DNA of 64,000 bases from Arsukibacterium perlucidum DSM 18276 (GTDB lineage Bacteria; Pseudomonadota; Gammaproteobacteria; Enterobacterales; Alteromonadaceae): assembly GCF_000382165.1 (NCBI RefSeq), contig NZ_KB907703.1:186001-250000 (forward strand). The letters run 5' to 3'. Position 1 is the first letter of the stretch. Every line of letters begins with the position of its first letter. Below, piece after piece: positions 1-64,000 of the stretch. A program made the position numbers and the translations under genes. The notes under the pieces are model-generated. The model saw only the letters and a program-made list of their open reading frames with translations. It searched no databases and was not told where the DNA came from.

Positions 1-921
1 TATTTGCACATTCTGAGCGAACAATTCAATCAGTTTTTTCTGATTATCACTGATTTGCCCCGGTAAGCCGGAAATATACAGCAAAGAGCCGTGGGTAAAC
101 TTGCTGCAACAGTAAGCCACCAGGTAATTATCACGATAGACAATACTACGACTACCCAGCGCACTCTCAAAGGCCGCCAGCAAATCGTTACTCAGTACAT
201 CTTGCACCGGTTTGCCCTCTTTTCTGGCAAACTGGCCCTGCCCGGCAAATACGACTAAGTCGTGTGGATCCGCATCGGCACGCACATTTCCTGCAACCAG
301 CGATGAGCTGGCCAATAACGCATTTTCATGGCTGCCCAGAATAGATGTTAGTTGCTGCAACACACCGTCGATAAACTGTTCCATAGAATGTGAGGAGAAT
401 AAATCGATAGAAGCATTAATAATTTTTTCCAGACCCTGGCGGCTTTGCTCCAGCGACAAAATATCCCGATACGAGCGCAGGCTGAACATAATAACGGTAA
501 ATAACTTTTGCGCAGTAAGTTCGGTTTTTGATTTGTAATCATTGATATCGTAATTGACAATCACCTGACGTTCAGGAGCCTGCCCGGGTTGGCCGGTTCG
601 CAAAATAATTCGCACATGGTCATTTTTCAGCTCTTCCCGCACATGCCTGGCAACCAGCAAACCCGCATCATCGGTTTCCATCACCACATCCAGCAAAATG
701 ATGGCGGTATCCGGATGAGCCGCAATTAACTCCCTGGCCTCGGCACCGGAATACGCACTGATAAACTCCAGGGTTTTATTATTAAAGCTGAAGTCACTGA
801 GGGCCCGTTTGGTAACAGTGTGAACCTCTGGTTCATCATCAACGATTAAAACTTTCCAGTGGCCATGGTTGACTACCTCGGTCGGTTCAGACTCGTCAGC
901 AAACAAAAACTCATCATTCAT
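1..921 (-). CDS. DUF3369-type response regulator, 3' part missing
   Basis: The frame is open from an ATG at 921 down to base 1, so the C-terminal part lies outside the window (307 codons visible). The N-terminal receiver domain shows VLIVDDEPEVH around residues 24-34 and LLDVVM with the likely phospho-acceptor Asp78. The following region, with long helices after residue 150, matches the architecture of DUF3369 response regulators, which usually end in an HD or HD-GYP phosphodiesterase domain. That end is not visible here, so cyclic-di-GMP turnover is only an inference. No histidine kinase is adjacent; the next gene on the same strand is prmC, 111 bp upstream. The sensor partner is unknown. 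Confidence 0.8.
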   Translation of the reverse strand, partial: MNDEFLFADESEPTEVVNHGHWKVLIVDDEPEVHTVTKRALSDFSFNNKTLEFISAYSGAEARELIAAHPDTAIILLDVVMETDDAGLLVARHVREELKNDHVRIILRTGQPGQAPERQVIVNYDINDYKSKTELTAQKLFTVIMFSLRSYRDILSLEQSRQGLEKIINASIDLFSSHSMEQFIDGVLQQLTSILGSHENALLASSSLVAGNVRADADPHDLVVFAGQGQFARKEGKPVQDVLSNDLLAAFESALGSRSIVYRDNYLVAYCCSKFTHGSLLYISGLPGQISDNQKKLIELFAQNVQI

Positions 922-1032
922 AAGACTGGCTCCGGAATCAGATTAGTATCAGCAAAGCACTACAATCAGAACAGCTCTATAAATAGTTATATGCGTTAAT
1001 GGCTTGCTGGTCAAAACTTTGTTACAAAACCA

Positions 1033-1863
1033 TTAGCCGCTAAGACAACCACCGCTGATCCGCCAGTTATTGCCGTAATCTTTACGTGACTGTACCTGCT
1101 TAAACCCGGCGGCTATTAATAATTGCTGAACAGCCTGTGCCTGATTGTAACCATGCTCCAGCCACAGCCATCCTTGCTCCGTCAAATAAGCCGGTGCCTG
1201 CTGACAAATCGCCGCTAAATCGGCCAGACCTTGCCCGGCCGCCACTAGCGCCGATACAGGCTCAAAGTGCAGTGCGACCAGATGCGGGTCGTCAGGTTCA
1301 ATATATGGGGGGTTACTGACAATCAGCTCAAACTGCTGGCCTTGCAGCGCATCAAACCAGTCACTTTGTAATACCGTACAATTATTTGCTGCTAAACGTT
1401 TGGCGTTGCGCCGGGCAAGTTCAACTGCTGCAGCAACTTTATCGGCAGCTGTTACCTGCCAGGAAGGTTGGTTACATGCCAGCGCCAGAGCAATAGCACC
1501 AGTGCCTGTACCTAAGTCCAGTACTCTGGCCGTTGCCGGCAGCGCTAGTGACAACACCTGCTCCACCAATAACTCAGTGTCAGGCCTTGGGATCAAGGTG
1601 CAGGGTGCGACCTCAAGCTCAATATTCCAAAACGGCCAGTTACCAATAATATAAGCTATTGGCTCATCCTGCAGCGCCCGGCTAAGCAGCTGGTTTAGTG
1701 CCTGCAGATTGACATCGCTGAGCTTCTCGTCACCATGACTATACAAATAACTGCTGCTGACATTTAGCTGATGGCATGCTAACAACCTGGCGTCGTCAGC
1801 CGCCAGTAAAGATATGTCCTGAAGTTGCCGGGTTGCCTGTTGCAGCCATTGCGCCAGGGTCAT
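1033..1863 (-). CDS. prmC: Release factor glutamine methyltransferase PrmC
   Basis: PrmC (HemK) uses S-adenosylmethionine to methylate the glutamine of the GGQ motif in release factors 1 and 2, which speeds peptide release. The 276 residues match family length. The SAM-binding glycine motif VLDLGTGTGAIAL lies near residues 114-126 and the catalytic NPPY at 184-187. The ATG at 1863 is 1 bp from the prfA stop, so the enzyme is cotranscribed with one of its own substrates in the order hemA-prfA-prmC, as in Escherichia coli. No intact terminator is evident downstream. Confidence 0.97.
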   Translation of the reverse strand: MTLAQWLQQATRQLQDISLLAADDARLLACHQLNVSSSYLYSHGDEKLSDVNLQALNQLLSRALQDEPIAYIIGNWPFWNIELEVAPCTLIPRPDTELLVEQVLSLALPATARVLDLGTGTGAIALALACNQPSWQVTAADKVAAAVELARRNAKRLAANNCTVLQSDWFDALQGQQFELIVSNPPYIEPDDPHLVALHFEPVSALVAAGQGLADLAAICQQAPAYLTEQGWLWLEHGYNQAQAVQQLLIAAGFKQVQSRKDYGNNWRISGGCLSG

Positions 1864-1864
1864 A

Positions 1865-2956
1865 TCAACGGTTTTCGTCAGCCAGTGCTGCCAGTAAGTC
1901 AGCCTGATGTTCCTGATTAAGCGGTTCCAGCACGAGTTCCAGATCGCCCTCCATCACTTCATTCAACCGATAAATGGTCAGGTTAATCCGATGGTCAGTT
2001 AAGCGGCCTTGCGGGAAGTTGTAAGTACGGATCCGTTCAGAGCGATCACCGCTACCGACCAGTGAGCGTCGGGTCGACTCTTCCGTCAGCCGGCGTTTTT
2101 CATCTTCAGCAGCCTGAATTCGGGACTGCAAAACACTCATGGCACGGGCCCGGTTTTTATGCTGCGAGCGCTCATCCTGACACTCCACTACAATACCTGT
2201 AGGTAAGTGGGTAATACGAATCGCCGAGTCGGTGCGGTTAACGTGCTGACCACCTGCACCAGAGGCCCGGAACGTATCGACTTTTAAGTCTGCCGGGTTT
2301 ATTTCGATGGCTTCGCTTTCCGGAATTTCAGGCATAATAGCGACGGTACAGGCTGAGGTGTGTACCCGGCCCTGTGATTCAGTTGCCGGTACCCGTTGTA
2401 CCCGGTGGCCACCGGATTCAAATTTCAGCACGCCGTAAGCTCCTTCCCCCTGAACACTGACAATCACTTCTTTAAAGCCTCCATGTTCGCCTTCACTGGC
2501 ACTGATCACTTCCAGTTTCCAGCGCTGGCGCTCAGCAAAACGGCTATACATCCGGAATACATCACCGGCAAAAATAGCGGCTTCATCACCACCGGCGCCG
2601 GCACGGATCTCAATAAAACAACTATTGTTGTCATGAGGATCTTTAGGCAACAACAGCAGTTGCAGCTCTTTTTCAAGATGTTCAATAGCAGTCCGGGCAC
2701 TTTTATATTCTTCCTGCGCCATTTCCCGCATATCAGGGTCGCTGTCTTTCTGCATTTCTTCCGCTGCGGCTAAATCCTGCTGCGCCTGACGAAAGCGGTT
2801 AAAGGCGTTACTCACGTCTTCCAGTTGACTGTATTCTTTAGACAGCTCACGAAAACGCTTCTGATCGCCAATTACCCCAGGGTCGCTTAATAACGCCTGT
2901 ACTTCTTCATGCCGTTCCACCAAGCCTTCCAGCTTGCGGTATACCGATTCTTTCAT
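1865..2956 (-). CDS. prfA: Peptide chain release factor 1
   Basis: RF1 recognises UAA and UAG stop codons and triggers hydrolysis of peptidyl-tRNA on the ribosome. The 363-residue protein carries the PAT anticodon-like tripeptide in [13 protein letters not shown], which separates RF1 from RF2 (SPF). It also has the catalytic GGQ in SGAGGQHVN near residue 235, the target of PrmC. It is the middle gene of hemA-prfA-prmC, 18 bp after hemA. Length and sequence are close to the E. coli protein throughout, so the assignment is secure. Confidence 0.98.
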
Positions 2957-2974
2957 GTTAGGTCTGTTACCTGT

Positions 2975-4222
2975 TTAAATATCTAATAAACTGTTGATCA
3001 GTGCCTGCGGCTCGCTGGCCTCTTGTTGCAGTAACTGACGAATGGTTTTAGTGGGGCTGTGCATCAGCCTGTTACTTAGTTTGTTGGCCAGTTCAGCCAG
3101 CACTTTCTCGGCATCCTGGCCGGCAGCCAGCTGGTTCAGCGCCCGGCCCAGCAATTCGGTTTTAATTTGCTCACAGCGTTGCCGGTAATCGCGCACCCAG
3201 TCAACACTGCCTTGTAACTGCAGCCACTGCAGAAAATCTTCTGCCCCCAACCTAATCATGGCTCCAGCCTGCTCTGCCGCTTGCTGACGGGAACTGACAT
3301 TTTGCGCCACTATACTTTGCAAGTCGTCTACCGTATATAAGTACGCATCTTCCAACTCGCCGACCTGCTGCTCAATATCACGTGGCACGGCTAAATCAAC
3401 CAGAAACATTGGTTTATGCCGGCGCTTCTTTAACGCCTGCTCTACCATGCCCTTGCCTACTATTGGTAAGGTACTGGCGGTAGAGCTGATGACAATATCG
3501 GCCTGCGGCAATTGCGCCGGCACCTGCGATAACGTAATCACTTTGGCATTAAACTGCTCTGCCAGCAGCACTGCCCGCTCATAGGTGCGGTTGGCTACGG
3601 TTAGCTCGCGGGCGCCTTGCTCTGCCAGATGGCGGGCGACTAATTCAATGGTTTCACCTGCGCCAATCAATAACACCTGGACTTTTTCCAGCTTACCAAA
3701 TATCTGTTTGGCTAAACTGACCGCAGCAAAAGCGACTGATACCGCATTGGCACCAATGTCAGTATTGGTGCGAACATCTTTGGCTACTGCAAAGGTTTTC
3801 TGAAATAAGCGTTCAAACTGTGGATTAATGGTACCGGCCTGGCGTGACTGGTTATAAGCCTGCTTTACCTGGCCTAAAATCTGCGGCTCACCCAGCACCA
3901 GCGAATCAAGCCCCGCCGCCACCCGCATCAGGTGCTCGGCAGCCTGGCGATCATGATGCAGGTACAGGTGCGGCTGCAGTTCATTTACATTTAACTGATG
4001 AAACTGCGCCAACCAGGCAACGACCTGTTCCGCCTGCTGATTGGTACCGTTAAAATACAACTCAGTTCGATTACAGGTCGACAGAATAACCGCGTCGCTT
4101 ACCGCCGTGGCAGTAGCCAGTTCACGCAAGGCTTCATGCACCTGCTCCGGGGCGAATGCCACTTTCTCCCGTAAGCCAACCGGTGCTGTTTTATGATTAA
4201 TGCCTAGTGCAAAGATGGCCAT
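2975..4222 (-). CDS. hemA: Glutamyl-tRNA reductase
   Basis: HemA reduces the glutamate on charged tRNA-Glu to glutamate-1-semialdehyde using NADPH, the first committed step of C5 tetrapyrrole (haem) synthesis. The start is placed at the ATG at 4222 because the protein then begins MAIFALGINHKTAP like E. coli HemA; a longer frame would begin at a TTG at 4237. The catalytic cysteine is Cys50 in the STCNRTE motif, and LIGAGETIELVARHL is the NADPH-binding Rossmann loop. It heads the hemA-prfA-prmC operon and is divergent from lolB across about 80 bp, which must hold both promoters. Confidence 0.97.
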   Translation of the reverse strand: MAIFALGINHKTAPVGLREKVAFAPEQVHEALRELATATAVSDAVILSTCNRTELYFNGTNQQAEQVVAWLAQFHQLNVNELQPHLYLHHDRQAAEHLMRVAAGLDSLVLGEPQILGQVKQAYNQSRQAGTINPQFERLFQKTFAVAKDVRTNTDIGANAVSVAFAAVSLAKQIFGKLEKVQVLLIGAGETIELVARHLAEQGARELTVANRTYERAVLLAEQFNAKVITLSQVPAQLPQADIVISSTASTLPIVGKGMVEQALKKRRHKPMFLVDLAVPRDIEQQVGELEDAYLYTVDDLQSIVAQNVSSRQQAAEQAGAMIRLGAEDFLQWLQLQGSVDWVRDYRQRCEQIKTELLGRALNQLAAGQDAEKVLAELANKLSNRLMHSPTKTIRQLLQQEASEPQALINSLLDI

Positions 4223-4302
4223 CACCTGTATCATCAAGTTTGTCAGGGGCGAATTGTACGAAAAACCCCATATTAAGAAAAGCGTAACTAAGGACTTTCA
4301 GC

Positions 4303-4908
4303 GTGTCAGCACCAATTAAGTGGTTAACTCTGGTCGGATTATTACTAATAACCAGTGGTTGCAGCCTGTTTTCAAAACCCGCACCAGTAAAAGCATTGGA
4401 CAATCAAACCCGGTTAGCACAGATAACCGCTATCACCCAGTATACCGTGCAGGCTTCTGTTGGTATTAAAACCCCGGATGAAACAATCAGTGGCAATCTG
4501 ACCTGGCAACAGCATAACACCGAACACTATAAAGCGCGGCTGGCTAATTTTTTAGGCATAAGTTTATTTCAGTTAAGCAATGACTCACAAGGCAGCAGTA
4601 TTTTACTGCGCGGTGAACACTATCAGGCTGTCGATACCAGCAGTTTATTGTGGCAACTTGCCGGCTGGTCAATGCCGCTGGCCGATATGCCGCTATGGCT
4701 AAAAGGTATACCGGGAGCGGCGGCAACGGCCATTGAGTATGATGAACTTGGCAGGGTGCAGGCATTTCAGTTAGTTGATAGCACGGGTATTGTCTGGCAA
4801 CTTCGTTATCAGAGCTTTTATACTGATCAACTGGCGCTGCCACAGAAAATTAATTTAAGCAGCGAAGACACTAACATTAGTTTTCACATCCGGAGCTGGC
4901 AATTATGA
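4303..4908 (+). CDS. lolB: Outer membrane lipoprotein receptor LolB
   Basis: LolB takes lipoproteins from the periplasmic carrier LolA and inserts them into the inner leaflet of the outer membrane; it is itself a lipoprotein. The 201-residue product starts at GTG 4303 with a signal peptide ending in the lipobox ITSGC, giving acylated Cys20. The remaining sequence has the alternating hydrophobic pattern of the LolA/LolB beta-barrel fold. Its position, divergent from hemA and overlapping ispE by 4 bp (ATGA), is the conserved gammaproteobacterial arrangement and supports the call, since LolB sequences diverge widely. Confidence 0.92.
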   Translation: MSAPIKWLTLVGLLLITSGCSLFSKPAPVKALDNQTRLAQITAITQYTVQASVGIKTPDETISGNLTWQQHNTEHYKARLANFLGISLFQLSNDSQGSSILLRGEHYQAVDTSSLLWQLAGWSMPLADMPLWLKGIPGAAATAIEYDELGRVQAFQLVDSTGIVWQLRYQSFYTDQLALPQKINLSSEDTNISFHIRSWQL

Positions 4909-5756
4909 CTTTAAGCCTGCCTGCAGTAGCCAAGCTTAACCTGTTTTTACATATTACCGGCCGCCGGGACGACGGCTACCATAATTTACAAACGTTATTT
5001 CAGTTGCTGGACGTTGGCGATGAGCTGCATTTTAGCCCGCGTCCCGACAATCAGTTAAACCTGCAGTGTAATGACCTGAGCCTGCAGGGGCCGGATAATC
5101 TGATTATCAAAGCGGGTCGCTTATTGCAGCAACATACTGGGTGCATGCTTGGCTGCGATATTGTGCTGGATAAAAAATTACCAATGGGCGGCGGTCTTGG
5201 CGGCGGCTCATCAGATGCAGCCACCACCTTGCTGGCGTTAAACGCCTTATGGCAACTAAAACTAAGCACGGAGCAACTGGCGGCACTGGGGCTGCAACTC
5301 GGCGCCGATGTACCACTGTTTGTCCGGGGTTTCAGCGCTTTTGCCGAAGGCGTAGGCGAAAAATTAGTACCTGTGCAACTACCGGAAAAAACCTATTTAG
5401 TGGTAACACCACCCTGCCACATTAGTACCGCAGAGATTTTTCAGCATCCTGATTTAATTCGTAACAGCCCATCGCTTAGTCTGGATACGCTGTTTAACAG
5501 TCCCTGGCGCAATGATTGCCAACCGCTGGTCGAACAGCTGCAGCCGATTGTTGCAATAACCTTACAGTGGTTGGTAGAATATGCGCCGTGTCGAATGACG
5601 GGTACTGGCGCCAGTGTGTTCGCCGAATTTCCGGACGCGGCCAGTGCTCAGCATGCCCTAGCTCATCTGCCGGCAAGCTGTCGCGGATTTATTGCAAAGG
5701 GAGTCAACCAGTCGCCTGTAATGGCGGCGTTGGCAGATACGGAATTCAACGCCTGA
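4905..5756 (+). CDS. ispE: 4-diphosphocytidyl-2-C-methyl-D-erythritol kinase
   Basis: IspE phosphorylates CDP-methylerythritol with ATP in the MEP route to isopentenyl diphosphate. It is a GHMP-family kinase: Lys10 sits in the N-terminal strand, the glycine-rich ATP loop PMGGGLGGGSSDAATT spans about residues 93-108, and LGADVPLF follows near 133-140. The 283 residues are standard length. The ATG overlaps the lolB stop by 4 bp, implying translational coupling; prs follows 61 bp later. Confidence 0.97.
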   Translation: MTLSLPAVAKLNLFLHITGRRDDGYHNLQTLFQLLDVGDELHFSPRPDNQLNLQCNDLSLQGPDNLIIKAGRLLQQHTGCMLGCDIVLDKKLPMGGGLGGGSSDAATTLLALNALWQLKLSTEQLAALGLQLGADVPLFVRGFSAFAEGVGEKLVPVQLPEKTYLVVTPPCHISTAEIFQHPDLIRNSPSLSLDTLFNSPWRNDCQPLVEQLQPIVAITLQWLVEYAPCRMTGTGASVFAEFPDAASAQHALAHLPASCRGFIAKGVNQSPVMAALADTEFNA

Positions 5757-5817
5757 TGCCTGTAACACCGGCATTTAATGATTTAACCGGACTCACCACC
5801 GCCCTGAGGATCCTACT

Positions 5818-6762
5818 GTGCCCGACATGAAGGTTTTCGCTGGTAACGCCATACCAGAACTTGCTAACAAAATTGCCAGCCGTCTCTACATTAAACTGGG
5901 AGATGCCGACGTTGGCCGTTTCAGTGATGGCGAAGTTAGCGTACAAATCAATGAGAATGTTCGTGGTTCTGATGTTTTTATTATTCAGTCAACCTGCGCC
6001 CCAACCAATGACAACTTAATGGAATTAATTGTAATGGTAGATGCTCTACGGCGCGCTTCGGCCGGCCGGATCACTGCCGTTATTCCTTATTTTGGTTATG
6101 CCCGTCAGGACCGCCGGGTACGCTCGGCCCGGGTGCCTATCACAGCCAAAGTTGTCGCTGACTTCTTATCGAGTGTTGGTGTCGATCGGGTGTTAACCGT
6201 CGATTTGCACGCTGAACAGATCCAGGGTTTCTTCGACGTACCGGTAGACAACGTGTTTGCCAGCCCGGTATTGCTGGAAGATATGCGCAAAAAGTCACTG
6301 GTGTCTCCGGTGGTAGTATCGCCGGATATCGGTGGTGTTGTGCGGGCCCGGGCAGTGGCCAAACTACTGAACGATGCTGATTTAGCCATTATTGATAAAC
6401 GCCGGCCAAAGGCAAATGTGTCGCAGGTCATGCATATTATCGGTGATGTCAAAGACCGTGACTGTATTATCGTTGACGATATGATTGATACCGGCGGCAC
6501 CTTATGTAAAGCAGCAGAAGCCCTGAAAGAACAAGGCGCCAAACGGGTATTTGCTTACGCAACCCACGCGGTGTTCTCAGGCAATGCGCCGGAAATCATT
6601 TCCAATTCAGTTATTGATGAGCTGATTATCACTGATACCATTCCGCTGTCAGAAGCGATGAAAGCAGTTAGCAAAGTACGTCAGCTTACCTTAAGTGAAC
6701 TGATGGCAGAGTGTATTCGCCGGATCAGCAACGAAGAATCTATTTCATCAATGTTTGACTAA
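5818..6762 (+). CDS. prs: Ribose-phosphate pyrophosphokinase
   Basis: Prs makes PRPP from ribose-5-phosphate and ATP, feeding purine, pyrimidine, histidine, tryptophan and NAD synthesis. The 314-residue protein starts at GTG 5818 ([11 protein letters not shown]), the same start type as E. coli prs. FGYARQDRR and the PRPP-binding loop [11 protein letters not shown] are intact. It closes lolB-ispE-prs and is followed by a strong intrinsic terminator. RES toxins of the ParT kind have been reported to modify Prs; a RES toxin is encoded about 8 kb away here, but nothing in the sequence links the two. Confidence 0.98.
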
Positions 6763-6782
6763 AACCGTCATCCGTTTCTTTT

Positions 6783-6805
6783 AAGGCGCCTGTCGGCGCC
6801 TTTTT
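6783..6805 (+). terminator. Intrinsic terminator after prs
   Basis: A perfect 8-bp stem AAGGCGCC/GGCGCCTT with a TGTC loop is followed directly by a T run. It lies 21 bp after the prs stop and separates the lolB-ispE-prs operon from rplY. Confidence 0.9.
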
Positions 6806-6913
6806 CATTTGCAGCCGTCGGGTGCTGGTGGTAATATGTCGCGCCTTTTGAAGGGGCAATCAGGTTGGGGCTGGTCGCAAGCCGCAACAAAAATCACTTT
6901 ATTGGAGTACATC

Positions 6914-7531
6914 ATGTCTGATGCAATTTTCACGTTAACTGCAGAAGTCCGTACTGACCTGGGGAAAGGTGCGAGCCGCCGCCTGCGTCACGAAGACAAA
7001 GTTCCAGCCATCATTTATGGCGGACATAAAGATGCCTTATCTATCACTTTAGAGCACTCTAAGCTGTTAAAAGCGCAAAGCTTTGAAGCATTTTATTCTC
7101 ACATCCTGACTATCACTGTTGGTAAAGAGAAGATCCAGGCTATCGTTAAAGATATGCAACGTCACCCGTATAAGCCAAAAATCATGCACGTTGACTTCCA
7201 ACGCGTTGAAGCTGGCCACGAGCTGACCACTATCGTTCCGGTTCACTTCTTAAACGAAGAAATGCCAGTCAAAAAAGGCGGCGTGGTAATTCATGCCCTG
7301 AACGAAATTGAAATCAGCGTATTACCAAAAGACTTACCAGAATTTATCGAAGTAGATCTGGCGGATGTTGAAGTAGGTACAACCTTGCACCTGACTGACA
7401 TTAAAGCACCTAAAGGTGTTACTTTTGTTCAGTTAACCAAAGGTGAAGGCCATGACCTGCCAGTGGTATCTGTGAACAAGCCAGCTGGTAAAGCCGTTGA
7501 TACAGAAGAAGAAACTGAAACTGCCGAGTAA
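6914..7531 (+). CDS. rplY: 50S ribosomal protein L25, long Ctc/TL5 form
   Basis: L25 binds 5S rRNA in the large subunit. The frame is open from 6809, but the ATG at 6914 is chosen: it has TTGGAG just upstream and gives the usual N-terminus [13 protein letters not shown]. The 205 residues are the long form, an L25 domain (about residues 1-95) plus the C-terminal TL5/Ctc beta domain, rather than the 94-residue E. coli form. Residues 22-30 read [10 protein letters not shown]-like. Its stop overlaps the pth start by 1 bp (TAATG), so the two are translationally coupled. It has its own promoter region after the prs terminator. Confidence 0.95.
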
Positions 7532-8133
7532 TGTCTGACGCATTACCTGCCAATGTTCAGTTAATCGTGGGCCTGGGTAATCCAGGCCCCGAATACCAGC
7601 ATACCCGGCATAACGCCGGGGCCTGGTTTGTAGAAAAGCTGGCTCATGCCTTTAATGTCAGCCTGAAAAATGACAGTAAGTTCTTTGGTTATACCGGTAA
7701 ATTCATCTGTGCCGGCCAGGAATTTAAACTGCTTATCCCCTCTACCTATATGAATCTCAGCGGTAAAGCCGTATTGGCCATGGCCCAGTTTTATAAGCTG
7801 GCACCGGAAAACATTCTGGTGGCCCATGATGAGCTGGCACTTGAGCCTGGCATTGCTAAATTTAAACTCGGTGGCGGTCATGCTGGCCATAACGGTTTAC
7901 GCGATATTATGGCGCGCTTGAGTAACAACCCGAATTTTTACCGGTTACGCCTCGGCATTGGTCATCCCGGCCATAAAGATCAGGTTACCGGTTTTGTGCT
8001 GGGCAAGGCCCCGGCCAGTGAACAAAAGTTAATTGATGCCAGCATTGATGAAGCAGTAAGTTGCTTTGACATTCTGGCGCGTGATGGCTTGGTCAAAGCC
8101 CAACATCGCTTACATAGTTTTAAAGCCAGCTAG
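7531..8133 (+). CDS. pth: Peptidyl-tRNA hydrolase
   Basis: Pth rescues peptidyl-tRNAs that drop off ribosomes by cleaving the ester bond. The 200-residue protein has the family N-terminus [12 protein letters not shown], catalytic His27 in [10 protein letters not shown], Asn75 in TYMNLSGKA, and Asp100 in [10 protein letters not shown], followed by [11 protein letters not shown]. The ATG overlaps the rplY stop by 1 bp. The order rplY-pth-ychF downstream of prs is widely conserved in gammaproteobacteria. Confidence 0.97.
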
Positions 8134-8170
8134 CCTTGCGGCCAGCAACACAGCCTGAAGGAAAATTATT

Positions 8171-9262
8171 ATGGGTTTCAAATGTGGTATTGTCGGCCTG
8201 CCTAACGTCGGTAAGTCTACCTTGTTTAATGCGTTAACCAAGGCAGGCATTGAAGCAGCCAACTTCCCGTTTTGCACCATAGAGCCCAATACCGGTGTAG
8301 TACCGGTGCCTGATTTACGGCTGGATAAACTGGCTGAAATTGTTAAACCGCAACGGGTCATTCCCACCACCATGGAATTCGTCGATATTGCCGGGCTGGT
8401 AAAAGGCGCCTCCAGAGGTGAAGGCCTCGGTAATAAGTTTCTGGCTAATATTCGTGAAACCGACGCCATTGGCCATGTGGTGCGCTGCTTTGACGATGAA
8501 AACATTATTCACGTTGCCGGCAAAATAGACCCGGCTGATGACATTGATACCATTAATATGGAGTTGGTACTGTCTGATATGGATAGTGCCGAGCGCGCTA
8601 TTTTCCGGGTAAGTAAAAAAGCCAAAGGCGGCGATAAAGACGCCAAAGCAGAAATGCTGGTGCTGGAGAAAGTAAAAGCCCATTTGGAGCAAGGCAATAC
8701 CTTACGTCAGCTGGAGCTGGATAAGGAAGAAAAAGCGCTGATTGCCTATATGAACTTTTTAACCATTAAACCGACCATGTACATTGCCAACGTCACTGAC
8801 GATGGTTTTGAAAATAACCCTTATTTAGATATAGTGCAGGCCATAGCTGATAAAGAAGGCGCCATCGTAGTACCGGTATGCGCGGCGATAGAATCAGAAA
8901 TTGCTGAGCTGGAAGATGACGAAAAGGCCGAGTTTATGACCGATATGGGCCTGGAAGAGCCAGGTTTAAACCGGGTTATTCGCGGCGGCTACTCACTATT
9001 AAGCTTACATACTTATTTTACCGCCGGGGTGAAAGAAGTGCGGGCCTGGACTGTGGCCATTGGAGCCACCGCACCACAAGCCGCCGGCGTTATTCACACT
9101 GACTTCGAAAAAGGTTTTATCCGCGCCGAAGTGGTCGGCTACGATGATTTTGTTAACTTTAAAGGCGAAGCCGGTGCCAAAGAAGTCGGTAAATGGCGGC
9201 TGGAAGGCAAAGATTACATTGTTAAAGATGGCGATGTCATGCATTTTCGCTTTAACGTCTAA
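8171..9262 (+). CDS. ychF: Ribosome-associated P-loop ATPase YchF
   Basis: YchF is the bacterial member of the Obg-related Ola1/YchF group; it binds ribosomes, prefers ATP over GTP and is linked to oxidative stress and translation control. The 363-residue protein shows the G1 P-loop [19 protein letters not shown], the G3 region [10 protein letters not shown] and NVTD in place of the usual NKxD, which is typical of this ATP-preferring subgroup. A C-terminal TGS domain ([18 protein letters not shown]) ends in HFRFNV. The start has AAGGAAAATTATT upstream. It follows pth by 37 bp. Confidence 0.97.
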
Positions 9263-9277
9263 TGCTGTTTTCGCTAT

Positions 9278-9310
9278 AAAAAAGCCGCTGCCACTGCAGC
9301 GGCTTTTTTT
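9278..9310 (+). terminator. Intrinsic terminator after ychF
   Basis: The stem GCCGCTGC/GCAGCGGC with loop CACT is extended by A/T pairs and followed by eight T residues. The A run on the left arm would let it act in both directions. It ends the rplY-pth-ychF unit. Confidence 0.9.
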
Positions 9311-9378
9311 ATCTAACCGGGTTTTGCGTATAAAAACAGCAAACACACCCATCCAAAGCACTAATCGTAAAAAAACGG

Positions 9379-9407
9379 TTGACGCTAATATGTCAGATCA
9401 GCATAAT
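9379..9407 (+). promoter_or_regulatory. Sigma70 promoter of the Met-Leu-Gln-Gln tRNA cluster
   Basis: TTGACG at 9379-9384, a 17-bp spacer, and CATAAT at 9402-9407 match the sigma70 consensus at 5/6 positions in each box. The sequence after the -10 box (ACGCGCC) is GC-rich, the discriminator type found at stringently controlled stable-RNA promoters. The first tRNA starts 31 bp downstream. Confidence 0.75.
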
Positions 9408-9437
9408 ACGCGCCACTTGCTTAGGACAAGTTAGCGT

Positions 9438-9514
9438 GGCTACATAGCTCAGCTGGTTAGAGCACAGCACTCATAATGCTGGGGTCGCAGGTTCGATTCC
9501 CGCTGTAGCCACCA
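9438..9514 (+). tRNA. tRNA-Met (CAT), elongator
   Basis: A 77-nt cloverleaf with encoded CCA. The acceptor stem is GGCTACA/TGTAGCC and the anticodon stem CAGCA/TGCTG with CAT at 9472-9474. The T loop reads TTCGATT. The paired first base and the resemblance to E. coli metT/metU identify the elongator rather than the initiator. Confidence 0.96.
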
Positions 9515-9532
9515 CTTAATTTTCCTATGTAT

Positions 9533-9617
9533 GCGGGAATGGCGGAATTGGTAGACGCACTGGATTTAGGTTCCAGCGCCGCGAGGCGTGAGAGTTCGAG
9601 TCTCTCTTTCCGCACCA
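9533..9617 (+). tRNA. tRNA-Leu (TAG)
   Basis: An 85-nt class II tRNA with a long variable arm and encoded CCA. The acceptor stem GCGGGAA/TTTCCGC has one G-T pair; the anticodon stem CTGGA/TCCAG holds TAG at 9567-9569. It is the second gene of the cluster. Confidence 0.95.
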
Positions 9618-9642
9618 TAATAAGTAAGTAAGCAGTTTCTGC

Positions 9643-9717
9643 AGGGGCGTAGCCAAGCGGTAAGGCAGCGGGTTTTGATCCCGCCATGCCCAGGTTCGAA
9701 TCCTGGCGCCCCTGCCA
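9643..9717 (+). tRNA. tRNA-Gln (TTG), copy 1
   Basis: A 75-nt tRNA with encoded CCA. The acceptor stem is AGGGGCG/CGCCCCT and the anticodon stem GCGGG/CCCGC with TTG in the loop. It is identical to copy 2 except for one base in the variable loop (T at 9687). Confidence 0.96.
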
Positions 9718-9777
9718 TTAACTCAGGCAGTTGATTTTATCTCTCCTTGTGTTTATCTGAACTGCCATCCACCTTTT

Positions 9778-9852
9778 AGGGGCGTAGCCAAGCGGTAAGG
9801 CAGCGGGTTTTGATCCCGCCACGCCCAGGTTCGAATCCTGGCGCCCCTGCCA
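9778..9852 (+). tRNA. tRNA-Gln (TTG), copy 2
   Basis: A 75-nt tandem duplicate of the preceding tRNA-Gln, with C at 9822 where copy 1 has T. The 60-bp spacers differ, so the duplication is not recent or covers only the tRNA body. Confidence 0.96.
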
Positions 9853-9859
9853 TATTTAG

Positions 9860-9886
9860 AAAACCCAGCCCCGGCTGGGTTTTTGC
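9860..9886 (+). terminator. Intrinsic terminator after the tRNA cluster
   Basis: The stem AAACCCAGCC/GGCTGGGTTT with a 2-4 nt loop is followed by T residues. It lies 8 bp after the last tRNA. Confidence 0.88.
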
Positions 9887-9947
9887 TTTTAGTCTTCATT
9901 AAAACCGGCCGTCACGGAGATGCGAGGTTGGAACCCTGTAGCGCACA

Positions 9948-10021
9948 GCCACAGAGTGTCTGAGTGGACGCGCAGCGTTCGCGAGTTGCTGTGGCGAGCA
10001 CAACAGGCGTTGCAACCGGAG
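9948..10021 (+). repeat. Dispersed hairpin repeat, copy A
   Basis: A 74-bp imperfect palindrome begins GCCACAGAGTGTCTGAGTG and closes with GAGTTGCTGTGGCGAGC, so GCCACAG pairs with CTGTGGC. A second copy lies at 13648-13723; the two share the outer stem, the GTGTCTGAGTG segment and the tail ending in GCAACCGGAG or GTAACCGTAG. It fills the gap between the tRNA terminator and the end of ubiF. No coding potential is apparent. Confidence 0.75.
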
Positions 10022-10050
10022 TATACTAAGCCAAAAGAGCTCTAACCTGT

Positions 10051-11253
10051 TTATTCAGAACCTACGGCATAACGAGCAACCAACGTTTTCAGCACGCTAC
10101 TGCGCGATGCAACCGTCAGGGCCAGCTGGCGCAGGTTGCGCAGTGGGGTGATGTCATTGCCAAACAGCTGATAAAAGCCATCCATCGTGCTCATCATCAG
10201 TAAATTAGCCGGCTTACGTTTGCGCTGATAAGCGTTCAGTAAATCAACACTGCCCGGATCCTGCTGTTGCTGGTGGGCGCTGATAATCAGTTCAGTCAGC
10301 AGCTTTGCATCGGCAAAGCCAAGGTTTACTCCCTGCCCCGCTAATGGGTTAATGGTATGCGCCGCATCACCTGCCAACACTACCCTGCCAGCGTAATAGC
10401 TGTTAGCGTCCATCCGGGCTAATGGAAACCAGCTGCTACTCACGACCTCTACCTCGCCAAGCGCTGCAGGAAAAGCCTTTAACAACGCCTGGGTAAGTTG
10501 CTTTGGACTTAATGCGGCCAACTGTTTTACCCGTGGCGCATCTTCATACCAGACTACCGAGCCCTGCTGGCCTGGCAGTGGCAAAAACGCTTTGGGGCCA
10601 GTGGGGGTAAACTGCTGCCAGGTAACATCCTGTTGTGGATATGGCGTGTTAACCAGTGCCACTAAACAGGCCTGTTGATACTGCCAGCCATTGGTACCAA
10701 TACCGGCTAGCTTACGCAACTGTGAGTTGCCGCCATCAGCAGCGATAACTAATTTGCTTTCAAGCTGCTCACCGCTATCTAAAGTGAGTAAGGTACTGTC
10801 TGATGTTTGACTAAGCGCCACAACCGACGCCGGACAAAACAGCGTCAGATTAGCCGGGAAATGCTGCCACAATGCCAGCTGCAATAAATTGTTTTCAACA
10901 ATATGCCCCAGGTGGCTGCGCTTAATGTCTGTGGCATCGAAGGTAACGATACTTTGCGGCTGCTCAAACGCCTGCAGCCGCTGATAAGGACAAAGCCGCA
11001 TCTGCTGTAATAACGGCCAGGCGCCAAGTGCAGTTAGCCAGGTCTCACTGGCCAGATTAATGGATGACACCCGTAAATCCGGCGCACTATCCGGTTCAAA
11101 CTCAGCTGGCGCCACTTTCTCAATCAGCGCAACCTGCAAACCCGCCTGGCTAAGGGCCAGTGCAATAGCCGCACCCACCATACCGCCGCCAACCACCGTC
11201 ACATCGACAAGCTGTTGCTCTGATGTATTTTTTGCTGCAGTTCCAATGGTCAT
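10051..11253 (-). CDS. ubiF: Ubiquinone biosynthesis FAD-dependent hydroxylase UbiF
   Basis: This is a flavoprotein monooxygenase of the UbiH/UbiF/UbiI family acting on the ring of a ubiquinone precursor; UbiF hydroxylates 2-polyprenyl-3-methyl-6-methoxy-1,4-benzoquinol. The 400-residue protein has the N-terminal FAD motif VVGGGMVGAAIALALSQAG and the C-terminal GDAAHTINPLAGQGVNLG. UbiF is preferred over UbiH and UbiI because of extended similarity to E. coli UbiF (DSAPDLRVSSIN, HIVENNLLQLALW, TWQQFTPTGPKAFLPL). The gene stands alone on the minus strand, divergent from aguB across 163 bp. The precise ring position hydroxylated remains inferred. Confidence 0.88.
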   Translation of the reverse strand: MTIGTAAKNTSEQQLVDVTVVGGGMVGAAIALALSQAGLQVALIEKVAPAEFEPDSAPDLRVSSINLASETWLTALGAWPLLQQMRLCPYQRLQAFEQPQSIVTFDATDIKRSHLGHIVENNLLQLALWQHFPANLTLFCPASVVALSQTSDSTLLTLDSGEQLESKLVIAADGGNSQLRKLAGIGTNGWQYQQACLVALVNTPYPQQDVTWQQFTPTGPKAFLPLPGQQGSVVWYEDAPRVKQLAALSPKQLTQALLKAFPAALGEVEVVSSSWFPLARMDANSYYAGRVVLAGDAAHTINPLAGQGVNLGFADAKLLTELIISAHQQQQDPGSVDLLNAYQRKRKPANLLMMSTMDGFYQLFGNDITPLRNLRQLALTVASRSSVLKTLVARYAVGSE

Positions 11254-11416
11254 ATCTGCCCCTAATATTGCCGGTTGCGGCTATTGTACGTCAGCAGCAG
11301 AAAAAAGCGAAAATCGTTGACGACAGCACAAAAATACGGCATTTTGCGCGCCCTGTTTGGCAAGTAATCTTATGAATGCTAGCCTGTTGGTTTAAACCTT
11401 CTGCTGGAGATAACTG

Positions 11417-12304
11417 ATGCGTAATGTAACCGTTGCTGCGACTCAAATGGTGGGCGGCTGGAATGTTGAAGAAAACATCGTCCGTGGCGAAAAGCTGGTG
11501 CGCGACGCAGCGGCCAAAGGCGCCCAGATCATTCTGCTGCAGGAGCTGTTTGAACGTAACTATTTTTGCCAGAAGCAAAAGCCGGCTTACCTGGAATTTG
11601 CCACCACGGTAGAGGAAAACCCAGCGGTTAAGCATTTTGCTAAAATCGCCAAAGAGCTAAATGTGGTGCTGCCAATCAGTATTTATGAGCGCGCCGGTAA
11701 TTGCCTGTATAACAGTGTGGTTATTATTGACGCCGATGGTGAGAACCTCGGCACCTACCGCAAAAGCCATATTCCGGATGGCCCGGGTTATAGCGAGAAG
11801 TACTATTTCACCCCGGGTGATACCGGTTTTAAAGTCTGGCAAACCCGCTATGCCAAAATTGGCGTGGGTATCTGTTGGGATCAGTGGTTTCCTGAGTGCG
11901 CCCGTAGTATGGCCTTAATGGGCGCCGAGCTATTATTCTACCCTACTGCAATTGGCAGTGAGCCACATGATGCCACGATTAATTCACGCGACCACTGGCA
12001 GCGCACCCAGCAGGGCCATGCTGCTGCTAATTTAATGCCATTAATTGCTTCAAACCGGATTGGCACCGAAACCGAAGGCGACTTCCACATCACCTTTTAT
12101 GGCAGCTCCTTTATTGCCGACGCCACTGGCGCCAAAGTACAGGAAGCAGGCGAAACAGATGAAGCCGTGCTGGTACACACTTTTGATTTAGATAAAGTGG
12201 CCGCTGATCGCCGCGCCTGGGGTTTGTTCCGTGACCGTCGTATCGACATTTATGACACGGTACTGACCAAAGACGGCAAAGTAAACCCGGAGAACAGCAA
12301 GTGA
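11417..12304 (+). CDS. aguB: N-carbamoylputrescine amidohydrolase
   Basis: AguB hydrolyses N-carbamoylputrescine to putrescine, CO2 and ammonia, the second step of the agmatine route. It is a nitrilase-superfamily enzyme; the Glu-Lys-Cys triad is visible as Glu43 (LQELFE), Lys116 ([12 protein letters not shown]) and Cys153 ([12 protein letters not shown]). The 295 residues are normal length. TGGAG lies 8 bp before the ATG. It overlaps aguA by 4 bp (GTGA), so both enzymes of the pathway are made from one message. No agmatine-responsive regulator is adjacent. Confidence 0.96.
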
Positions 12305-13413
12305 GCCGCTTACTGCCAACCACACCTAAGCACGATGGTTTCACCATGCCAGCCGAATGGGCAGAGCATAAGCAAACCTGGATGGTATGGCCCGAGCGCA
12401 CCGACAGTTGGCGGATGGGTGCAAAACCCGCTCAGCAAGCGTTCTGTGCCGTTATTGCGGCCATAGCCCGCTTTGAGCCGGTAACGGTAGGGGTATCGGC
12501 CGCGCAGTATGCTAATGCCGAAGCCCAACTGAGCAAAGCTGGCGCATTGTACCCGGTGCGGGTAGTTGAGATTTCCAATAACGACGCCTGGTGTCGGGAT
12601 ACCGGGCCGACCTTTGTCACCAATGGCCAGGGTGAAGTAAGAGGTATCGACTGGACTTTTAACGCCTGGGGCGGCCTGAACGGCGGTTTGTATTTCCCCT
12701 GGCAGTTTGACGATCAGGTCGCCAGTAAAATCCTGGGCATTGAGCACCTGCCCCGCTACCGCACCGAAGGCTTTGTGCTGGAAGGCGGCGCTATCCATGT
12801 TGACGGCGAAGGTACCTTATTAACCACCGAGGAGTGTTTACTGAATAGCAACCGCAACCCGCATTTAAACCGCGAGCAGATTGAACAAATACTGGCGGAA
12901 TACCTGGGGATCAGTAAAGTACTGTGGTTAAAAGACGGTATTTTTAACGACGAAACTGACGGTCACGTTGATAACATGGCCTGTTTTGTTAAGCCCGGCG
13001 AAGTGGTATTAGCCTGGACTGACGATCAGAACGATCCGCAGTACGCGCGCAGCAAAGCCGCCCTGGATTATTTAGAAGCCAGCACTGACGCCAAAGGCCG
13101 CAAAATTAAAGTGCATAAACTGCCGCTACCTAAGCCCATTATTGCCAAAGCCGATGAATACGCCACGGTAGATGCAACCTTAAGTGCAATTCCGCGTGAG
13201 GCTAATGCCCGGCTGGCAGGCTCTTACATCAATTTTTATTTGTGTAATGGCGGCCTGATTATGCCAACCTTTGATGATCCCAATGATAAAGTTGCCGCTG
13301 ACATACTGCAGCAGCTGTATCCGGATCATCAGGTTGTTACTGTGCCTGGCCGGGAAATTTTACTGGGCGGTGGTAATATTCACTGTATTACCCAGCAGCA
13401 ACCGGCGGGTTAA
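12301..13413 (+). CDS. aguA: Agmatine deiminase
   Basis: AguA converts agmatine to N-carbamoylputrescine and ammonia; it belongs to the guanidino-group-modifying (PPAD) superfamily. The 370-residue protein begins at GTG 12301 and shows [30 protein letters not shown], a DGHVDN motif and the catalytic cysteine Cys362 in [11 protein letters not shown] close to the C-terminus. The order here is aguB then aguA with a 4-bp overlap. Agmatine supply (arginine decarboxylase) is not encoded in the window. Confidence 0.96.
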
Positions 13414-13435
13414 CTTTACTTAGTATATAGTTCCA

Positions 13436-13602
13436 CAAGGTAACAACACACAGGGACGCCGTTAATCCTTCCCTGGAGGGTTATAAGCTCCTTCCATGGA
13501 GCTTGCCCTAACGGGCTTCGGCTGGCTCAGTTCAAATTCGTTCCTGACGAATTTGTCTCTGCGGCTTCCCTGCCGCAGACGCCCTGTTTAGTTGTGACCT
13601 TG
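13436..13602. repeat. MITE-like fold-back element
   Basis: A 167-bp non-coding element has imperfect terminal inverted repeats: CAAGGTAACAACACACAGGG on the left matches the complement of the right end (CAAGGTCACAACTAAACAGGG) with one substitution and small gaps. Inside are three further perfect hairpins: AAGCTCC/GGAGCTT (13485-13504), AAATTCGT/ACGAATTT (13534-13554) and TCTGCGGC/GCCGCAGA (13558-13579). It occupies the start of the 373-bp gap between aguA and ppiC. No target-site duplication was confirmed. It may be a miniature transposable element or an intergenic structured repeat; it could also serve as the aguBA terminator. Confidence 0.65.
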
Positions 13603-13647
13603 CTCCACTGTCGACACTTAGCGAAGATTAGAACACTCGTTTTGGTC

Positions 13648-13723
13648 GTCACAGAGTGTCTGAGTGAGCGCGCCAGCGCGAGCGAGTTGCTGTGACGAGC
13701 CAGGGCGGGTGTTGTAACCGTAG
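13648..13723 (+). repeat. Dispersed hairpin repeat, copy B
   Basis: A 76-bp relative of the repeat at 9948-10021. The outer stem is GTCACAG/CTGTGAC, where copy A has GCCACAG/CTGTGGC: both arms changed together so the pairing is kept. The inner part is richer in GCGC. It sits 45 bp after the fold-back element in the same gap; the remaining 13724-13786 holds only the ppiC leader. Confidence 0.75.
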
Positions 13724-13786
13724 CTCGCGACCTAAATCAGTGAATCGGGGCTCCAATCTTCGCCTGTAAACATTGAGGAAATCATC

Positions 13787-14065
13787 ATGTCCAAAGCTTG
13801 CGCCTTACATATTCTGGTTAAAACCCGGGAAGAAGCCGATAAACTAAAGCAACAACTAGCCAAAGGTGCTGACTTTGGCAAATTAGCTAAGCAACATTCG
13901 CTCTGCCCGTCAGGTAAAAAAGGTGGCGATTTGGGCGAATTTCGCAAAGGCCAGATGGTTAAAGCCTTTGACGATGTCGTATTTAAACTGGCGGTATTAG
14001 AAGTACATGGCCCTGTGAAAACTCAATTCGGTTTTCACCTGATTAAAACCCTGTATCGCAGCTAA
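13787..14065 (+). CDS. ppiC: Parvulin-type peptidyl-prolyl isomerase PpiC
   Basis: PpiC is a small cytosolic parvulin that catalyses cis-trans isomerisation of prolyl peptide bonds. The 92 residues form one rotamase domain with [44 protein letters not shown] and the C-terminal [11 protein letters not shown], nearly collinear with E. coli PpiC. There is no signal peptide, unlike the periplasmic parvulins SurA and PpiD. It converges with the RES toxin gene, with 12 bp between stops. Confidence 0.96.
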
Positions 14066-14077
14066 CTAATAGCTTAA

Positions 14078-14803
14078 CTAGCTGCAGCTGACAATCTGGT
14101 TAATTGCGCTGATTTTGCCGCTTTGCCAGATCAACTCATAGTGTGCGCTTTGCAGCATCTGCGTAACATACTTTGGGCTGAACAAGCCCCAGCAAAGTGC
14201 CCCCTTATTACGCACCGAGTGAAATTGCACACCGGCACTGCCCTGCTGCCGTAAGCTGCTGCCCAGCGCCCGGGCTGCGCGGTAGTCCTCTGAATGGTAA
14301 ATAGCATGCTGTCGGGGCAATTCAGTTAAATCGGTCAGGCTGACATCAGTAAATTCGCAGCTTAGCGCCCGAAATACAAAACGTTCATACGACAGCTCAG
14401 GCACCTTGCTCCAATACCGGTTCTGATGGTAAGCAACCTCGCTAATGGCCGTTTGCACGTTTTCTGCCAGATACAGCACACCAAAACGGCCATCAGAAAA
14501 ACGGCTACCCGCCGGGTTAACATGGGTAAAAGGCGCGACGGCATAAGAGCAGCCAGCAATACCAAACGGGATCTCAGTGCGGGGCAGTAAACTTAAATTA
14601 CCCGCCTCTGCCATCAACCTGGGATTGGTTAACGCCTGCAGCGAAAATAAGGCGTCAAATTCATCAGCATCGGCGACATCGTCAAACACCGATACCGGCG
14701 GAAACTTGGAATTTATCAGTCGATAACCTGGCTGGCGCTGCAGCTCAATCTGGACAAAATCATCCAGTTCTGCACTTACGTGCGCTATCGACTTTGCTAC
14801 CAC
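14078..14803 (-). CDS. RES-domain toxin
   Basis: RES-domain proteins are toxins of Xre-RES type II toxin-antitoxin modules; characterised members degrade NAD+ or ADP-ribosylate metabolic enzymes. In the 241-residue product the domain shows the diagnostic polar residues: Arg101 (GSRFSDG), Tyr111 (VLYLAE), Glu122 (TAISEVAYH) and Ser196 (FHSVRNKGA), consistent with an active fold. The GTG at 14803 overlaps the antitoxin stop by 7 bp, so translation is coupled and the antitoxin is made first. Which substrate this toxin attacks cannot be read from sequence. Confidence 0.88.
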   Translation of the reverse strand: MVAKSIAHVSAELDDFVQIELQRQPGYRLINSKFPPVSVFDDVADADEFDALFSLQALTNPRLMAEAGNLSLLPRTEIPFGIAGCSYAVAPFTHVNPAGSRFSDGRFGVLYLAENVQTAISEVAYHQNRYWSKVPELSYERFVFRALSCEFTDVSLTDLTELPRQHAIYHSEDYRAARALGSSLRQQGSAGVQFHSVRNKGALCWGLFSPKYVTQMLQSAHYELIWQSGKISAINQIVSCS

Positions 14804-15195
14804 ATGCCACCGCGCAGCGCATCAATATGCTTATAGGTTTCATATAATGCCGCAAACTGTCCACTACTGATAATTTGCAGTGGGCTTTTACCATTAAAAT
14901 ACGGGTTATGGTTTGGCAACGCCATAAACCCATAAAGGTTTTGCGGGTTATCAAATAGTAATCGCAGGCTACTGTGAATATTCAGCAGGTAGCTTATCCG
15001 CTCTATCTGGTCCTGGGTTAAATTGGCACAATAGGGATCGTTGCGATACTTGTAGTAGGCCGCTTTAGAGATTTGCAAAATACGCTGGATTTGCTCCGGC
15101 GGGCATTGCCATTTATCCAGAATAGTAAATACCGCTTTAAGCCCTGTCCCGGCGGCTTGCCGTTGGCTTTGCCTGTCGAGCTGAACTGCCTGCAT
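14797..15195 (-). CDS. Xre/MbcA/ParS-type antitoxin
   Basis: The 132-residue protein precedes the RES gene. Its N-terminal half has a helix-turn-helix-like stretch (QIQRILQISKAAYYKYRN) and its C-terminal half matches the toxin-binding MbcA/ParS segment: LLFDNPQNLYGFMALPNHN, then FNGKSPLQII and a final helix ending in GGMW. The ATG at 15195 is chosen over GTG 15255 because it has CGAGGTTG upstream and because the likely -10 box (15226-15231) lies between the two. Such antitoxins normally neutralise the toxin and repress their own promoter. Confidence 0.85.
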   Translation of the reverse strand: MQAVQLDRQSQRQAAGTGLKAVFTILDKWQCPPEQIQRILQISKAAYYKYRNDPYCANLTQDQIERISYLLNIHSSLRLLFDNPQNLYGFMALPNHNPYFNGKSPLQIISSGQFAALYETYKHIDALRGGMW

Positions 15196-15225
15196 AACAA
15201 CCTCGCGCCTGACCAAATCACTATC

Positions 15226-15254
15226 AGTATAGACCCACAATAAAAAAGTGTCCA
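15226..15254 (-). promoter_or_regulatory. Sigma70 promoter of the toxin-antitoxin operon
   Basis: On the minus strand TGGACA (15254-15249), a 17-bp spacer and TATACT (15231-15226) match the sigma70 boxes at 5/6 positions each. The -10 region is embedded in the near-palindrome CTATACTGATAG, a possible autorepression site for the antitoxin. The antitoxin ATG follows 30 bp downstream. Confidence 0.7.
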
Positions 15255-15273
15255 CACAAAGACATCGCGTCGC

Positions 15274-15301
15274 CTAAAAAAGCAGACGCTATGGTCTGCT
15301 T
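15274..15301 (-). terminator. Intrinsic terminator after rhlE
   Basis: An 8-bp stem AAGCAGAC/GTCTGCTT with a 6-nt loop is followed on the minus strand by TTTTTAGG. It starts 5 bp after the rhlE stop and insulates the toxin-antitoxin promoter from rhlE transcription. Confidence 0.85.
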
Positions 15302-15305
15302 CAGT

Positions 15306-16577
15306 TCAGGCTTTACCCAGCGCTCTGGCCCGGAGTTTCGCTTTTAGCTTGCCCTGTGCCTGTCGTTTAGCCGCGCCATCGTTGCGCCCCGGACGTTGGC
15401 CTGGTTTGCGGGCGACAGCGTCGTTGGGCGCCTGATAGCTGGGGTCGTGCTCGTAACCGGGCAGCACGTCAGCGCTCAACACTTGCTGGGTGAGCTTTTC
15501 AATGTCTTGTAAAGCGCCTAAATCTTCCGGGGTGACCAGAGTAACGGCCAGGCCGCTCATGCCGGCACGGCCGGTACGGCCAATCCGGTGCACATAATCT
15601 TCTGCAATTTGCGGCAGATCGTAGTTAACCACATAAGGCAACTCGCTGATATCCAGGCCCCGGGCCGCGATATCGGTGGCCACCAACACCCTTATTGAAC
15701 CCGCTTTAAAATCGGCTAACGCCTTAGTGCGGGCCCCCTGACTTTTATCACCATGAATCGCTGCGGTTTTTAAGCCGTCTTTCTGCAGTTGCTTGGCTAA
15801 GCGGTCTGCACCATGCTTGGTGCGGACAAACACCAGCACCTGTGGCCAGTTGCGGGCACCGATTAAATGCGACAGCATCTCGCGTTTACGGTGCTTATCC
15901 ACCAGATACACCTGCTGAGTAACGCGCTCTGCAGTGGCGTTTGCTGCAGCCACTTCCACCAGTACCGGGTTATCTAACAATTCGTCTGCCAGTTTTTTAA
16001 TGTCACTAGAATAGGTGGCGGAAAATAATAGGGTTTGCCGCTTGGCCGGCAATTTGGCCATAATACGTTTAATATCAACCACAAAGCCCATATCCAGCAT
16101 CCGGTCAGCTTCATCCAGCACCAATACTTCCAACTGGCTTAAATCCACCGTTTGCTGATGCAAATGGTCAATTAAACGCCCGGGTGTCGCTACCAGAATA
16201 TCCAGCCCTTGTTCGGCCTCATCGTATTGTGGCCGGATTGACACGCCACCGTAAAACACTGCGCAGCGACAACTGACATAACGGCTGTAGGTTACCACAC
16301 TATCATGAACCTGCTGCGCCAGTTCGCGGGTGGGTGTAAGCACTAAAACCCTTACCTGGCCAGCAGTTAACACCTTAGGCGCATTGAGCAAGTGCTGCAG
16401 CAGTGGTAAAGTAAAGGCTGCTGTTTTACCGGTGCCCGTTTGCGCACCGGCTAACACATCTTTACCCGACTGAATAAGCGGAATACTGCGTTGTTGTACT
16501 GGCGTGGCTTCAGTATAACCCTGCTCGGTTAACACACGTAAAATAGGCTCTGCCAGCCCTAAAGATTGAAACGACAT
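15306..16577 (-). CDS. rhlE: DEAD-box RNA helicase RhlE
   Basis: RhlE is an ATP-dependent RNA helicase involved in ribosome assembly and RNA turnover. The start at ATG 16577 gives [21 protein letters not shown], matching E. coli RhlE; an in-frame start 30 bp upstream is less likely. Motifs in order: Q motif [18 protein letters not shown], Ia [44 protein letters not shown] and [12 protein letters not shown]. The C-terminal tail after residue 370 is rich in Arg, Lys, Gln and Gly, as expected for an RNA-binding extension. It is divergent from the GIY-YIG gene. Confidence 0.93.
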
Positions 16578-16667
16578 TGATGATCCTGACTGCGCCCACG
16601 CCAGCATGGCACAGGCTTAACAAAGTGCGATTATAACAGATACGCCCAAAACAAGATATTCAGCAGC

Positions 16668-16928
16668 ATGACAGCAACATCCTGGTTTTTGTATATGGTT
16701 CGCACCGCAGCCGGCCAGCTGTATACTGGCATTAGCACTGATCCGCAGCGCCGCTTGCGACAGCATAATGGTGAGCTGAAAGGCGGGGCCAAAGCGCTGC
16801 GCGGCAAAGGGCCACTGCAACTGGTGTTTGTGCAGGCTATGGCCAGCCGGGCAGAAGCCAGCAAAGCAGAGTATCAGCTAAAACAACTTTCAAAAGCTGC
16901 AAAAGAGCAGCGCATAAGCGAGCAGTAA
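16668..16928 (+). CDS. GIY-YIG endonuclease-domain protein (UPF0213/YhbQ type)
   Basis: The 86-residue protein is a single GIY-YIG nuclease domain. WFLYMVR and LYTGISTDPQRRLRQHN carry the Tyr, Tyr, Arg and His typical of the active site, and EYQLKQLSKAAK forms the C-terminal helix. Family members such as E. coli YhbQ act on DNA, possibly in repair; the physiological role is not settled. The stop overlaps the next ATG by 1 bp (TAATG), so it begins a coupled four-gene operon. Confidence 0.88.
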   Translation: MTATSWFLYMVRTAAGQLYTGISTDPQRRLRQHNGELKGGAKALRGKGPLQLVFVQAMASRAEASKAEYQLKQLSKAAKEQRISEQ

Positions 16929-17830
16929 TGGATAATTTTTACCTGGTACTGGCCTATCTGGTTATCGGCTTTGGTTTACGGCGTTTGCCGGCAATGCCAG
17001 AAAACAGCGGTATAGTACTCAACATCTATGTACTGTATGTCGCCTTACCGGCACTTATTCTGAAAAATGTACCACTGTTACAATTTTCAATAGAACTACT
17101 GATCCCGGCATTAACCCCATGGCTACTGTTGTTGGCCGTAGTCGCGACAGTATTGCTGCTGAGCAAACTGTTAAAGTGGAGCCGCGAGGTAACCGGGGCA
17201 CTGCTTATCGTCCTGCCGTTGGGTAACACTTCGTTTTTGGGCTTTCCAATGACCCAGGCGCTGTTTGGCAGTAGCGCCATGCCCTATGCCGTAGTGTACG
17301 ATCAGGTTGGTTCCTTTATTGCCCTGGCGACTTACGTCACTATAATCGCTGCTATTTACAGCCCACAGGTCACTAAACCCACAGCGAAAAGTATTATTGT
17401 TAAAATAATTACCTTTCCATCTTTTATTGCGCTGGTTGGCGGGCTATTGCTTAAAGACCTCAGTTTTCCGCCACTAGCAGACGCCTTAGTTAACAACCTG
17501 GCCGCCACTTTAGTGCCAGTAGTGATGATCGCAGTGGGTTTTCAGCTAAACTTCAGGTTTAGTAAAAGTGAAATATCACCACTAGTGTCAGCCTTAACCA
17601 TTAAGTTACTGCTGATGCCATTATTAGCCTGGGGCATCTGGCGTAGTTTGGGACAAAGTGGTCTGGCGGTAGATATCAGTATTTTTCAGGCAGCAATGCC
17701 ACCAATGATCTCAGCCGGGGCGATAGCAATTATGGCTGGCCTGGCACCCAGACTGGTAAGTGGTATTATTGGGTTTGGTATTCTGATTGGGCTGGTGAGT
17801 TTGCCAATCGTTTTCTGGCTATTGCGTTAA
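16928..17830 (+). CDS. AEC-family transporter
   Basis: The 300-residue integral membrane protein belongs to the auxin efflux carrier/malonate transporter family of secondary transporters. About ten hydrophobic segments alternate with short loops, with a helix-breaking repeat in each half: LPLGNTSFLGFPMTQALFG near residue 95 and FQAAMPPMISAGAIAIMAG near residue 260. The substrate cannot be predicted. The gene is coupled to the preceding GIY-YIG gene by a 1-bp overlap and is followed 9 bp later by the mechanosensitive channel gene. Confidence 0.88.
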   Translation: MDNFYLVLAYLVIGFGLRRLPAMPENSGIVLNIYVLYVALPALILKNVPLLQFSIELLIPALTPWLLLLAVVATVLLLSKLLKWSREVTGALLIVLPLGNTSFLGFPMTQALFGSSAMPYAVVYDQVGSFIALATYVTIIAAIYSPQVTKPTAKSIIVKIITFPSFIALVGGLLLKDLSFPPLADALVNNLAATLVPVVMIAVGFQLNFRFSKSEISPLVSALTIKLLLMPLLAWGIWRSLGQSGLAVDISIFQAAMPPMISAGAIAIMAGLAPRLVSGIIGFGILIGLVSLPIVFWLLR

Positions 17831-17839
17831 AGGATAATT

Positions 17840-19147
17840 ATGGAAAAGTTTAATGAAATCACTGTTGCTGTCTGGCTTACTATGCAACAGCTTGATTTCT
17901 GGTGGCAGATACTGGCATTGGCCACTGCCTTGTTATTAGCGTCGCTGGCAAACCGCCGATTGCAAGCCATTGTCGAAAAGCAGCATACCCTTGATACTGG
18001 ACTGCGCCATGTTGCAGTGCGCAGTATTCAACGCTTGTTATGGCCACTTACTGCCCTGGCAGTCTTAGTACCGGTAAAAATTATCTTTGAGATAGTTACC
18101 TTACCAATACAAATCCTGGAAGTTGCGGTACCAGTGTTGGTGGCGTTAGCCGTGATCCGGTTAGTCGTTTATATTTTACGCAAAGCGTTTAGTGTGAGTC
18201 CACTGCTAAAATCCTCCGAGAACCTGCTGGCAGGTATTATCTGGTTTGGCGTATTGCTGCACCTGGCCGGCTGGCTGCCAGGCTTGCTTGCAGTTCTGGA
18301 AAGCCTGGGTACCACGGTTGGCGAAACGCGTATCTCCGTGCTGGCGGTGATAAAACTGGTATTAATGATTGCGCTGGCTTTTACTCTGGCTATCTGGCTG
18401 GCAGAGTTTATTAATAAGCGGATGCAAAGTTCAACTTCCATCAGCCCCAGTATGCGGGTCGGTTTTGCTAAGTTCAGCAAATTTTTACTGATCACCATTG
18501 CTTTTCTGGTCGCGTTAAATGCAGTGGGTATTAATTTAAGCTCGCTGGCAGTGTTTGGTGGCGCCTTGGGTGTTGGCCTGGGATTTGGTTTACAACGTAT
18601 TGCCTCCAACTTTATTAGTGGCTTTATTCTGGTGTTCGACCGTTCTATTAAACCCGGCGATATTATTACCGTTGGTCAGAACTTTGGCTGGGTAGAGCAA
18701 CTTAACGCCCGCTATGTGGTAGTGCGCAACCGGGAAGGTGTCGATACTTTAATCCCCAATGAAAATTTGATTACTTCAGAGGTGATCAACTGGAGCTATG
18801 CCGATACCAATGTGCGGATGATTATTAAAGTTCAAATAAGTTACGATAATGACCCCGAGCACGCCTTAGCATTAATGCTGGCATGCGCCAAGGTGTCACC
18901 GCGCATTCTGACAGAGCCCCCACCAACGGTGCGGCTAATGGAATTTGCTGACAGTGGTATCGAGTTACAACTAAGAGTATGGATTGCCGACATGGAAAAA
19001 GGCACCGGTGAAATCCGCTCTGCTATTAACCTGGCTATTTGGCGCACCTTTAAAGAAAACAACATTACCATTCCTTACCCGCAGCGCGATTTACATATTA
19101 AATCGGGCTGGCCACCGGCAACCGGAACTGTGGCGGCAGAAGATTAA
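17840..19147 (+). CDS. MscS-family mechanosensitive ion channel
   Basis: MscS-type channels open under membrane tension and release solutes on hypo-osmotic shock. The 435-residue protein has several N-terminal membrane segments up to about residue 215. The pore-lining and beta-domain region follows, with GVGLGFGLQRIASNFISG and FDRSIKPGDIITVG near 235-275, and then an alpha/beta C-terminal domain (LIPNENLITSEVINWS). AAAGGATAATT precedes the ATG. Its stop overlaps the epimerase ATG by 1 bp. Confidence 0.92.
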   Translation: MEKFNEITVAVWLTMQQLDFWWQILALATALLLASLANRRLQAIVEKQHTLDTGLRHVAVRSIQRLLWPLTALAVLVPVKIIFEIVTLPIQILEVAVPVLVALAVIRLVVYILRKAFSVSPLLKSSENLLAGIIWFGVLLHLAGWLPGLLAVLESLGTTVGETRISVLAVIKLVLMIALAFTLAIWLAEFINKRMQSSTSISPSMRVGFAKFSKFLLITIAFLVALNAVGINLSSLAVFGGALGVGLGFGLQRIASNFISGFILVFDRSIKPGDIITVGQNFGWVEQLNARYVVVRNREGVDTLIPNENLITSEVINWSYADTNVRMIIKVQISYDNDPEHALALMLACAKVSPRILTEPPPTVRLMEFADSGIELQLRVWIADMEKGTGEIRSAINLAIWRTFKENNITIPYPQRDLHIKSGWPPATGTVAAED

Positions 19148-19965
19148 TGGCCAGCATTTTGTTGGTTGGCCTGGGCGATTTGGGCAGTCGTATTGCCAGC
19201 TGCGCGCTGGATGTCGGAATAGCTGTTAGCGCTATGCGCCGCAGTCCGGGTTGCCCGCAGAACGTAACACTTTTTCAGCATGACGCAGCACTCCCCTGGC
19301 CGGCAATAGCGGGAGCCTATACTGATCTGGTACTTTGCGTTGCTCCCGATGGCCGCAACGACCCGGCCTATCATCAGGCTTATCTGAAAGTAGGCGAACA
19401 AGCACTAGTTTGGCTGCAGCAACAAGCTCAGCCTGTACATGTGTGGCTGGTTTCCTCTACCAGTGTTTATGGTCAACAACAAGGCGAGTGGGTTACTGAG
19501 GACAGTCCGCGCCAGCCCCAAGCCAGTACCGCCCGGATACTGGTCGAAGCAGAAGAGTTCTGGTTTAAAAACAGTCCGCACTGCACCATATTGCGCCCTG
19601 CTGGTTTATACGGTCCGGGCCGCAATATGATGATTGAAACCGCCAGAAAAGCAGTACATTTTATCGAGAATGAGCCTGTTTATACCAACCGTATTGAAGT
19701 GTCAGACTGTGCCCGAGCCATAGTGCATCTGGTACAGCGGCGCCAGCTGGGCCACAACATAGCCAATGCTTATAATCTGGCTGATTTACAACCGACACCT
19801 TTTACGACCGTAATTGATTTTTTGCAGCAGCAGTTACGTATCGCTCCTGAGTCGATACAGCAACGAAACCGCGGCAGTAAAAGGGTCAGCGTCACCCGTT
19901 TACAGCAAACAGGTTTTAACTGGCACTACCCCGATTATCAGGCAGGCTATCTGGCCATGTTGTAA
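19147..19965 (+). CDS. NAD(P)-dependent epimerase/SDR protein, YeeZ-like
   Basis: The 272-residue protein is an extended short-chain dehydrogenase. The N-terminal Rossmann motif is LVGLGDLGSRIA, followed by VWLVSSTSVYGQQQGEW with the Ser/Tyr of the active site region and ILRPAGLYGPGRN in the substrate-binding part. It resembles the YeeZ group, whose substrate is unknown. It is the last gene of the operon running from 16668; there is no clear terminator in the 87-120 bp before the next gene. Confidence 0.85.
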   Translation: MASILLVGLGDLGSRIASCALDVGIAVSAMRRSPGCPQNVTLFQHDAALPWPAIAGAYTDLVLCVAPDGRNDPAYHQAYLKVGEQALVWLQQQAQPVHVWLVSSTSVYGQQQGEWVTEDSPRQPQASTARILVEAEEFWFKNSPHCTILRPAGLYGPGRNMMIETARKAVHFIENEPVYTNRIEVSDCARAIVHLVQRRQLGHNIANAYNLADLQPTPFTTVIDFLQQQLRIAPESIQQRNRGSKRVSVTRLQQTGFNWHYPDYQAGYLAML

Positions 19966-20084
19966 CCGCTTACTGCGAACTGTAATTAAGCGTAACCAAC
20001 TGTTTGCTTTGGTAAAGCGCCATAGCTATCAATCCGATATTTCCTTAGGCTGTGCCGGTTTACTTCACCAGCATGGAACCAGAA

Positions 20085-21428
20085 ATGAAAACAGCGCTAA
20101 AGAAATCGACCCTACTAACTTATCCAAATATCGTCCGCAGCCTGCTAGTGGGCGCCGTACTTAGTCTTACTGCCTGTGGTGGCAGTAGTGATGATCCGGA
20201 ACAAAGCAAAAGCTATGTCCAGTTCTACAATGGTGCAGCCGCCAGTGCCAACCCTAACGTAAAACTAGATGATAACAATATTGGTAACGCCCGCTTTGCT
20301 GACGCCAGTAATGTCGTTACCCTTGATACTGCCTCTTATACAATGGAGTTATCTGAAAGCGGCGCCAGCAGTCCGCTGCTGTCAGCTGACGTTAATTTGA
20401 GTCAGGATCAGAAGCATCTGTTTATTTTTACCAGCGAGGCAGATCAGTTTGACTACCTGAGTCTGAGCTTTGCCCGGGAGCCGGAGCTTGAAGATGAGTT
20501 TGACTTGTATCTGAGCAACCTGGCTGTCAGCGAGCCTGAGCTGGATATTTACCTGAGTGCGGCCACTGAAACTTTTGCCGATGCCAGCTTGCTGGATACC
20601 ATTGCACTGCATGAGATAAGCAACGAAGCCAGCCGGAACGAGACCGGAAAATACAATTTATACTTGGCTAAACCAGGCGCTGATGAACCTTTGTTTGTTG
20701 GCAAAAATCTCGACTTTGCCTATGAAAATACTTATGTACTGGTGGTACGTGACCAATTCGGTCCCATTGCCGATCAATTGGCGGTAGACGTTATTTTAAA
20801 CTCGAACAGTATCGGCCGCTATACACACCATGATGCTCAGGCACAGTTCCGGCTTTACAACAGCCTGGCGCAATCGTTGCAAATCACTCTCGACAACAAT
20901 ATTGTGGCCAATCTGCCAGCCGATACTTTAGGTAACTACAGCTCACTGACTAAGGGCGATTACAGTTTATCAGTGCGTGACAGTAATAATACCGTGCTGC
21001 TTAACAGCGCATTGCTTAGCGCTGATGCAGGTGAAAGTCAGCTGGTGTTGCTTTATCAAAATGAACACAATATTTTAGAGGCCTTGGCGGTAAAGGAAAG
21101 TGATAAACCGCAGTTACAATCAAATGATGTTATCGTCAGCAATCTTATTGGCAACTTTGACAAGTTGCACTTTTATTTCATCCGTCAGGATGAAACGATT
21201 GCCACGGCAAGGCATAGTGTTAAAAACCTGGAGTTTAAAACACAACGTACCCTGAATTTGCCAAAAGATTATTTTGCCATAGCGCTGGTGCATGTTGCAG
21301 AAAACGGCAGCACAACGCTTCTGGACAAAACAGATAGTCTGATGCTACAGGCCGGCAAACGTTATTTGCTTAGCGCTGAGCAAGACGACACTGCACCATC
21401 CGGCTACCGGCTAAACCTGACTTTTTAA
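20085..21428 (+). CDS. Repeat-domain lipoprotein, DUF4397-like
   Basis: The predicted lipoprotein has the lipobox LTACGG. ATG 20085 gives a basic N-terminus (MKTALKKS) and a clean signal peptide; ATG 20073 or GTG 20052 would lengthen it by 4 or 11 residues. After the lipid anchor the protein consists of four similar beta-rich units of about 100 residues, each with a pattern of paired strands ending in a hydrophobic LLS/LVLLY-like strand. The first (YVQFYNGAAASANPNVKL) and third (AQFRLYNSLAQSLQITLDN) are closest to DUF4397. The likely location is the outer membrane or periplasm; the function is unknown. A strong terminator follows. Confidence 0.78.
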   Translation: MKTALKKSTLLTYPNIVRSLLVGAVLSLTACGGSSDDPEQSKSYVQFYNGAAASANPNVKLDDNNIGNARFADASNVVTLDTASYTMELSESGASSPLLSADVNLSQDQKHLFIFTSEADQFDYLSLSFAREPELEDEFDLYLSNLAVSEPELDIYLSAATETFADASLLDTIALHEISNEASRNETGKYNLYLAKPGADEPLFVGKNLDFAYENTYVLVVRDQFGPIADQLAVDVILNSNSIGRYTHHDAQAQFRLYNSLAQSLQITLDNNIVANLPADTLGNYSSLTKGDYSLSVRDSNNTVLLNSALLSADAGESQLVLLYQNEHNILEALAVKESDKPQLQSNDVIVSNLIGNFDKLHFYFIRQDETIATARHSVKNLEFKTQRTLNLPKDYFAIALVHVAENGSTTLLDKTDSLMLQAGKRYLLSAEQDDTAPSGYRLNLTF

Positions 21429-21439
21429 ATAATACTGCT

Positions 21440-21466
21440 AAAACCCCGGCTATAACGCCGGGGTTT
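21440..21466 (+). terminator. Intrinsic terminator after the DUF4397-like gene
   Basis: The stem AAAACCCCGGC/GCCGGGGTTTT with a 5-6 nt loop lies 11 bp after the stop codon. The T run is short but the stem is very stable and symmetric. Confidence 0.85.
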
Positions 21467-21555
21467 TACCCCCTGCCTGCTGACAACAAGCGTAATTTAG
21501 TCAATACTAGGCCGCGTTGCTATACTCATTAGGTTGTCAGGTTAACTTTTTATTT

Positions 21556-22488
21556 ATGGTTTTTATCACAAAGCTCACTATTAGCCTCCTGTTCAGCAGT
21601 TTATTGCTGCTTAGAGCACCGGTCAGCGCCACGGAGCAGCAGCTTTATGGTGGTGTAGTGCAATCCTTCCCCGGCATAACCGTTGTTGACGGCAAAATTC
21701 AGCCAGAAGCCATTTATGGACATGCTGAAATTATCAGCTGCATGGAAACAGAACTCCAGATGCATATTGAGTGGCAAACGTTGCCCACCGATCGGCTGTT
21801 AAAATTAACCCGGGAAAACCAACTGGATTTAATTTACCCAATGGGCTTTACCGCCGAGCGTGATAGCTACCTGCATGCCAGTATTTGGTTGACAAAGGAT
21901 GATGATTACTTTGTATTCAAAGCCGGAGAACTGAAATCGGATCATTTAAAAGATGGACAGGTGAAAAACCGGACTATTGGCGTAAAACGAGGATCGCCAC
22001 AACTACATTATCTACAAAGTAATGATTACCAGCATGTTCATGAGGTATACGACTATCAGCAATTGCTGCCGCTACTGAAAATGGACAGAGTCGATATGCT
22101 GGCTGTGCCGCAGCCGTTGGCGGAACAACTTCAGCGAGAGATGCAGGTCAATGCACAAGAACACAATTTACAGCTGTTCAATTACTTCACCCGGGACGCA
22201 GGTTTTTATCTGGCACCGGCTTTTGCCAACTCCCACCTGCAGCAAGTTAATAACGCAGTGATTCATTGTCGCAAGCATGTTAAAACGGTAACAGCCATAA
22301 AACAAAAAGCTGACAATCAGTCAGCTTTTTGCTTAACCTGCTCCTGCAGATTATGGTTCAGGCACTGCCAATCATCCTTCTTAACACATAGTGTAAGATA
22401 CCACCGTGCTGATAGTAGGCCAGCTCATTACCGGTATCTATGCGGCAAAGCATATCAATTTTCTGTTGATCACCATCCGGGTAAGTAA
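21556..22488 (+). CDS. Orphan periplasmic solute-binding protein, probable altered 3' end
   Basis: The product has a signal peptide (ISLLFSSLLLLRAPVSA) and a type 3 periplasmic binding fold: VVQSFPGI, DLIYPMGFTAERD, KNRTIGVKRGSPQLHYL and VDMLAVPQPLAEQL are typical lobes. No ABC permease or ATPase genes adjoin it. ATG 21556 is chosen; the frame opens at a TTG at 21517. The normal fold seems to end near 22295, but the frame continues through a perfect terminator (22304-22330) and 131 bp antisense into acnA, adding a cysteine-rich tail unlike any binding protein. In the next frame TAA codons occur at 22281 and 22290, so a small indel near the end is likely. Confidence 0.7.
   Translation: MVFITKLTISLLFSSLLLLRAPVSATEQQLYGGVVQSFPGITVVDGKIQPEAIYGHAEIISCMETELQMHIEWQTLPTDRLLKLTRENQLDLIYPMGFTAERDSYLHASIWLTKDDDYFVFKAGELKSDHLKDGQVKNRTIGVKRGSPQLHYLQSNDYQHVHEVYDYQQLLPLLKMDRVDMLAVPQPLAEQLQREMQVNAQEHNLQLFNYFTRDAGFYLAPAFANSHLQQVNNAVIHCRKHVKTVTAIKQKADNQSAFCLTCSCRLWFRHCQSSFLTHSVRYHRADSRPAHYRYLCGKAYQFSVDHHPGK
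22304..22330. terminator. Bidirectional terminator between the binding-protein gene and acnA
   Basis: A perfect 11-bp stem AAAAAGCTGAC/GTCAGCTTTTT with loop AATCA has T runs on both strands. It ends 27 bp short of the acnA stop and should serve both converging genes, yet it lies inside the open frame of the plus-strand gene. Confidence 0.92.
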
Positions 22489-25075
22489 TAAGAACTGCTA
22501 CTTTCTGCTTCGGTTTTAAACTGTCCAGGCCTTTAATACTAAAGGTTTCGGCACCCGTTAGCTGCAAGTGTTTACGATCGACCCCTGCCAGAAACTGTAA
22601 CGGCAGCACGCCCATACCAATCAGGTTAGAACGGTGGATACGCTCATACGACTCTGCCAGTACGGCCCTTACTCCTAGCAATAACGTACCCTTCGCGGCC
22701 CAATCCCGGGACGAGCCGGTGCCATACTCTTTACCTGCCACGACTACCAAAGGTGTTTTTTCCTGCTTGTAACGCTCTGCTGCATCGTAAATAGCCATTT
22801 GCTCTGCAGACGGCTGGTGCAATGTTACGCCACCTTCAGTACCGGGTACCATTTCATTGCGAATTCGCACGTTGGCGAAAGTACCACGCACCATAACCTC
22901 ATGATTGCCGCGACGTGAACCATAAGAGTTAAAGTCGGCAGGTACAACACCGAGCTGTTCCAGATAGCGCCCCGCAGGACTGCTCGCTTTAATACTACCT
23001 GCTGGTGAGATATGGTCGGTGGTAACCGAATCGCCTAACAACGCCAGCACTCTGGCTTCGCTGATATCCTGTACCGGCTCTGGCTGACGGCCCATACCCT
23101 GAAAAAAGCTGGGCTGGCGGATATAACTCGATTCTGGCCAGGTGTAGGTTTTATCTTTAGGTACATCTATCGCTTGCCAGGTATCATCACCGCTGAATAC
23201 ATCAGCATATTCGCTTTTAAACATGCTGCTTTGTACTTTAGCAACTTCAGTGGCAATGTCTTGATTACTGGGCCAGATATCTTTCAGATAAACCGATTTG
23301 CCCGCGTTATCGTTGCCAATTGGCTCGGCACTTAAATCTATATTAACCGTGCCTGCCAGCGCAAACGCCACCACCAGCGGCGGTGAAGCTAACCAGTTAG
23401 ATTGCACCAGCGGATGAATACGCCCTTCAAAATTGCGATTGCCTGACAGTACAGCCGACACATTTAAGTTATTGTCGCCAATAGCCTGCTCCAGTTCTTT
23501 TGCCAGAGGACCAGAGTTACCAATGCAGGTGGTACAGCCGTAGCCAACCAGGTTAAAACCTAATTGCTCCAGCGGCTGCATTAAACCCGCCTTCTCAAGG
23601 TATCGGGTAACCACTTTGGACCCCGGAGCAAGTGAACTTTTTACCCAGGGCTTACGATTTAAGCCTTTTGCCAGCGCATTTTTAGCCAGTAATCCAGCGG
23701 CCATTAATACGCTAGGGTTAGAAGTATTAGTGCAGGAGGTGATGGCAGCAATGACTACGGCATGATGGTTCAGTTTTATTTGCTGACCGTCCAGATCAAC
23801 ATGGTTGTTGTCACTCTGTGGCTGTGGCTGCGCCCCTCCTTCATCGAGCATTTTAGCTTCACGTTCGGCAGCGTTTTTTAACTGCAGCGCCAACACATCA
23901 TCGCAGTGCTGTTTCAACGCGGGTAAACTGACTTTATCCTGCGGCCGTTTTGGCCCGGCCAGTGATGGTACCACCTTGCTTAAGTCCAGATGCAACACAT
24001 CGGTGTAAATGGCTTTGTGGCCAGGCTTGCGCCATAATCCCTGCGCCTGACAATAGGCTTTGACCCGGGCAATAATTTTATCGTCACGACCAGTTAACGC
24101 CATATAATCCAGAGTAACCTGGTCAACCGGGAAGAAGCCACAGGTCGCACCATATTCCGGCGCCATATTAGCAATAGTCGCCCGATCAGCCAGGCTGAGA
24201 TGATCCAGACCGTCACCAAAGAACTCTACAAATTTGCCAACCACGCCGTGTTTACGCAACAACTCGGTTACCGTTAAAACTAAATCTGTCGCGGTAATGC
24301 CAGCCGCCAGCTTACCCGTAAACTCCAGTCCAACTACCTCTGGTATCAACATTGAAACGGGTTGACCCAGCATGGCGGCTTCAGCCTCAATACCACCGAC
24401 ACCCCAGCCTAGAACGCCCAAAGCGTTGATCATGGTGGTATGCGAATCGGTGCCGACCAGTGTATCAGGGTAGGCTTGCTCACCCTCGTCGGTCTGCTTT
24501 GCCCACACACTCTGCCCTAAATACTCCAGATTGACCTGGTGGCAAATACCCGTGCCGGGCGGTACCACTTTAAAATTGGCAAATGCCTGCTGGCCCCAAC
24601 GTAAAAAGGTATAGCGTTCAAAGTTGCGCTCCATCTCTATTGCCACGTTTTGTTTAAACGCCTGATCAGTGGCAAAGTGATCCACCATCACCGAGTGGTC
24701 TATTACCAGGTCAACCGGCGACAACGGATTAATTTTCTGAGGGTCTTCACCCAACTCAGCTACTGCAGCCCGCATGGCTGCTAAATCAACCACTGCTGGC
24801 ACACCAGTGAAATCCTGCATCAATACACGGGCTGGCCGAAAAGCAATTTCCCGATCTGCATGACCATGTTTTTGCCAGTCAACCAGTGCCTGAATATCTT
24901 GCTCAGTGACGGTATCGCCATCAAGATTACGCAATAGGTTTTCTAACAACACCTTTAGCGAAAACGGTAAACGGTCAACCGTACCATGTATGGTCGCGGC
25001 TTTGGCTAAACTGAATATCTGGTATTCATGTTCGGCTGCCTTCAGCTTGTCGGCGTAGGGATTATTTTGATTCAT
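22358..25075 (-). CDS. acnA: Aconitate hydratase AcnA
   Basis: Aconitase interconverts citrate and isocitrate in the TCA and glyoxylate cycles using a [4Fe-4S] cluster. The 905-residue protein is of the AcnA/IRP1 type. Cluster ligands are visible in ITSCTNTSNPSVLM and GCTTCIGNSG, and VGTDSHTTMINALGVLGWGVGG and GKEYGTGSSRDWAAKG are conserved active-site segments. GAGGAATG precedes the ATG. The gene is monocistronic, followed by a bidirectional terminator. Confidence 0.97.
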   Translation of the reverse strand: MNQNNPYADKLKAAEHEYQIFSLAKAATIHGTVDRLPFSLKVLLENLLRNLDGDTVTEQDIQALVDWQKHGHADREIAFRPARVLMQDFTGVPAVVDLAAMRAAVAELGEDPQKINPLSPVDLVIDHSVMVDHFATDQAFKQNVAIEMERNFERYTFLRWGQQAFANFKVVPPGTGICHQVNLEYLGQSVWAKQTDEGEQAYPDTLVGTDSHTTMINALGVLGWGVGGIEAEAAMLGQPVSMLIPEVVGLEFTGKLAAGITATDLVLTVTELLRKHGVVGKFVEFFGDGLDHLSLADRATIANMAPEYGATCGFFPVDQVTLDYMALTGRDDKIIARVKAYCQAQGLWRKPGHKAIYTDVLHLDLSKVVPSLAGPKRPQDKVSLPALKQHCDDVLALQLKNAAEREAKMLDEGGAQPQPQSDNNHVDLDGQQIKLNHHAVVIAAITSCTNTSNPSVLMAAGLLAKNALAKGLNRKPWVKSSLAPGSKVVTRYLEKAGLMQPLEQLGFNLVGYGCTTCIGNSGPLAKELEQAIGDNNLNVSAVLSGNRNFEGRIHPLVQSNWLASPPLVVAFALAGTVNIDLSAEPIGNDNAGKSVYLKDIWPSNQDIATEVAKVQSSMFKSEYADVFSGDDTWQAIDVPKDKTYTWPESSYIRQPSFFQGMGRQPEPVQDISEARVLALLGDSVTTDHISPAGSIKASSPAGRYLEQLGVVPADFNSYGSRRGNHEVMVRGTFANVRIRNEMVPGTEGGVTLHQPSAEQMAIYDAAERYKQEKTPLVVVAGKEYGTGSSRDWAAKGTLLLGVRAVLAESYERIHRSNLIGMGVLPLQFLAGVDRKHLQLTGAETFSIKGLDSLKPKQKVAVLITYPDGDQQKIDMLCRIDTGNELAYYQHGGILHYVLRRMIGSA

Positions 25076-25158
25076 AACATTCCTCAGCTATTGCGTGTTA
25101 TCTAAGTGTAGTGCATCGGGGCGGGGATGAGAAAATACAAGGATAAATTGCAGTTAAG

Positions 25159-25184
25159 TCAAAGGCCGCAGTTGCGACCTTTGA
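25159..25184 (-). terminator. Hairpin after tyrS
   Basis: The stem TCAAAGG-CGC pairs with GCG-CCTTTGA with one mismatch and an AGTT loop, 30 bp after the tyrS stop. There is no good T run on the minus strand, so it may be a weak or factor-assisted terminator. Confidence 0.4.
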
Positions 25185-25213
25185 TGGGTTAAATACAAAT
25201 ATGAAATGACAGT

Positions 25214-26416
25214 TTAACGCAACGTCACTTTAGCAAATTTACGTTTGCCTACCTGATAAATTGCCGTGCTACCTTTTGCTACTTCAAGTTTGCTATCGTC
25301 AACTTTACTGGCACCATCCTTTTTTACCGCACCTTGCTTAATCATTCTTATTGCTTCAGACGTACTGGCAACTAATCCAGCCTCTTTTAACAAATTAGCG
25401 ATGGGCATAGCCCCGGCATCACAAGTTACGGTAATTTCGGGAATATCATCCGGCAAAGCATTTTTACTGAACCGCTGGGTGAAGTCCTGATGGGCTGCTT
25501 CAGCTGCAGCTTCGTCATGAAAGCGGGCAATAATTTCTTTAGCCAGGTTAATTTTAATATCCCGCGGGTTGGCACCCTGCGCCATCTGCTGTTTTAACTC
25601 AGCGACTTCTGCCAGGGGTCTGAAACTGAGCAAATCGTAGTAACGCCACATCAGTTCATCTGATATCGACATAATCTTACCAAACATCTCTGTTGGCTCG
25701 TCGGTAATACCAACATAATTACCCAGCGACTTAGACATTTTCTGTACACCATCTAAGCCTTCCAGCAACGGCACCATCATCACGGTTTGCGGACGCTGCC
25801 CTTCATCTTTTTGCAACTCACGGCCCATCAGCAAGTTAAAGCGCTGATCGGTACCACCCATTTCAATATCGGCCTCTAATGCTACCGAGTCCCATCCCTG
25901 AACCAATGGGTATAAAAATTCATGAATGGCGATTGACTGATTATTAGCAAACCGTTTTTTAAAATCATCCCGCTCCAACATGCGGGCAACGGTCTGACGT
26001 GACGCCAGTTTAATCATACCGGCAGCGCCCAACTCACCCATCCACTCAGAGTTAAAAGCCACCCGGGTTTTTGCCGGATCAAGTATTTTAAATACCTGTT
26101 CTTTATACGTTTCAGCATTAGCCAGCACGTCTTCCCGGCTCAAGGGTTTGCGGGTCACGTTTTTACCACTGGGATCGCCTATCATGCCGGTAAAATCGCC
26201 AATCAGAAATATCACCTCATGGCCAAGCTGTTGAAAGGTGCGCAATTTATTGATAAGCACAGTATGACCCAGGTGCAAATCAGGTGCCGTAGGATCAAAG
26301 CCAGCCTTTACTTTTAAAGGCTTGCCGGTCTTCAACTTGGCAATTAGCTCATCTTCCAGCAAGATCTCCTCGCAGCCGCGTTTTAATTCAGCTAACGCCT
26401 GTGCCCATTCGGCCAT
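25214..26416 (-). CDS. tyrS: Tyrosyl-tRNA synthetase
   Basis: TyrRS charges tRNA-Tyr. The 400-residue enzyme is a class I synthetase with the HIGH-type signature [11 protein letters not shown], the KMSKS loop in [11 protein letters not shown], and a C-terminal S4-like RNA-binding domain ([19 protein letters not shown]) from about residue 340. GGAGTGGAAA precedes the ATG. The gene faces away from the murein endopeptidase and anmK genes, an arrangement common in gammaproteobacteria. Confidence 0.96.
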
Positions 26417-26563
26417 TTTCCACTCCTGACTTAGTAAATTTTTGCTTAAACAACAGCCATTCTATAGCATGTTCCAGCCAGGGGAAACGCACAAAACTCT
26501 GGTATCTTCTAAAAAAAAAGTTTATGCTCGGTTTTTGTGCATTTTCAACTGAAAGCGGATCTT

Positions 26564-27898
26564 ATGCGGCAACTGGTAGCAAAAATTCCTTCTCAACACC
26601 GTGCGCTGATCCTTGCTGTATCGGTATGTTTAGCAATTATTTTGTTACTACCGTCAGAGCAGGCTTCAGCATCCCGAAGCAGTGACAGCAACGCGCTACA
26701 AATTGGCAAACGCTACAGTCTCGATATTCCTAATCCAGAACAAACCGGTACCGGGTACGCAGATACCGACGCAGGCGATGCACTGCCGGAGTATGAAGCT
26801 GAAGACGATTTACAATGGACTACCCTGCAGGTACAACGTGGTGATGTATTGTCCAATTTATTTCGCAAAGCGAATGTGAGTCAGCAAACTATGCTGGCGG
26901 TACTGGCATTAGGCGACAGCACTAAGACCCTTACCCGGCTTTTCCCGGGGGAAACGCTGGAATTTGGTTTAAACGAACAGGGTGAACTCAGCGAACTGCG
27001 CTATGCCATCAATAAACTGAAAACACTAAAAGTCAGCCGTAATGCGGCTGGGCAGTTTGAAGCAGAAGAACTTGAAAAACTGGTTGAGCATCGGCAGCAA
27101 TTTGCCAGTGCGGAGATCAAAAACAGCTTCTGGAATGCTGGTATAGAGGCCGGTTTATCTGACGCCCAAATAATGAACCTGGCCGGCATTTTTGGCTGGG
27201 ACATCGATTTTGGTCTGGACTTGCGTGCCGGTGACAGCTTTAGCGTGCTGTATCAGGCAAATTATGTCGACGGTGACTTCGTTGGCTATGGCACCATTAT
27301 TGCCGCCCAATTTCAGAATCAGGGCCAGGTTATTCAGGCAGTACGGCATACCGACGGTAATTATTACAAACCGGATGGTGCCAGTATGCGTCAGGCCTTT
27401 TTACGCGCACCGGTAAGTTTTCAATATGTTAGTTCAAACTTCAATCCGCGCCGGCTGCATCCAGTGCTGGGTAAAGTGAAAGCGCACAACGGCGTAGACT
27501 ACGTTGCGCCGGTTGGCACACCTATTATGGCTGCCGGTGATGGCAGAGTTACCCATTCCGGCTATAACAATCTTAATGGTAATTATGTGTTTATTAAACA
27601 CGCCAATAATATCGTTACCAAATATCTGCACTTATCGCGGCGCAACGTTAAAACCGGCGATAAGGTAAAACAAGGCGAAACTATTGGCCGGCTGGGTGCT
27701 ACCGGGCGGGTAACCGGTGCCCATTTACACTATGAGTTTTTATTAAATGGTGTGCATCGCAACCCAAGAACAGTAAAACTGCCGCAAGCTACCCCATTAC
27801 AAGGTGCAGAACGCGATTTATTTGTTGCCAGTGCCGCGCCGGTATTAGCCGAGCTGCAAACCAAAGAACGGGTGTTATTAGCCAGAACAGCGCCCTGA
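26564..27898 (+). CDS. M23 murein DD-endopeptidase (MepM/OapA-like)
   Basis: The protein is a periplasmic peptidoglycan hydrolase. From ATG 26564 (444 residues) it starts with a membrane anchor (HRALILAVSVCLAIILLL), then an OapA/LysM-like domain (LQVQRGDVLSNLFRKANVS), and ends in an M23 LytM domain. The zinc ligands are visible: His and Asp in HNGVDYVAPVG, and the HxH in GAHLHYEF. Both sets are intact, so it should be an active enzyme cutting stem-peptide cross-links, not a degenerate activator. It lies 12 bp before anmK, coupling wall cleavage to recycling. Confidence 0.92.
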   Translation: MRQLVAKIPSQHRALILAVSVCLAIILLLPSEQASASRSSDSNALQIGKRYSLDIPNPEQTGTGYADTDAGDALPEYEAEDDLQWTTLQVQRGDVLSNLFRKANVSQQTMLAVLALGDSTKTLTRLFPGETLEFGLNEQGELSELRYAINKLKTLKVSRNAAGQFEAEELEKLVEHRQQFASAEIKNSFWNAGIEAGLSDAQIMNLAGIFGWDIDFGLDLRAGDSFSVLYQANYVDGDFVGYGTIIAAQFQNQGQVIQAVRHTDGNYYKPDGASMRQAFLRAPVSFQYVSSNFNPRRLHPVLGKVKAHNGVDYVAPVGTPIMAAGDGRVTHSGYNNLNGNYVFIKHANNIVTKYLHLSRRNVKTGDKVKQGETIGRLGATGRVTGAHLHYEFLLNGVHRNPRTVKLPQATPLQGAERDLFVASAAPVLAELQTKERVLLARTAP

Positions 27899-27910
27899 GG
27901 CCGCAGCACT

Positions 27911-28993
27911 ATGTATTACATAGGGATCATGTCCGGCACCAGTCTTGATGGCATAGATTTGGTGCTTGCCAGCTTTACCCCGCAACCTAAGCTAATAAGC
28001 AGCTTGCTTCATCCTTTCCCTCCGGCGTTGAAACAACAGCTGCAGCAGCTAAGCCAGCCCGGCAACAATGAAATAGAACTACTTGGCCTGACCGAACAAC
28101 AGCTGGCCAGGTGCTATGCAGCTGGGGTAAAAGTGCTGCTGGCACAAGCTGATCTCGCTGCGAGCGACATTGCTGCTATCGGTTGCCATGGTCAGACGAT
28201 CCGCCACCGGCCAGATGCCATTTTCCCTTTCAGCTATCAGATTGGCGATATGCACAAGCTGGCGATGCTTTGTCAAATTCCGGTAATTGCTGATTTCAGA
28301 CGTAAAGATATCGCCTATGGCGGTCAGGGTGCACCTTTAGTACCTGCGTTTCACCGGGCGATATTTCAACAGGCGGCGATTCGCCGGGCTATTGTTAATA
28401 TCGGCGGCATTGCCAATATTACCCTGTTACTGGCCGACAGCCCGGTAACAGGCTTTGACACCGGGCCTGGTAACGCACTGCTGGATAACTGGATTATGCA
28501 TTGCCAGGCAAAACCTTATGACGACAACGGTGAATTTTGCAGTCAGGGGCAGCTGTTACCAGAATTGCTGGCGAAGATGCTGACAGATCGCTATTTTGCC
28601 AGGCCAGCGCCGAAAAGCACTGGCCGTGAATACTTTAACCTGAAATGGCTGCAACAATTCCAGCCTGAACAATTTAACCCGGCAGATATCCAGCGCACCC
28701 TATGCCGTTTAACGGCGCAGACTATTAGCGACAGCCTGCAACACAGTCAACTGCAGCAGGTTTTCGTTTGTGGTGGTGGTGTCCATAACTCTGTATTGAT
28801 GGCCGATTTAGCCCTGTTGTTACCTGGCTGCGCCGTTAGCAGTACCAATGAGCTGGGGGTAGATGCAGATTGGCTGGAAGCTATGGCTTTTGCCTGGCTG
28901 GCCTGGGCGTTTCAGCATCAGATTAACGGCAACCTGCCAGAGGTTACCGGTGCCAGTAAAGCCTGTGTATTGGGCGTCGCCTATTTACCTTAA
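27911..28993 (+). CDS. anmK: Anhydro-N-acetylmuramic acid kinase
   Basis: AnmK cleaves the 1,6-anhydro ring of anhydroMurNAc and phosphorylates it to MurNAc-6-phosphate during cell-wall recycling. The 360-residue protein begins YYIGIMSGTSLDGIDLV, the conserved ATP-binding start of the family, and has GCHGQTIRH, NIGGIANITLL, GFDTGPGNALLD and VCGGGVHN. It is cotranscribed with the upstream M23 endopeptidase. It converges on oadB across 69 bp without an evident strong terminator. Confidence 0.96.
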   Translation: MYYIGIMSGTSLDGIDLVLASFTPQPKLISSLLHPFPPALKQQLQQLSQPGNNEIELLGLTEQQLARCYAAGVKVLLAQADLAASDIAAIGCHGQTIRHRPDAIFPFSYQIGDMHKLAMLCQIPVIADFRRKDIAYGGQGAPLVPAFHRAIFQQAAIRRAIVNIGGIANITLLLADSPVTGFDTGPGNALLDNWIMHCQAKPYDDNGEFCSQGQLLPELLAKMLTDRYFARPAPKSTGREYFNLKWLQQFQPEQFNPADIQRTLCRLTAQTISDSLQHSQLQQVFVCGGGVHNSVLMADLALLLPGCAVSSTNELGVDADWLEAMAFAWLAWAFQHQINGNLPEVTGASKACVLGVAYLP

Positions 28994-29062
28994 GCGCAGC
29001 CCCTCCCCGCGCATTCATCAACGCCGTGCGTTAACGGCAAATAAGCGACAACAATGTCATTA

Positions 29063-30193
29063 CTAGCCTACCAGCGCTAACAAAATACCTGCTGCTACTG
29101 CTGAGCCAATAACCCCGGCTACATTTGGGCCCATGGCATGCATTAGCAGGAAGTTGTGCGGGTTAGCCTGTAACCCTACTTTATTTACCACCCTTGCCGC
29201 CATAGGCACTGCAGATACCCCGGCAGCACCAATTAACGGGTTTATCGGCTGTTTCGACAACTTAGACATCAGTTTGGCCATCAACACCCCAGCAGCAGTA
29301 CCAATAGCAAAAGCAACCATCCCCAGGATCAGAATCCCCAGGGTCTGGGTGGTTAAAAACTTATCAGCACTTAACCTTGAGCCCACAGCCAGACCAAGGA
29401 AAATGGTGACAATATTAATCAGTTCATTCTGAGCCGTTTTACTTAACCGCTCTACTACCCCGGATTCGCGCATCAGGTTACCCAGACAAAACATGCCAAT
29501 TAACGGTGCAGCGGTTGGCAGCAACAAAATGGTAAGTAGCACCAGCATAAGCGGGAAGATCACTTTCTCCCGCTTGCCAACGGAGCGCAGCTGAGTCATC
29601 TGAATTTCGCGCTCGGCCTTAGTCGTCAGGGCCTTCATAATAGGCGGCTGAATAATTGGCACCAGCGCCATATAGGAGTATGCCGCTACCGCAATAGCAC
29701 CTAATAAATCTGGTGCCAGCTTAGATGCCAGGAAAATCGCGGTCGGGCCATCTGCACCACCAATAATGGCAATTGCAGACGCTTCTTTCAGGGTAAAGCT
29801 TAAACCCGGCACCCAGTTCAGGGCAATGGCACCAAATAAGGTGGCAAAAATACCAAACTGCGCTGCAGCCCCCAGAAACAACATCCTGGGGTTGGCTATT
29901 AATGCGCTGAAATCGGTCATTGCCCCCACACCCATAAAAATAAGCAGTGGGAAAAAGCCTGTACCAATCCCAACTTCATAAATCATATAAAGCAGGCCAC
30001 CCGGATCACCCATACCTGCCAACGGGATATTGGTTAGAATGGCACCAAAGCCAATCGGCAGTAGCAACAAAGGCTCAAAACCGCGGGCAATTGCCAGATA
30101 CAACAGCAAAAAGCCCACCAGCATCATCACTACCTGCCCCACAGTAAAGTGCACTATGCCGGTCGAAGCAATCAGGGTATTAAGCGCGTCCAT
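29063..30193 (-). CDS. oadB: Oxaloacetate decarboxylase beta subunit (sodium pump)
   Basis: OadB is the membrane subunit that decarboxylates carboxybiotin and exports sodium ions. The 376-residue protein is almost entirely hydrophobic, with about nine to eleven membrane helices. Family signatures include [36 protein letters not shown] (the ion-binding Asp region) and [12 protein letters not shown]. It is the last gene of oadGAB, 23 bp after oadA. Confidence 0.95.
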
Positions 30194-30216
30194 GTAAATT
30201 CCTTAAGCCGGTCGTA

Positions 30217-31998
30217 CTACTCAAAACTAATCAGTACGTCACCGGTACTGACCGCATCACCTGCCGCAATATGAATCCTGGCAATGGTGCCATCAGCCAC
30301 AGCCCGCACCTCGGTTTCCATTTTCATCGCTTCCATAATAATGACCACGTCACCCCGTTTGACTGTGTCGCCAACTTTGGTAGTGATTTTCCAGATATTG
30401 CCTGCCAGCGGCGCATTTAAGGTAGCGCCACCTGTTACCGAAGCGCTGCCGGGAATATTTTCCGAAACCACGGGCCGGACACTTTTCAGTTCACCGGTTG
30501 GTGCCACTTCCACCTCGTACACCTTGCCGTCTACCCGCACACTGTAAGCAGCTGGTCCGGAAGTTGCTGCCTTAGGTGTGCTGGCACCGCTGCCACTCTG
30601 CTCTTCTTCAGCTTCAGGTGCCGGCTCAAAGGCAGCAGGGTTATTGCGGTTTTTCAGAAACTTCAGGCCGACCTGTGGAAATAACGCATAAGTCAGCACA
30701 TCGTCGATAGTGTCTTTTGCTAAATCGATTGACTCAGCCTTCGCTATATCAAGCAACTCGCTGTTTAATTTATCCAGTTCAGGTTCCAGTAAATCGGCCG
30801 GCCGGCAAGTTATCGGTTCGGCACCATTCAGCACTTTCTGTTGTAGCTCACTATTTACCGGGGCAGGTGTTGCGCCATATTCACCTTTTAATACCCCTGC
30901 TGTTTCTTTAGTAATAGTTTTATAGCGCTCACCGGTTAAAATATTCAGCACCGCCTGAGTACCCACGATTTGCGAGGTTGGGGTAACCAGTGGTAAAAAA
31001 CCTAAATCTTCCCTGACCCGCGGTATTTCTTTCAACACGTCGTCCAGCTTGTCCAGCGCGCCCTGCTCTTTCAGCTGGCTTTCCATATTGGTTAGCATGC
31101 CGCCCGGCACCTGGGCCAGTAATATCCTGGCATCAACCCCTTTAAGTGAACCTTCAAAACGGGCGTACTTCTTCCGAACATCCCTGAAATATGCCGCTAT
31201 TTCTGCCAGCAGCTCCAGGTTAAGCCCGGTATCACGCTCAGTGCCTTCAGTTATCGCGACTATCGTCTCGGTAGCACTGTGGCCGTAAGTCATACTCATT
31301 GATGAAATAGCGGTGTCCAGCATATCAATGCCGGCATCAATCGATTTCTGATAGGTTGCGGTACTCAGGCCAGTGGTGGCATGGCATTGCATTGCCAGCG
31401 GAATGTTAGTCGCTTCTTTAATCCGGGTCACCAGCTCTTCGGCTACATAAGGTTTGAGCAAACCCGCCATATCTTTAATAAAAATAGAATCGCAACCCAT
31501 GTCTTCCAGCTGACGAGCCATGTCGACCCACATATCAATAGTGTGAACCGGGCTGACGGTATACGAAATGGTGCCCTGGGCATGAGCGCCGACACTGATA
31601 GCAGCCTGCACTGCAGTTTGCAGGTTACGGATATCATTCATTGCATCAAAAATACGGAATACATCTACACCGTTGGCATGTGCCCGCTCGACAAAGGCTT
31701 TAACCACGTCATCGGCATAGTGGCGATAACCCAACAGGTTCTGTCCACGCAACAGCATTTGCTGTTTAGTGTTTGGCATAGCCTTTTTCAGTTCGCGAAT
31801 GCGATGCCAGGGATCTTCTCCGAGGTAGCGGATACAAGAATCGAAGGTTGCACCACCCCAGGATTCCATCGACCAATAGCCAACCTGATCAAGTTTACTG
31901 GCAATGGGTAACATATCTTCCAGACGCAGGCGGGTAGCCAGTAATGACTGGTGCGCATCGCGCAGAACTAACTCAGTTAATAACAAAGGCTTCGTCAT
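30217..31998 (-). CDS. oadA: Oxaloacetate decarboxylase alpha subunit
   Basis: OadA transfers the carboxyl group of oxaloacetate to biotin. The 593-residue protein has an N-terminal pyruvate-carboxylase-like TIM barrel ([43 protein letters not shown]), a linker rich in Glu, Ser and Ala near 470-500, and a C-terminal biotinyl domain with the attachment lysine in EAMKMETEV. It lies between oadG and oadB. Together they convert oxaloacetate to pyruvate and drive a sodium gradient. Confidence 0.96.
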
Positions 31999-32010
31999 GC
32001 CAGCTTCCTC

Positions 32011-32253
32011 TTATTTATGTTGTTGGCGATACTGGTGCACTGCAGCACTGATAGCAGCAACCACAGCCGGTGAGACACCATGAGTGGCAGCATCAATTTT
32101 GTTGGTTTTATCGGCAACTTTCACTGGCGCGTAACGCAGTAACAAACGGCTCATCACTGTCATTAACAACACCAGCAGCAATAAAAATGTAAACACAGTT
32201 GCCATGCCAATCAGCATTAATGTCGCCGACTCGAGCAATAGATCAGTAACCAT
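32011..32253 (-). CDS. oadG: Oxaloacetate decarboxylase gamma subunit
   Basis: OadG is a small membrane protein that holds the alpha and beta subunits together. The 80 residues have one N-terminal membrane helix (ATLMLIGMATVFTFLLLLVL) and a short polar C-terminal part that typically contacts OadA. Small size and position 5' of oadA identify it. AAAGGAGA precedes the ATG by a good spacing. The operon promoter should lie in 32254-32393, where only a weak TATATT -10 candidate is visible. Confidence 0.9.
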   Translation of the reverse strand: MVTDLLLESATLMLIGMATVFTFLLLLVLLMTVMSRLLLRYAPVKVADKTNKIDAATHGVSPAVVAAISAAVHQYRQQHK

Positions 32254-32393
32254 CTGCGTGTTCTCCTTTACTCGCCTGTGTTTTCAGACAACCAGTGTTT
32301 CATGACAATATAACCATGCAAACAGCATAGTTTAGCATTCGTAGTGTCGCCGCCCTAAATAAAGGCATTATGGGGGGTAGCGAGCCAGCTGAA

Positions 32394-32435
32394 TAATAAA
32401 ACCGGGTGATGCCAGCCATTTCGGCTGCGAATCAC
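32394..32435 (-). terminator. Candidate terminator of the pqiABC operon
   Basis: On the minus strand GTGAT...ATCAC closes a hairpin with an inner CAGCC/GGCTG stem (32406-32435), followed by CCCGGTTTTATT. It lies about 50 bp after the pqiC stop. The T run is interrupted from the stem by CCCGG, so strength is uncertain. Confidence 0.45.
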
Positions 32436-32488
32436 TAAGGACTTTTTAACGTCCAGCCGTCCAGAAAGATAACGTGAAGCGAAGTTGA

Positions 32489-33055
32489 TTACAAGTCCTG
32501 CTGCTCAATATCAGCAATCAACTCAGTTACTAATTGCTGCCAGCCGGTGCTAAGCGCACTGACCAGCGCCGGATAGCCATCAGCCTGTAATGGTTGTTGA
32601 TAATTAAAAGCGTGGTTTGCTCGATGGTTGCCGGAGCTTAAGCTGTAATGGCCACTGATAATAGCTACGCCATTTGCCTGGGCATGAAAACGGTCAATCG
32701 TCAGTTGCAACCGCAGGTCGTCAGCGCCACTGGCCGGCGCCAGCTGAAAAGCAGGCAACCTCGCTTGCAATTGTTCGGCCAGCAGCCGGTATAATTGCTG
32801 ATCGAGCGCATCGGCCCACAAGTGCCGGTTGGCGATAACCAGCTCAACATCAGAGCGCGCCATTACCAGGCCAGCACCATTTAAAAAGTTAGCAACCTTA
32901 ACAGGTTGTAACTGTAAATGAGTTTTGGCCTCAGATGGCTCAGGCGGATTGGCCTGCTGTGGCATTGCCATCGTTAACTGATAATAACTGACTGGCGTCG
33001 GGCTGCTACAAGCAGATATGCCAATGAAAATGACAATCAACACTAAAAATTTCAT
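32489..33055 (-). CDS. pqiC: Outer membrane lipoprotein PqiC
   Basis: PqiC is the outer-membrane lipoprotein of the Pqi intermembrane lipid transport system. The 188-residue protein has a lipobox (IGISACSS, acylated Cys near 16) and the ABC-transport-auxiliary domain with SYYQLTM at the start. It overlaps pqiB by 4 bp (ATGA). Sequence divergence is high in this family, so the operon context carries much of the assignment. Confidence 0.88.
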   Translation of the reverse strand: MKFLVLIVIFIGISACSSPTPVSYYQLTMAMPQQANPPEPSEAKTHLQLQPVKVANFLNGAGLVMARSDVELVIANRHLWADALDQQLYRLLAEQLQARLPAFQLAPASGADDLRLQLTIDRFHAQANGVAIISGHYSLSSGNHRANHAFNYQQPLQADGYPALVSALSTGWQQLVTELIADIEQQDL

Positions 33056-34725
33056 AATCTGGCTTTCCTTGGTTCAGGTTCCGGCTGGTCACTAGCATTA
33101 AATATTAACGAATTACTTTGCTGGTTCAGGGTTTTAATTACCGGTTGTAACTCTCTTAATACCTGTTCCAAAGCCTGCAAGTTAGCGCTGACACTGCCAT
33201 AGGCTTCCGCTTCCGGACTAAAGCCCTGCAAGGTGCTGCGCAGCTGCTGCAAACTCAGCTGAATGTCTGCGGGTAATTGTTGTAATTGCGGCTGATCTAT
33301 TAACGTTTGCATGCTTAACATCAGTTGCTGAGCGTTTTGCATCACTTCATTGGTGGCAGCGAGGGTTTGCTCACCTTGCGCCAGCATAGATTCAACCGGC
33401 AAGTTATTAATTTTATCCAATGCCATCAGCAGCTTTTGCTCCATATTGCTAAAGCCACTGCGGGCCGACGGCAGCGCCGGATACCCCGCCGAAGTACTTA
33501 ATTGTTGCTGCTCACTAAACAACTGTTGCAACGCCTTATCCTCACGCCAGCTACTGCTGATATCAAGGTCAATATATAACGCTCCGGTAATTAAATTGCC
33601 GGTTTTCAGTACCGCATGTAAACCGTCAGCAATTGCCTGCTGCAGCTCTGAATCCAGCTGCGACAAGTTTAACTTTTCATATAACCTGGCCGATTCAATC
33701 CTGATTAATACCGGAACCCCCTGCTGCAACGACACTTCAAAAGGTTTATCTATGGCAAAGAAAAATGGCACTGTAGCAACAGTACCTACCCGTACCCCAC
33801 GATACTCAACAGGAGCCCCGGCCTTCAGACCACGAACTGACTCATCAAAAAAAACCAGGTATTCAATATATTGGCTGTACAGTCCTTCCTGAATACTTTG
33901 TTTATCCGGAAACAACTGAAACTCAGTGCCGTCCTCAGCCCGCTCACCAGCTGGCCAGCCATCCATTAAATCAAAGCTGACGCCACCGCTTAGCAAGGTG
34001 GTTGCTGAACCGATATCAACACTTAATCCCTCGGCAGATAAATCAAAAGCCACGCCGCTACTTAACCAAAACCGGATATTGTCCGTTACCAGTTCGTCAT
34101 AGGGTTCACGAATATACAGCTGAAATTGGGTACGTCGTTCTGAAACGTTAAAATTACTTAACTCTACTGTCCCGACTTCATAACCACGATACAATACCGG
34201 ATCGCCAACAGCCAGGCCGGTAGTATCTGCTGAGTTTAAATTAACCCGAACGCCGGGGGCATCCGCCGGGGCGACTGGCGGAGAATTTAACAACGGATGG
34301 CTTAGCAGGGTCTCACCATTGTCACCCGGCTGCAGTTCAATATACACCCCTGACAACAGGGTATTGAGCCCGGTTACCCCGCCACGCCCGATCTGAGGCT
34401 TTACCACCCAGAACTGCGAACCGGCATTTAGCAACGGCGTCATATTAGGCTTCATCCGGGCCTGAATCAGCACCTGGGTTAAGTCTGCGCTTAGCTCAAC
34501 CGACACCACCTGGCCGACATCAACACTACGATTTTTAATCTGGGTTTTGCCTGCTACAATGCCTTCTGCATCTTCTGCAACCAACAACAACATAACACCC
34601 TGGTTTTGAAAGTGACTGAACAGCATCCACAAGCCAATTAATACCGCCGCTATCGGCACCACCCAAATAGGTGACAACTGCTTAATAACCCTGACGTTCG
34701 CCTTAACCTGTGCCGACTCTGTCAC
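33052..34725 (-). CDS. pqiB: MCE-domain intermembrane transport protein PqiB
   Basis: PqiB forms a periplasm-spanning tube of MCE domains that carries lipids between membranes. The 557-residue protein has one N-terminal membrane anchor (IWVVPIAAVLIGLWMLFSHF) and then three MCE repeats, recognisable by AGKTQIKNRSVDVGQV, AVGDPVLYRGYEVGTV and KAGAPVEYRGVRVGTV. A helical C-terminal region forms the needle. It overlaps both neighbours by 4 bp, so the three subunits are translated as a coupled set. Confidence 0.94.
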   Translation of the reverse strand: MTESAQVKANVRVIKQLSPIWVVPIAAVLIGLWMLFSHFQNQGVMLLLVAEDAEGIVAGKTQIKNRSVDVGQVVSVELSADLTQVLIQARMKPNMTPLLNAGSQFWVVKPQIGRGGVTGLNTLLSGVYIELQPGDNGETLLSHPLLNSPPVAPADAPGVRVNLNSADTTGLAVGDPVLYRGYEVGTVELSNFNVSERRTQFQLYIREPYDELVTDNIRFWLSSGVAFDLSAEGLSVDIGSATTLLSGGVSFDLMDGWPAGERAEDGTEFQLFPDKQSIQEGLYSQYIEYLVFFDESVRGLKAGAPVEYRGVRVGTVATVPFFFAIDKPFEVSLQQGVPVLIRIESARLYEKLNLSQLDSELQQAIADGLHAVLKTGNLITGALYIDLDISSSWREDKALQQLFSEQQQLSTSAGYPALPSARSGFSNMEQKLLMALDKINNLPVESMLAQGEQTLAATNEVMQNAQQLMLSMQTLIDQPQLQQLPADIQLSLQQLRSTLQGFSPEAEAYGSVSANLQALEQVLRELQPVIKTLNQQSNSLIFNASDQPEPEPRKARL

Positions 34726-36074
34726 CTTGATATTCCTTCTGCTGCCTGGTATTGAAACAGTTTATCTGAAACTGGCTGTTGTTTATCCCACAATAACCGT
34801 GGGTCAAAACTGACCGCAGCCAGCATAGTAGTAATAACCACCGCTGCAAATAATACAGCACCTATACCCGGATAAACGCTGGCCAGTAAGCCAAAACGTA
34901 CCAGTGCCGCCATAAAGGCGACTACCAGCACGTCTACCATAGACCAGCGGCCAACCCAGTCAACCAAACGGTAAATATTACCACTGTGCTTGCCACCAAC
35001 CCGTTTGGACGTACCAGCCAGATAACATAGCCAGAACATGACTATGATTTTGACAATCGGGATAACCACGCTGGCCAGGAAGATAATTATCGCTACCGGA
35101 TACTCGCCATCCTGCCACATTAAAACAAAGCCACTAATGATAGTTGAGTCGGTGACTTCACCAAACGATACGGTGCGCATAATCGGCAATAAATTGGCCG
35201 GCACATAAAGCACACAAGCAGTAACCAGCAAGGCCAGGGTTTTTTGTAAACTCGCAGGCAGCCGGGCTGCTACCCGGGTATAACAGCGGCTGCAGTGACG
35301 TTGTTGCAGCGGTAACACTGCGGTACAACAATGGCATAACTTCAAATGCTGCTCCAGGCCAGTACTGCCGGCCATGACTTCTGTTGCCGGCGGCGGGTTT
35401 GGCGCAATGCTGGCCCACAATGCATGGCGGTCAAGTACCTGAAAGGTACGTAAGTGCAATAAACAAAACAGGCAAAACGCCCAGAAACTCATGCCCAGTG
35501 AAATTTCTGCTGTTGCCACCAGTTTTACAAAGCTGATCAACAAGCCCATCAGAAAAATATCGACCATACTCCAGGGTTTCAACATATACAGCACCCTGGC
35601 CACCCATATCCGGGCGGGTAGCCTATAGCGCATACCTGCTTTTAAATAAATAACCGCCAACATACAAAATGCCGGTACTGCCTGAATAAACAACCAGACC
35701 AGAATCGCCAGCACCTGCTGATATTCAGAAAATAACACTGCCGAGGTATCAAAAAAACGGATTTCACTGCGATTTCCGGCAACGGCCATACTGACAAATG
35801 GAAACAGATTGGCCAGTAACAACATCAGCAAAGCTGAGGCCGCATACAACGCCGGCCGCATAATGGGGTTATGCTGGCGTGCATCCAGCTGATACTGACA
35901 CCGCAGGCAATGGGCTTCTTCGCCCTCTGCCAATCTGGGCAAGTACTGTACTAAATCACAATGCGGACACAATACCAACTCATCGCTGGCAGCGGCAGTT
36001 AAAGATGACTGCGATTCTGTCGGGATAGCTGGTGATAATGTTGACACGTTGCGGGCATACCTGTGTTGAGACAA
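34722..36074 (-). CDS. pqiA: Integral membrane protein PqiA
   Basis: PqiA is the inner-membrane partner of PqiB. The 450-residue protein is a tandem duplication: each half has a zinc-ribbon-like CxxC pair (LCPHCDLVQ with HCLRCQYQL; LCHCCTAVL with HCSRCYTRV) followed by four membrane helices. The start is uncertain: the frame opens at TTG 36074 and a GTG at 36047 is an alternative; no ATG precedes the first zinc motif. In E. coli the operon is induced by paraquat through SoxRS; no such box was identified here. Confidence 0.92.
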   Translation of the reverse strand: MSQHRYARNVSTLSPAIPTESQSSLTAAASDELVLCPHCDLVQYLPRLAEGEEAHCLRCQYQLDARQHNPIMRPALYAASALLMLLLANLFPFVSMAVAGNRSEIRFFDTSAVLFSEYQQVLAILVWLFIQAVPAFCMLAVIYLKAGMRYRLPARIWVARVLYMLKPWSMVDIFLMGLLISFVKLVATAEISLGMSFWAFCLFCLLHLRTFQVLDRHALWASIAPNPPPATEVMAGSTGLEQHLKLCHCCTAVLPLQQRHCSRCYTRVAARLPASLQKTLALLVTACVLYVPANLLPIMRTVSFGEVTDSTIISGFVLMWQDGEYPVAIIIFLASVVIPIVKIIVMFWLCYLAGTSKRVGGKHSGNIYRLVDWVGRWSMVDVLVVAFMAALVRFGLLASVYPGIGAVLFAAVVITTMLAAVSFDPRLLWDKQQPVSDKLFQYQAAEGISR

Positions 36075-36189
36075 GAGCAGGTTTTAGCAGTGTATAACTG
36101 AACCGAGGCTGAGTAATGCGCTGCCGTTTCAGTATCGATTTATAGCACAATCACAACGAGTTAGCGATGGTAGCTGCCAATATAAGCCG

Positions 36190-37425
36190 TTAGTCTGATG
36201 AGGCTGACAGCAGACAATTTGCATAAAAAGTGCTGGTGGCCGGCCAGTCAGAGAACACACCTCTAACACCAACCTGCTGCGCCAATACGTGCAGCAACTG
36301 CAAAATAGCACTGTCATCCTGTGCCAGCGCCGGCAATGACTGATAGTACCAGTCCACTCCTTGTGCCAGCGGCGCCGAGCGCTCCAGGCTCCAGGCAATA
36401 ATCTCCAGTCCGGCTGCTTTGGCAGCTAAAGCATAAGCTGATGGCACTATTTTGCCATTGTGTTCTGTTACCAGCACCCACAGCGGTGGAGCAATAATGT
36501 TAAGCCCGGCGGCTTTTAGCCCGGCCATTGATGGCTGCCAGCTGCCTGCTTGCATCGGATCAAAACCGGGTTGCTCGTAACGGCCATCCAGCCACACCGC
36601 CTGGCGGGCAAACTCTGGTTCATGCTCCAGCCAGTACTCTATATCCTGCCAGCTGAATGACTGCAGATACACCTGAGACGGTGCCACGCCCGCGCTCTTA
36701 TATTCAGCCACCAGCTGCTGTGCATATTGCTGTTGGCTATAACGACCATTAAACGGCATTGCGACCTCAGGTGCTTTTAGCTCAGGAATCATCTTCACCC
36801 CACGTTGCATAAACAACGCCACCGACTCTTTATGGGTCATTGGCTTAGCACACTGACTGTACAAGTCGGTGCGCCAGGAAGGCGTACCTTGCAGATAATC
36901 TTCAACAGATTGTGCCTGGGTATCAACGCCATCCATTTTGGCACACAACCCGCTAAATTCCGCGGCGGTAATATCACTGGTACAACACCGGGCAGTCGCT
37001 GCCTGACCAGTCGACGCTTGTGCCGGGCTAAAGGGCGCAGTGCACTTTGCTGCCAGTTCAGGCCGCAGCAAAATATCAGTAGTCTGGTGTAAATCACATT
37101 GCGCATGACGGCATACCAGCTGCTGATCAGCGGTAAAGGTAACATCGCACTCCACTATCCCCGCACCCATATTGATAGCTGCCTGGTATGAGGGCTTGCT
37201 ATGCTCTGGAAACATCAGTGGCGCACCGCGATGTGCGATAGAAAAGTCAGTACGGTAAAAAGGTCCATCCGCACAGCTTTGCAGCTGCTGCTTCAACGCT
37301 CCCTCCGGTAAAGACTGCACAAGATAAAAAGGACGGGGGCCTAGCTGCGCTGCGGCAGTCGCCAAAAAGGTAAGCATCATCATTACCAAAGTTAAAGATT
37401 GAACAAAACCTCTGCGTAACATCAT
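36190..37425 (-). CDS. Secreted glycerophosphodiester phosphodiesterase
   Basis: GDPD enzymes hydrolyse glycerophosphodiesters to glycerol-3-phosphate and an alcohol. The 411-residue precursor has a signal peptide ([16 protein letters not shown]) and the catalytic signatures [14 protein letters not shown] and [17 protein letters not shown] with the metal-binding Glu/Asp and the second His. A cysteine-rich insert near 145-185 ([21 protein letters not shown]) resembles the longer secreted GlpQ-like group. AAGGG precedes the ATG. It is divergent from a TonB-dependent receptor, suggesting joint nutrient acquisition; phosphate-linked regulation is only inferred. Confidence 0.9.
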
Positions 37426-37470
37426 CGTTAGCCCTTAAAGAATTTATCAAATAAAGCATTACAAACCATT

Positions 37471-37501
37471 ATGACAACGGTGTGAATGTCATAAAAATGA
37501 C
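37471..37501. promoter_or_regulatory. Cluster of TGTCAT/ATGACA half-sites
   Basis: Three half-sites lie within 31 bp between the divergent phosphodiesterase and receptor genes: ATGACA (37471-37476), TGTCAT (37487-37492) and ATGAC (37497-37501); the last two form GTCAT-AAAA-ATGAC. The half-site resembles the PhoB core, but the spacing is not the 11-bp direct-repeat spacing of a classical Pho box. A regulator site is plausible, its identity open. Confidence 0.35.
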
Positions 37502-37608
37502 GAATTAAAAACATAAAAAATAAACATTAATCACACACAAAATAAATATTTGTTGCTCAAAATTGGCCACCGTCGAGGATTACTACTCCGACCACCATAA
37601 CTACAACA

Positions 37609-37633
37609 ACAATATGTACTAAACATATATTGT
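37609..37633. promoter_or_regulatory. AT-rich dyad upstream of the TonB receptor gene
   Basis: ACAATATGT pairs with ACATATATTGT around ACTAA, an imperfect inverted repeat just before the ribosome-binding site. It could be an operator or an mRNA hairpin. Confidence 0.3.
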
Positions 37634-37646
37634 CAGGAGAAATATT

Positions 37647-39929
37647 GTGCACATAATTAAATTTAATCTTATCACTGTGGCTATTATCTCCACTATCAGC
37701 GCTTTGGCGCAGGCTGAAGAGATGTTGCAAGCCTCTGAACAACAGGTAGAAGTGTTGTCAGTGGTTGGCAAACGGGTTAGCTACGCCAACAACACTACTA
37801 ATAATGATATGCAACATTTGCACGCGCCAATCGCAAATGTACTGGATTTGGTCAACAACCTGCCGGGGGTTAACGTCGGTCAGGGTGATGCCTTTGGCAG
37901 CGATGACTATACCACCACTATCAGCATGCGCGGCTTTGTGATTGATCGCGCTGATCAGCAACTGGGCATTACCATCGACGGCGTGCCAAACGGCGGCTCC
38001 GCCTATGCCGGTGGCAGTAAAGCTAACCGCTACATGGATAGCGAAAATACCCGCTACGTTGAGGTGGGCCAAGGTGCATCTGACATTGCCTCTGCTTCAT
38101 TAGACGCTTTGGGCGGCACACTGAATTTTGTTTCCGACAACCCCGATATGAAACGTGGCGCCAGAGTCGGCATATCTAATGGCAGCCATAATGCCCGGCG
38201 TTATTTTGCCCGCTATGACAGCGGCGAAATATTCGGCAATACCACGGCGTATTTCAGTTTATCAGACAGCTACCACAACCGCTGGATTGGCAGTGGCAGT
38301 AATGGCTACAGCAACCGTCTTCATATTGAAGCGAAAAGCATTACTGAACTGGATGCCGGCCGTGTCACAGCTCGTTTATCCTACAATGATGCGCACGAAG
38401 ATAACTACGACTACCGCTCGCTTGAGCAGTTTAAACAAAACCCACGCTGGGATGGCCTAACTAACGTCTGGACCGGCAACCCGGATATCGATCAGAACTT
38501 CGCCGAAGCCTGGTCGACACTGCGCGAAAATACCTTGCTGTATGTCAAAGCAGAGTTTGATGTTAGTGACAGTATTGAGATGGATGTCACGCCTTATCTG
38601 CATCTGCAAAATGGCCGCGGTGACTGGCTACCGCCGTATCAGGTGTACGCCACTGACGCAGCAGGCAATCAGATCAGCAACGGCAATGGTGCAAACCGCA
38701 CTACTTATAATTATGTCGACGCCAACGGCCAGCCAATCTTGGACAGCAATGCCGACACGTCAGGTGCCAGACGGGTAGCCTCTTATCGCCATACCCACTA
38801 TGAAAAACAACGTTTTGGTGTAACTGCCAACCTGAACTGGACGCTGGATAATCAGTTAATCCGTGCCGGTGTCTGGCTGGAGCAACAGGATCGGAGCCAA
38901 ATTCGTGACTGGCATAAAGTGCTGGACCCTAAGGTATATCACTATTTTGATCAAACACCCTACTGGGTGCAGTTTGACGACGACTATCAACATGATGTTG
39001 TTAAGTTCTACCTGCAAGACACCCTGACCTTTGGCGATCTACAGCTGGTTTTAGGTGTCCAACAATATCTGATTGATATCGAACGTACAGACAACTTCAA
39101 CCCGGCGAACAACGGTAACCTTGATAGCGATTCAGACTTATTGCCAAGCATTGGCCTGGTATACCGCCTGAGCGAAAGAATTGAGCTGTTTGCCGGCTAT
39201 GCAGAAAACTTTAAAGCCATCCCTGATACTATTCTCAATACTGCGGGGCAGGAGTTTGCTGATCTGGAGGCGGAAACCGCAGACAACTTCGACCTGGGCT
39301 TACGTTACTTTGGTGAAACACTTAATCTGTCTGCCACCTATTATAAAGTTAAGTTCAACAACCGCATTACCCTGTTGTCGTATTCCGAGATTGATGATTT
39401 GCCAGACTACCTTACCGAGCTGGATGGTACCTTTGTTAACGTTGGTGGTGTGAAATCTGATGGCCTGGAAACCAGTCTGGAGTGGCGTTTTGCGCCTCAT
39501 TTCAGCCTGACATCGTCACTTACGCTAAACAATGCCGAGTACAGCGAAACCATTAATGGCTATCGTGCCGGCGATAAAGTTGCCGCTATACCAGAACAAA
39601 TGCTGGTAGCGGCACTGAATTATAATGACGGTAACTACCGTGCTGGTATTAGTGGTAAATATACAGCGGATTACTATGGCGCGGCAAAACGCGCTGAGGT
39701 CAACGGCACTAACGTATGGAACCGCGACAGCATTCCTTCTTCTACTGTCTGGAATGCCTATTTCGGTTACCGTCATGAGATGGCTGACAGCGATATGTTC
39801 CGCTTTGTTGATATGGCGCTGACATTAAATAACGTTACCGACCAGACCTACATTACCGGCGGCCAGGAAGGCGCGTATTTGCTGGGCGCAGAGCGCACTG
39901 CAAGCTTTACGGTAAGCCTGGGTTTCTGA
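37647..39929 (+). CDS. TonB-dependent outer membrane receptor
   Basis: The 760-residue protein is an outer-membrane active transporter. It starts at GTG 37647 with CAGGAGA upstream and a signal peptide ending ISALAQA. A possible TonB box (VEVLSVVGKR) precedes the plug domain (NVLDLVNNLPGVNVGQG, TISMRGF), and the 22-strand barrel ends in RTASFTVSLGF with the terminal Phe needed for insertion. The substrate is unknown. The neighbouring secreted phosphodiesterase suggests a phosphorus-containing or related nutrient, but family members with this look are also used for siderophores and oligosaccharides. Confidence 0.9.
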   Translation: MHIIKFNLITVAIISTISALAQAEEMLQASEQQVEVLSVVGKRVSYANNTTNNDMQHLHAPIANVLDLVNNLPGVNVGQGDAFGSDDYTTTISMRGFVIDRADQQLGITIDGVPNGGSAYAGGSKANRYMDSENTRYVEVGQGASDIASASLDALGGTLNFVSDNPDMKRGARVGISNGSHNARRYFARYDSGEIFGNTTAYFSLSDSYHNRWIGSGSNGYSNRLHIEAKSITELDAGRVTARLSYNDAHEDNYDYRSLEQFKQNPRWDGLTNVWTGNPDIDQNFAEAWSTLRENTLLYVKAEFDVSDSIEMDVTPYLHLQNGRGDWLPPYQVYATDAAGNQISNGNGANRTTYNYVDANGQPILDSNADTSGARRVASYRHTHYEKQRFGVTANLNWTLDNQLIRAGVWLEQQDRSQIRDWHKVLDPKVYHYFDQTPYWVQFDDDYQHDVVKFYLQDTLTFGDLQLVLGVQQYLIDIERTDNFNPANNGNLDSDSDLLPSIGLVYRLSERIELFAGYAENFKAIPDTILNTAGQEFADLEAETADNFDLGLRYFGETLNLSATYYKVKFNNRITLLSYSEIDDLPDYLTELDGTFVNVGGVKSDGLETSLEWRFAPHFSLTSSLTLNNAEYSETINGYRAGDKVAAIPEQMLVAALNYNDGNYRAGISGKYTADYYGAAKRAEVNGTNVWNRDSIPSSTVWNAYFGYRHEMADSDMFRFVDMALTLNNVTDQTYITGGQEGAYLLGAERTASFTVSLGF

Positions 39930-39936
39930 CGCTGCG

Positions 39937-39959
39937 CCAATTTGCTCCCGGCAAATTGG
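39937..39959. repeat. Perfect hairpin after the receptor gene
   Basis: CCAATTTGC and GCAAATTGG form a perfect 9-bp stem with a 5-nt loop, 7 bp after the receptor stop. There is no T run, so it may protect the mRNA 3' end instead of terminating. Confidence 0.6.
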
Positions 39960-40012
39960 TCGAACCTTGCGGAGCTTCTCACCTCCAGCGTCATTAGCTT
40001 GAAACAAATAAG

Positions 40013-40050
40013 CAAAAACCCGCTATGGCGTTAACCGTAGCGGGTTTTTC
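40013..40050. terminator. Bidirectional terminator between the receptor gene and the tRNA cluster
   Basis: AAAAACCCGCTA pairs with TAGCGGGTTTTT and the stem extends through TGG/CCG around a CGTTAA loop. T runs on both strands allow it to end both the receptor gene and the minus-strand tRNA operon. Confidence 0.9.
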
Positions 40051-40055
40051 ATATA

Positions 40056-40132
40056 TGGTGGACGCAGGAGGATTCGAACCTCCGACCGCTCGGTTCGTAG
40101 CCGAGTACTCTATCCAGCTGAGCTATGCATCC
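40056..40132 (-). tRNA. tRNA-Arg (ACG), copy 1
   Basis: A 77-nt tRNA with encoded CCA. The anticodon arm CTCGGCTACGAACCGAG gives ACG, read as inosine after deamination. The acceptor stem GGATGCA/TGCGTCC contains a T-G wobble not present in copy 2. Confidence 0.95.
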
Positions 40133-40164
40133 AGGGGTGTTACTTTATATTCCGTTTTTATAGA

Positions 40165-40241
40165 TGGTGGACGCAGGAGGATTCGAACCTCCGACCGCTC
40201 GGTTCGTAGCCGAGTACTCTATCCAGCTGAGCTATGCGTCC
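40165..40241 (-). tRNA. tRNA-Arg (ACG), copy 2
   Basis: A 77-nt near-identical copy of the neighbouring tRNA-Arg, with a fully paired acceptor stem GGACGCA/TGCGTCC and encoded CCA. Confidence 0.96.
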
Positions 40242-40254
40242 GCTCTATAAAAAA

Positions 40255-40344
40255 TGGCGGAGAAAGAGGGATTCGAACCCTCGATAGAGTTTCCCCTATA
40301 CACCCTTAGCAGGGGTGCGCCTTCAGCCACTCGGCCATTTCTCC
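40255..40344 (-). tRNA. tRNA-Ser (GCT)
   Basis: A 90-nt class II tRNA with a long variable arm and encoded CCA. The acceptor stem is GGAGAAA/TTTCTCC with discriminator G, and the anticodon loop in CCCCTGCTAAGGG gives GCT. It is first in the minus-strand Ser-Arg-Arg cluster downstream of csrA, the usual gammaproteobacterial order. Confidence 0.95.
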
Positions 40345-40363
40345 GCGCTATGTTGCGGCGTGT

Positions 40364-40391
40364 ATATTAATGTCTCAGGAAAATAAGTCAA
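40364..40391 (-). promoter_or_regulatory. Promoter of the Ser-Arg-Arg tRNA cluster
   Basis: On the minus strand TTGACT (40391-40386), a 16-bp spacer and TAATAT (40369-40364) are followed by a GC-rich stretch (ACACGCCGC), about 20 bp before tRNA-Ser. This separates the tRNAs from csrA transcription. Confidence 0.6.
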
Positions 40392-40504
40392 ACAATTTTT
40401 GGACAGTAAAGACCGTTTGCCGACCTTTTAAACAATTCGCTCATTATTTACCGGCTATTGCTTAAAACAGGCAATTTGGTTGCAAGCATCCCACCGGTAG
40501 TTTT

Positions 40505-40705
40505 TTAATCAGCCTGGTTGAAACCACCACCAGAAGTATCTTTTTCAGCCTGGATCCGCATATAAATTTCTTCACGATGAACAGACACTTCTTTTGGTGC
40601 GTTAACACCAATCCGAACCTGATTTCCTTTTACTCCTAACACGGTCACAGTGACTTCGTCACCGATCATCAGAGTCTCACCAACACGACGGGTAAGAATT
40701 AGCAT
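40505..40705 (-). CDS. csrA: Carbon storage regulator CsrA
   Basis: CsrA is a homodimeric RNA-binding protein that recognises GGA motifs in mRNA leaders and controls carbon metabolism, motility and biofilm formation. The 66 residues begin [18 protein letters not shown], and [18 protein letters not shown] carries the conserved RNA-binding Arg near position 44. The C-terminal tail is slightly extended. AAAGGAGC precedes the ATG. The order alaS-csrA-tRNA-Ser-tRNA-Arg is conserved. A 243-bp gap separates it from alaS and should contain its promoters. Confidence 0.98.
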
Positions 40706-40948
40706 TCGCTTGCTCCTTTTCCTTGCAATTACAGTGACCTTTCACCGTTGTTTTCGATAAAACGCCGTATAGTAACTCAGCTGGCCCCTGCTTGAAAAGC
40801 CAACACCTGATATTTATAAAACACCCCAGCCATTACCTGACAAATTGTAGCAAGTTTGCCGGTAGTCCGGGGGCTTTCGCGACATAAAACGGGTTTAGAA
40901 CGGCCAACGCCACTTAATACTATGTTACGCCGGCACCGTTCATTGCGA

Positions 40949-43576
40949 TCAGCCGTTTAGCTTCTCGCTGATATACTGCTGAGCACCATCCAGCACTGCG
41001 GGTAAAGCACTGGCGTCGGTACCTCCGGCCTGCGCCATATCGGGCCGGCCACCGCCTTTACCACCAAGCTGCTGCGCGGCCCAGGCGACCAGCTGCCCGG
41101 CATGTACTTTGCCGGTTAATTCAGTACTGACACCGGCAATTAAACTAACTTTAGCATCATTCACGGTAGCCAGCAGAATAACCGCAGGGTTAAGTTTGTT
41201 TTTCAACTCATCGAGCATGGTTCTTAAGCTTTTCGGATCAGCCTGTTCAACGGCACTAATTAACACATTAACGCCTGCTATTTGCTCGACCTGGCTTTCC
41301 AGCGACGAACCAGCCTGACTAGCTAACTTCGCCTTTAACTGCTCAACATCTTTCTCCAGACCACGGCTTTTATCCAATGCTTGCTGCACTTTGTCAGCCA
41401 GGCTGAACATATCGCCTTTTAATAAAGCTGCCGCCTGCGCTGCCTGCTGCTCTAACTGCTGAATATAAAGCAGGGCGCCGTTGCCGCTTACTGCTTCAAT
41501 CCGGCGAATGCCGGAAGCGATACCGGCTTCGGCAACTATTTTGAAGATCCCAATATCACCGGTACGCTTAACATGGGTACCACCACAAAGTTCGATTGAA
41601 AACTCACCCATCGACAGCACCCGGACTTCTTCGTCATATTTTTCGCCAAACAGCGCCATAGCGCCAGCAGCTTTCGCTTGCTCTATCGGCATTAAACGGG
41701 TTTGTAGTGAGTTGTTCAGCTGAACTTGCTGGTTCACCAGCAGCTCGATTTGCTGCAGCTCGCTGGCTTTAACGGCCTCAAAATGACTAAAATCAAAGCG
41801 CAAGCGATCCGGCCCTACCAACGAGCCTTTTTGGGTAACATGCTCACCTAACACCTGGCGCAGCGCAGCATGCAGTAAGTGGGTGGCGGAGTGGTTTTGT
41901 TTAATCGCCGCCCGCCGCTCGCTGTCAATTCTGGCAGCAACTTTATCGCCAACCCTGAAATCAGCGGTTGCCTGACCCTGATGGGCAAAAGCTTTACCTA
42001 ACTTAATGGTATCTGCCACCACAAACTCGCCACCTGCTGCTAACAGCAGTTTGCCACTATCACCCATCTGGCCGCCCGACTCGGCATAAAACGGTGTTTG
42101 ATCCAGCACCACTAAACCACTGGCACCAGCCGAGAGGGTATCAACTGCTTTGCCTTCACTAAATATTTCAACAATAGTGGCATCGCCAAATTCATGCTCG
42201 TAGCCGGTAAAAGCGGTATGCTGATTTGAGCCTAATGTAGCGTTATAATCTGCGCCAAAATTAGAGGCCTGCTGTGCGCGTTTGCGCTGGGCGGCCATTG
42301 CTGCATCGAAACCCTGCTGGTCAATAGTCAGATTGCGCTCACGCGCTACATCGTTAGTTAAGTCGACCGGAAAGCCGTAGGTATCATATAGCTTAAACAC
42401 TAAGTCGCCTGGTATCACACTACCCGATAAAGCCGCCAGCTCTTCATCAAGAATGGTCAGGCCGCGTTCCAGCGTTTTGCCGAACTGCTCTTCTTCCAGG
42501 CGCAGGGCTTTTTCAATAATGGCTTGTTTTTCTGCCAGCTCAGGGTAAGCCTCCCCCATTTGCGCTACTAAAGCGCTGACTAACTTATAGAAAAACGGGC
42601 CTTTTGCGCCCAGTTTATTACCGTGGCGCACCGCCCGGCGGATTATCCGGCGCAATACATAGCCGCGGCCTTCATTGGCCGGCAATACCCCATCCACAAT
42701 TAAAAAAGCACAACTGCGGATATGGTCGCTGACTACCCGCAGCGATTTATCAGTTAAGTCGGTAGCGCCGGTAATCTCAGCTGCCGCTTTGATTAACGCC
42801 ACAAAGGTATCTATTTCATAGTTGCTGTGCACACCCTGTAAAATGGCGGCAATCCGCTCCAGGCCCATGCCGGTATCAATACTTGGCTTGGCCAGTGGCT
42901 GCATCTCACCATTCGCCTGGCGATTAAACTGCATAAAGACGATGTTCCAGATCTCAATAAAGCGATCGCCATCTTCTTCCGCTGAGCCCGGCGGGCCACC
43001 CCAGATATGCTCACCATGATCATAAAAAATTTCGGTGCAGGGGCCACAGGGGCCGGTATCACCCATCGCCCAGAAGTTATCTGAAGCATAAGGCGCGCCT
43101 TTGTTGTCACCAATCCGGACAATCCGTTCGGCCGGTACACCAATTTCATTCAGCCATATATCGTAAGCTTCATCATCCGTGGCATACACAGTAACCAGCA
43201 ATTTTTCCTTTGGCAGCTTGACCACTTCAGTTAAAAACTGCCAGGCATAGCCAATAGCTTCGCGTTTAAAATAATCGCCAAAACTGAAGTTACCCAGCAT
43301 TTCAAAAAAGGTGTGATGACGGGCGGTATAGCCAACATTTTCTAAATCGTTGTGCTTACCACCAGCCCGCACACAGCGCTGGGCTGATACTGCCCGGCTA
43401 TACCTGCGCTGGTCTTGCCCTAAAAACACATCTTTAAACTGCACCATACCGGCATTAGTAAATAGCAAGGTGGCGTCATTACCCGGAATGAGCGAACTGC
43501 TGGCAACTACCTGATGTTGCTTACTGGCGAAATAATCAAAAAAAGCCTGTCTGATCCTGGCCGAAGTCATCGTCAT
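40949..43576 (-). CDS. alaS: Alanyl-tRNA synthetase
   Basis: AlaRS charges tRNA-Ala and edits misacylated Ser and Gly. The 875-residue enzyme contains the class II core ([33 protein letters not shown]), the editing-domain HxxxH in [14 protein letters not shown] with the later Cys/His CGGTHV, and the C-terminal [15 protein letters not shown]. The start is the ATG at 43576, with CAGGAT upstream; ATG 43570 is an alternative two codons later. It lies 22 bp after recX. Confidence 0.98.
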
Positions 43577-43598
43577 GAAACTATCCTGTCCGGTTGGT

Positions 43599-44048
43599 TT
43601 AAATCGTTAATTCAGTAAAGACCGCCTTAATCTGCTCGCTGCTAAAACCGCGGCGCTGCAAAAAGGCCATCCGTTTATTTTTTTCTTTATAATCAATTAC
43701 CTGGCTGTCACCATATTTTTTCTGATAAGCAGCACTGGCCAGTGCCCACCAATCAATAGCTAATGCATTAATGCAATTATTTAACTGCTCTGCACTGATT
43801 TTCTGTGCCCGACACTCCTGCAGCAAATAGTTGTAGCCATATCCCTGACGGGTCCTGCTGCGCACCAGCATACTTAAAAAGCGACTTTCATCAAGATACT
43901 GCTGTGCTTTACACCAGCTAACCACCTCAGCCAACTGTTCTGGCAAGGCCCCTTTCTGGCGAAGCTTCTGGCTTAACTGAGCCTCACTGTAATCGCGACG
44001 GCTCAGCCAGTTTAGCGCGTTTTTCTTCAGCTCGGCCAGTTCAGCCAT
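43599..44048 (-). CDS. recX: Regulatory protein RecX
   Basis: RecX binds RecA filaments and limits their activity. The 149-residue protein has the three-helix repeats typical of the family: [35 protein letters not shown] and [18 protein letters not shown]. In most gammaproteobacteria recA lies directly upstream; here the upstream gene, 2 bp away, encodes a membrane protein instead. It is transcribed toward alaS, so the recX-alaS-csrA part of the usual order is kept. Confidence 0.93.
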
Positions 44049-44050
44049 GG

Positions 44051-44779
44051 TTATACCTCTAACACCCCGTCATCAGTTGATTTAACCTGTAAGGCAAAAA
44101 CGTCGTTAAAAGACAGAAAAAATGTAATTTGCAACAACGGCGCCACTACAACCAGGCCAATAAAAAATGTTGGAATAGTTAGCAATACCAGCGCCACACT
44201 GACTAAACCAAATATAAGTAGCGCGGCCACGTTGCGCCAGCAGGCAATAAAACTGGTTTGCAATACCACCAGAATACGCTGTTCTTTCAGAAAGTAGGCA
44301 ATAGCGACAGCATAAGCAAAAAGCATAAATACCAGGGTAAACAATGCCACCATTAATATCAGTTGCAACATCACTATGGTCTCAACCCCGCTCTGTGCTT
44401 CAACTGCAACAGACATGGTCTGGAATAAATGTTGGTGAAAACTGATTAACGGGGTCAGCAACAAGAATTTCAGAGCGCCAATGGTCAACAGTATCATCCG
44501 GCAGAATGGCTCTGCTAATGGCTGAAACAACCAGTCAATAGCAATTTTTTGTTGTTGCTGGGCACCGACAATAGCCTTATAAAAGCCTGCCGTTAAAAAC
44601 GGGTTCAGGAAAATCCAGACTATGGCGGTCAGTTGGTTAAACTGCAATAAAAAGCTAATGCCCGCGGTCAGTAAAAACATCGCGATAAACACCAGCGGAG
44701 TCTGTTTAAACAGCTGCCAGGCAGCGGCCAGCCATTGCAGTGATGCAGTGGCATTCAGCCGTCTGATAATCAGTTTCAT
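44051..44779 (-). CDS. BPSS1780-type integral membrane protein
   Basis: The frame is open from 44959, but the ATG at 44779 (or a GTG at 44800 with AGAGGT upstream) gives a protein resembling BPSS1780-family membrane proteins: LQWLAAAWQLFKQTPLVFIAMF near the N-terminus, then about five further membrane helices and a short polar tail. The function is unknown. Its stop is 2 bp before recX, an unusual neighbour for this gene. The region 44780-44959 codes for nothing recognisable and probably contains the promoter. Confidence 0.7.
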   Translation of the reverse strand: MKLIIRRLNATASLQWLAAAWQLFKQTPLVFIAMFLLTAGISFLLQFNQLTAIVWIFLNPFLTAGFYKAIVGAQQQQKIAIDWLFQPLAEPFCRMILLTIGALKFLLLTPLISFHQHLFQTMSVAVEAQSGVETIVMLQLILMVALFTLVFMLFAYAVAIAYFLKEQRILVVLQTSFIACWRNVAALLIFGLVSVALVLLTIPTFFIGLVVVAPLLQITFFLSFNDVFALQVKSTDDGVLEV

Positions 44780-44990
44780 TTGAAACGGTTTTTCCACACT
44801 TACCTCTTGCCCGGACCTACAGCCAATGCTGGCATTAAAGCCCGCTATCATACTGCAAAACCGCTGAAAATAAGAGAGCTTAGGTGAAACTTCAGTGGCT
44901 GACCCAAAAAAATACTGAATGGCGGGATTCAGACTTGCTTTGCTGCAACGGGACCGCATAATAGCGACATTATAAAAGTGAGGCTGTCAT

Positions 44991-45497
44991 ATGGAAAAGT
45001 TTGTTGAAAATCTTATTTATTCTGCCCGTTGGATTATGGCACCCATTTATCTGGGACTTAGCCTGGCATTAATAGCGTTGGCAATTAAATTTTTTCAGGA
45101 AATCATTCATATCGTTCCAATTATTTTCAGTATGAAAGAAGTGGAGCTGATTTTAGTGGTGTTATCGTTAATCGATATTGCACTGGTGGGTGGTTTGCTG
45201 GTGATGGTAATGTTTTCCGGCTACGAAAATTTCGTATCCAGGCTCGATCTGGAAGGAAATAACGATAAATTAAGCTGGTTGGGCAAACTGGATTCAGGCT
45301 CTCTTAAAAACAAAGTCGCTGCTTCTATTGTGGCAATTTCTTCTATCCATTTACTTAAAGTGTTTATGAATACCGAAGTTATCGCCAATGACAAAATTAA
45401 GTGGTATCTGCTTATTCATATCACCTTTGTGTTATCAGCCTTTGCCATGGGTTATCTGGACAAATTACTACGTGACGAAAAAGCTAAAGCGCTTTAG
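44991..45497 (+). CDS. UPF0114 membrane protein, YqhA-like
   Basis: The 168-residue protein begins [20 protein letters not shown], characteristic of the UPF0114/YqhA family, and has four membrane helices, including [30 protein letters not shown] is the conserved central motif. The role is unknown. Its 3' end overlaps the converging binding-protein gene by 14 bp. The start is separated from the divergent BPSS1780-type gene by about 210 bp. Confidence 0.9.
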
Positions 45498-46275
45498 GGC
45501 GTGTTGCCGTTTGCTGGTTATCACTGCATAACATTTTATGATCCAAATTTTGGTTTTCCTCACCAAAATATTTGCGTTGTAATCGCTGATGCCAGCTATC
45601 CAGCATCACGCTTAGCAGCGCCCGGTCGAACGCACGTTGCATCGCCGCATCCCGAAATGCCGCCCGGTAAAGCGTAGAGCTGAATAAGGCGTGAATCGCC
45701 AGGCCCTCGACACTATCTTGCTGTAAGCGGTAATGATTGAAAATATTGCGATCCATTATCACCACCTGAACCCGGCGGGACAGCAGCATCTTCAGTTGTG
45801 CCTGCTGATCTACCGTTTCCCGGTAATTGGCGGATATGCTGGCCATATCGGTAAAGTCCGGTCCCAAGACTGTCCTGGCACTCTGAAACGCTAACACTGA
45901 ATACCGGCCCAGATCACTGCTATGGCTAATCACTAATTCGTCACTGGCCAGGCTAACAGCGATATTCTGATAGCGAATGTAGGGGTTAGAATAAAACAGA
46001 CCTGTTTCATCAGTTACCACCGGCTGTAAACTGGCGATATCGCCCTCACCCTGTTCCAGTAAAGGTTTAATCCTGGCATTAGGTACAAATAAGAACACTG
46101 GCTCATAGCCCATTCTTTTGACGACTTCAGCCAGCAACTCAATTTCGTAACCAGAAATATTTGCAGTGTTAATATAAGGGGGTTTTTGTTGTCCTACCAA
46201 CACCGTTAAAGGCGCTGCCGCTAACCCAGCGCTTGATATTAGTAGCAACAAACCCGCTATCCAAGTCAGCCGCAC
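45484..46275 (-). CDS. Orphan periplasmic solute-binding protein (SBP_bac_3 type)
   Basis: The 263-residue protein starts at GTG 46275 with AAGGAG 8 bp upstream and has a signal peptide ([13 protein letters not shown]). [36 protein letters not shown] and [19 protein letters not shown] are the usual opening and first lobe of amino-acid-type binding proteins. No transport genes adjoin it. It is divergent from the large hybrid sensor kinase at 46495 across 219 bp, so it might feed ligand information to that sensor, but nothing proves this. Confidence 0.82.
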
Positions 46276-46427
46276 CGGTTTGCTCCTTAATCATGGTTTT
46301 GCTAAGCATAACGTTTTTCAGGAAAACTGGCAGATTTTATTTAAAACAGGGTTAAGCACAGCTGTGACGCCAGTCAGCTTTGGCCATTGGCCTTAACATC
46401 CGGTATTTGCGGCTGCGGCCTCATTAC

Positions 46428-46456
46428 TTGGCTAAGCCGGTTACACCAGTTAAGAT
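46428..46456 (+). promoter_or_regulatory. Candidate promoter of the hybrid sensor kinase
   Basis: TTGGCT (46428-46433), a 17-bp spacer and TAAGAT (46451-46456) resemble sigma70 boxes at 4/6 and 5/6 positions, 38 bp before the ATG. Confidence 0.35.
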
Positions 46457-46494
46457 AGCCTGTTGGTTCGTCCGCCGGCAGCGGCAAAAAAGAA

Positions 46495-49400
46495 ATGGAG
46501 TTCACTGTGCCAAAGGTTATTCTGTCCCGCCACCAAAAGCATTGGTTACCCTACATTGCCATCCTTGTTATGTTGGTTGTCGCTCCGTTATTTGCTGCGC
46601 GGGCCGCCACTTTTGAACAAGGTATGCCAATGCTGCATAACCTTAAACCAAAAGATTACCACGCCGGCACTCAAAACTGGGCCTTGCTGCAAGACCACCG
46701 TGGTGTGCTGTATGTTGGCAATAATGTTGGGGTACTCGAATACGACGGCCGGAACTGGCGAACCCTGCAAACCAGCAACAAATCGGTTGCCCGCTCGCTT
46801 GCCCTGGCAGCCGACGGCCGGGTTTATGTCGGTGCCAAGGGAGATATTGGTTATATCGACCACAGCGAAGGTCAATCCCGTTTCCGCTCGTTACTGCATT
46901 TGGTTCCGACCAGCTTTCGTGATTTTCAGGATGTCAGGCAAACCTTTGTCAGCGACGATAGTGTTTACTTTACCAGTCGCGACTATGTGTTCCGGTTACG
47001 CGATGAAAAAATAGATGTCTGGCGCAGCAACAGCAGTTTTTTAAAAGCATTTTTTGTTAATCAACGGCTCTATATTCGTGAAGAAGGCACTGGCTTACTG
47101 ATGATGCATCAGGACAATTTTCAGTTGGTGCCAGGTGGTGAACATTTTGCCTACGAAAGCATTTTTGTGCTTGAACCTTTTGACGATAACACCTTGCTGG
47201 CAGGCAGCCGGGAAACGGGATTGTACTTAATTGGCGGGAACATCAGCCCAAACGGTATCCAGCGTTTTCCAACTGCTTATGATCAGCAAATTAAACAGGC
47301 TGTGCTATATAGCGGCCTGACCCTCAACAACGGCGATATTGCCCTTGGCACTGTGCAAAATGGTGTGTTCATCCTGAATAAACAAGGCAAGCTGGTTGGC
47401 CACTACAACCGTAATTCGGGGTTGCTTGATCAAAATGTCAGGGCGATGTACCAGGATCATCAGGGTGGGCTGTGGCTGGGTCTGGACCATGGCCTGTCCC
47501 GGGTTGCCTTACATTCCGCTATTACCGCTCATCATGGTGCCAGTGGCCTGGCAGGCAATGTCCTTGCGTTAACCCGCTATCAACAACAGCTATATGCCGG
47601 CACCAGCCTGGGCTTATTCCGCTTGCAACCGCGCCAGGACGGCAGTGGTCAGTTTGTCCGGCTAGCGCCACTGCAAAAGCAAACCTGGGGTTTTACTGAG
47701 TTTCAACAGCGTTTACTGATTGCCAACAATGAAGGGGTTTATCAGTTGGCAGATGAGCAACTAACCCTTATCCGCCCCTCAGAGCAGGCCAGCAAGATTT
47801 TGCAGGTATCCCAATTCGAGCCCAGCCGGGTTTACGTTGGCCTGCAGGACGGCCTGGCAACCATGCGTTATGTTGATGGCCAATGGCAGGATGAAGGCCG
47901 GGTGCCCGGGGTAGAGGGCAACTTAAACAGCATTATCGAAATGGCTGACGGTCAACTTTGGCTTGGCACTCTGGCACATGGCGTTTATCAATTACAGTTG
48001 CCGGCATTCTGGCAGGGTGGCGCATCATTGCCACTGGCGATCACACGTTTTGGTAAAGAGCAGGGTTTGCCCAGCCTGAACCGGAACTCTGTCCATTTGT
48101 TTAACGGTCAGCTTTATATCGCCTCTGTCCGCGGTATCCTTAGTTATGATGCGGCATTGCAAAAATTTGCAGCGGCCGAAGCCTTTCAAGGGCTCTATAG
48201 TGGCGAGAGTAGCGAGCAACCGTGGGTCCGCCACCCTACAATAGATAAACAAGGCCGGGTCTGGATGTTATTGTGGGATAACGTCAGCGGCACACGCTCA
48301 GCGGGGGTAGCTGAACCTGATGCCAAAGGCCGCTATCACTGGCAAGGCAGTGCCTTGCAGCCGTTGTCTGATATCCCGTTGGATACCATTCTGGTTGAAT
48401 TGCCGCTGATCTGGTTTGGTGGGGCTGAGGGCATTTTCCGCTTCGCTGACGATCAATATCAGCAACATCAGCCAAAGCCGCCGTTGTTGCGCAATATTCT
48501 GGTTGATCAGCAAGCTGCCATTTATAGTGGCGGTCAGTTACCTGACATGATAAAGCTGGACAGTACGCAGCGTAATCTGCGTTTTCAGTTCAGTAGCCCT
48601 AATTTTAATCCGCTGCAACCAGATCAACTTCAGGTCCGGCTGCTGGGACACGACGAAGAGTGGTCCAGCTGGCGTCATGAGCACTATCGTGATTACACCA
48701 ACCTGAAAAGTGGTCGCTACCAATTTCAGCTCAGATCAAAAAATAGCACTGGCGAGATAACTGCGGCCCAAAGCCTGCACTTACAAATAGCCAGCCCCTG
48801 GTACTGGCATTGGAGTATGTTGTTAAGTTACTTGTTGCTAATAGTGACACTGTTATATTTGTTGCATCGTTGGCGGATGCACAGTGCCATTGCTGAACAG
48901 CGACGCCTTAGTCAGCAGGTGGCACTGCGGACCAAACACCTTGAGCAGGCCATGGTTCAACTGCAACAGGCCCGGGAAACGGCTGAAAACGCTACTATGG
49001 CCAAGGCACAATTTCTGGCTAACATGAGCCATGAACTGCGCACCCCGCTCAATGCAGTACTGGGTTTCACTGAGCTGGCAGAAGCCACCACCACCTTAGA
49101 ACACAAGCAGCAATACCTGGTTAGAATTCGTTCAGCCGGCAAAATCCTGCTAAGCATTATCAATGACATTCTGGATTTCTCAAAAATTGAGGCCGGCAAA
49201 CTCGAATTGGAACAAACCGATTTTTCCCTGCGCGAAACCCTTGCTCAGGTAGAAGATCTTTTTAGCAGCCAATTAACCAGCAAGGGACTGGATTACCAGC
49301 GGGTGCTGCCAGCCGATATCAGCGATAGACGCTGCGGTGATCCGCTGCGCCTGAGCCAGGTATTGATGAACCTGCTAAGCAACGCCATTAAGTTCACTGA

Positions 49401-50130
49401 AGATGGCAGTATCAAATTACAAATTGAAACGCTTGGTGCCGACCAATTACATTTTGCCCTGACTGATACCGGCATTGGCATTAGCGCAGCTGAGCAAGCC
49501 CAGCTATTCCAGCCATTTCAACAAGCGGATAATTCTGTTAGCCGCAAATATGGTGGCACTGGCCTGGGGCTGACTATTTGTCAGCGACTGGTGCAATTAA
49601 TGGGTGCAGAGCTGAAATTAAGCAGCCAACCTGGCGTCGGCAGTACTTTTAGCTTTACCCTGAGCTTGCCTGTTGTCAGCGACACTAACAAAAGCAGTGG
49701 CGTTACCGGGCCGCTGCATCTTCAGACGCAGGTCAACACAGCCAGCGCCGGAGCTGTCAGCACAGAGCGGCAGATTTTAGTAGTTGACGACAATGACTTT
49801 AACCAAAGCCTGCTGAAGCTGATGCTGGAAAAACTTGGCTATCCCGCTCACGTGGTTAGCGGTGGCCAGCAGGCGCTGGACTGGCTGCAACAGCATAATC
49901 CAGCCCTTATTTTGCTGGATATTGAAATGCCTCAGATGGACGGTTTTGCCACGCTCAAAGCCATACGGCAAGACTCAAGACTCGACAGCGTGCCCATTTT
50001 GGCACTAACTGCTCATCATTCATCTGAGTTAATCAGCCAGATCCAGCACAATGGTTTTACCGATGTGCTAACCAAGCCTGTTGAGCTGAGCGTGCTGGCA
50101 GCAAAATTACAACAAGTACTGAGCCAATAG
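46495..50130 (+). CDS. Hybrid sensor histidine kinase with two-component propeller
   Basis: The 1,211-residue membrane sensor has a signal or anchor (IAILVMLVVAPLFAARA), two-component regulator propeller repeats over about residues 40-640 (WALLQDHRGVLYVGNN, MYQDHQGGLWLGLDHG), a Y_Y_Y-like domain (LKSGRYQFQLRSKN), one membrane helix near 773-793, a coiled coil, and HisKA with His846 in NMSHELRTPLNAVLGF. HATPase boxes follow (DTGIGIS, GGTGLGL), then a receiver with Asp1142 in LLDIEMPQMDG. Unlike the Bacteroides HTCS proteins it lacks a DNA-binding domain, so an external partner is needed. GTG 46507 has a better ribosome-binding site (TGGAG) than ATG 46495. Confidence 0.92.
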   Translation: MEFTVPKVILSRHQKHWLPYIAILVMLVVAPLFAARAATFEQGMPMLHNLKPKDYHAGTQNWALLQDHRGVLYVGNNVGVLEYDGRNWRTLQTSNKSVARSLALAADGRVYVGAKGDIGYIDHSEGQSRFRSLLHLVPTSFRDFQDVRQTFVSDDSVYFTSRDYVFRLRDEKIDVWRSNSSFLKAFFVNQRLYIREEGTGLLMMHQDNFQLVPGGEHFAYESIFVLEPFDDNTLLAGSRETGLYLIGGNISPNGIQRFPTAYDQQIKQAVLYSGLTLNNGDIALGTVQNGVFILNKQGKLVGHYNRNSGLLDQNVRAMYQDHQGGLWLGLDHGLSRVALHSAITAHHGASGLAGNVLALTRYQQQLYAGTSLGLFRLQPRQDGSGQFVRLAPLQKQTWGFTEFQQRLLIANNEGVYQLADEQLTLIRPSEQASKILQVSQFEPSRVYVGLQDGLATMRYVDGQWQDEGRVPGVEGNLNSIIEMADGQLWLGTLAHGVYQLQLPAFWQGGASLPLAITRFGKEQGLPSLNRNSVHLFNGQLYIASVRGILSYDAALQKFAAAEAFQGLYSGESSEQPWVRHPTIDKQGRVWMLLWDNVSGTRSAGVAEPDAKGRYHWQGSALQPLSDIPLDTILVELPLIWFGGAEGIFRFADDQYQQHQPKPPLLRNILVDQQAAIYSGGQLPDMIKLDSTQRNLRFQFSSPNFNPLQPDQLQVRLLGHDEEWSSWRHEHYRDYTNLKSGRYQFQLRSKNSTGEITAAQSLHLQIASPWYWHWSMLLSYLLLIVTLLYLLHRWRMHSAIAEQRRLSQQVALRTKHLEQAMVQLQQARETAENATMAKAQFLANMSHELRTPLNAVLGFTELAEATTTLEHKQQYLVRIRSAGKILLSIINDILDFSKIEAGKLELEQTDFSLRETLAQVEDLFSSQLTSKGLDYQRVLPADISDRRCGDPLRLSQVLMNLLSNAIKFTEDGSIKLQIETLGADQLHFALTDTGIGISAAEQAQLFQPFQQADNSVSRKYGGTGLGLTICQRLVQLMGAELKLSSQPGVGSTFSFTLSLPVVSDTNKSSGVTGPLHLQTQVNTASAGAVSTERQILVVDDNDFNQSLLKLMLEKLGYPAHVVSGGQQALDWLQQHNPALILLDIEMPQMDGFATLKAIRQDSRLDSVPILALTAHHSSELISQIQHNGFTDVLTKPVELSVLAAKLQQVLSQ

Positions 50131-50168
50131 CGCTGACAGCCATATTGCAGCAGAGCCGCAGCCTGGCC

Positions 50169-52789
<2,621 letters not shown>

Positions 52790-52790
<1 letters not shown>

Positions 52791-53854
52791 TACCACTCCA
52801 CAGAAAAGGCTTCAAGGCCGGCTAAGTTAAAACTATGGTCCGCTGCTTTGGGCTGGCGCGGCGGCGCATCTTTTACCGCATCTGCTATGGCTTTGATATG
52901 TTCGGGCGTGGTGCCACAGCAACCGCCAACAATATTGAGAAAGCCCTGCGCTGCCCAATCGGCAATTTCAGCGGCCATCTCTGCTGCGCCTAAATCATAC
53001 TCACCAAATTCATTTGGCAGGCCGGCATTCGGGTGCACCGATACATAAGCTTCTGACACACCGGATAAGGTTTCGACGTATGGCCGCAATAAATCCGGGC
53101 CCAGGGCGCAGTTCAGGCCAAAACATACCGGCTCAACATGAGCCAGGCTATGGTAAAAGGCTTCAGTCGTCTGGCCAGATAAGGTGCGGCCGGACGCATC
53201 CGTAATGGTACCTGAGATCATCACCGGTAATTTAAAGCCTGCTTCATCAAATACTTTTAACACGGCAAAAGCCGCCGCTTTGGCGTTTAAGGTATCGAAG
53301 ATAGTTTCCAGCATTATAATGTCGGCACCGCCTTCGATTAAGGCATGGGTTGATTCAGTGTAAGCCTCAACCAGTTCATCAAAGCTGACATTACGAAAGC
53401 CCGGGTCATTTACATCGGGCGATATCGACGCCGTACGGTTAGTGGGCCCTAATACGCCGGCGACAAAGCGTGGTTTATCCGGCTCAAGTGCTGTCACTTC
53501 ATCACAGACTTTCCGCGCTATCGCTGCGGCTTCGCGGTTAATCCGGGCCGATAAGCCTTCCATCTGATAGTCAGCCATAGCAATGGTCGTGGCATTAAAA
53601 CTGTTGGTTTCAACAATATCAGCGCCGGCCAGCAGGTATTGGCGGTGAATATCAGCTATCAGATCTGGCTGGCTTAGCACCAGTAAGTCATTATTACCTT
53701 TAACATCACACGGCCAGTTGGCAAACTCAGCGCCGCGATAGTCGGCTTCCTCCAGCCGATGCTGCTGGATCATGGTGCCCATAGCGCCATCCAGGACCAG
53801 AATCCGTGCCGCCAGTATTTGCCGAAATTGCGCTGGAGTAAGTCTTGCAGTCAT
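52790..53854 (-). CDS. metH: Methionine synthase, separate homocysteine-binding domain
   Basis: The 354-residue protein is the N-terminal homocysteine S-methyltransferase domain of MetH as its own gene. [19 protein letters not shown] opens the barrel, and the zinc cysteines are in FGLNCALGP and [10 protein letters not shown]. It ends at [12 protein letters not shown], exactly where E. coli MetH has the linker to the folate domain. ATG 53854 is chosen over an upstream in-frame start because AAAGAG lies in front of it and it matches family N-termini. It follows metA by 34 bp. Confidence 0.93.
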
Positions 53855-53888
53855 ATCATGCTCTTTAATTGTAATCTGTCTGATTTGC

Positions 53889-54815
53889 TTATGCCGGGTG
53901 GCCAATTTGCTGCAGCTCAAACGGCGTTGCCTGATAAACATAATAGTTCAGCCAGTTGCTGAACAATAAAAAGGCATGGCTTTGCCACAGTTTTTGCGGC
54001 CCCTGCAATGGGTCGTTATTACGATAATAGTTTTCAGGTAACCTGGGCCTGGCGCCAGCGGCAATATCGCGCTGATACTCTTCATCCAGGGTAGTTAAAT
54101 CATACTCCGGATGGCCGGTAACAAACACCCGGCTGCCACTGCTGTTCTGCAGCAAATAGGCCCCGGTAACATCGGCTTCGGCCAGAATATGTAAATCATC
54201 ATGTTGCTGATACTTTTGTTTCGGCACCTGAGCATAGCGCGAGTGTGGCACTAAAAACTCTTCATCAAAACCGCGCACCAGTGGGCTCAATGGCTGGCTA
54301 ACCTGCTGCCAGTACACACCAGACAATTTCTCACCCCGAATTTCCCGTTGCAAACCATAGTACTGATACAGCGCGGCATGGGCCGCCCAGCATAAAAATA
54401 AAGTAGAAGTTACGTTGTTGTCGGCCCAGCGCAAAATATCACCAAACTGGTTCCAGTAAGTGACATCCTCATAATCGACCAGCCCCAGCGGGGCGCCGGT
54501 AATAATCAGGCCATCATACTTTTGCTGCTGTACCTCAGAAAAGTAACGGTAAAAGCAGTTCAGGTGGCTGGGTGGGGTGTTTTTACTGACATGGTCGTCA
54601 ATCCGCAGTAAATCAATATCCACCTGCAACGGGCTGTTCGCCAATAAGCGCAGCAGCTGAACTTCAGTAGCAATTTTATTGGGCATCAGGTTTAAAATGG
54701 CAATTTTCAGCGGCCGGATATCCTGTGATTGCGCCCGGCTTTCGGTCATCACAAACACATTTTCTGCCGACAAGGCTTCAACCGCCGGCAACTGATCGAT
54801 CACTTTGATAGGCAT
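53889..54815 (-). CDS. metA: Homoserine O-acyltransferase MetA
   Basis: MetA acylates homoserine (usually with succinyl-CoA in gammaproteobacteria), the first step of methionine synthesis from homoserine. The protein starts at ATG 54815 ([15 protein letters not shown]). Catalytic residues are in [12 protein letters not shown] (Cys nucleophile) and [14 protein letters not shown] (His, Glu). Whether it uses succinyl- or acetyl-CoA depends on one active-site residue that I did not resolve. It leads the operon metA-metH(N)-metH(C), joining both ends of methionine synthesis under one control region. Confidence 0.95.
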
Positions 54816-54863
54816 AGCCACACCCGGTTAACTGACATAGCCGCTACTTTGCGCAAAACTGGC

Positions 54864-54895
54864 AGCAATGTCAACTTCTATACGTTTAGATGGCT
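54864..54895 (-). promoter_or_regulatory. Candidate MetJ operator (four met boxes) upstream of metA
   Basis: Reading the minus strand from 54895, four consecutive 8-mers are AGCCATCT, AAACGTAT, AGAAGTTG and ACATTGCT. Against the met-box consensus AGACGTCT they match 6, 6, 5 and 4 of 8. MetJ binds tandem 8-bp boxes cooperatively, and the array lies 49-80 bp upstream of the metA ATG, where an operator would be expected. Confidence 0.6.
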
Positions 54896-54998
54896 AAATA
54901 ATAGATGAGATCTGTCAGTGTTGTCTTACAGTCTTACTGGCGTTTTTGGCAGCAGCCGCTAGGCTTAGCAAGCGCTCCATCACGACGATCATATTGAT

Positions 54999-55211
54999 AT
55001 GCCAGAACAAACCAGTTCCAGCCTAATGCAGAACTTCCGCTTGTATTTGCTGCTAAGTCTTGTTAGCACCCTTATCTGCGTGTTGGCATTGGCCTGGATG
55101 TGGTACCAGGCAGATAAGGCTTTTGAGCCAACAGAACATCAACTATTAACGATGGAGACGCCGCGCGTTTTCATCTGTCCCATGATGGGATCCTTTCTGG
55201 TTAATGGTTAA
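54999..55211 (+). CDS. Small single-pass membrane protein, hypothetical
   Basis: A 70-codon frame between metA and a binding-protein gene. Its product has one strong hydrophobic segment (LYLLLSLVSTLICVLALAW, about residues 14-33) flanked by polar sequence, and a C-terminal CPMMGSF. No clear ribosome-binding site precedes the ATG and I recognise no family. The hydrophobic segment and the lack of any competing frame make it plausible but unproven. Confidence 0.4.
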   Translation: MPEQTSSSLMQNFRLYLLLSLVSTLICVLALAWMWYQADKAFEPTEHQLLTMETPRVFICPMMGSFLVNG

Positions 55212-55370
55212 GGTGTATTAAATCTGTCACCACAGAGGTAATAGCGCAAGATAATAAGCCGGCGGGTTTTGCTTGATAAAAAGTGGGGCAACATTCTGCT
55301 GTACATCAGCAACGGTTCTATTGTAAGTTTATTCGTCATTTCTTATATTGTGCAAGGAGCACCAACCTCT

Positions 55371-56171
55371 ATGCGGCTACTGGCAGTGTTATTGCTGTTA
55401 TCTATTGGACGCGTTGCCAGTGCTGGTGAGACCACAAGCTGTACCCTGCGGATGGCGGTGGAAACTGATTTCCCGCCGCATATTGTCAAACAGTCAGAGC
55501 AGTGGACCGGACTCAGTATTGAGCTGATGCAACGCCTTGCCGCTGAAGTTAACTGTCAACTGGTGTTCATTAATACTCCCTGGCTGCGTTCATTACAACT
55601 TAGTGAACAAGGCCGCTTAGATGTACTTAGCCATTTATCCTTTAATCAACAACGCCGCAGTCAGTTTGCTTTTATTGGTCCTCATCATATTGAAAGCATT
55701 TATTTAGTAGGTAATCCAAAACTATCGCCTAAGCTTTATAATCTGCAACAATTGGCGGATGGTATTGATCTTGGAAGTATCGCTACCCTGCACGGGGCTT
55801 ATTATGGCGAAGAGTTTGAACAGCTTACTCTTAACGCCAGTTTTGCTAATCAATTAGTCAGTATCAGTAGTATTCAAGACAAACTGGCTTTACTGCGTGC
55901 GGGCAGAGTAAAAGTAATTTTAGAAGATCTCAGTGTCGTCAGATATTGGCAACAGCATCAGTACGATGCCGCTGAACAGTTTCAACCCCTGCTTAAAGTA
56001 TATGAAAGCCCGGTTTATTTTGGTTTTAGTAAAACCTCATTATCAGCTGAACGCTTAAATGAGCTGGCTAATGCCTGGCAGCACTTACATCAGCAGGGCA
56101 AACTCACTGCGATCTACCAAAAATACCAACTAAGCATCGAACCTAACTTAGCACCAGACTCCAGACTTTAA
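55371..56171 (+). CDS. Orphan periplasmic solute-binding protein, paralogue 1
   Basis: The ATG at 55371 is chosen: AAGGAG lies 11 bp upstream and a signal peptide (LLAVLLLLSIGRVASA) follows at once; the frame itself is open from 55269. The mature part is a type 3 binding fold with LRMAVETDFPPHIVK, GLSIELMQRLAAEV, FAFIGPHHIES, HGAYYGEEF and ILEDLSVVRYWQ. It is closely similar to the protein encoded at 57370, on the far side of apbE. No permease or ATPase genes accompany either copy. Confidence 0.85.
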   Translation: MRLLAVLLLLSIGRVASAGETTSCTLRMAVETDFPPHIVKQSEQWTGLSIELMQRLAAEVNCQLVFINTPWLRSLQLSEQGRLDVLSHLSFNQQRRSQFAFIGPHHIESIYLVGNPKLSPKLYNLQQLADGIDLGSIATLHGAYYGEEFEQLTLNASFANQLVSISSIQDKLALLRAGRVKVILEDLSVVRYWQQHQYDAAEQFQPLLKVYESPVYFGFSKTSLSAERLNELANAWQHLHQQGKLTAIYQKYQLSIEPNLAPDSRL

Positions 56172-56250
56172 ACTCTGTAATTTACCGGGCTGTTGTTGCT
56201 TTTTACAACTATGCTCTGCAACAATCGGCCTTATCCCTGCACTGCTAAGA

Positions 56251-57249
56251 ATGACTTCTATGACTCGCTTGTTTTCTGCCAGCAAAAGCTGGTTTAGCTC
56301 CCTGCTCAGCGTAAGTTGCTTATTGCTGGCACTGCCCGCTTACGCCGAATGGCAACGGCTGCCATTTCAAACCATGGGTACTCAGGCTTATGTCGAGCTG
56401 TGGGCAGAAGATGACACGCTGGGCAAAAATCTGCTTAATGCTGTGCAAAACGAATTTGAACGGATTAACCAACTAATGAGCCCCTACCTTGCCAGCAGTG
56501 AGCTGAGTTTGCTTAACCGCGAAGCGGCCGCTGACCCGGTTACTGTCAGTGCTGAGCTGTACCAGTTACTACAACAGGCAGAGCAGTTAGCAAAGCTCAG
56601 TGATGGCGCCTTTGATATCAGCTTCGCTTCAGTCGGTTTTAGCTACGATTACCGGCAACAGATTAAACCCAGCGCCACTGAGTTAGCCCGCCAGCAACCT
56701 TTGATAAATTATCAACATATTCAATTACTGGCGGACAATCAGGTTAAATTTAGCAGGCCGGGGGTGAAAATTGATTTAGGTGGCATCGCCAAGGGCTATG
56801 CCGTCGAGCAGGCCATTGGTCTGCTGGCTGAAGCCGGTATTAAACATGCGCTGGTTACCGCCGGTGGTGATACCCGGCTGCTTGGCGATAAGCGTGGCCG
56901 GCCCTGGCTGGTAGCCATTAAGCACCCACGTAAAGACGATGATATCGTGGCGCAATTGCCATTAACCAACAGCGCCATCAGCACCTCTGGTGATTACGAG
57001 CGGTTTTTTATTGAAGACGGTGTGCGCTATCACCACATTTTAGACCCGAAAAGTGGCCAGAGCCCGTCGGGCCTAATGAGCGTAACGGTGCTGGGGCCTG
57101 ACACTACCCTTACTGACGCGCTGTCGACTACGTTATTTGTGATGGGGTTGCAGCGCGGTATGGCATTTATCGAGCAACAGGCAGAATTTGAAGCGATCTT
57201 TATCAGCAGCGAACATCAGTTATATTTTTCATCCGGCCTGGCCCAATAA
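56251..57249 (+). CDS. apbE: FAD:protein FMN transferase ApbE
   Basis: ApbE attaches FMN covalently to threonine residues of exported flavoproteins such as RnfG and NqrC. The 332-residue precursor has a signal peptide (LLSVSCLLLALPAYA), then FQTMGTQAYVELW, KIDLGGIAKGYAVEQA (the FAD/metal region), ALVTAGGDTRLLG and HHILDPKSGQSPSG. The metal-binding DALSTTLFVMG is present near the end. Neither nqr nor rnf genes lie in the window; instead the gene is framed by two paralogous binding proteins. Confidence 0.94.
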   Translation: MTSMTRLFSASKSWFSSLLSVSCLLLALPAYAEWQRLPFQTMGTQAYVELWAEDDTLGKNLLNAVQNEFERINQLMSPYLASSELSLLNREAAADPVTVSAELYQLLQQAEQLAKLSDGAFDISFASVGFSYDYRQQIKPSATELARQQPLINYQHIQLLADNQVKFSRPGVKIDLGGIAKGYAVEQAIGLLAEAGIKHALVTAGGDTRLLGDKRGRPWLVAIKHPRKDDDIVAQLPLTNSAISTSGDYERFFIEDGVRYHHILDPKSGQSPSGLMSVTVLGPDTTLTDALSTTLFVMGLQRGMAFIEQQAEFEAIFISSEHQLYFSSGLAQ

Positions 57250-57369
57250 AGCCCCGCCTAAAATAGCAGTACCCCAATCCCGAAAAGCTCTCTATACTGA
57301 ATCAGCTGCAAAGTTAAGCAGCAATGTTAAATTTACGCTAACCATTTAAGTTTCTAAATTGGAAAGCCA

Positions 57370-58182
57370 ATGTCGAGAGTTGTGTTACAGTTTGTGATTA
57401 ACAGCAGTATATTGTTGCTGTTCTGGCTACCTCAGGCGTTAGCCTGCCATTTACGTTTTGGGGTCGAAACTCACTTTCCACCCCATATTATAAAAACCGA
57501 AACAGGCTGGAGCGGTCTTAGTGTCGAGCTTGCTCAGCGCCTGGCCAAGGAAGTAGACTGCGAAATCACCCTGATTGAAGGCCCCTGGTTACGGGCTATG
57601 CGCCAGATTGATAAAGGCGAGCTGGACTTAGTTAGTCACCTGACATTTAGTGCCGCTCGGCAGCAACACTTCGCTTTTATAGGTCCACATCATCTCGAGC
57701 AAATTTTTTTAGTAGCCGATCCCGCCGCCATCCCGGTACTTAGCTCAGTAGAACAATTGGCCAACGAGATTGATCTTACGGCCATTGCTATGCTCGATGG
57801 CGCTTACTACGGCGAAGACTTTGCCAGGCTGCAGGCTCAGCCCGGGCTGAAAAGGCAACTGGTTTATATTAACAATAATCTGGATAAGATAGCATTGCTC
57901 AATGCCGGGAGGGTCAATGCAGTGCTGGAAGATTTATCGGTGCTGCGCTACTGGCAAAAGCAAGATACCAATACCTCAATCCGCTACCAACCTTTACTGG
58001 CCATTCATAAAGGCCCGGTGTATTTCGGTTTTAATAAAAAAACCCTCTCTCCGGCCCAACTTCAGCAACTTAATAGTGCCTGGCAAAAGCTCCACACCAA
58101 TGGCGAACTGGCCAGCATTGTTGCCCGTTATCAGCAAGCTGACAACGAACTTAATCTGCCAGCCCCCCAACCGCATCTGTAA
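57370..58182 (+). CDS. Orphan periplasmic solute-binding protein, paralogue 2
   Basis: The 270-residue protein has a signal peptide (SSILLLFWLPQALA) and the same motif series as the protein at 55371: LRFGVETHFPPHIIK, GLSVELAQRLAKEV, FAFIGPHHLEQ, DGAYYGEDF and VLEDLSVLRYWQ. By eye about half of the aligned residues agree over the whole mature length, so the pair arose by duplication. The ligand is unknown. TTGGAAA precedes the ATG. It converges with the DUF1501-like gene, with 43 bp between stops. Confidence 0.85.
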   Translation: MSRVVLQFVINSSILLLFWLPQALACHLRFGVETHFPPHIIKTETGWSGLSVELAQRLAKEVDCEITLIEGPWLRAMRQIDKGELDLVSHLTFSAARQQHFAFIGPHHLEQIFLVADPAAIPVLSSVEQLANEIDLTAIAMLDGAYYGEDFARLQAQPGLKRQLVYINNNLDKIALLNAGRVNAVLEDLSVLRYWQKQDTNTSIRYQPLLAIHKGPVYFGFNKKTLSPAQLQQLNSAWQKLHTNGELASIVARYQQADNELNLPAPQPHL

Positions 58183-58225
58183 CAGCTAAGCCTTGATGCT
58201 TTTGCCACTATCTGCTCTCGTTTAG

Positions 58226-59803
58226 TTAAACAATAGGCGCAAACGCCGTTAATCTGTCCTGACTTGCGGCATTACCCAGGCCGTGAAATGGTGCTACTTC
58301 AGCCAACCTGCCTTGTTCGCCGTGCAACGCCAGGTAATTCAGCAGTACCGTTTGTACCAGCAGGTTAACGTTATTGGCCGCCATAGATGAGCCGGTTTCT
58401 ACCGATGCATCCGGACGCATAAAGCCAATTTGCTGATGACGGGCCTGCTCAGCCGTGCTGCCACCCAGTAATGCAGGCCGGCCATTCGGGTTATATACCA
58501 GAATGGCTGAGGCGGCAGTGGAAGAGTTGTCACCGGTCCACTCCCCTTTGCCGCGGCCATTTTCACTGTCGTCAATCCGGCCATTACTGCTCACCGAACC
58601 ATCAGAATATAAATAAATCATCAGTGGCTGATTGCGCCGGGCGGCGTATTCCAGGCAGGCGCCAATACAGCGGCCAGCGCGCAAATCACGCAGCTCGCCG
58701 GTACCCCGCTCGCCGGTATGATAATCATAGCCGCCAATCGTCACTGTGCCGGCACCGGCAAAGCCATTTACTACCAGCTTCATTACAGATGCCGTTTTTC
58801 TAAACTCAGCATCACTGTTAAATTCTGCGCTGCTGAAAATGCCACCATCGCCCACAATATCCGGGTCGGCCGCCGGATCAAGTGTGGCCGGGTTACCAAA
58901 GCGATCAGCTAAATCGGCGCTTTTCACATAACCACAACGCACCAGATCTTTAATCACGGCATCGCGGCTAACAGCACTGTTTACCCTGGCCAGTTTATTG
59001 TCACTTAAGCGCTGAATAGATTCCATTACCGCCACGGCGTCATTTTGATCCAACAAACCGAATAAATCACCGACATCCACCAGACCAGTGACATCACTTG
59101 GCCGGTCAATTTTAGTTGGCCGCCACTCCGGATTATAGAATTCGGCCGGCGCCATTGAGTTGGCACCAGAATCTGAGTTGCGGGAGCCAATCAGTGGCAT
59201 CAGGGAACCATTAGCGCCTGCTTTAGCAATGGCATACATCGGGTTATGTGGATTGTTGCCGGTGTCGTTTTCTGAACGCGACGGCATAACAGCACCATTG
59301 GTCATGGCCTGGGTGGCCATGCTGGTGCGCTCAAGAATACCCGCCAGCATTTGCGAGTCACTGTGAAAAGCCAGCCCCAGCTGGTCGTTGACAAAACCAC
59401 CGGCCGGATTAGCGGCATTCACCGCTGTCGGTACCATATCGGCTGGCAAGCCCAGTTTGCTATAGCCCTGGGTCGACAAAAAATCGAGCTGACCAGCGGC
59501 ACCGCCCACCAGAATATTGGAACCGGCAATATTAGCCCCACCGGCTAAATCAAAGCAGATAAACGGAATTTTACCGGCCCCTTCGACGTTAATGCCACAC
59601 TGGGCTTTTAGCAACTCCAGATCAGGCGATAAGTCAGCAAAGGCTTTGGTAGGGTTAGCAAATAAGCTGAATACCGAGCCGGTGGTCAGGATGCCCGCCC
59701 CGACACTCAGGCCGCAGGCAATAAAGTCGCGCCGGGTCACCGGCCGGCTATGGCAGGCGTGCAGTAAGGGCGCATCCGGGTGTAAGGCTTTTTTCAGTTT
59801 CAT
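58226..59803 (-). CDS. Tat-exported DUF1501-like protein
   Basis: The 525-residue protein has a twin-arginine signal (VTRRDFIACGLSVGAGI, RR at 24-25), so it is exported folded. The body is rich in Gly, Ala and Asn, with FICFDLAGGANIAGSN, NPHNPMYAIAKAGA and GGYDYHTGERGTGELRDLR. It recalls DUF1501-type secreted proteins of the sulfatase/phosphatase superfamily, often paired with cytochrome-like partners, but I see no complete catalytic set, so the family call is tentative. GAGGAG precedes the ATG. It follows the CxxCH/LamG lipoprotein gene by 65 bp. Confidence 0.6.
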   Translation of the reverse strand: MKLKKALHPDAPLLHACHSRPVTRRDFIACGLSVGAGILTTGSVFSLFANPTKAFADLSPDLELLKAQCGINVEGAGKIPFICFDLAGGANIAGSNILVGGAAGQLDFLSTQGYSKLGLPADMVPTAVNAANPAGGFVNDQLGLAFHSDSQMLAGILERTSMATQAMTNGAVMPSRSENDTGNNPHNPMYAIAKAGANGSLMPLIGSRNSDSGANSMAPAEFYNPEWRPTKIDRPSDVTGLVDVGDLFGLLDQNDAVAVMESIQRLSDNKLARVNSAVSRDAVIKDLVRCGYVKSADLADRFGNPATLDPAADPDIVGDGGIFSSAEFNSDAEFRKTASVMKLVVNGFAGAGTVTIGGYDYHTGERGTGELRDLRAGRCIGACLEYAARRNQPLMIYLYSDGSVSSNGRIDDSENGRGKGEWTGDNSSTAASAILVYNPNGRPALLGGSTAEQARHQQIGFMRPDASVETGSSMAANNVNLLVQTVLLNYLALHGEQGRLAEVAPFHGLGNAASQDRLTAFAPIV

Positions 59804-59817
59804 CGTTGGCTCCTCAA

Positions 59818-59886
59818 TACACTAGCAAGAGTACACTAGCAATAGTGCGCTGGCATTAGTCTCTGACATTAGTACACCAGCATCTG
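59818..59886. repeat. Degenerate 14-bp tandem repeat, five units
   Basis: Units TACACTAGCAAGAG, TACACTAGCAATAG, TGCGCTGGCATTAG, TCTCTGACATTAG and TACACCAGCATCTG follow one another (one is 13 bp). The array starts between the two genes and runs into the last codons of the lipoprotein gene at 59869. Confidence 0.7.
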
Positions 59887-62289
59887 GGCACTGGCCAGCA
59901 CGGCTGTGCAGGCTGCTTTGGCAATGGTTTGAGTACGCTGACTATCGCAAGCACCGTTGCATTGGCTTAAGCGGTCTAGCAGATTATTCAGCTCCGCTCT
60001 GGCGTCAGTTTCGTCCAGCGAAGTAGCAGGCTGCAACGGCGCAAACCTGGCCAACAAGGGGCTGATTAAGTCATCACGGTTAGCCGGGCTTAATGCCTCG
60101 GCCGGGCTGGCATTAAAATTAAGCGCCGGAAACCATTCGCTGCGCAGCACAGAATCATTTATCGCGGCATTGCAATAGGCAATTCCCAGTTGGGTAATCG
60201 CCATTTGCTGGGCTGAAATAAAGGTTTCAATATTGCTGGTTGCCGGCAACTGCCGGGAAATAGTCTGGTAGATGTTTGCTACAGCCGGTGTCGCCTGCGA
60301 CACGCCGGTTAGCTGGCTCATGCTGGCATGAATAGCTGCAAAAGGCCGGATGCCGATGTCACTGCTGTTCGAGTTAGCCTGGCTAACCTGTTGAACCGGA
60401 AATACCGGCTGACTGCGGACATTGCTATATTGGCCAATCTGGCCGAAAGACAGAAAAAACTCATCTGTTGCCGCACCGGCTTCGGTCGCGATAACTGTTC
60501 CCAGCGCAGACAGCTGCACCGGTTCAGTCAGGTTAGTGCCACTGGCAAAGCTGAACGCCTGGCTGATCCACGCCTGGCCAGCACTGATTTCACGGCCATT
60601 AATCGCCAGCGCCATCTCGCTGATCGTTAAATCGGCGGGCAGTGCGGCCCCATCCAGATTAATTAAGTATGGCTGGCTGAACAGGTAGGAGTAATTATCA
60701 AACTGCGCCACCTCAAATACAATATAGCTTTGTGGCAGGTCAATTAAATGACCAATCGCAAACGGCAGATAAAACTTCTGGCCCACCCCGATACTAAAAT
60801 TCTGCGCGACCTGTGCCGGAGTCAGCGCACGGTTATGAATAGCCAGTAAACGCACACTACCCTGCCACTGCCGGCTGCCATCGGCCTCGTTGCCCAGCAT
60901 CAGCGCAAAACTGTTGTCCCAGTTGCTTATTGCTGTCCCTTGGCTTTGTACCCCACTGTCTTCGCCATTAACATAAATCCGTTGGCCATTCACCGGGTCC
61001 TGGGTCAGCACTACGTGCTGCAGACTGGCTTGTAATAACTCGTCGGCATCGGCGGTACTGAGCGCCGGCATACCGGCAAAATCGCTACTGGCGTTGCGTA
61101 ACAGAAAGTCGTAATTATACTGGCTCTGGCCGAGGGTGAAATTGCGACTGATAGCGCTGCCGGCATAACTGACAATCGCAGCCGGCCCTTCCTGCACCAC
61201 ATTCGCCGGTATTACCCAGGCTTCTATAGTCATTTCGCCGGTGGCACCGATTAGCGTGGCCAGTTTCGCACTACTCTGGGTACTGGCCTGTGCCCGGCCA
61301 CTGTTAATCTGCAAGCCCCAACCGGTTAACCAGGCGAAATCACCCTGTAAGGTTAAGTTCGCGGCAGGCTCAACCCCGGAGGTATCAAAAGCCTGATTAC
61401 CCTCACCTTCTTTAAACTGGTAAAAGGCAATCTGGTTACTCTCATAACGCCCGCCACTGGAGGCAACCACGCCATCCTCCAGCCTTAGGGCTTTGGACGG
61501 AATCAGTTGCGGATCCAACTCTGTCACTGGCACCGCGTCACTTATTGCCGTTACTGCCGCCAGCATTGCCGCTGCATCGTTACTGCAATCTGACCAGCAG
61601 TTATGAAACTCACCAGCTAAGCGGGCGACCAGCCTGGATAACTCCGGCCGGTCCAGATTAATTAAATTGCGGCTGGCCTGATAGGCCACATCAAGATCAC
61701 TGGCAGCAAAAAAAGGTGCCTGGGCAACCGCCGCATCAGGTGCATGACAGCTGGCACAATATTGGCGCAGCAACGGATACACTTCAGCGCCAAATAAAGC
61801 TGAACTCTCTGGCAGCGCTTTGCTGGCACCCGGGTCACGGATCACCGGTGCCACCAGCGTTACCGCTGCCTGCTCAGCACCTGTCGTATCGCCCCAGTTG
61901 CGCAACCACTGCGTAATAGTGTCAGCACAGGCAGTATTGCTGCTAAGCCAGCAGTTATGACCGCCGGCGACTTTCTGCACCATCAGCGATTGTGCCGGAT
62001 CGGCTAAATTAACCAGCGGTAATACCGCAGAATACGCCAGATTAATGTCATCACGCCGCACAAAAAACGGCGCGGTATTGCCCTGCTGATGGCAACTGCC
62101 ACAGCGGTTATCCGCCACCAGATTATCCCAAAGATTTAACTTAAATTGCTGCACATCGGCAGTTTGCGGCGCCGGACCAGCATAGTTATTAGAGTTATCC
62201 TGAACCGGTGGTGGCGGGTTTTGTTCTACCTCGGCACCACCACAACCTACCAGCACCAGACTCAATACAGCCAGCAGTAATATTCGCAT
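59869..62289 (-). CDS. Lipoprotein with two CxxCH modules and a LamG-like domain
   Basis: From ATG 62289 (GGGGGAG upstream) the 806-residue protein has a lipobox (LVLVGCGG, Cys16). Two duplicated modules follow, each with a c-haem motif and a downstream HNCW: CGSCH at 63-67 with HNCW at 111-114, and CASCH at 178-182 with HNCW at 229-232. APFF and a DxxxAY segment recur between them. Residues about 280-500 look like a LamG/concanavalin-type jelly roll (IEAWVIPANVV, VNGEDSGVQSQ). The C-terminal 300 residues are unassigned. It is probably a surface or periplasmic redox lipoprotein; the function is unknown. Confidence 0.75.
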   Translation of the reverse strand: MRILLLAVLSLVLVGCGGAEVEQNPPPPVQDNSNNYAGPAPQTADVQQFKLNLWDNLVADNRCGSCHQQGNTAPFFVRRDDINLAYSAVLPLVNLADPAQSLMVQKVAGGHNCWLSSNTACADTITQWLRNWGDTTGAEQAAVTLVAPVIRDPGASKALPESSALFGAEVYPLLRQYCASCHAPDAAVAQAPFFAASDLDVAYQASRNLINLDRPELSRLVARLAGEFHNCWSDCSNDAAAMLAAVTAISDAVPVTELDPQLIPSKALRLEDGVVASSGGRYESNQIAFYQFKEGEGNQAFDTSGVEPAANLTLQGDFAWLTGWGLQINSGRAQASTQSSAKLATLIGATGEMTIEAWVIPANVVQEGPAAIVSYAGSAISRNFTLGQSQYNYDFLLRNASSDFAGMPALSTADADELLQASLQHVVLTQDPVNGQRIYVNGEDSGVQSQGTAISNWDNSFALMLGNEADGSRQWQGSVRLLAIHNRALTPAQVAQNFSIGVGQKFYLPFAIGHLIDLPQSYIVFEVAQFDNYSYLFSQPYLINLDGAALPADLTISEMALAINGREISAGQAWISQAFSFASGTNLTEPVQLSALGTVIATEAGAATDEFFLSFGQIGQYSNVRSQPVFPVQQVSQANSNSSDIGIRPFAAIHASMSQLTGVSQATPAVANIYQTISRQLPATSNIETFISAQQMAITQLGIAYCNAAINDSVLRSEWFPALNFNASPAEALSPANRDDLISPLLARFAPLQPATSLDETDARAELNNLLDRLSQCNGACDSQRTQTIAKAACTAVLASAQMLVY

Positions 62290-62291
62290 GC

Positions 62292-63518
62292 TTACTCCCC
62301 CATACAATAGGTGGCGGTGTCGGCGAACACCTGCTTTAAGTTATAACCGCTCTGGCTGAACCGGTCACTTGTTTGCTGGATCAGATTAACATCAGCCAGG
62401 GTTTCCGGTGGCCGTAAACAGGTTGCTGCAAAGGCTTTTTTAACCTGGCATTGGGCAAAAGCAACCGAATGCGCCAATTCCTGACCTAAGCTTTTTGCGC
62501 CATGGCCCTCGCCCGGTAAACTGCTATCCCAGCCCAATGCCTGGTTCTGGCCCTGGCGCCAATAGTTTTGCCAGTGATCATCTGCTGTTTTAAAGCCAAA
62601 CGGAAAGTTACCGGCGTTAATATGGTATTTCGGCTGCACCCGGCTGCCGGTTTGATTGTTAGAGCTGCCGGTTTGCTGATAAAACAGCCGGCCGTTGTCG
62701 CCACTCTCGTCAGTAAACTGGTAGTCGTAATAAGCAAAAGCCTGAGCCAGCGGATCCATCCCCGCATGACAACCCAGACAACGGTTATGAAAAATCCGGC
62801 TGTCACCGCCAGGGCTGCGACTAACATCCTGGCGGATCCGATCGGCAGGCGTGCTGCTGTCTTTTAACGGTTCAAGGTCAGTACAAAGCTGGCTCATTAA
62901 GGTGAAGCGGAGCATGGCCCGGTTGGTGCCCAGATAAAAAAACGCTTTAGCACCGGCCCGGCTGGTCATCACACCCGCACTGGCCTCGAACGGGATCCCG
63001 AGCAGGCTACTTTGGGAGCGGGGTTCCAGATACTGCTGTAAATCAACACCCTGCTGCTCCAGCGCCTGATAGTGAGCATTGTTATCAGCAGCATAGGCTG
63101 GCAAACCTAAACTATCGGCCCCAACATACAACACATCGGTTTGCAAAATTTGCCGGAAATCTGCGTTATCCCTGACCAAACCAATAATCGTCGCGCTGTA
63201 GTCATTCAACGGTTCAAAAATATCCAGGTCGCGGTTAGTCGCCGGCGCGGCAAATAATTTTAAGGTCGTCCGATAAAAATCCGGATGTTGCATCGCCAGA
63301 TCAGCCGCTGCGCCGGCATTGCCCTGGGCGATTAAATCTGCCATCTGTTGCAGGGTAACCGCATCAGCCGGCACACCTGCCAGCCGGTCGTGCAAGCGTT
63401 TCGCCTGCTCCAGTGGCCCGGCTGCCAGGGCGCCACTAAACACCAAGGCGCCACTAAACAATAGTGCAACTGCAGCTAACAGCAGGCCTGGTGCCGGCGG
63501 TTTCAGATAGCTTTGCAT
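62292..63518 (-). CDS. Secreted protein with one CxxCH motif
   Basis: ATG 63518 (AGGAGAG upstream) gives a 408-residue precursor with a signal peptide containing a duplicated FSGAL. A single c-haem motif CLGCH at 247-251 is followed by AGMDPLAQAFAYYDYQF, the form seen in DUF1588/DUF1585-type cytochrome-like proteins in which the motif follows a helical domain. Further cysteines lie near the C-terminus (QCQVKKAFAATCLRPP, TYCMGE). The stop is immediately before the lipoprotein start, so both are made together. Haem binding is inferred from the motif. Confidence 0.72.
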   Translation of the reverse strand: MQSYLKPPAPGLLLAAVALLFSGALVFSGALAAGPLEQAKRLHDRLAGVPADAVTLQQMADLIAQGNAGAAADLAMQHPDFYRTTLKLFAAPATNRDLDIFEPLNDYSATIIGLVRDNADFRQILQTDVLYVGADSLGLPAYAADNNAHYQALEQQGVDLQQYLEPRSQSSLLGIPFEASAGVMTSRAGAKAFFYLGTNRAMLRFTLMSQLCTDLEPLKDSSTPADRIRQDVSRSPGGDSRIFHNRCLGCHAGMDPLAQAFAYYDYQFTDESGDNGRLFYQQTGSSNNQTGSRVQPKYHINAGNFPFGFKTADDHWQNYWRQGQNQALGWDSSLPGEGHGAKSLGQELAHSVAFAQCQVKKAFAATCLRPPETLADVNLIQQTSDRFSQSGYNLKQVFADTATYCMGE

Positions 63519-63535
63519 ATTTCTCTCCTGCCCGG

Positions 63536-64000
63536 CTAGCCGGGTAAAAACGCGATGGTCCACTTCGAACGGGTTGGCGATACGTCGGCCGCGCCGAAAT
63601 TCACCGCCTGTAAGCGCAGCATTAACTGGCGCTCCAGCCGCTCATCATTTAATTCACTTTCAACAATATTTACCTGCTGCATGCTGCCGTCCGGGTTTAT
63701 TATCAGCTCAAACACTACCTTACCTTTTAGCAACGGATTTGCCCGCAAGGCCCGGTTATACAGGGTGTACAAACTGCTTTTATTGGCTTCCAGGGTTTGG
63801 CGGATACTGGCTTCAGAGCGTCCGCCCTGTGCTGCCGCCTCGCTGTTTGCCGCACTGCCTGAACTGGAGTTTGCCGGTGCAGCCGACGCCAGCCCCCTAA
63901 GTTCAGCATCTGCCAGGCTGATACTTTCGGCCCGGTTTAAATCAGCCCGCGCTACATCAGCGCTGACCGGCGCCGCCGCTTTGGCTGCGGTTTTTGCAAG
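63536..64000 (-). CDS. AgmX/PglI C-terminal domain protein, 5' part missing
   Basis: The frame is open to the window edge, so the N-terminus is missing (154 residues visible). The visible part starts with an Ala-rich linker and ends in an AgmX/PglI (TonB-like) C-terminal domain: IRQTLEANKSSLYTLYNRALR, KGKVVFELIINPDGSMQQV and FLPG. Such proteins are periplasm-spanning and related to energy transducers or gliding and export complexes. It is the first visible gene of the operon with the CxxCH proteins, 17 bp before the next start. Confidence 0.72.
   Translation of the reverse strand, partial: LAKTAAKAAAPVSADVARADLNRAESISLADAELRGLASAAPANSSSGSAANSEAAAQGGRSEASIRQTLEANKSSLYTLYNRALRANPLLKGKVVFELIINPDGSMQQVNIVESELNDERLERQLMLRLQAVNFGAADVSPTRSKWTIAFLPG

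Follow-up and report, generated by a model that had tools for sequence, protein, structure and literature searches.

To which system do four closely packed genes for exported proteins at the edge of a stretch of the Arsukibacterium perlucidum genome belong, and what might that system do? The stretch analysed (the window) comprises 64,000 nucleotides and ends inside the first of these genes. An earlier note had taken the four for a complete surface system for redox chemistry or polymer processing. Open reading frames in the 64-kb window bear out their tight packing on the minus strand (gaps of 17, 2 and 65 bp), and the predicted export of the products, their redox features and their place in a conserved surface-type system also stand. 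The system is not complete, however: the four genes form only the 3' end of a minus-strand locus of about 19 genes, which runs out of the window and is kept in marine and related bacteria, including the genera Shewanella, Colwellia, Alteromonas, Rheinheimera and Microbulbifer. As a whole, the earlier interpretation is partly supported.

The locus comprises, in order, genes for a haem lipoprotein of HZS-alpha type, two small barrels presumed to lie in the outer membrane, TlpA, DUF4266 and DUF3570 proteins, a nine-gene motor core and a trio of PSCyt-like, LamG and DUF1501-like proteins (Table 1). The TonB-like gene crosses the window edge, with its last 154 codons inside and a full product of 311 aa; two further stretches of the same genome (L002 and L083) cover the locus beyond the window. 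Scans for promoters and terminators gave no signal above the level of shuffles.

Table 1. Coordinates of the locus features in the window, and genes of the same locus outside it
Feature	Position	Strand	Remarks
DUF1501-like protein, 525 aa, predicted Tat export, predicted alkaline-phosphatase-superfamily fold	58226..59803	-	65 bp past LamG stop
LamG (PF13385) lipoprotein, two invariant CxxCH	59869..62289	-	start 62289, 2 bp past stop of upstream gene
PSCyt3/PSD2-like exported protein, one invariant CxxCH	62292..63518	-	start 63518, 17 bp past TonB-like stop
AgmX/PglI (TonB-like) protein, C-terminal half, last motor-core gene	63536..64000	-	full gene L002:6536-7471
apbE (FAD:protein FMN transferase), convergent with locus	56251..57249	+	PF02424 4.6e-82
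Outside window, motor-core side		-	two ExbD, ExbB, p126, TPR lipoprotein, 958-aa TPR protein, 650-aa protein, p176 (L002, L083)
Outside window, flavin/haem side		-	DUF3570, DUF4266, TlpA, 210-aa protein, 236-aa SH3 + barrel protein, 869-aa HZS-alpha-like lipoprotein (L002, L083)

The trio keeps the same order on the same strand in 78 of 80 relatives, the remaining two lying at contig ends, and this arrangement is more than chance. The TonB-like gene adjoins the trio only in this genome and its nearest kin (L003–L018, comprising 15 named Arsukibacterium or Rheinheimera and one MAG); beyond these, the motor core, where seen, sits on another side of the locus. The co-occurrence of all four genes, which the earlier note would have counted in its favor, is found for the trio but extends to an adjoining TonB-like gene only in this narrow group. 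Homologues scattered in unrelated contexts, which it would have counted against itself, are not seen in the case of the trio but are partly seen with the motor core, which stands alone in other genomes as well.

The motifs that had drawn attention to the trio are confirmed in its relatives. When sequences below 85% of the median length are excluded, the single CxxCH of the PSCyt-like (CLGCH) protein occurs in 79 of 79 aligned rows, and 77 of 77 rows for the LamG protein have its two CxxCH; these proteins would be expected to carry haem. The LamG domain exceeds the Pfam cut-off (PF13385, 3.1e-20), and the LamG protein gave no match as a single sequence against the PDB. The PSCyt-like protein falls below the Pfam gathering cut-offs for PF07627 and PF07624 (13.9 vs 27 and 19.1 vs 25.8 bits); compared by hhalign with six genuine PSCyt3 proteins, it reaches a probability of about 95 and an E of 2.6e-8 (94.5 and 8.3e-8 over 295 columns with corrected starts). 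This profile comparison upholds the suggested link to planctomycete-type cytochromes, of which the protein appears to be a real if distant homologue. Its structure model (pLDDT 82.7; below 50 for residues 233–268 around the CxxCH) retrieved no match of note in a fold search (best E 4.0), and its profile gave five matches among PDB sequences, at E 0.17 or worse and over short C-x-x-C stretches.

For the DUF1501-like protein the assignment in the earlier note holds as to fold class and fails as to sequence. A Tat-type RRxF motif was found by regular expression in 78 of 81 of these proteins, as predicted. No useful Pfam or NCBIfam match was obtained, the DUF1501 profile itself (PF07394) found nothing in this genome even at E 10, and a profile search against PDB sequences returned no match. 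Set against 15 true DUF1501 proteins it reaches an hhalign probability of 3 (E 0.014), and the best HMM E among 81 relatives is 0.017, which suggests at most a weak kinship by sequence. The structure model (pLDDT 68) was weak in Foldseek alone (best E 0.055) and matched 3q3q in VIA-align with a Z of 11.2 (248 aligned residues, rmsd 4.9); the 50 VIA rows are chiefly phosphatases, sulfatases, NPPs and iPGM. An alkaline-phosphatase-superfamily fold is therefore predicted on the strength of the VIA-align match, and D85, D360, H362, D401 and H494 are invariant in 43 rows of the alignment. Planctomycete-type PSCyt/PSD proteins pair with DUF1501 partners, and here too a PSCyt-like protein is accompanied by a DUF1501-like one. 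A plain pair of that type was nevertheless discarded because neither protein is recognized by Pfam above its cut-off; the weak DUF1501 sequence link and the presence of a motor core are further differences. LamG-type domains, for their part, occur in PSCyt proteins (PMC5615132).

The TonB-like component proved to carry an AgmX/PglI C-terminal domain, as had been read (NF033768, 56.6 bits, cut-off 40), but to belong to an Agl/Glt-like motor core and not to a TonB system. A TonB-dependent uptake system was rejected: no TonB-dependent receptor was recognized among the Pfam-scanned proteins of the locus, and the protein of this genome has the AgmX/PglI type of C-terminal domain, with TonB_C under its cut-off. 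The core includes adjacent genes (in L002) for ExbB (PF01618, 2e-28) and two ExbD proteins (PF02472, 3.7e-13 and 8e-14). In ExbB-type, two ExbD-type and TPR proteins and a C-terminal domain of AgmX/GltG type, all encoded in one cluster which may stand alone, it resembles the gammaproteobacterial Agl/Glt core complex (Luciano 2011) and the Glt/Nfs machines of Myxococcus. The likeness is one of family matches: the full-length GltG model gives the TonB-like protein 33.9 of 650, far under cut-off, the GltE model (NF033758; 5.9e-5 in this genome, 1.4e-10 in L120) remains under its 225-bit cut-off with other TPR models equal or better, and no GltD-named model is among the model matches. The core of this locus also differs in that flavin, haem and DUF1501-like modules are attached to it.

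This joining seems to have been repeated or unstable, since some genomes have the core by itself and lack the redox genes, and a tree of the large TPR protein intermixes linked and unlinked cores (12 changes, at least 6 of them forced; a quick method with SH-aLRT only, in which linked, unlinked and alone were labeled by hand and rows L078 and L156 are identical). No ExbB lies near 12 of 36 linked cores, and of nine whole genomes with such motor-less cores that were looked at, seven also hold a second full core.

The flavin/thiol side of the locus is recognized by Pfam throughout, with DUF3570 (PF12094, 131 bits), DUF4266 (PF14086; a CxC protein ending in CGCN), AhpC-TSA/Redoxin and ApbE all over their cut-offs. 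ApbE is reported to flavinylate DUF3570 (PMC8238504). The DUF3570 protein of the locus is of a weaker subtype (131 bits, as against 528 for a stand-alone copy on another contig) and carries SGAS at 124–127; among 61 relatives this site is canonical [ST]GA[ST] in 27, [ST]SAS in 33 and SAAS in one, while at the second flavinylation site Gly is missing and the sequence is TAS, SAS or the like. Several stand-alone DUF3570 proteins likewise match the motif only once. The gene apbE occurs in 50 of 80 relative stretches; it adjoins the first core gene in L154, L169, L171, L177 and L178 and lies one gene off in L147. The DUF3570 protein of the locus is the likely target of the convergent apbE product and would then carry FMN. 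A DUF1501 gene lies near 2 of 11 strong-DUF3570 loci that were not chosen for it, and near five more (L110–L113, L121) that were.

At the far end, the HZS-alpha-like protein scores 48.6 bits for the HZS_alpha domain (PF18582, cut-off 26.6), and its profile reaches hydrazine synthase alpha (5c2v) at E 1.2e-15; as a single sequence it matched only antibody chains in the PDB. Propeller, middle and C-terminal segments are collinear with 5c2v, the HZS_alpha middle domain is shared, and both proteins have two CxxCH, which are invariant among aligned relatives. In contrast to the enzyme, the locus protein is a predicted lipoprotein of gammaproteobacteria, and no beta/gamma partner was recognized among the scanned genes. 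A 2025 survey whose criteria are stricter or otherwise different lists a few obligate anaerobes, and gammaproteobacteria go unmentioned in its main text (PMC12758564), whereas HZS-alpha-type proteins are found here in 33 of 223 gammaproteobacterial genomes. Genes for the HZS-alpha-like and DUF3570 proteins occur in 62 and 60 of the 80 stretches, respectively. Sixteen of the misses are the nearest kin, L003–L018, where both genes probably lie past the 10-kb flank, as in this genome, and most others are short contigs.

The modules were also surveyed in 223 gammaproteobacterial genomes drawn across about 150 family labels. With a ceiling of E 1e-50, HZS-alpha-like matches were counted in 33 of 36 genomes, hence in 33 of 223; TPR matches were counted above 200 bits (54 of 198 genomes), a threshold set because the profile also matches ordinary TPR proteins. 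DUF3570 matches were sorted by hand, on their score and on how much of the profile they cover, into a system type in 35 genomes and a strong class in 36, small fragments and G119 being excluded. Among 32 genomes with the DUF1501-like gene, 29 also have the HZS-alpha-like gene, 30 the GltD-like TPR of the core and 28 the system-type DUF3570; the misses (three, two and four) include the fragmentary G001 and G059. All 35 genomes with system-type DUF3570 have the TPR, 27 of them within 30 kb, and joint presence holds even across separate contigs (e.g., G065, G149, G161). Of the 33 genomes with the HZS-alpha-like gene, 4 lack the DUF1501-like one; in the phylum draw, the figure is 3 of 11. Fisher p-values for these co-occurrences ignore ancestry.

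Taken together, gene content, order, co-occurrence, motifs and predicted folds make the association of the modules well supported. That they form one trans-envelope machine of motor, flavin/thiol and surface haem modules, of which the four genes are the end, is a tentative reading with slightly less than an even chance of being right, and its mechanism, substrate, physical assembly, energy coupling and cell location are put forward as follows. The motor would consist of an ExbB-ExbD-ExbD proton channel, the AgmX/TonB-like transducer and TPR proteins that extend towards the outer membrane; ApbE would attach FMN to DUF3570, a presumed outer-membrane barrel, with TlpA and the CxC protein DUF4266 handling thiol electrons; and the HZS-alpha-like and LamG lipoproteins, the PSCyt-like protein, the two small barrels and the DUF1501-like protein would constitute the surface module. 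Through the motor, the proton gradient might exert force on a surface redox complex or gate it, while LamG would bind a glycan-type substrate, which the haem and flavin proteins would oxidize or reduce, and the DUF1501-like protein would cleave or bind ester groups. Against this reading stand the cores that occur alone and mix with linked ones in the TPR tree, the linked cores with no ExbB nearby, the 34 of 61 DUF3570 relatives that lack the canonical motif, the HZS-alpha-like genes unaccompanied by a DUF1501-like one (and the reverse) and the weak Foldseek E-values. No substrate-specific gene was recognized. That this amounts to a new class of energized surface enzyme, in which an Agl/Glt-type proton motor drives or gates an outer-membrane flavin-haem oxidoreductase (HZS-alpha relative, LamG, PSCyt-type and AP-fold proteins) in these gammaproteobacteria, is possible but doubtful.

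The same parts could instead form an outer-membrane electron conduit, with the flavinylated DUF3570 barrel and haem lipoproteins carrying electrons between the periplasm and a partner outside the cell, be it acceptor or donor (metal or humic matter), and the core merely assembling or positioning them. Outer-membrane barrels end in Phe, and the barrel-like 210-aa and SH3 proteins have a C-terminal Phe; the flavin module and several CxxCH proteins fit as well, and 25 DUF3570-type clusters are reported with an iron transporter gene (Meheust 2021, PMC8238504). The conduit is nonetheless unlikely: the CxxCH are one or two per protein and widely spaced, unlike those of multihaem wires, no membrane quinol oxidoreductase was recognized among the scanned genes, and the LamG and AP-fold proteins suggest handling of a substrate. 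Another possibility is an Nfs-like builder of surface polymer, the core moving or secreting a polymer which the haem and flavin proteins oxidatively cross-link or modify as it emerges. Nfs and Glt are held to derive from such a core and to handle a sugar polymer (PMC3858216, PMC3169522), and the motor-less linked cores beside a second full core parallel the use of the Agl motor by Nfs. Against it, no glycosyltransferase or polymer synthesis gene was recognized among the scanned genes; a builder of this kind has a similarly low probability.

More improbable still is that the modules are separate and merely adjacent, their joint presence reflecting shared ancestry of some gammaproteobacteria. 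The motor core and the DUF3570 module are each found alone and the TPR tree mixes linked with stand-alone cores, but co-occurrence across contigs in a draw of this breadth and conservation in 80 loci speak against mere adjacency.

The earlier note had found no described pathway to match. Two of the modules are in print: a core complex with an Agl-type motor in gammaproteobacteria (AglRQS and GltDEGC; Luciano 2011, PMC3169522) and a flavinylated DUF3570-DUF4266-thioredoxin-ApbE set (Meheust 2021, PMC8238504), each reported without an assigned function. All four members of that set recur in the locus, with a thioredoxin-like protein and SGAS in DUF3570; the locus DUF3570 differs in being a weaker subtype with one motif, as against two for ApbE-associated DUF3570, and motor and haem modules are added. 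Among the open-literature matches listed, none joins these two modules to the haem genes; no open paper was found for DUF1501, LamG and DUF1585 together, and one, unrelated, for DUF1592/1588/1585/1501.

The Agl/Glt core and the flavinylated DUF3570 set emerge as parts of one conserved system present in many genera, several of which include named strains, which opens both orphan functions to simple deletion tests. If the reading as an energized surface enzyme is true, it would give a function to the orphan core complex and to the orphan DUF3570 flavoprotein.

The locus contains motor, flavin and haem modules, and these are associated with one another across genomes; that they constitute one system is considered quite probable. 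The window (C3:186001-250000 of a 4.0-Mb genome) holds only one end of it. The four minus-strand genes proposed as an envelope operon in the earlier note, with gaps of 17, 2 and 65 bp, are borne out by the ORF positions (see table), and the DUF1501-like product (DUF1501L) has a counterpart with 97% identity in Arsukibacterium indicum. A Pfam scan of the four proteins gave a weak trace of TonB_C. Upstream of the TonB-like gene, on the same strand, are genes for two ExbD, ExbB, p126 (126 aa), a TPR lipoprotein and a 958-aa TPR protein, followed farther upstream by a 650-aa protein, p176 (176 aa), DUF3570, DUF4266 and TlpA, and finally by a 210-aa protein (OMP210), a 236-aa SH3 plus barrel protein and the 869-aa HZS_alpha protein. 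Barrels as a rule end in Phe, and a C-terminal Phe occurs in the 210-aa protein, the 236-aa protein and DUF3570 of this genome as well as throughout the 210-aa family (62/62).

Features of the locus in the window and in L083, a stretch of the same genome beyond it
Feature	Position	Strand or orientation	Annotation
AgmX/TonB-like gene	cut by window edge	minus	NCBIfam: AgmX/PglI C-terminal domain
PSCyt-like gene	between TonB-like and LamG genes	minus	Pfam: weak PSD2/PSCyt3 traces
LamG lipoprotein gene	between PSCyt-like and DUF1501-like genes	minus	Pfam PF13385, 3.1e-20
DUF1501-like gene	last of four; run ends at window:58226	minus	no meaningful Pfam match
apbE	window:56251-57249	convergent to four-gene run	
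HZS-alpha-like gene	L083:3755-6364		PD40 and HZS_alpha domains, two CxxCH

Two plus-strand genes for SBP_bac_3 (periplasmic binding) proteins flank apbE (window:55269-56171 and 57370-58182), and in most nearest-kin loci apbE again has related genes nearby. Two overlapping ORFs at window:50169-52796 and 52790-53941, parts of 875 aa and 383 aa, together look like methionine synthase (metH) and may represent a split gene or a frameshift.

One scan of species genomes yielded at least 563 relatives of the DUF1501-like protein. Among the best 80, the order PSCyt-like, LamG, DUF1501-like on one strand (the trio) occurs in 78, the remaining two being at contig ends. Co-occurrence of the four proposed genes stands for the trio; the TonB-like gene adjoins it in this genome and its nearest kin, where the motor operon ends in the trio, which is why the earlier note met the two side by side. 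The HZS-alpha-like gene, divergent from the trio, is present in 62 of the 80 stretches and is as a rule followed by SH3-barrel, OMP210, TlpA, DUF4266 and DUF3570 genes. In Microbulbifer and one Sedimenticola MAG, the Agl/Glt-like motor core (p176-TPR618-TPR958-TPRlipo-p126-ExbB-ExbD-ExbD-TonB) comes after DUF1501L, apbE being placed before or after it; in G122 (L120), a genome of the same family, the core comes after DUF3570.

Genome-wide distribution was examined in 223 gammaproteobacterial genomes (191 genera), of which 32 encode DUF1501L, 33 the HZS-alpha-like protein (E 1e-50 or better), 54 the GltD-like TPR protein (above 200 bits) and 35 the system-type DUF3570, the weaker-scoring subtype found at the locus. 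DUF1501L genomes also carry the HZS-alpha-like gene (29/32, Fisher p 9e-29), the TPR protein (30/32, p 4e-20) and system-type DUF3570 (28/32, p 7e-25), all values being uncorrected for ancestry. System-type DUF3570 accompanies the HZS-alpha-like gene in 31 of 33 genomes (30 within 30 kb) and is itself accompanied by the TPR protein in 35 of 35 (27 within 30 kb). None of the strong-class, stand-alone DUF3570 genes (36/223 genomes) lies within 30 kb of DUF1501L, HZS-alpha-like or TPR genes. In a draw of 397 genomes across the phylum, DUF1501L (8 genomes) and the HZS-alpha-like profile (E 1e-30; 11 genomes, three of them devoid of DUF1501L) occur exclusively inside the class. A paper of 2025 on anammox evolution (PMC12758564) makes no mention of gammaproteobacterial HZS_alpha relatives in its main text.

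DUF3570 is reported to receive FMN through ApbE at two [ST]GA[ST] motifs, and the same study lists ApbE-DUF3570-thioredoxin-DUF4266 clusters of uncertain function (Meheust, 2021; PMC8238504). The present DUF3570, however, carries one SGAS, and its second site is devoid of Gly. Among 61 relatives (L002-L082, own included) the flavinylation site reads SGAS in 26, TGAS in 1, SSAS in 30, TSAS in 3 and SAAS in 1, SSAS or TSAS thus replacing SGAS in about half, and the second site lacks Gly. That DUF3570 pairs with DUF1501/PSCyt genes is independently supported by genome G008, in which apbE, true PSCyt3, true DUF1501, TlpA, DUF4266 and a DUF3570 whose two motifs are both canonical share a single strand, and by the strong-class loci examined, 7 of 16 of which in all have a true DUF1501 gene adjoining or one gene off (five were chosen for it; 2/11 among the others). 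The same six genes on one strand at L110:3281-10098, a stretch devoid of motor genes, possibly represent a minimal version of the system.

The modules also occur apart. Strong-class DUF3570 genes neighbor DUF4266 and mostly also TlpA and apbE, and this genome has such a second, stand-alone TlpA-DUF4266-DUF3570-apbE module on contig C4 (L115:8827-11753). The motor core is also met, in other surroundings, among genomes devoid of system-type DUF3570 or DUF1501L. Since a tree built by a quick method for the large TPR protein (74 rows) intermixes cores linked and unlinked to redox genes (12 label changes, at least six forced by well-supported branches, versus 24.9 in shuffles), the joining was either repeated or often undone, and both histories are compatible with a functional link. 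ExbB is present in the stretch for 23 of 36 linked cores, unjudgeable in one and absent in 12 (two identical in sequence), each of the latter with at least 4.7 kb of downstream sequence covered; these cores lack ExbB/ExbD (L158, L161, L163, L165, L167, L181, L182, L186, L061, L072, L078, L156). A second, ExbB-bearing core was found in seven of the nine whole genomes concerned (G184, G070, G111, G067, G182, G176, G057) and not in G052 and G173. In Myxococcus the Agl motor also serves Nfs (PMC3858216); by analogy, ExbB-less linked cores may share the motor of the second full core.

Regarding individual proteins, the AlphaFold2 model of the DUF1501-like protein (pLDDT 68, pTM 0.74) retrieved sulfatases, phosphoethanolamine transferases, lipoteichoic-acid synthases, alkaline phosphatases and iPGM as top Foldseek matches, though none better than E 0.055. 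Its earlier assignment to a DUF1501-like type is upheld for the fold class only (VIA-align against an alkaline phosphatase: Z 11.2, 248 residues, 77-523). The sequence link is weak: hhalign with a set of 15 true DUF1501 proteins gave E 0.014 at probability 3, and among 81 relatives the best HMM E was 0.017. The PSCyt-like protein is homologous to true PSCyt3-family proteins (profile comparison E 2.6e-8; repeat 8.3e-8); a PDB profile search and a fold search of its model found no relative of solved structure. Three segments of the HZS-alpha-like protein match hydrazine synthase alpha in the same order, and the solved chains closest to the LamG domain are sialidase pieces (194-197 residues, E 4e-4). 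CxxCH columns are invariant in every aligned row (79 PSCyt-like, 77 LamG, 60 HZS-alpha-like), and DUF4266 ends in CGCN in 62/62. PSCyt proteins with LamG-type domains have been described as of unknown function (He, 2017; PMC5615132).

For gammaproteobacteria, a core complex made up of AglRQS with GltD, E, G and C has been described, its function unknown (Luciano, 2011; PMC3169522). Among the open papers searched, DUF3570 is named in one and DUF1501 in ten, and no union of the core complex with flavin and haem modules appeared among the matches listed. A tentative reading, to which we give slightly less than an even chance and which infers the complex, the loading of cofactors, the energy coupling and the substrate, is that the locus encodes a motor-coupled redox machine at the cell surface, which would act on an external, probably glycan-like substrate.
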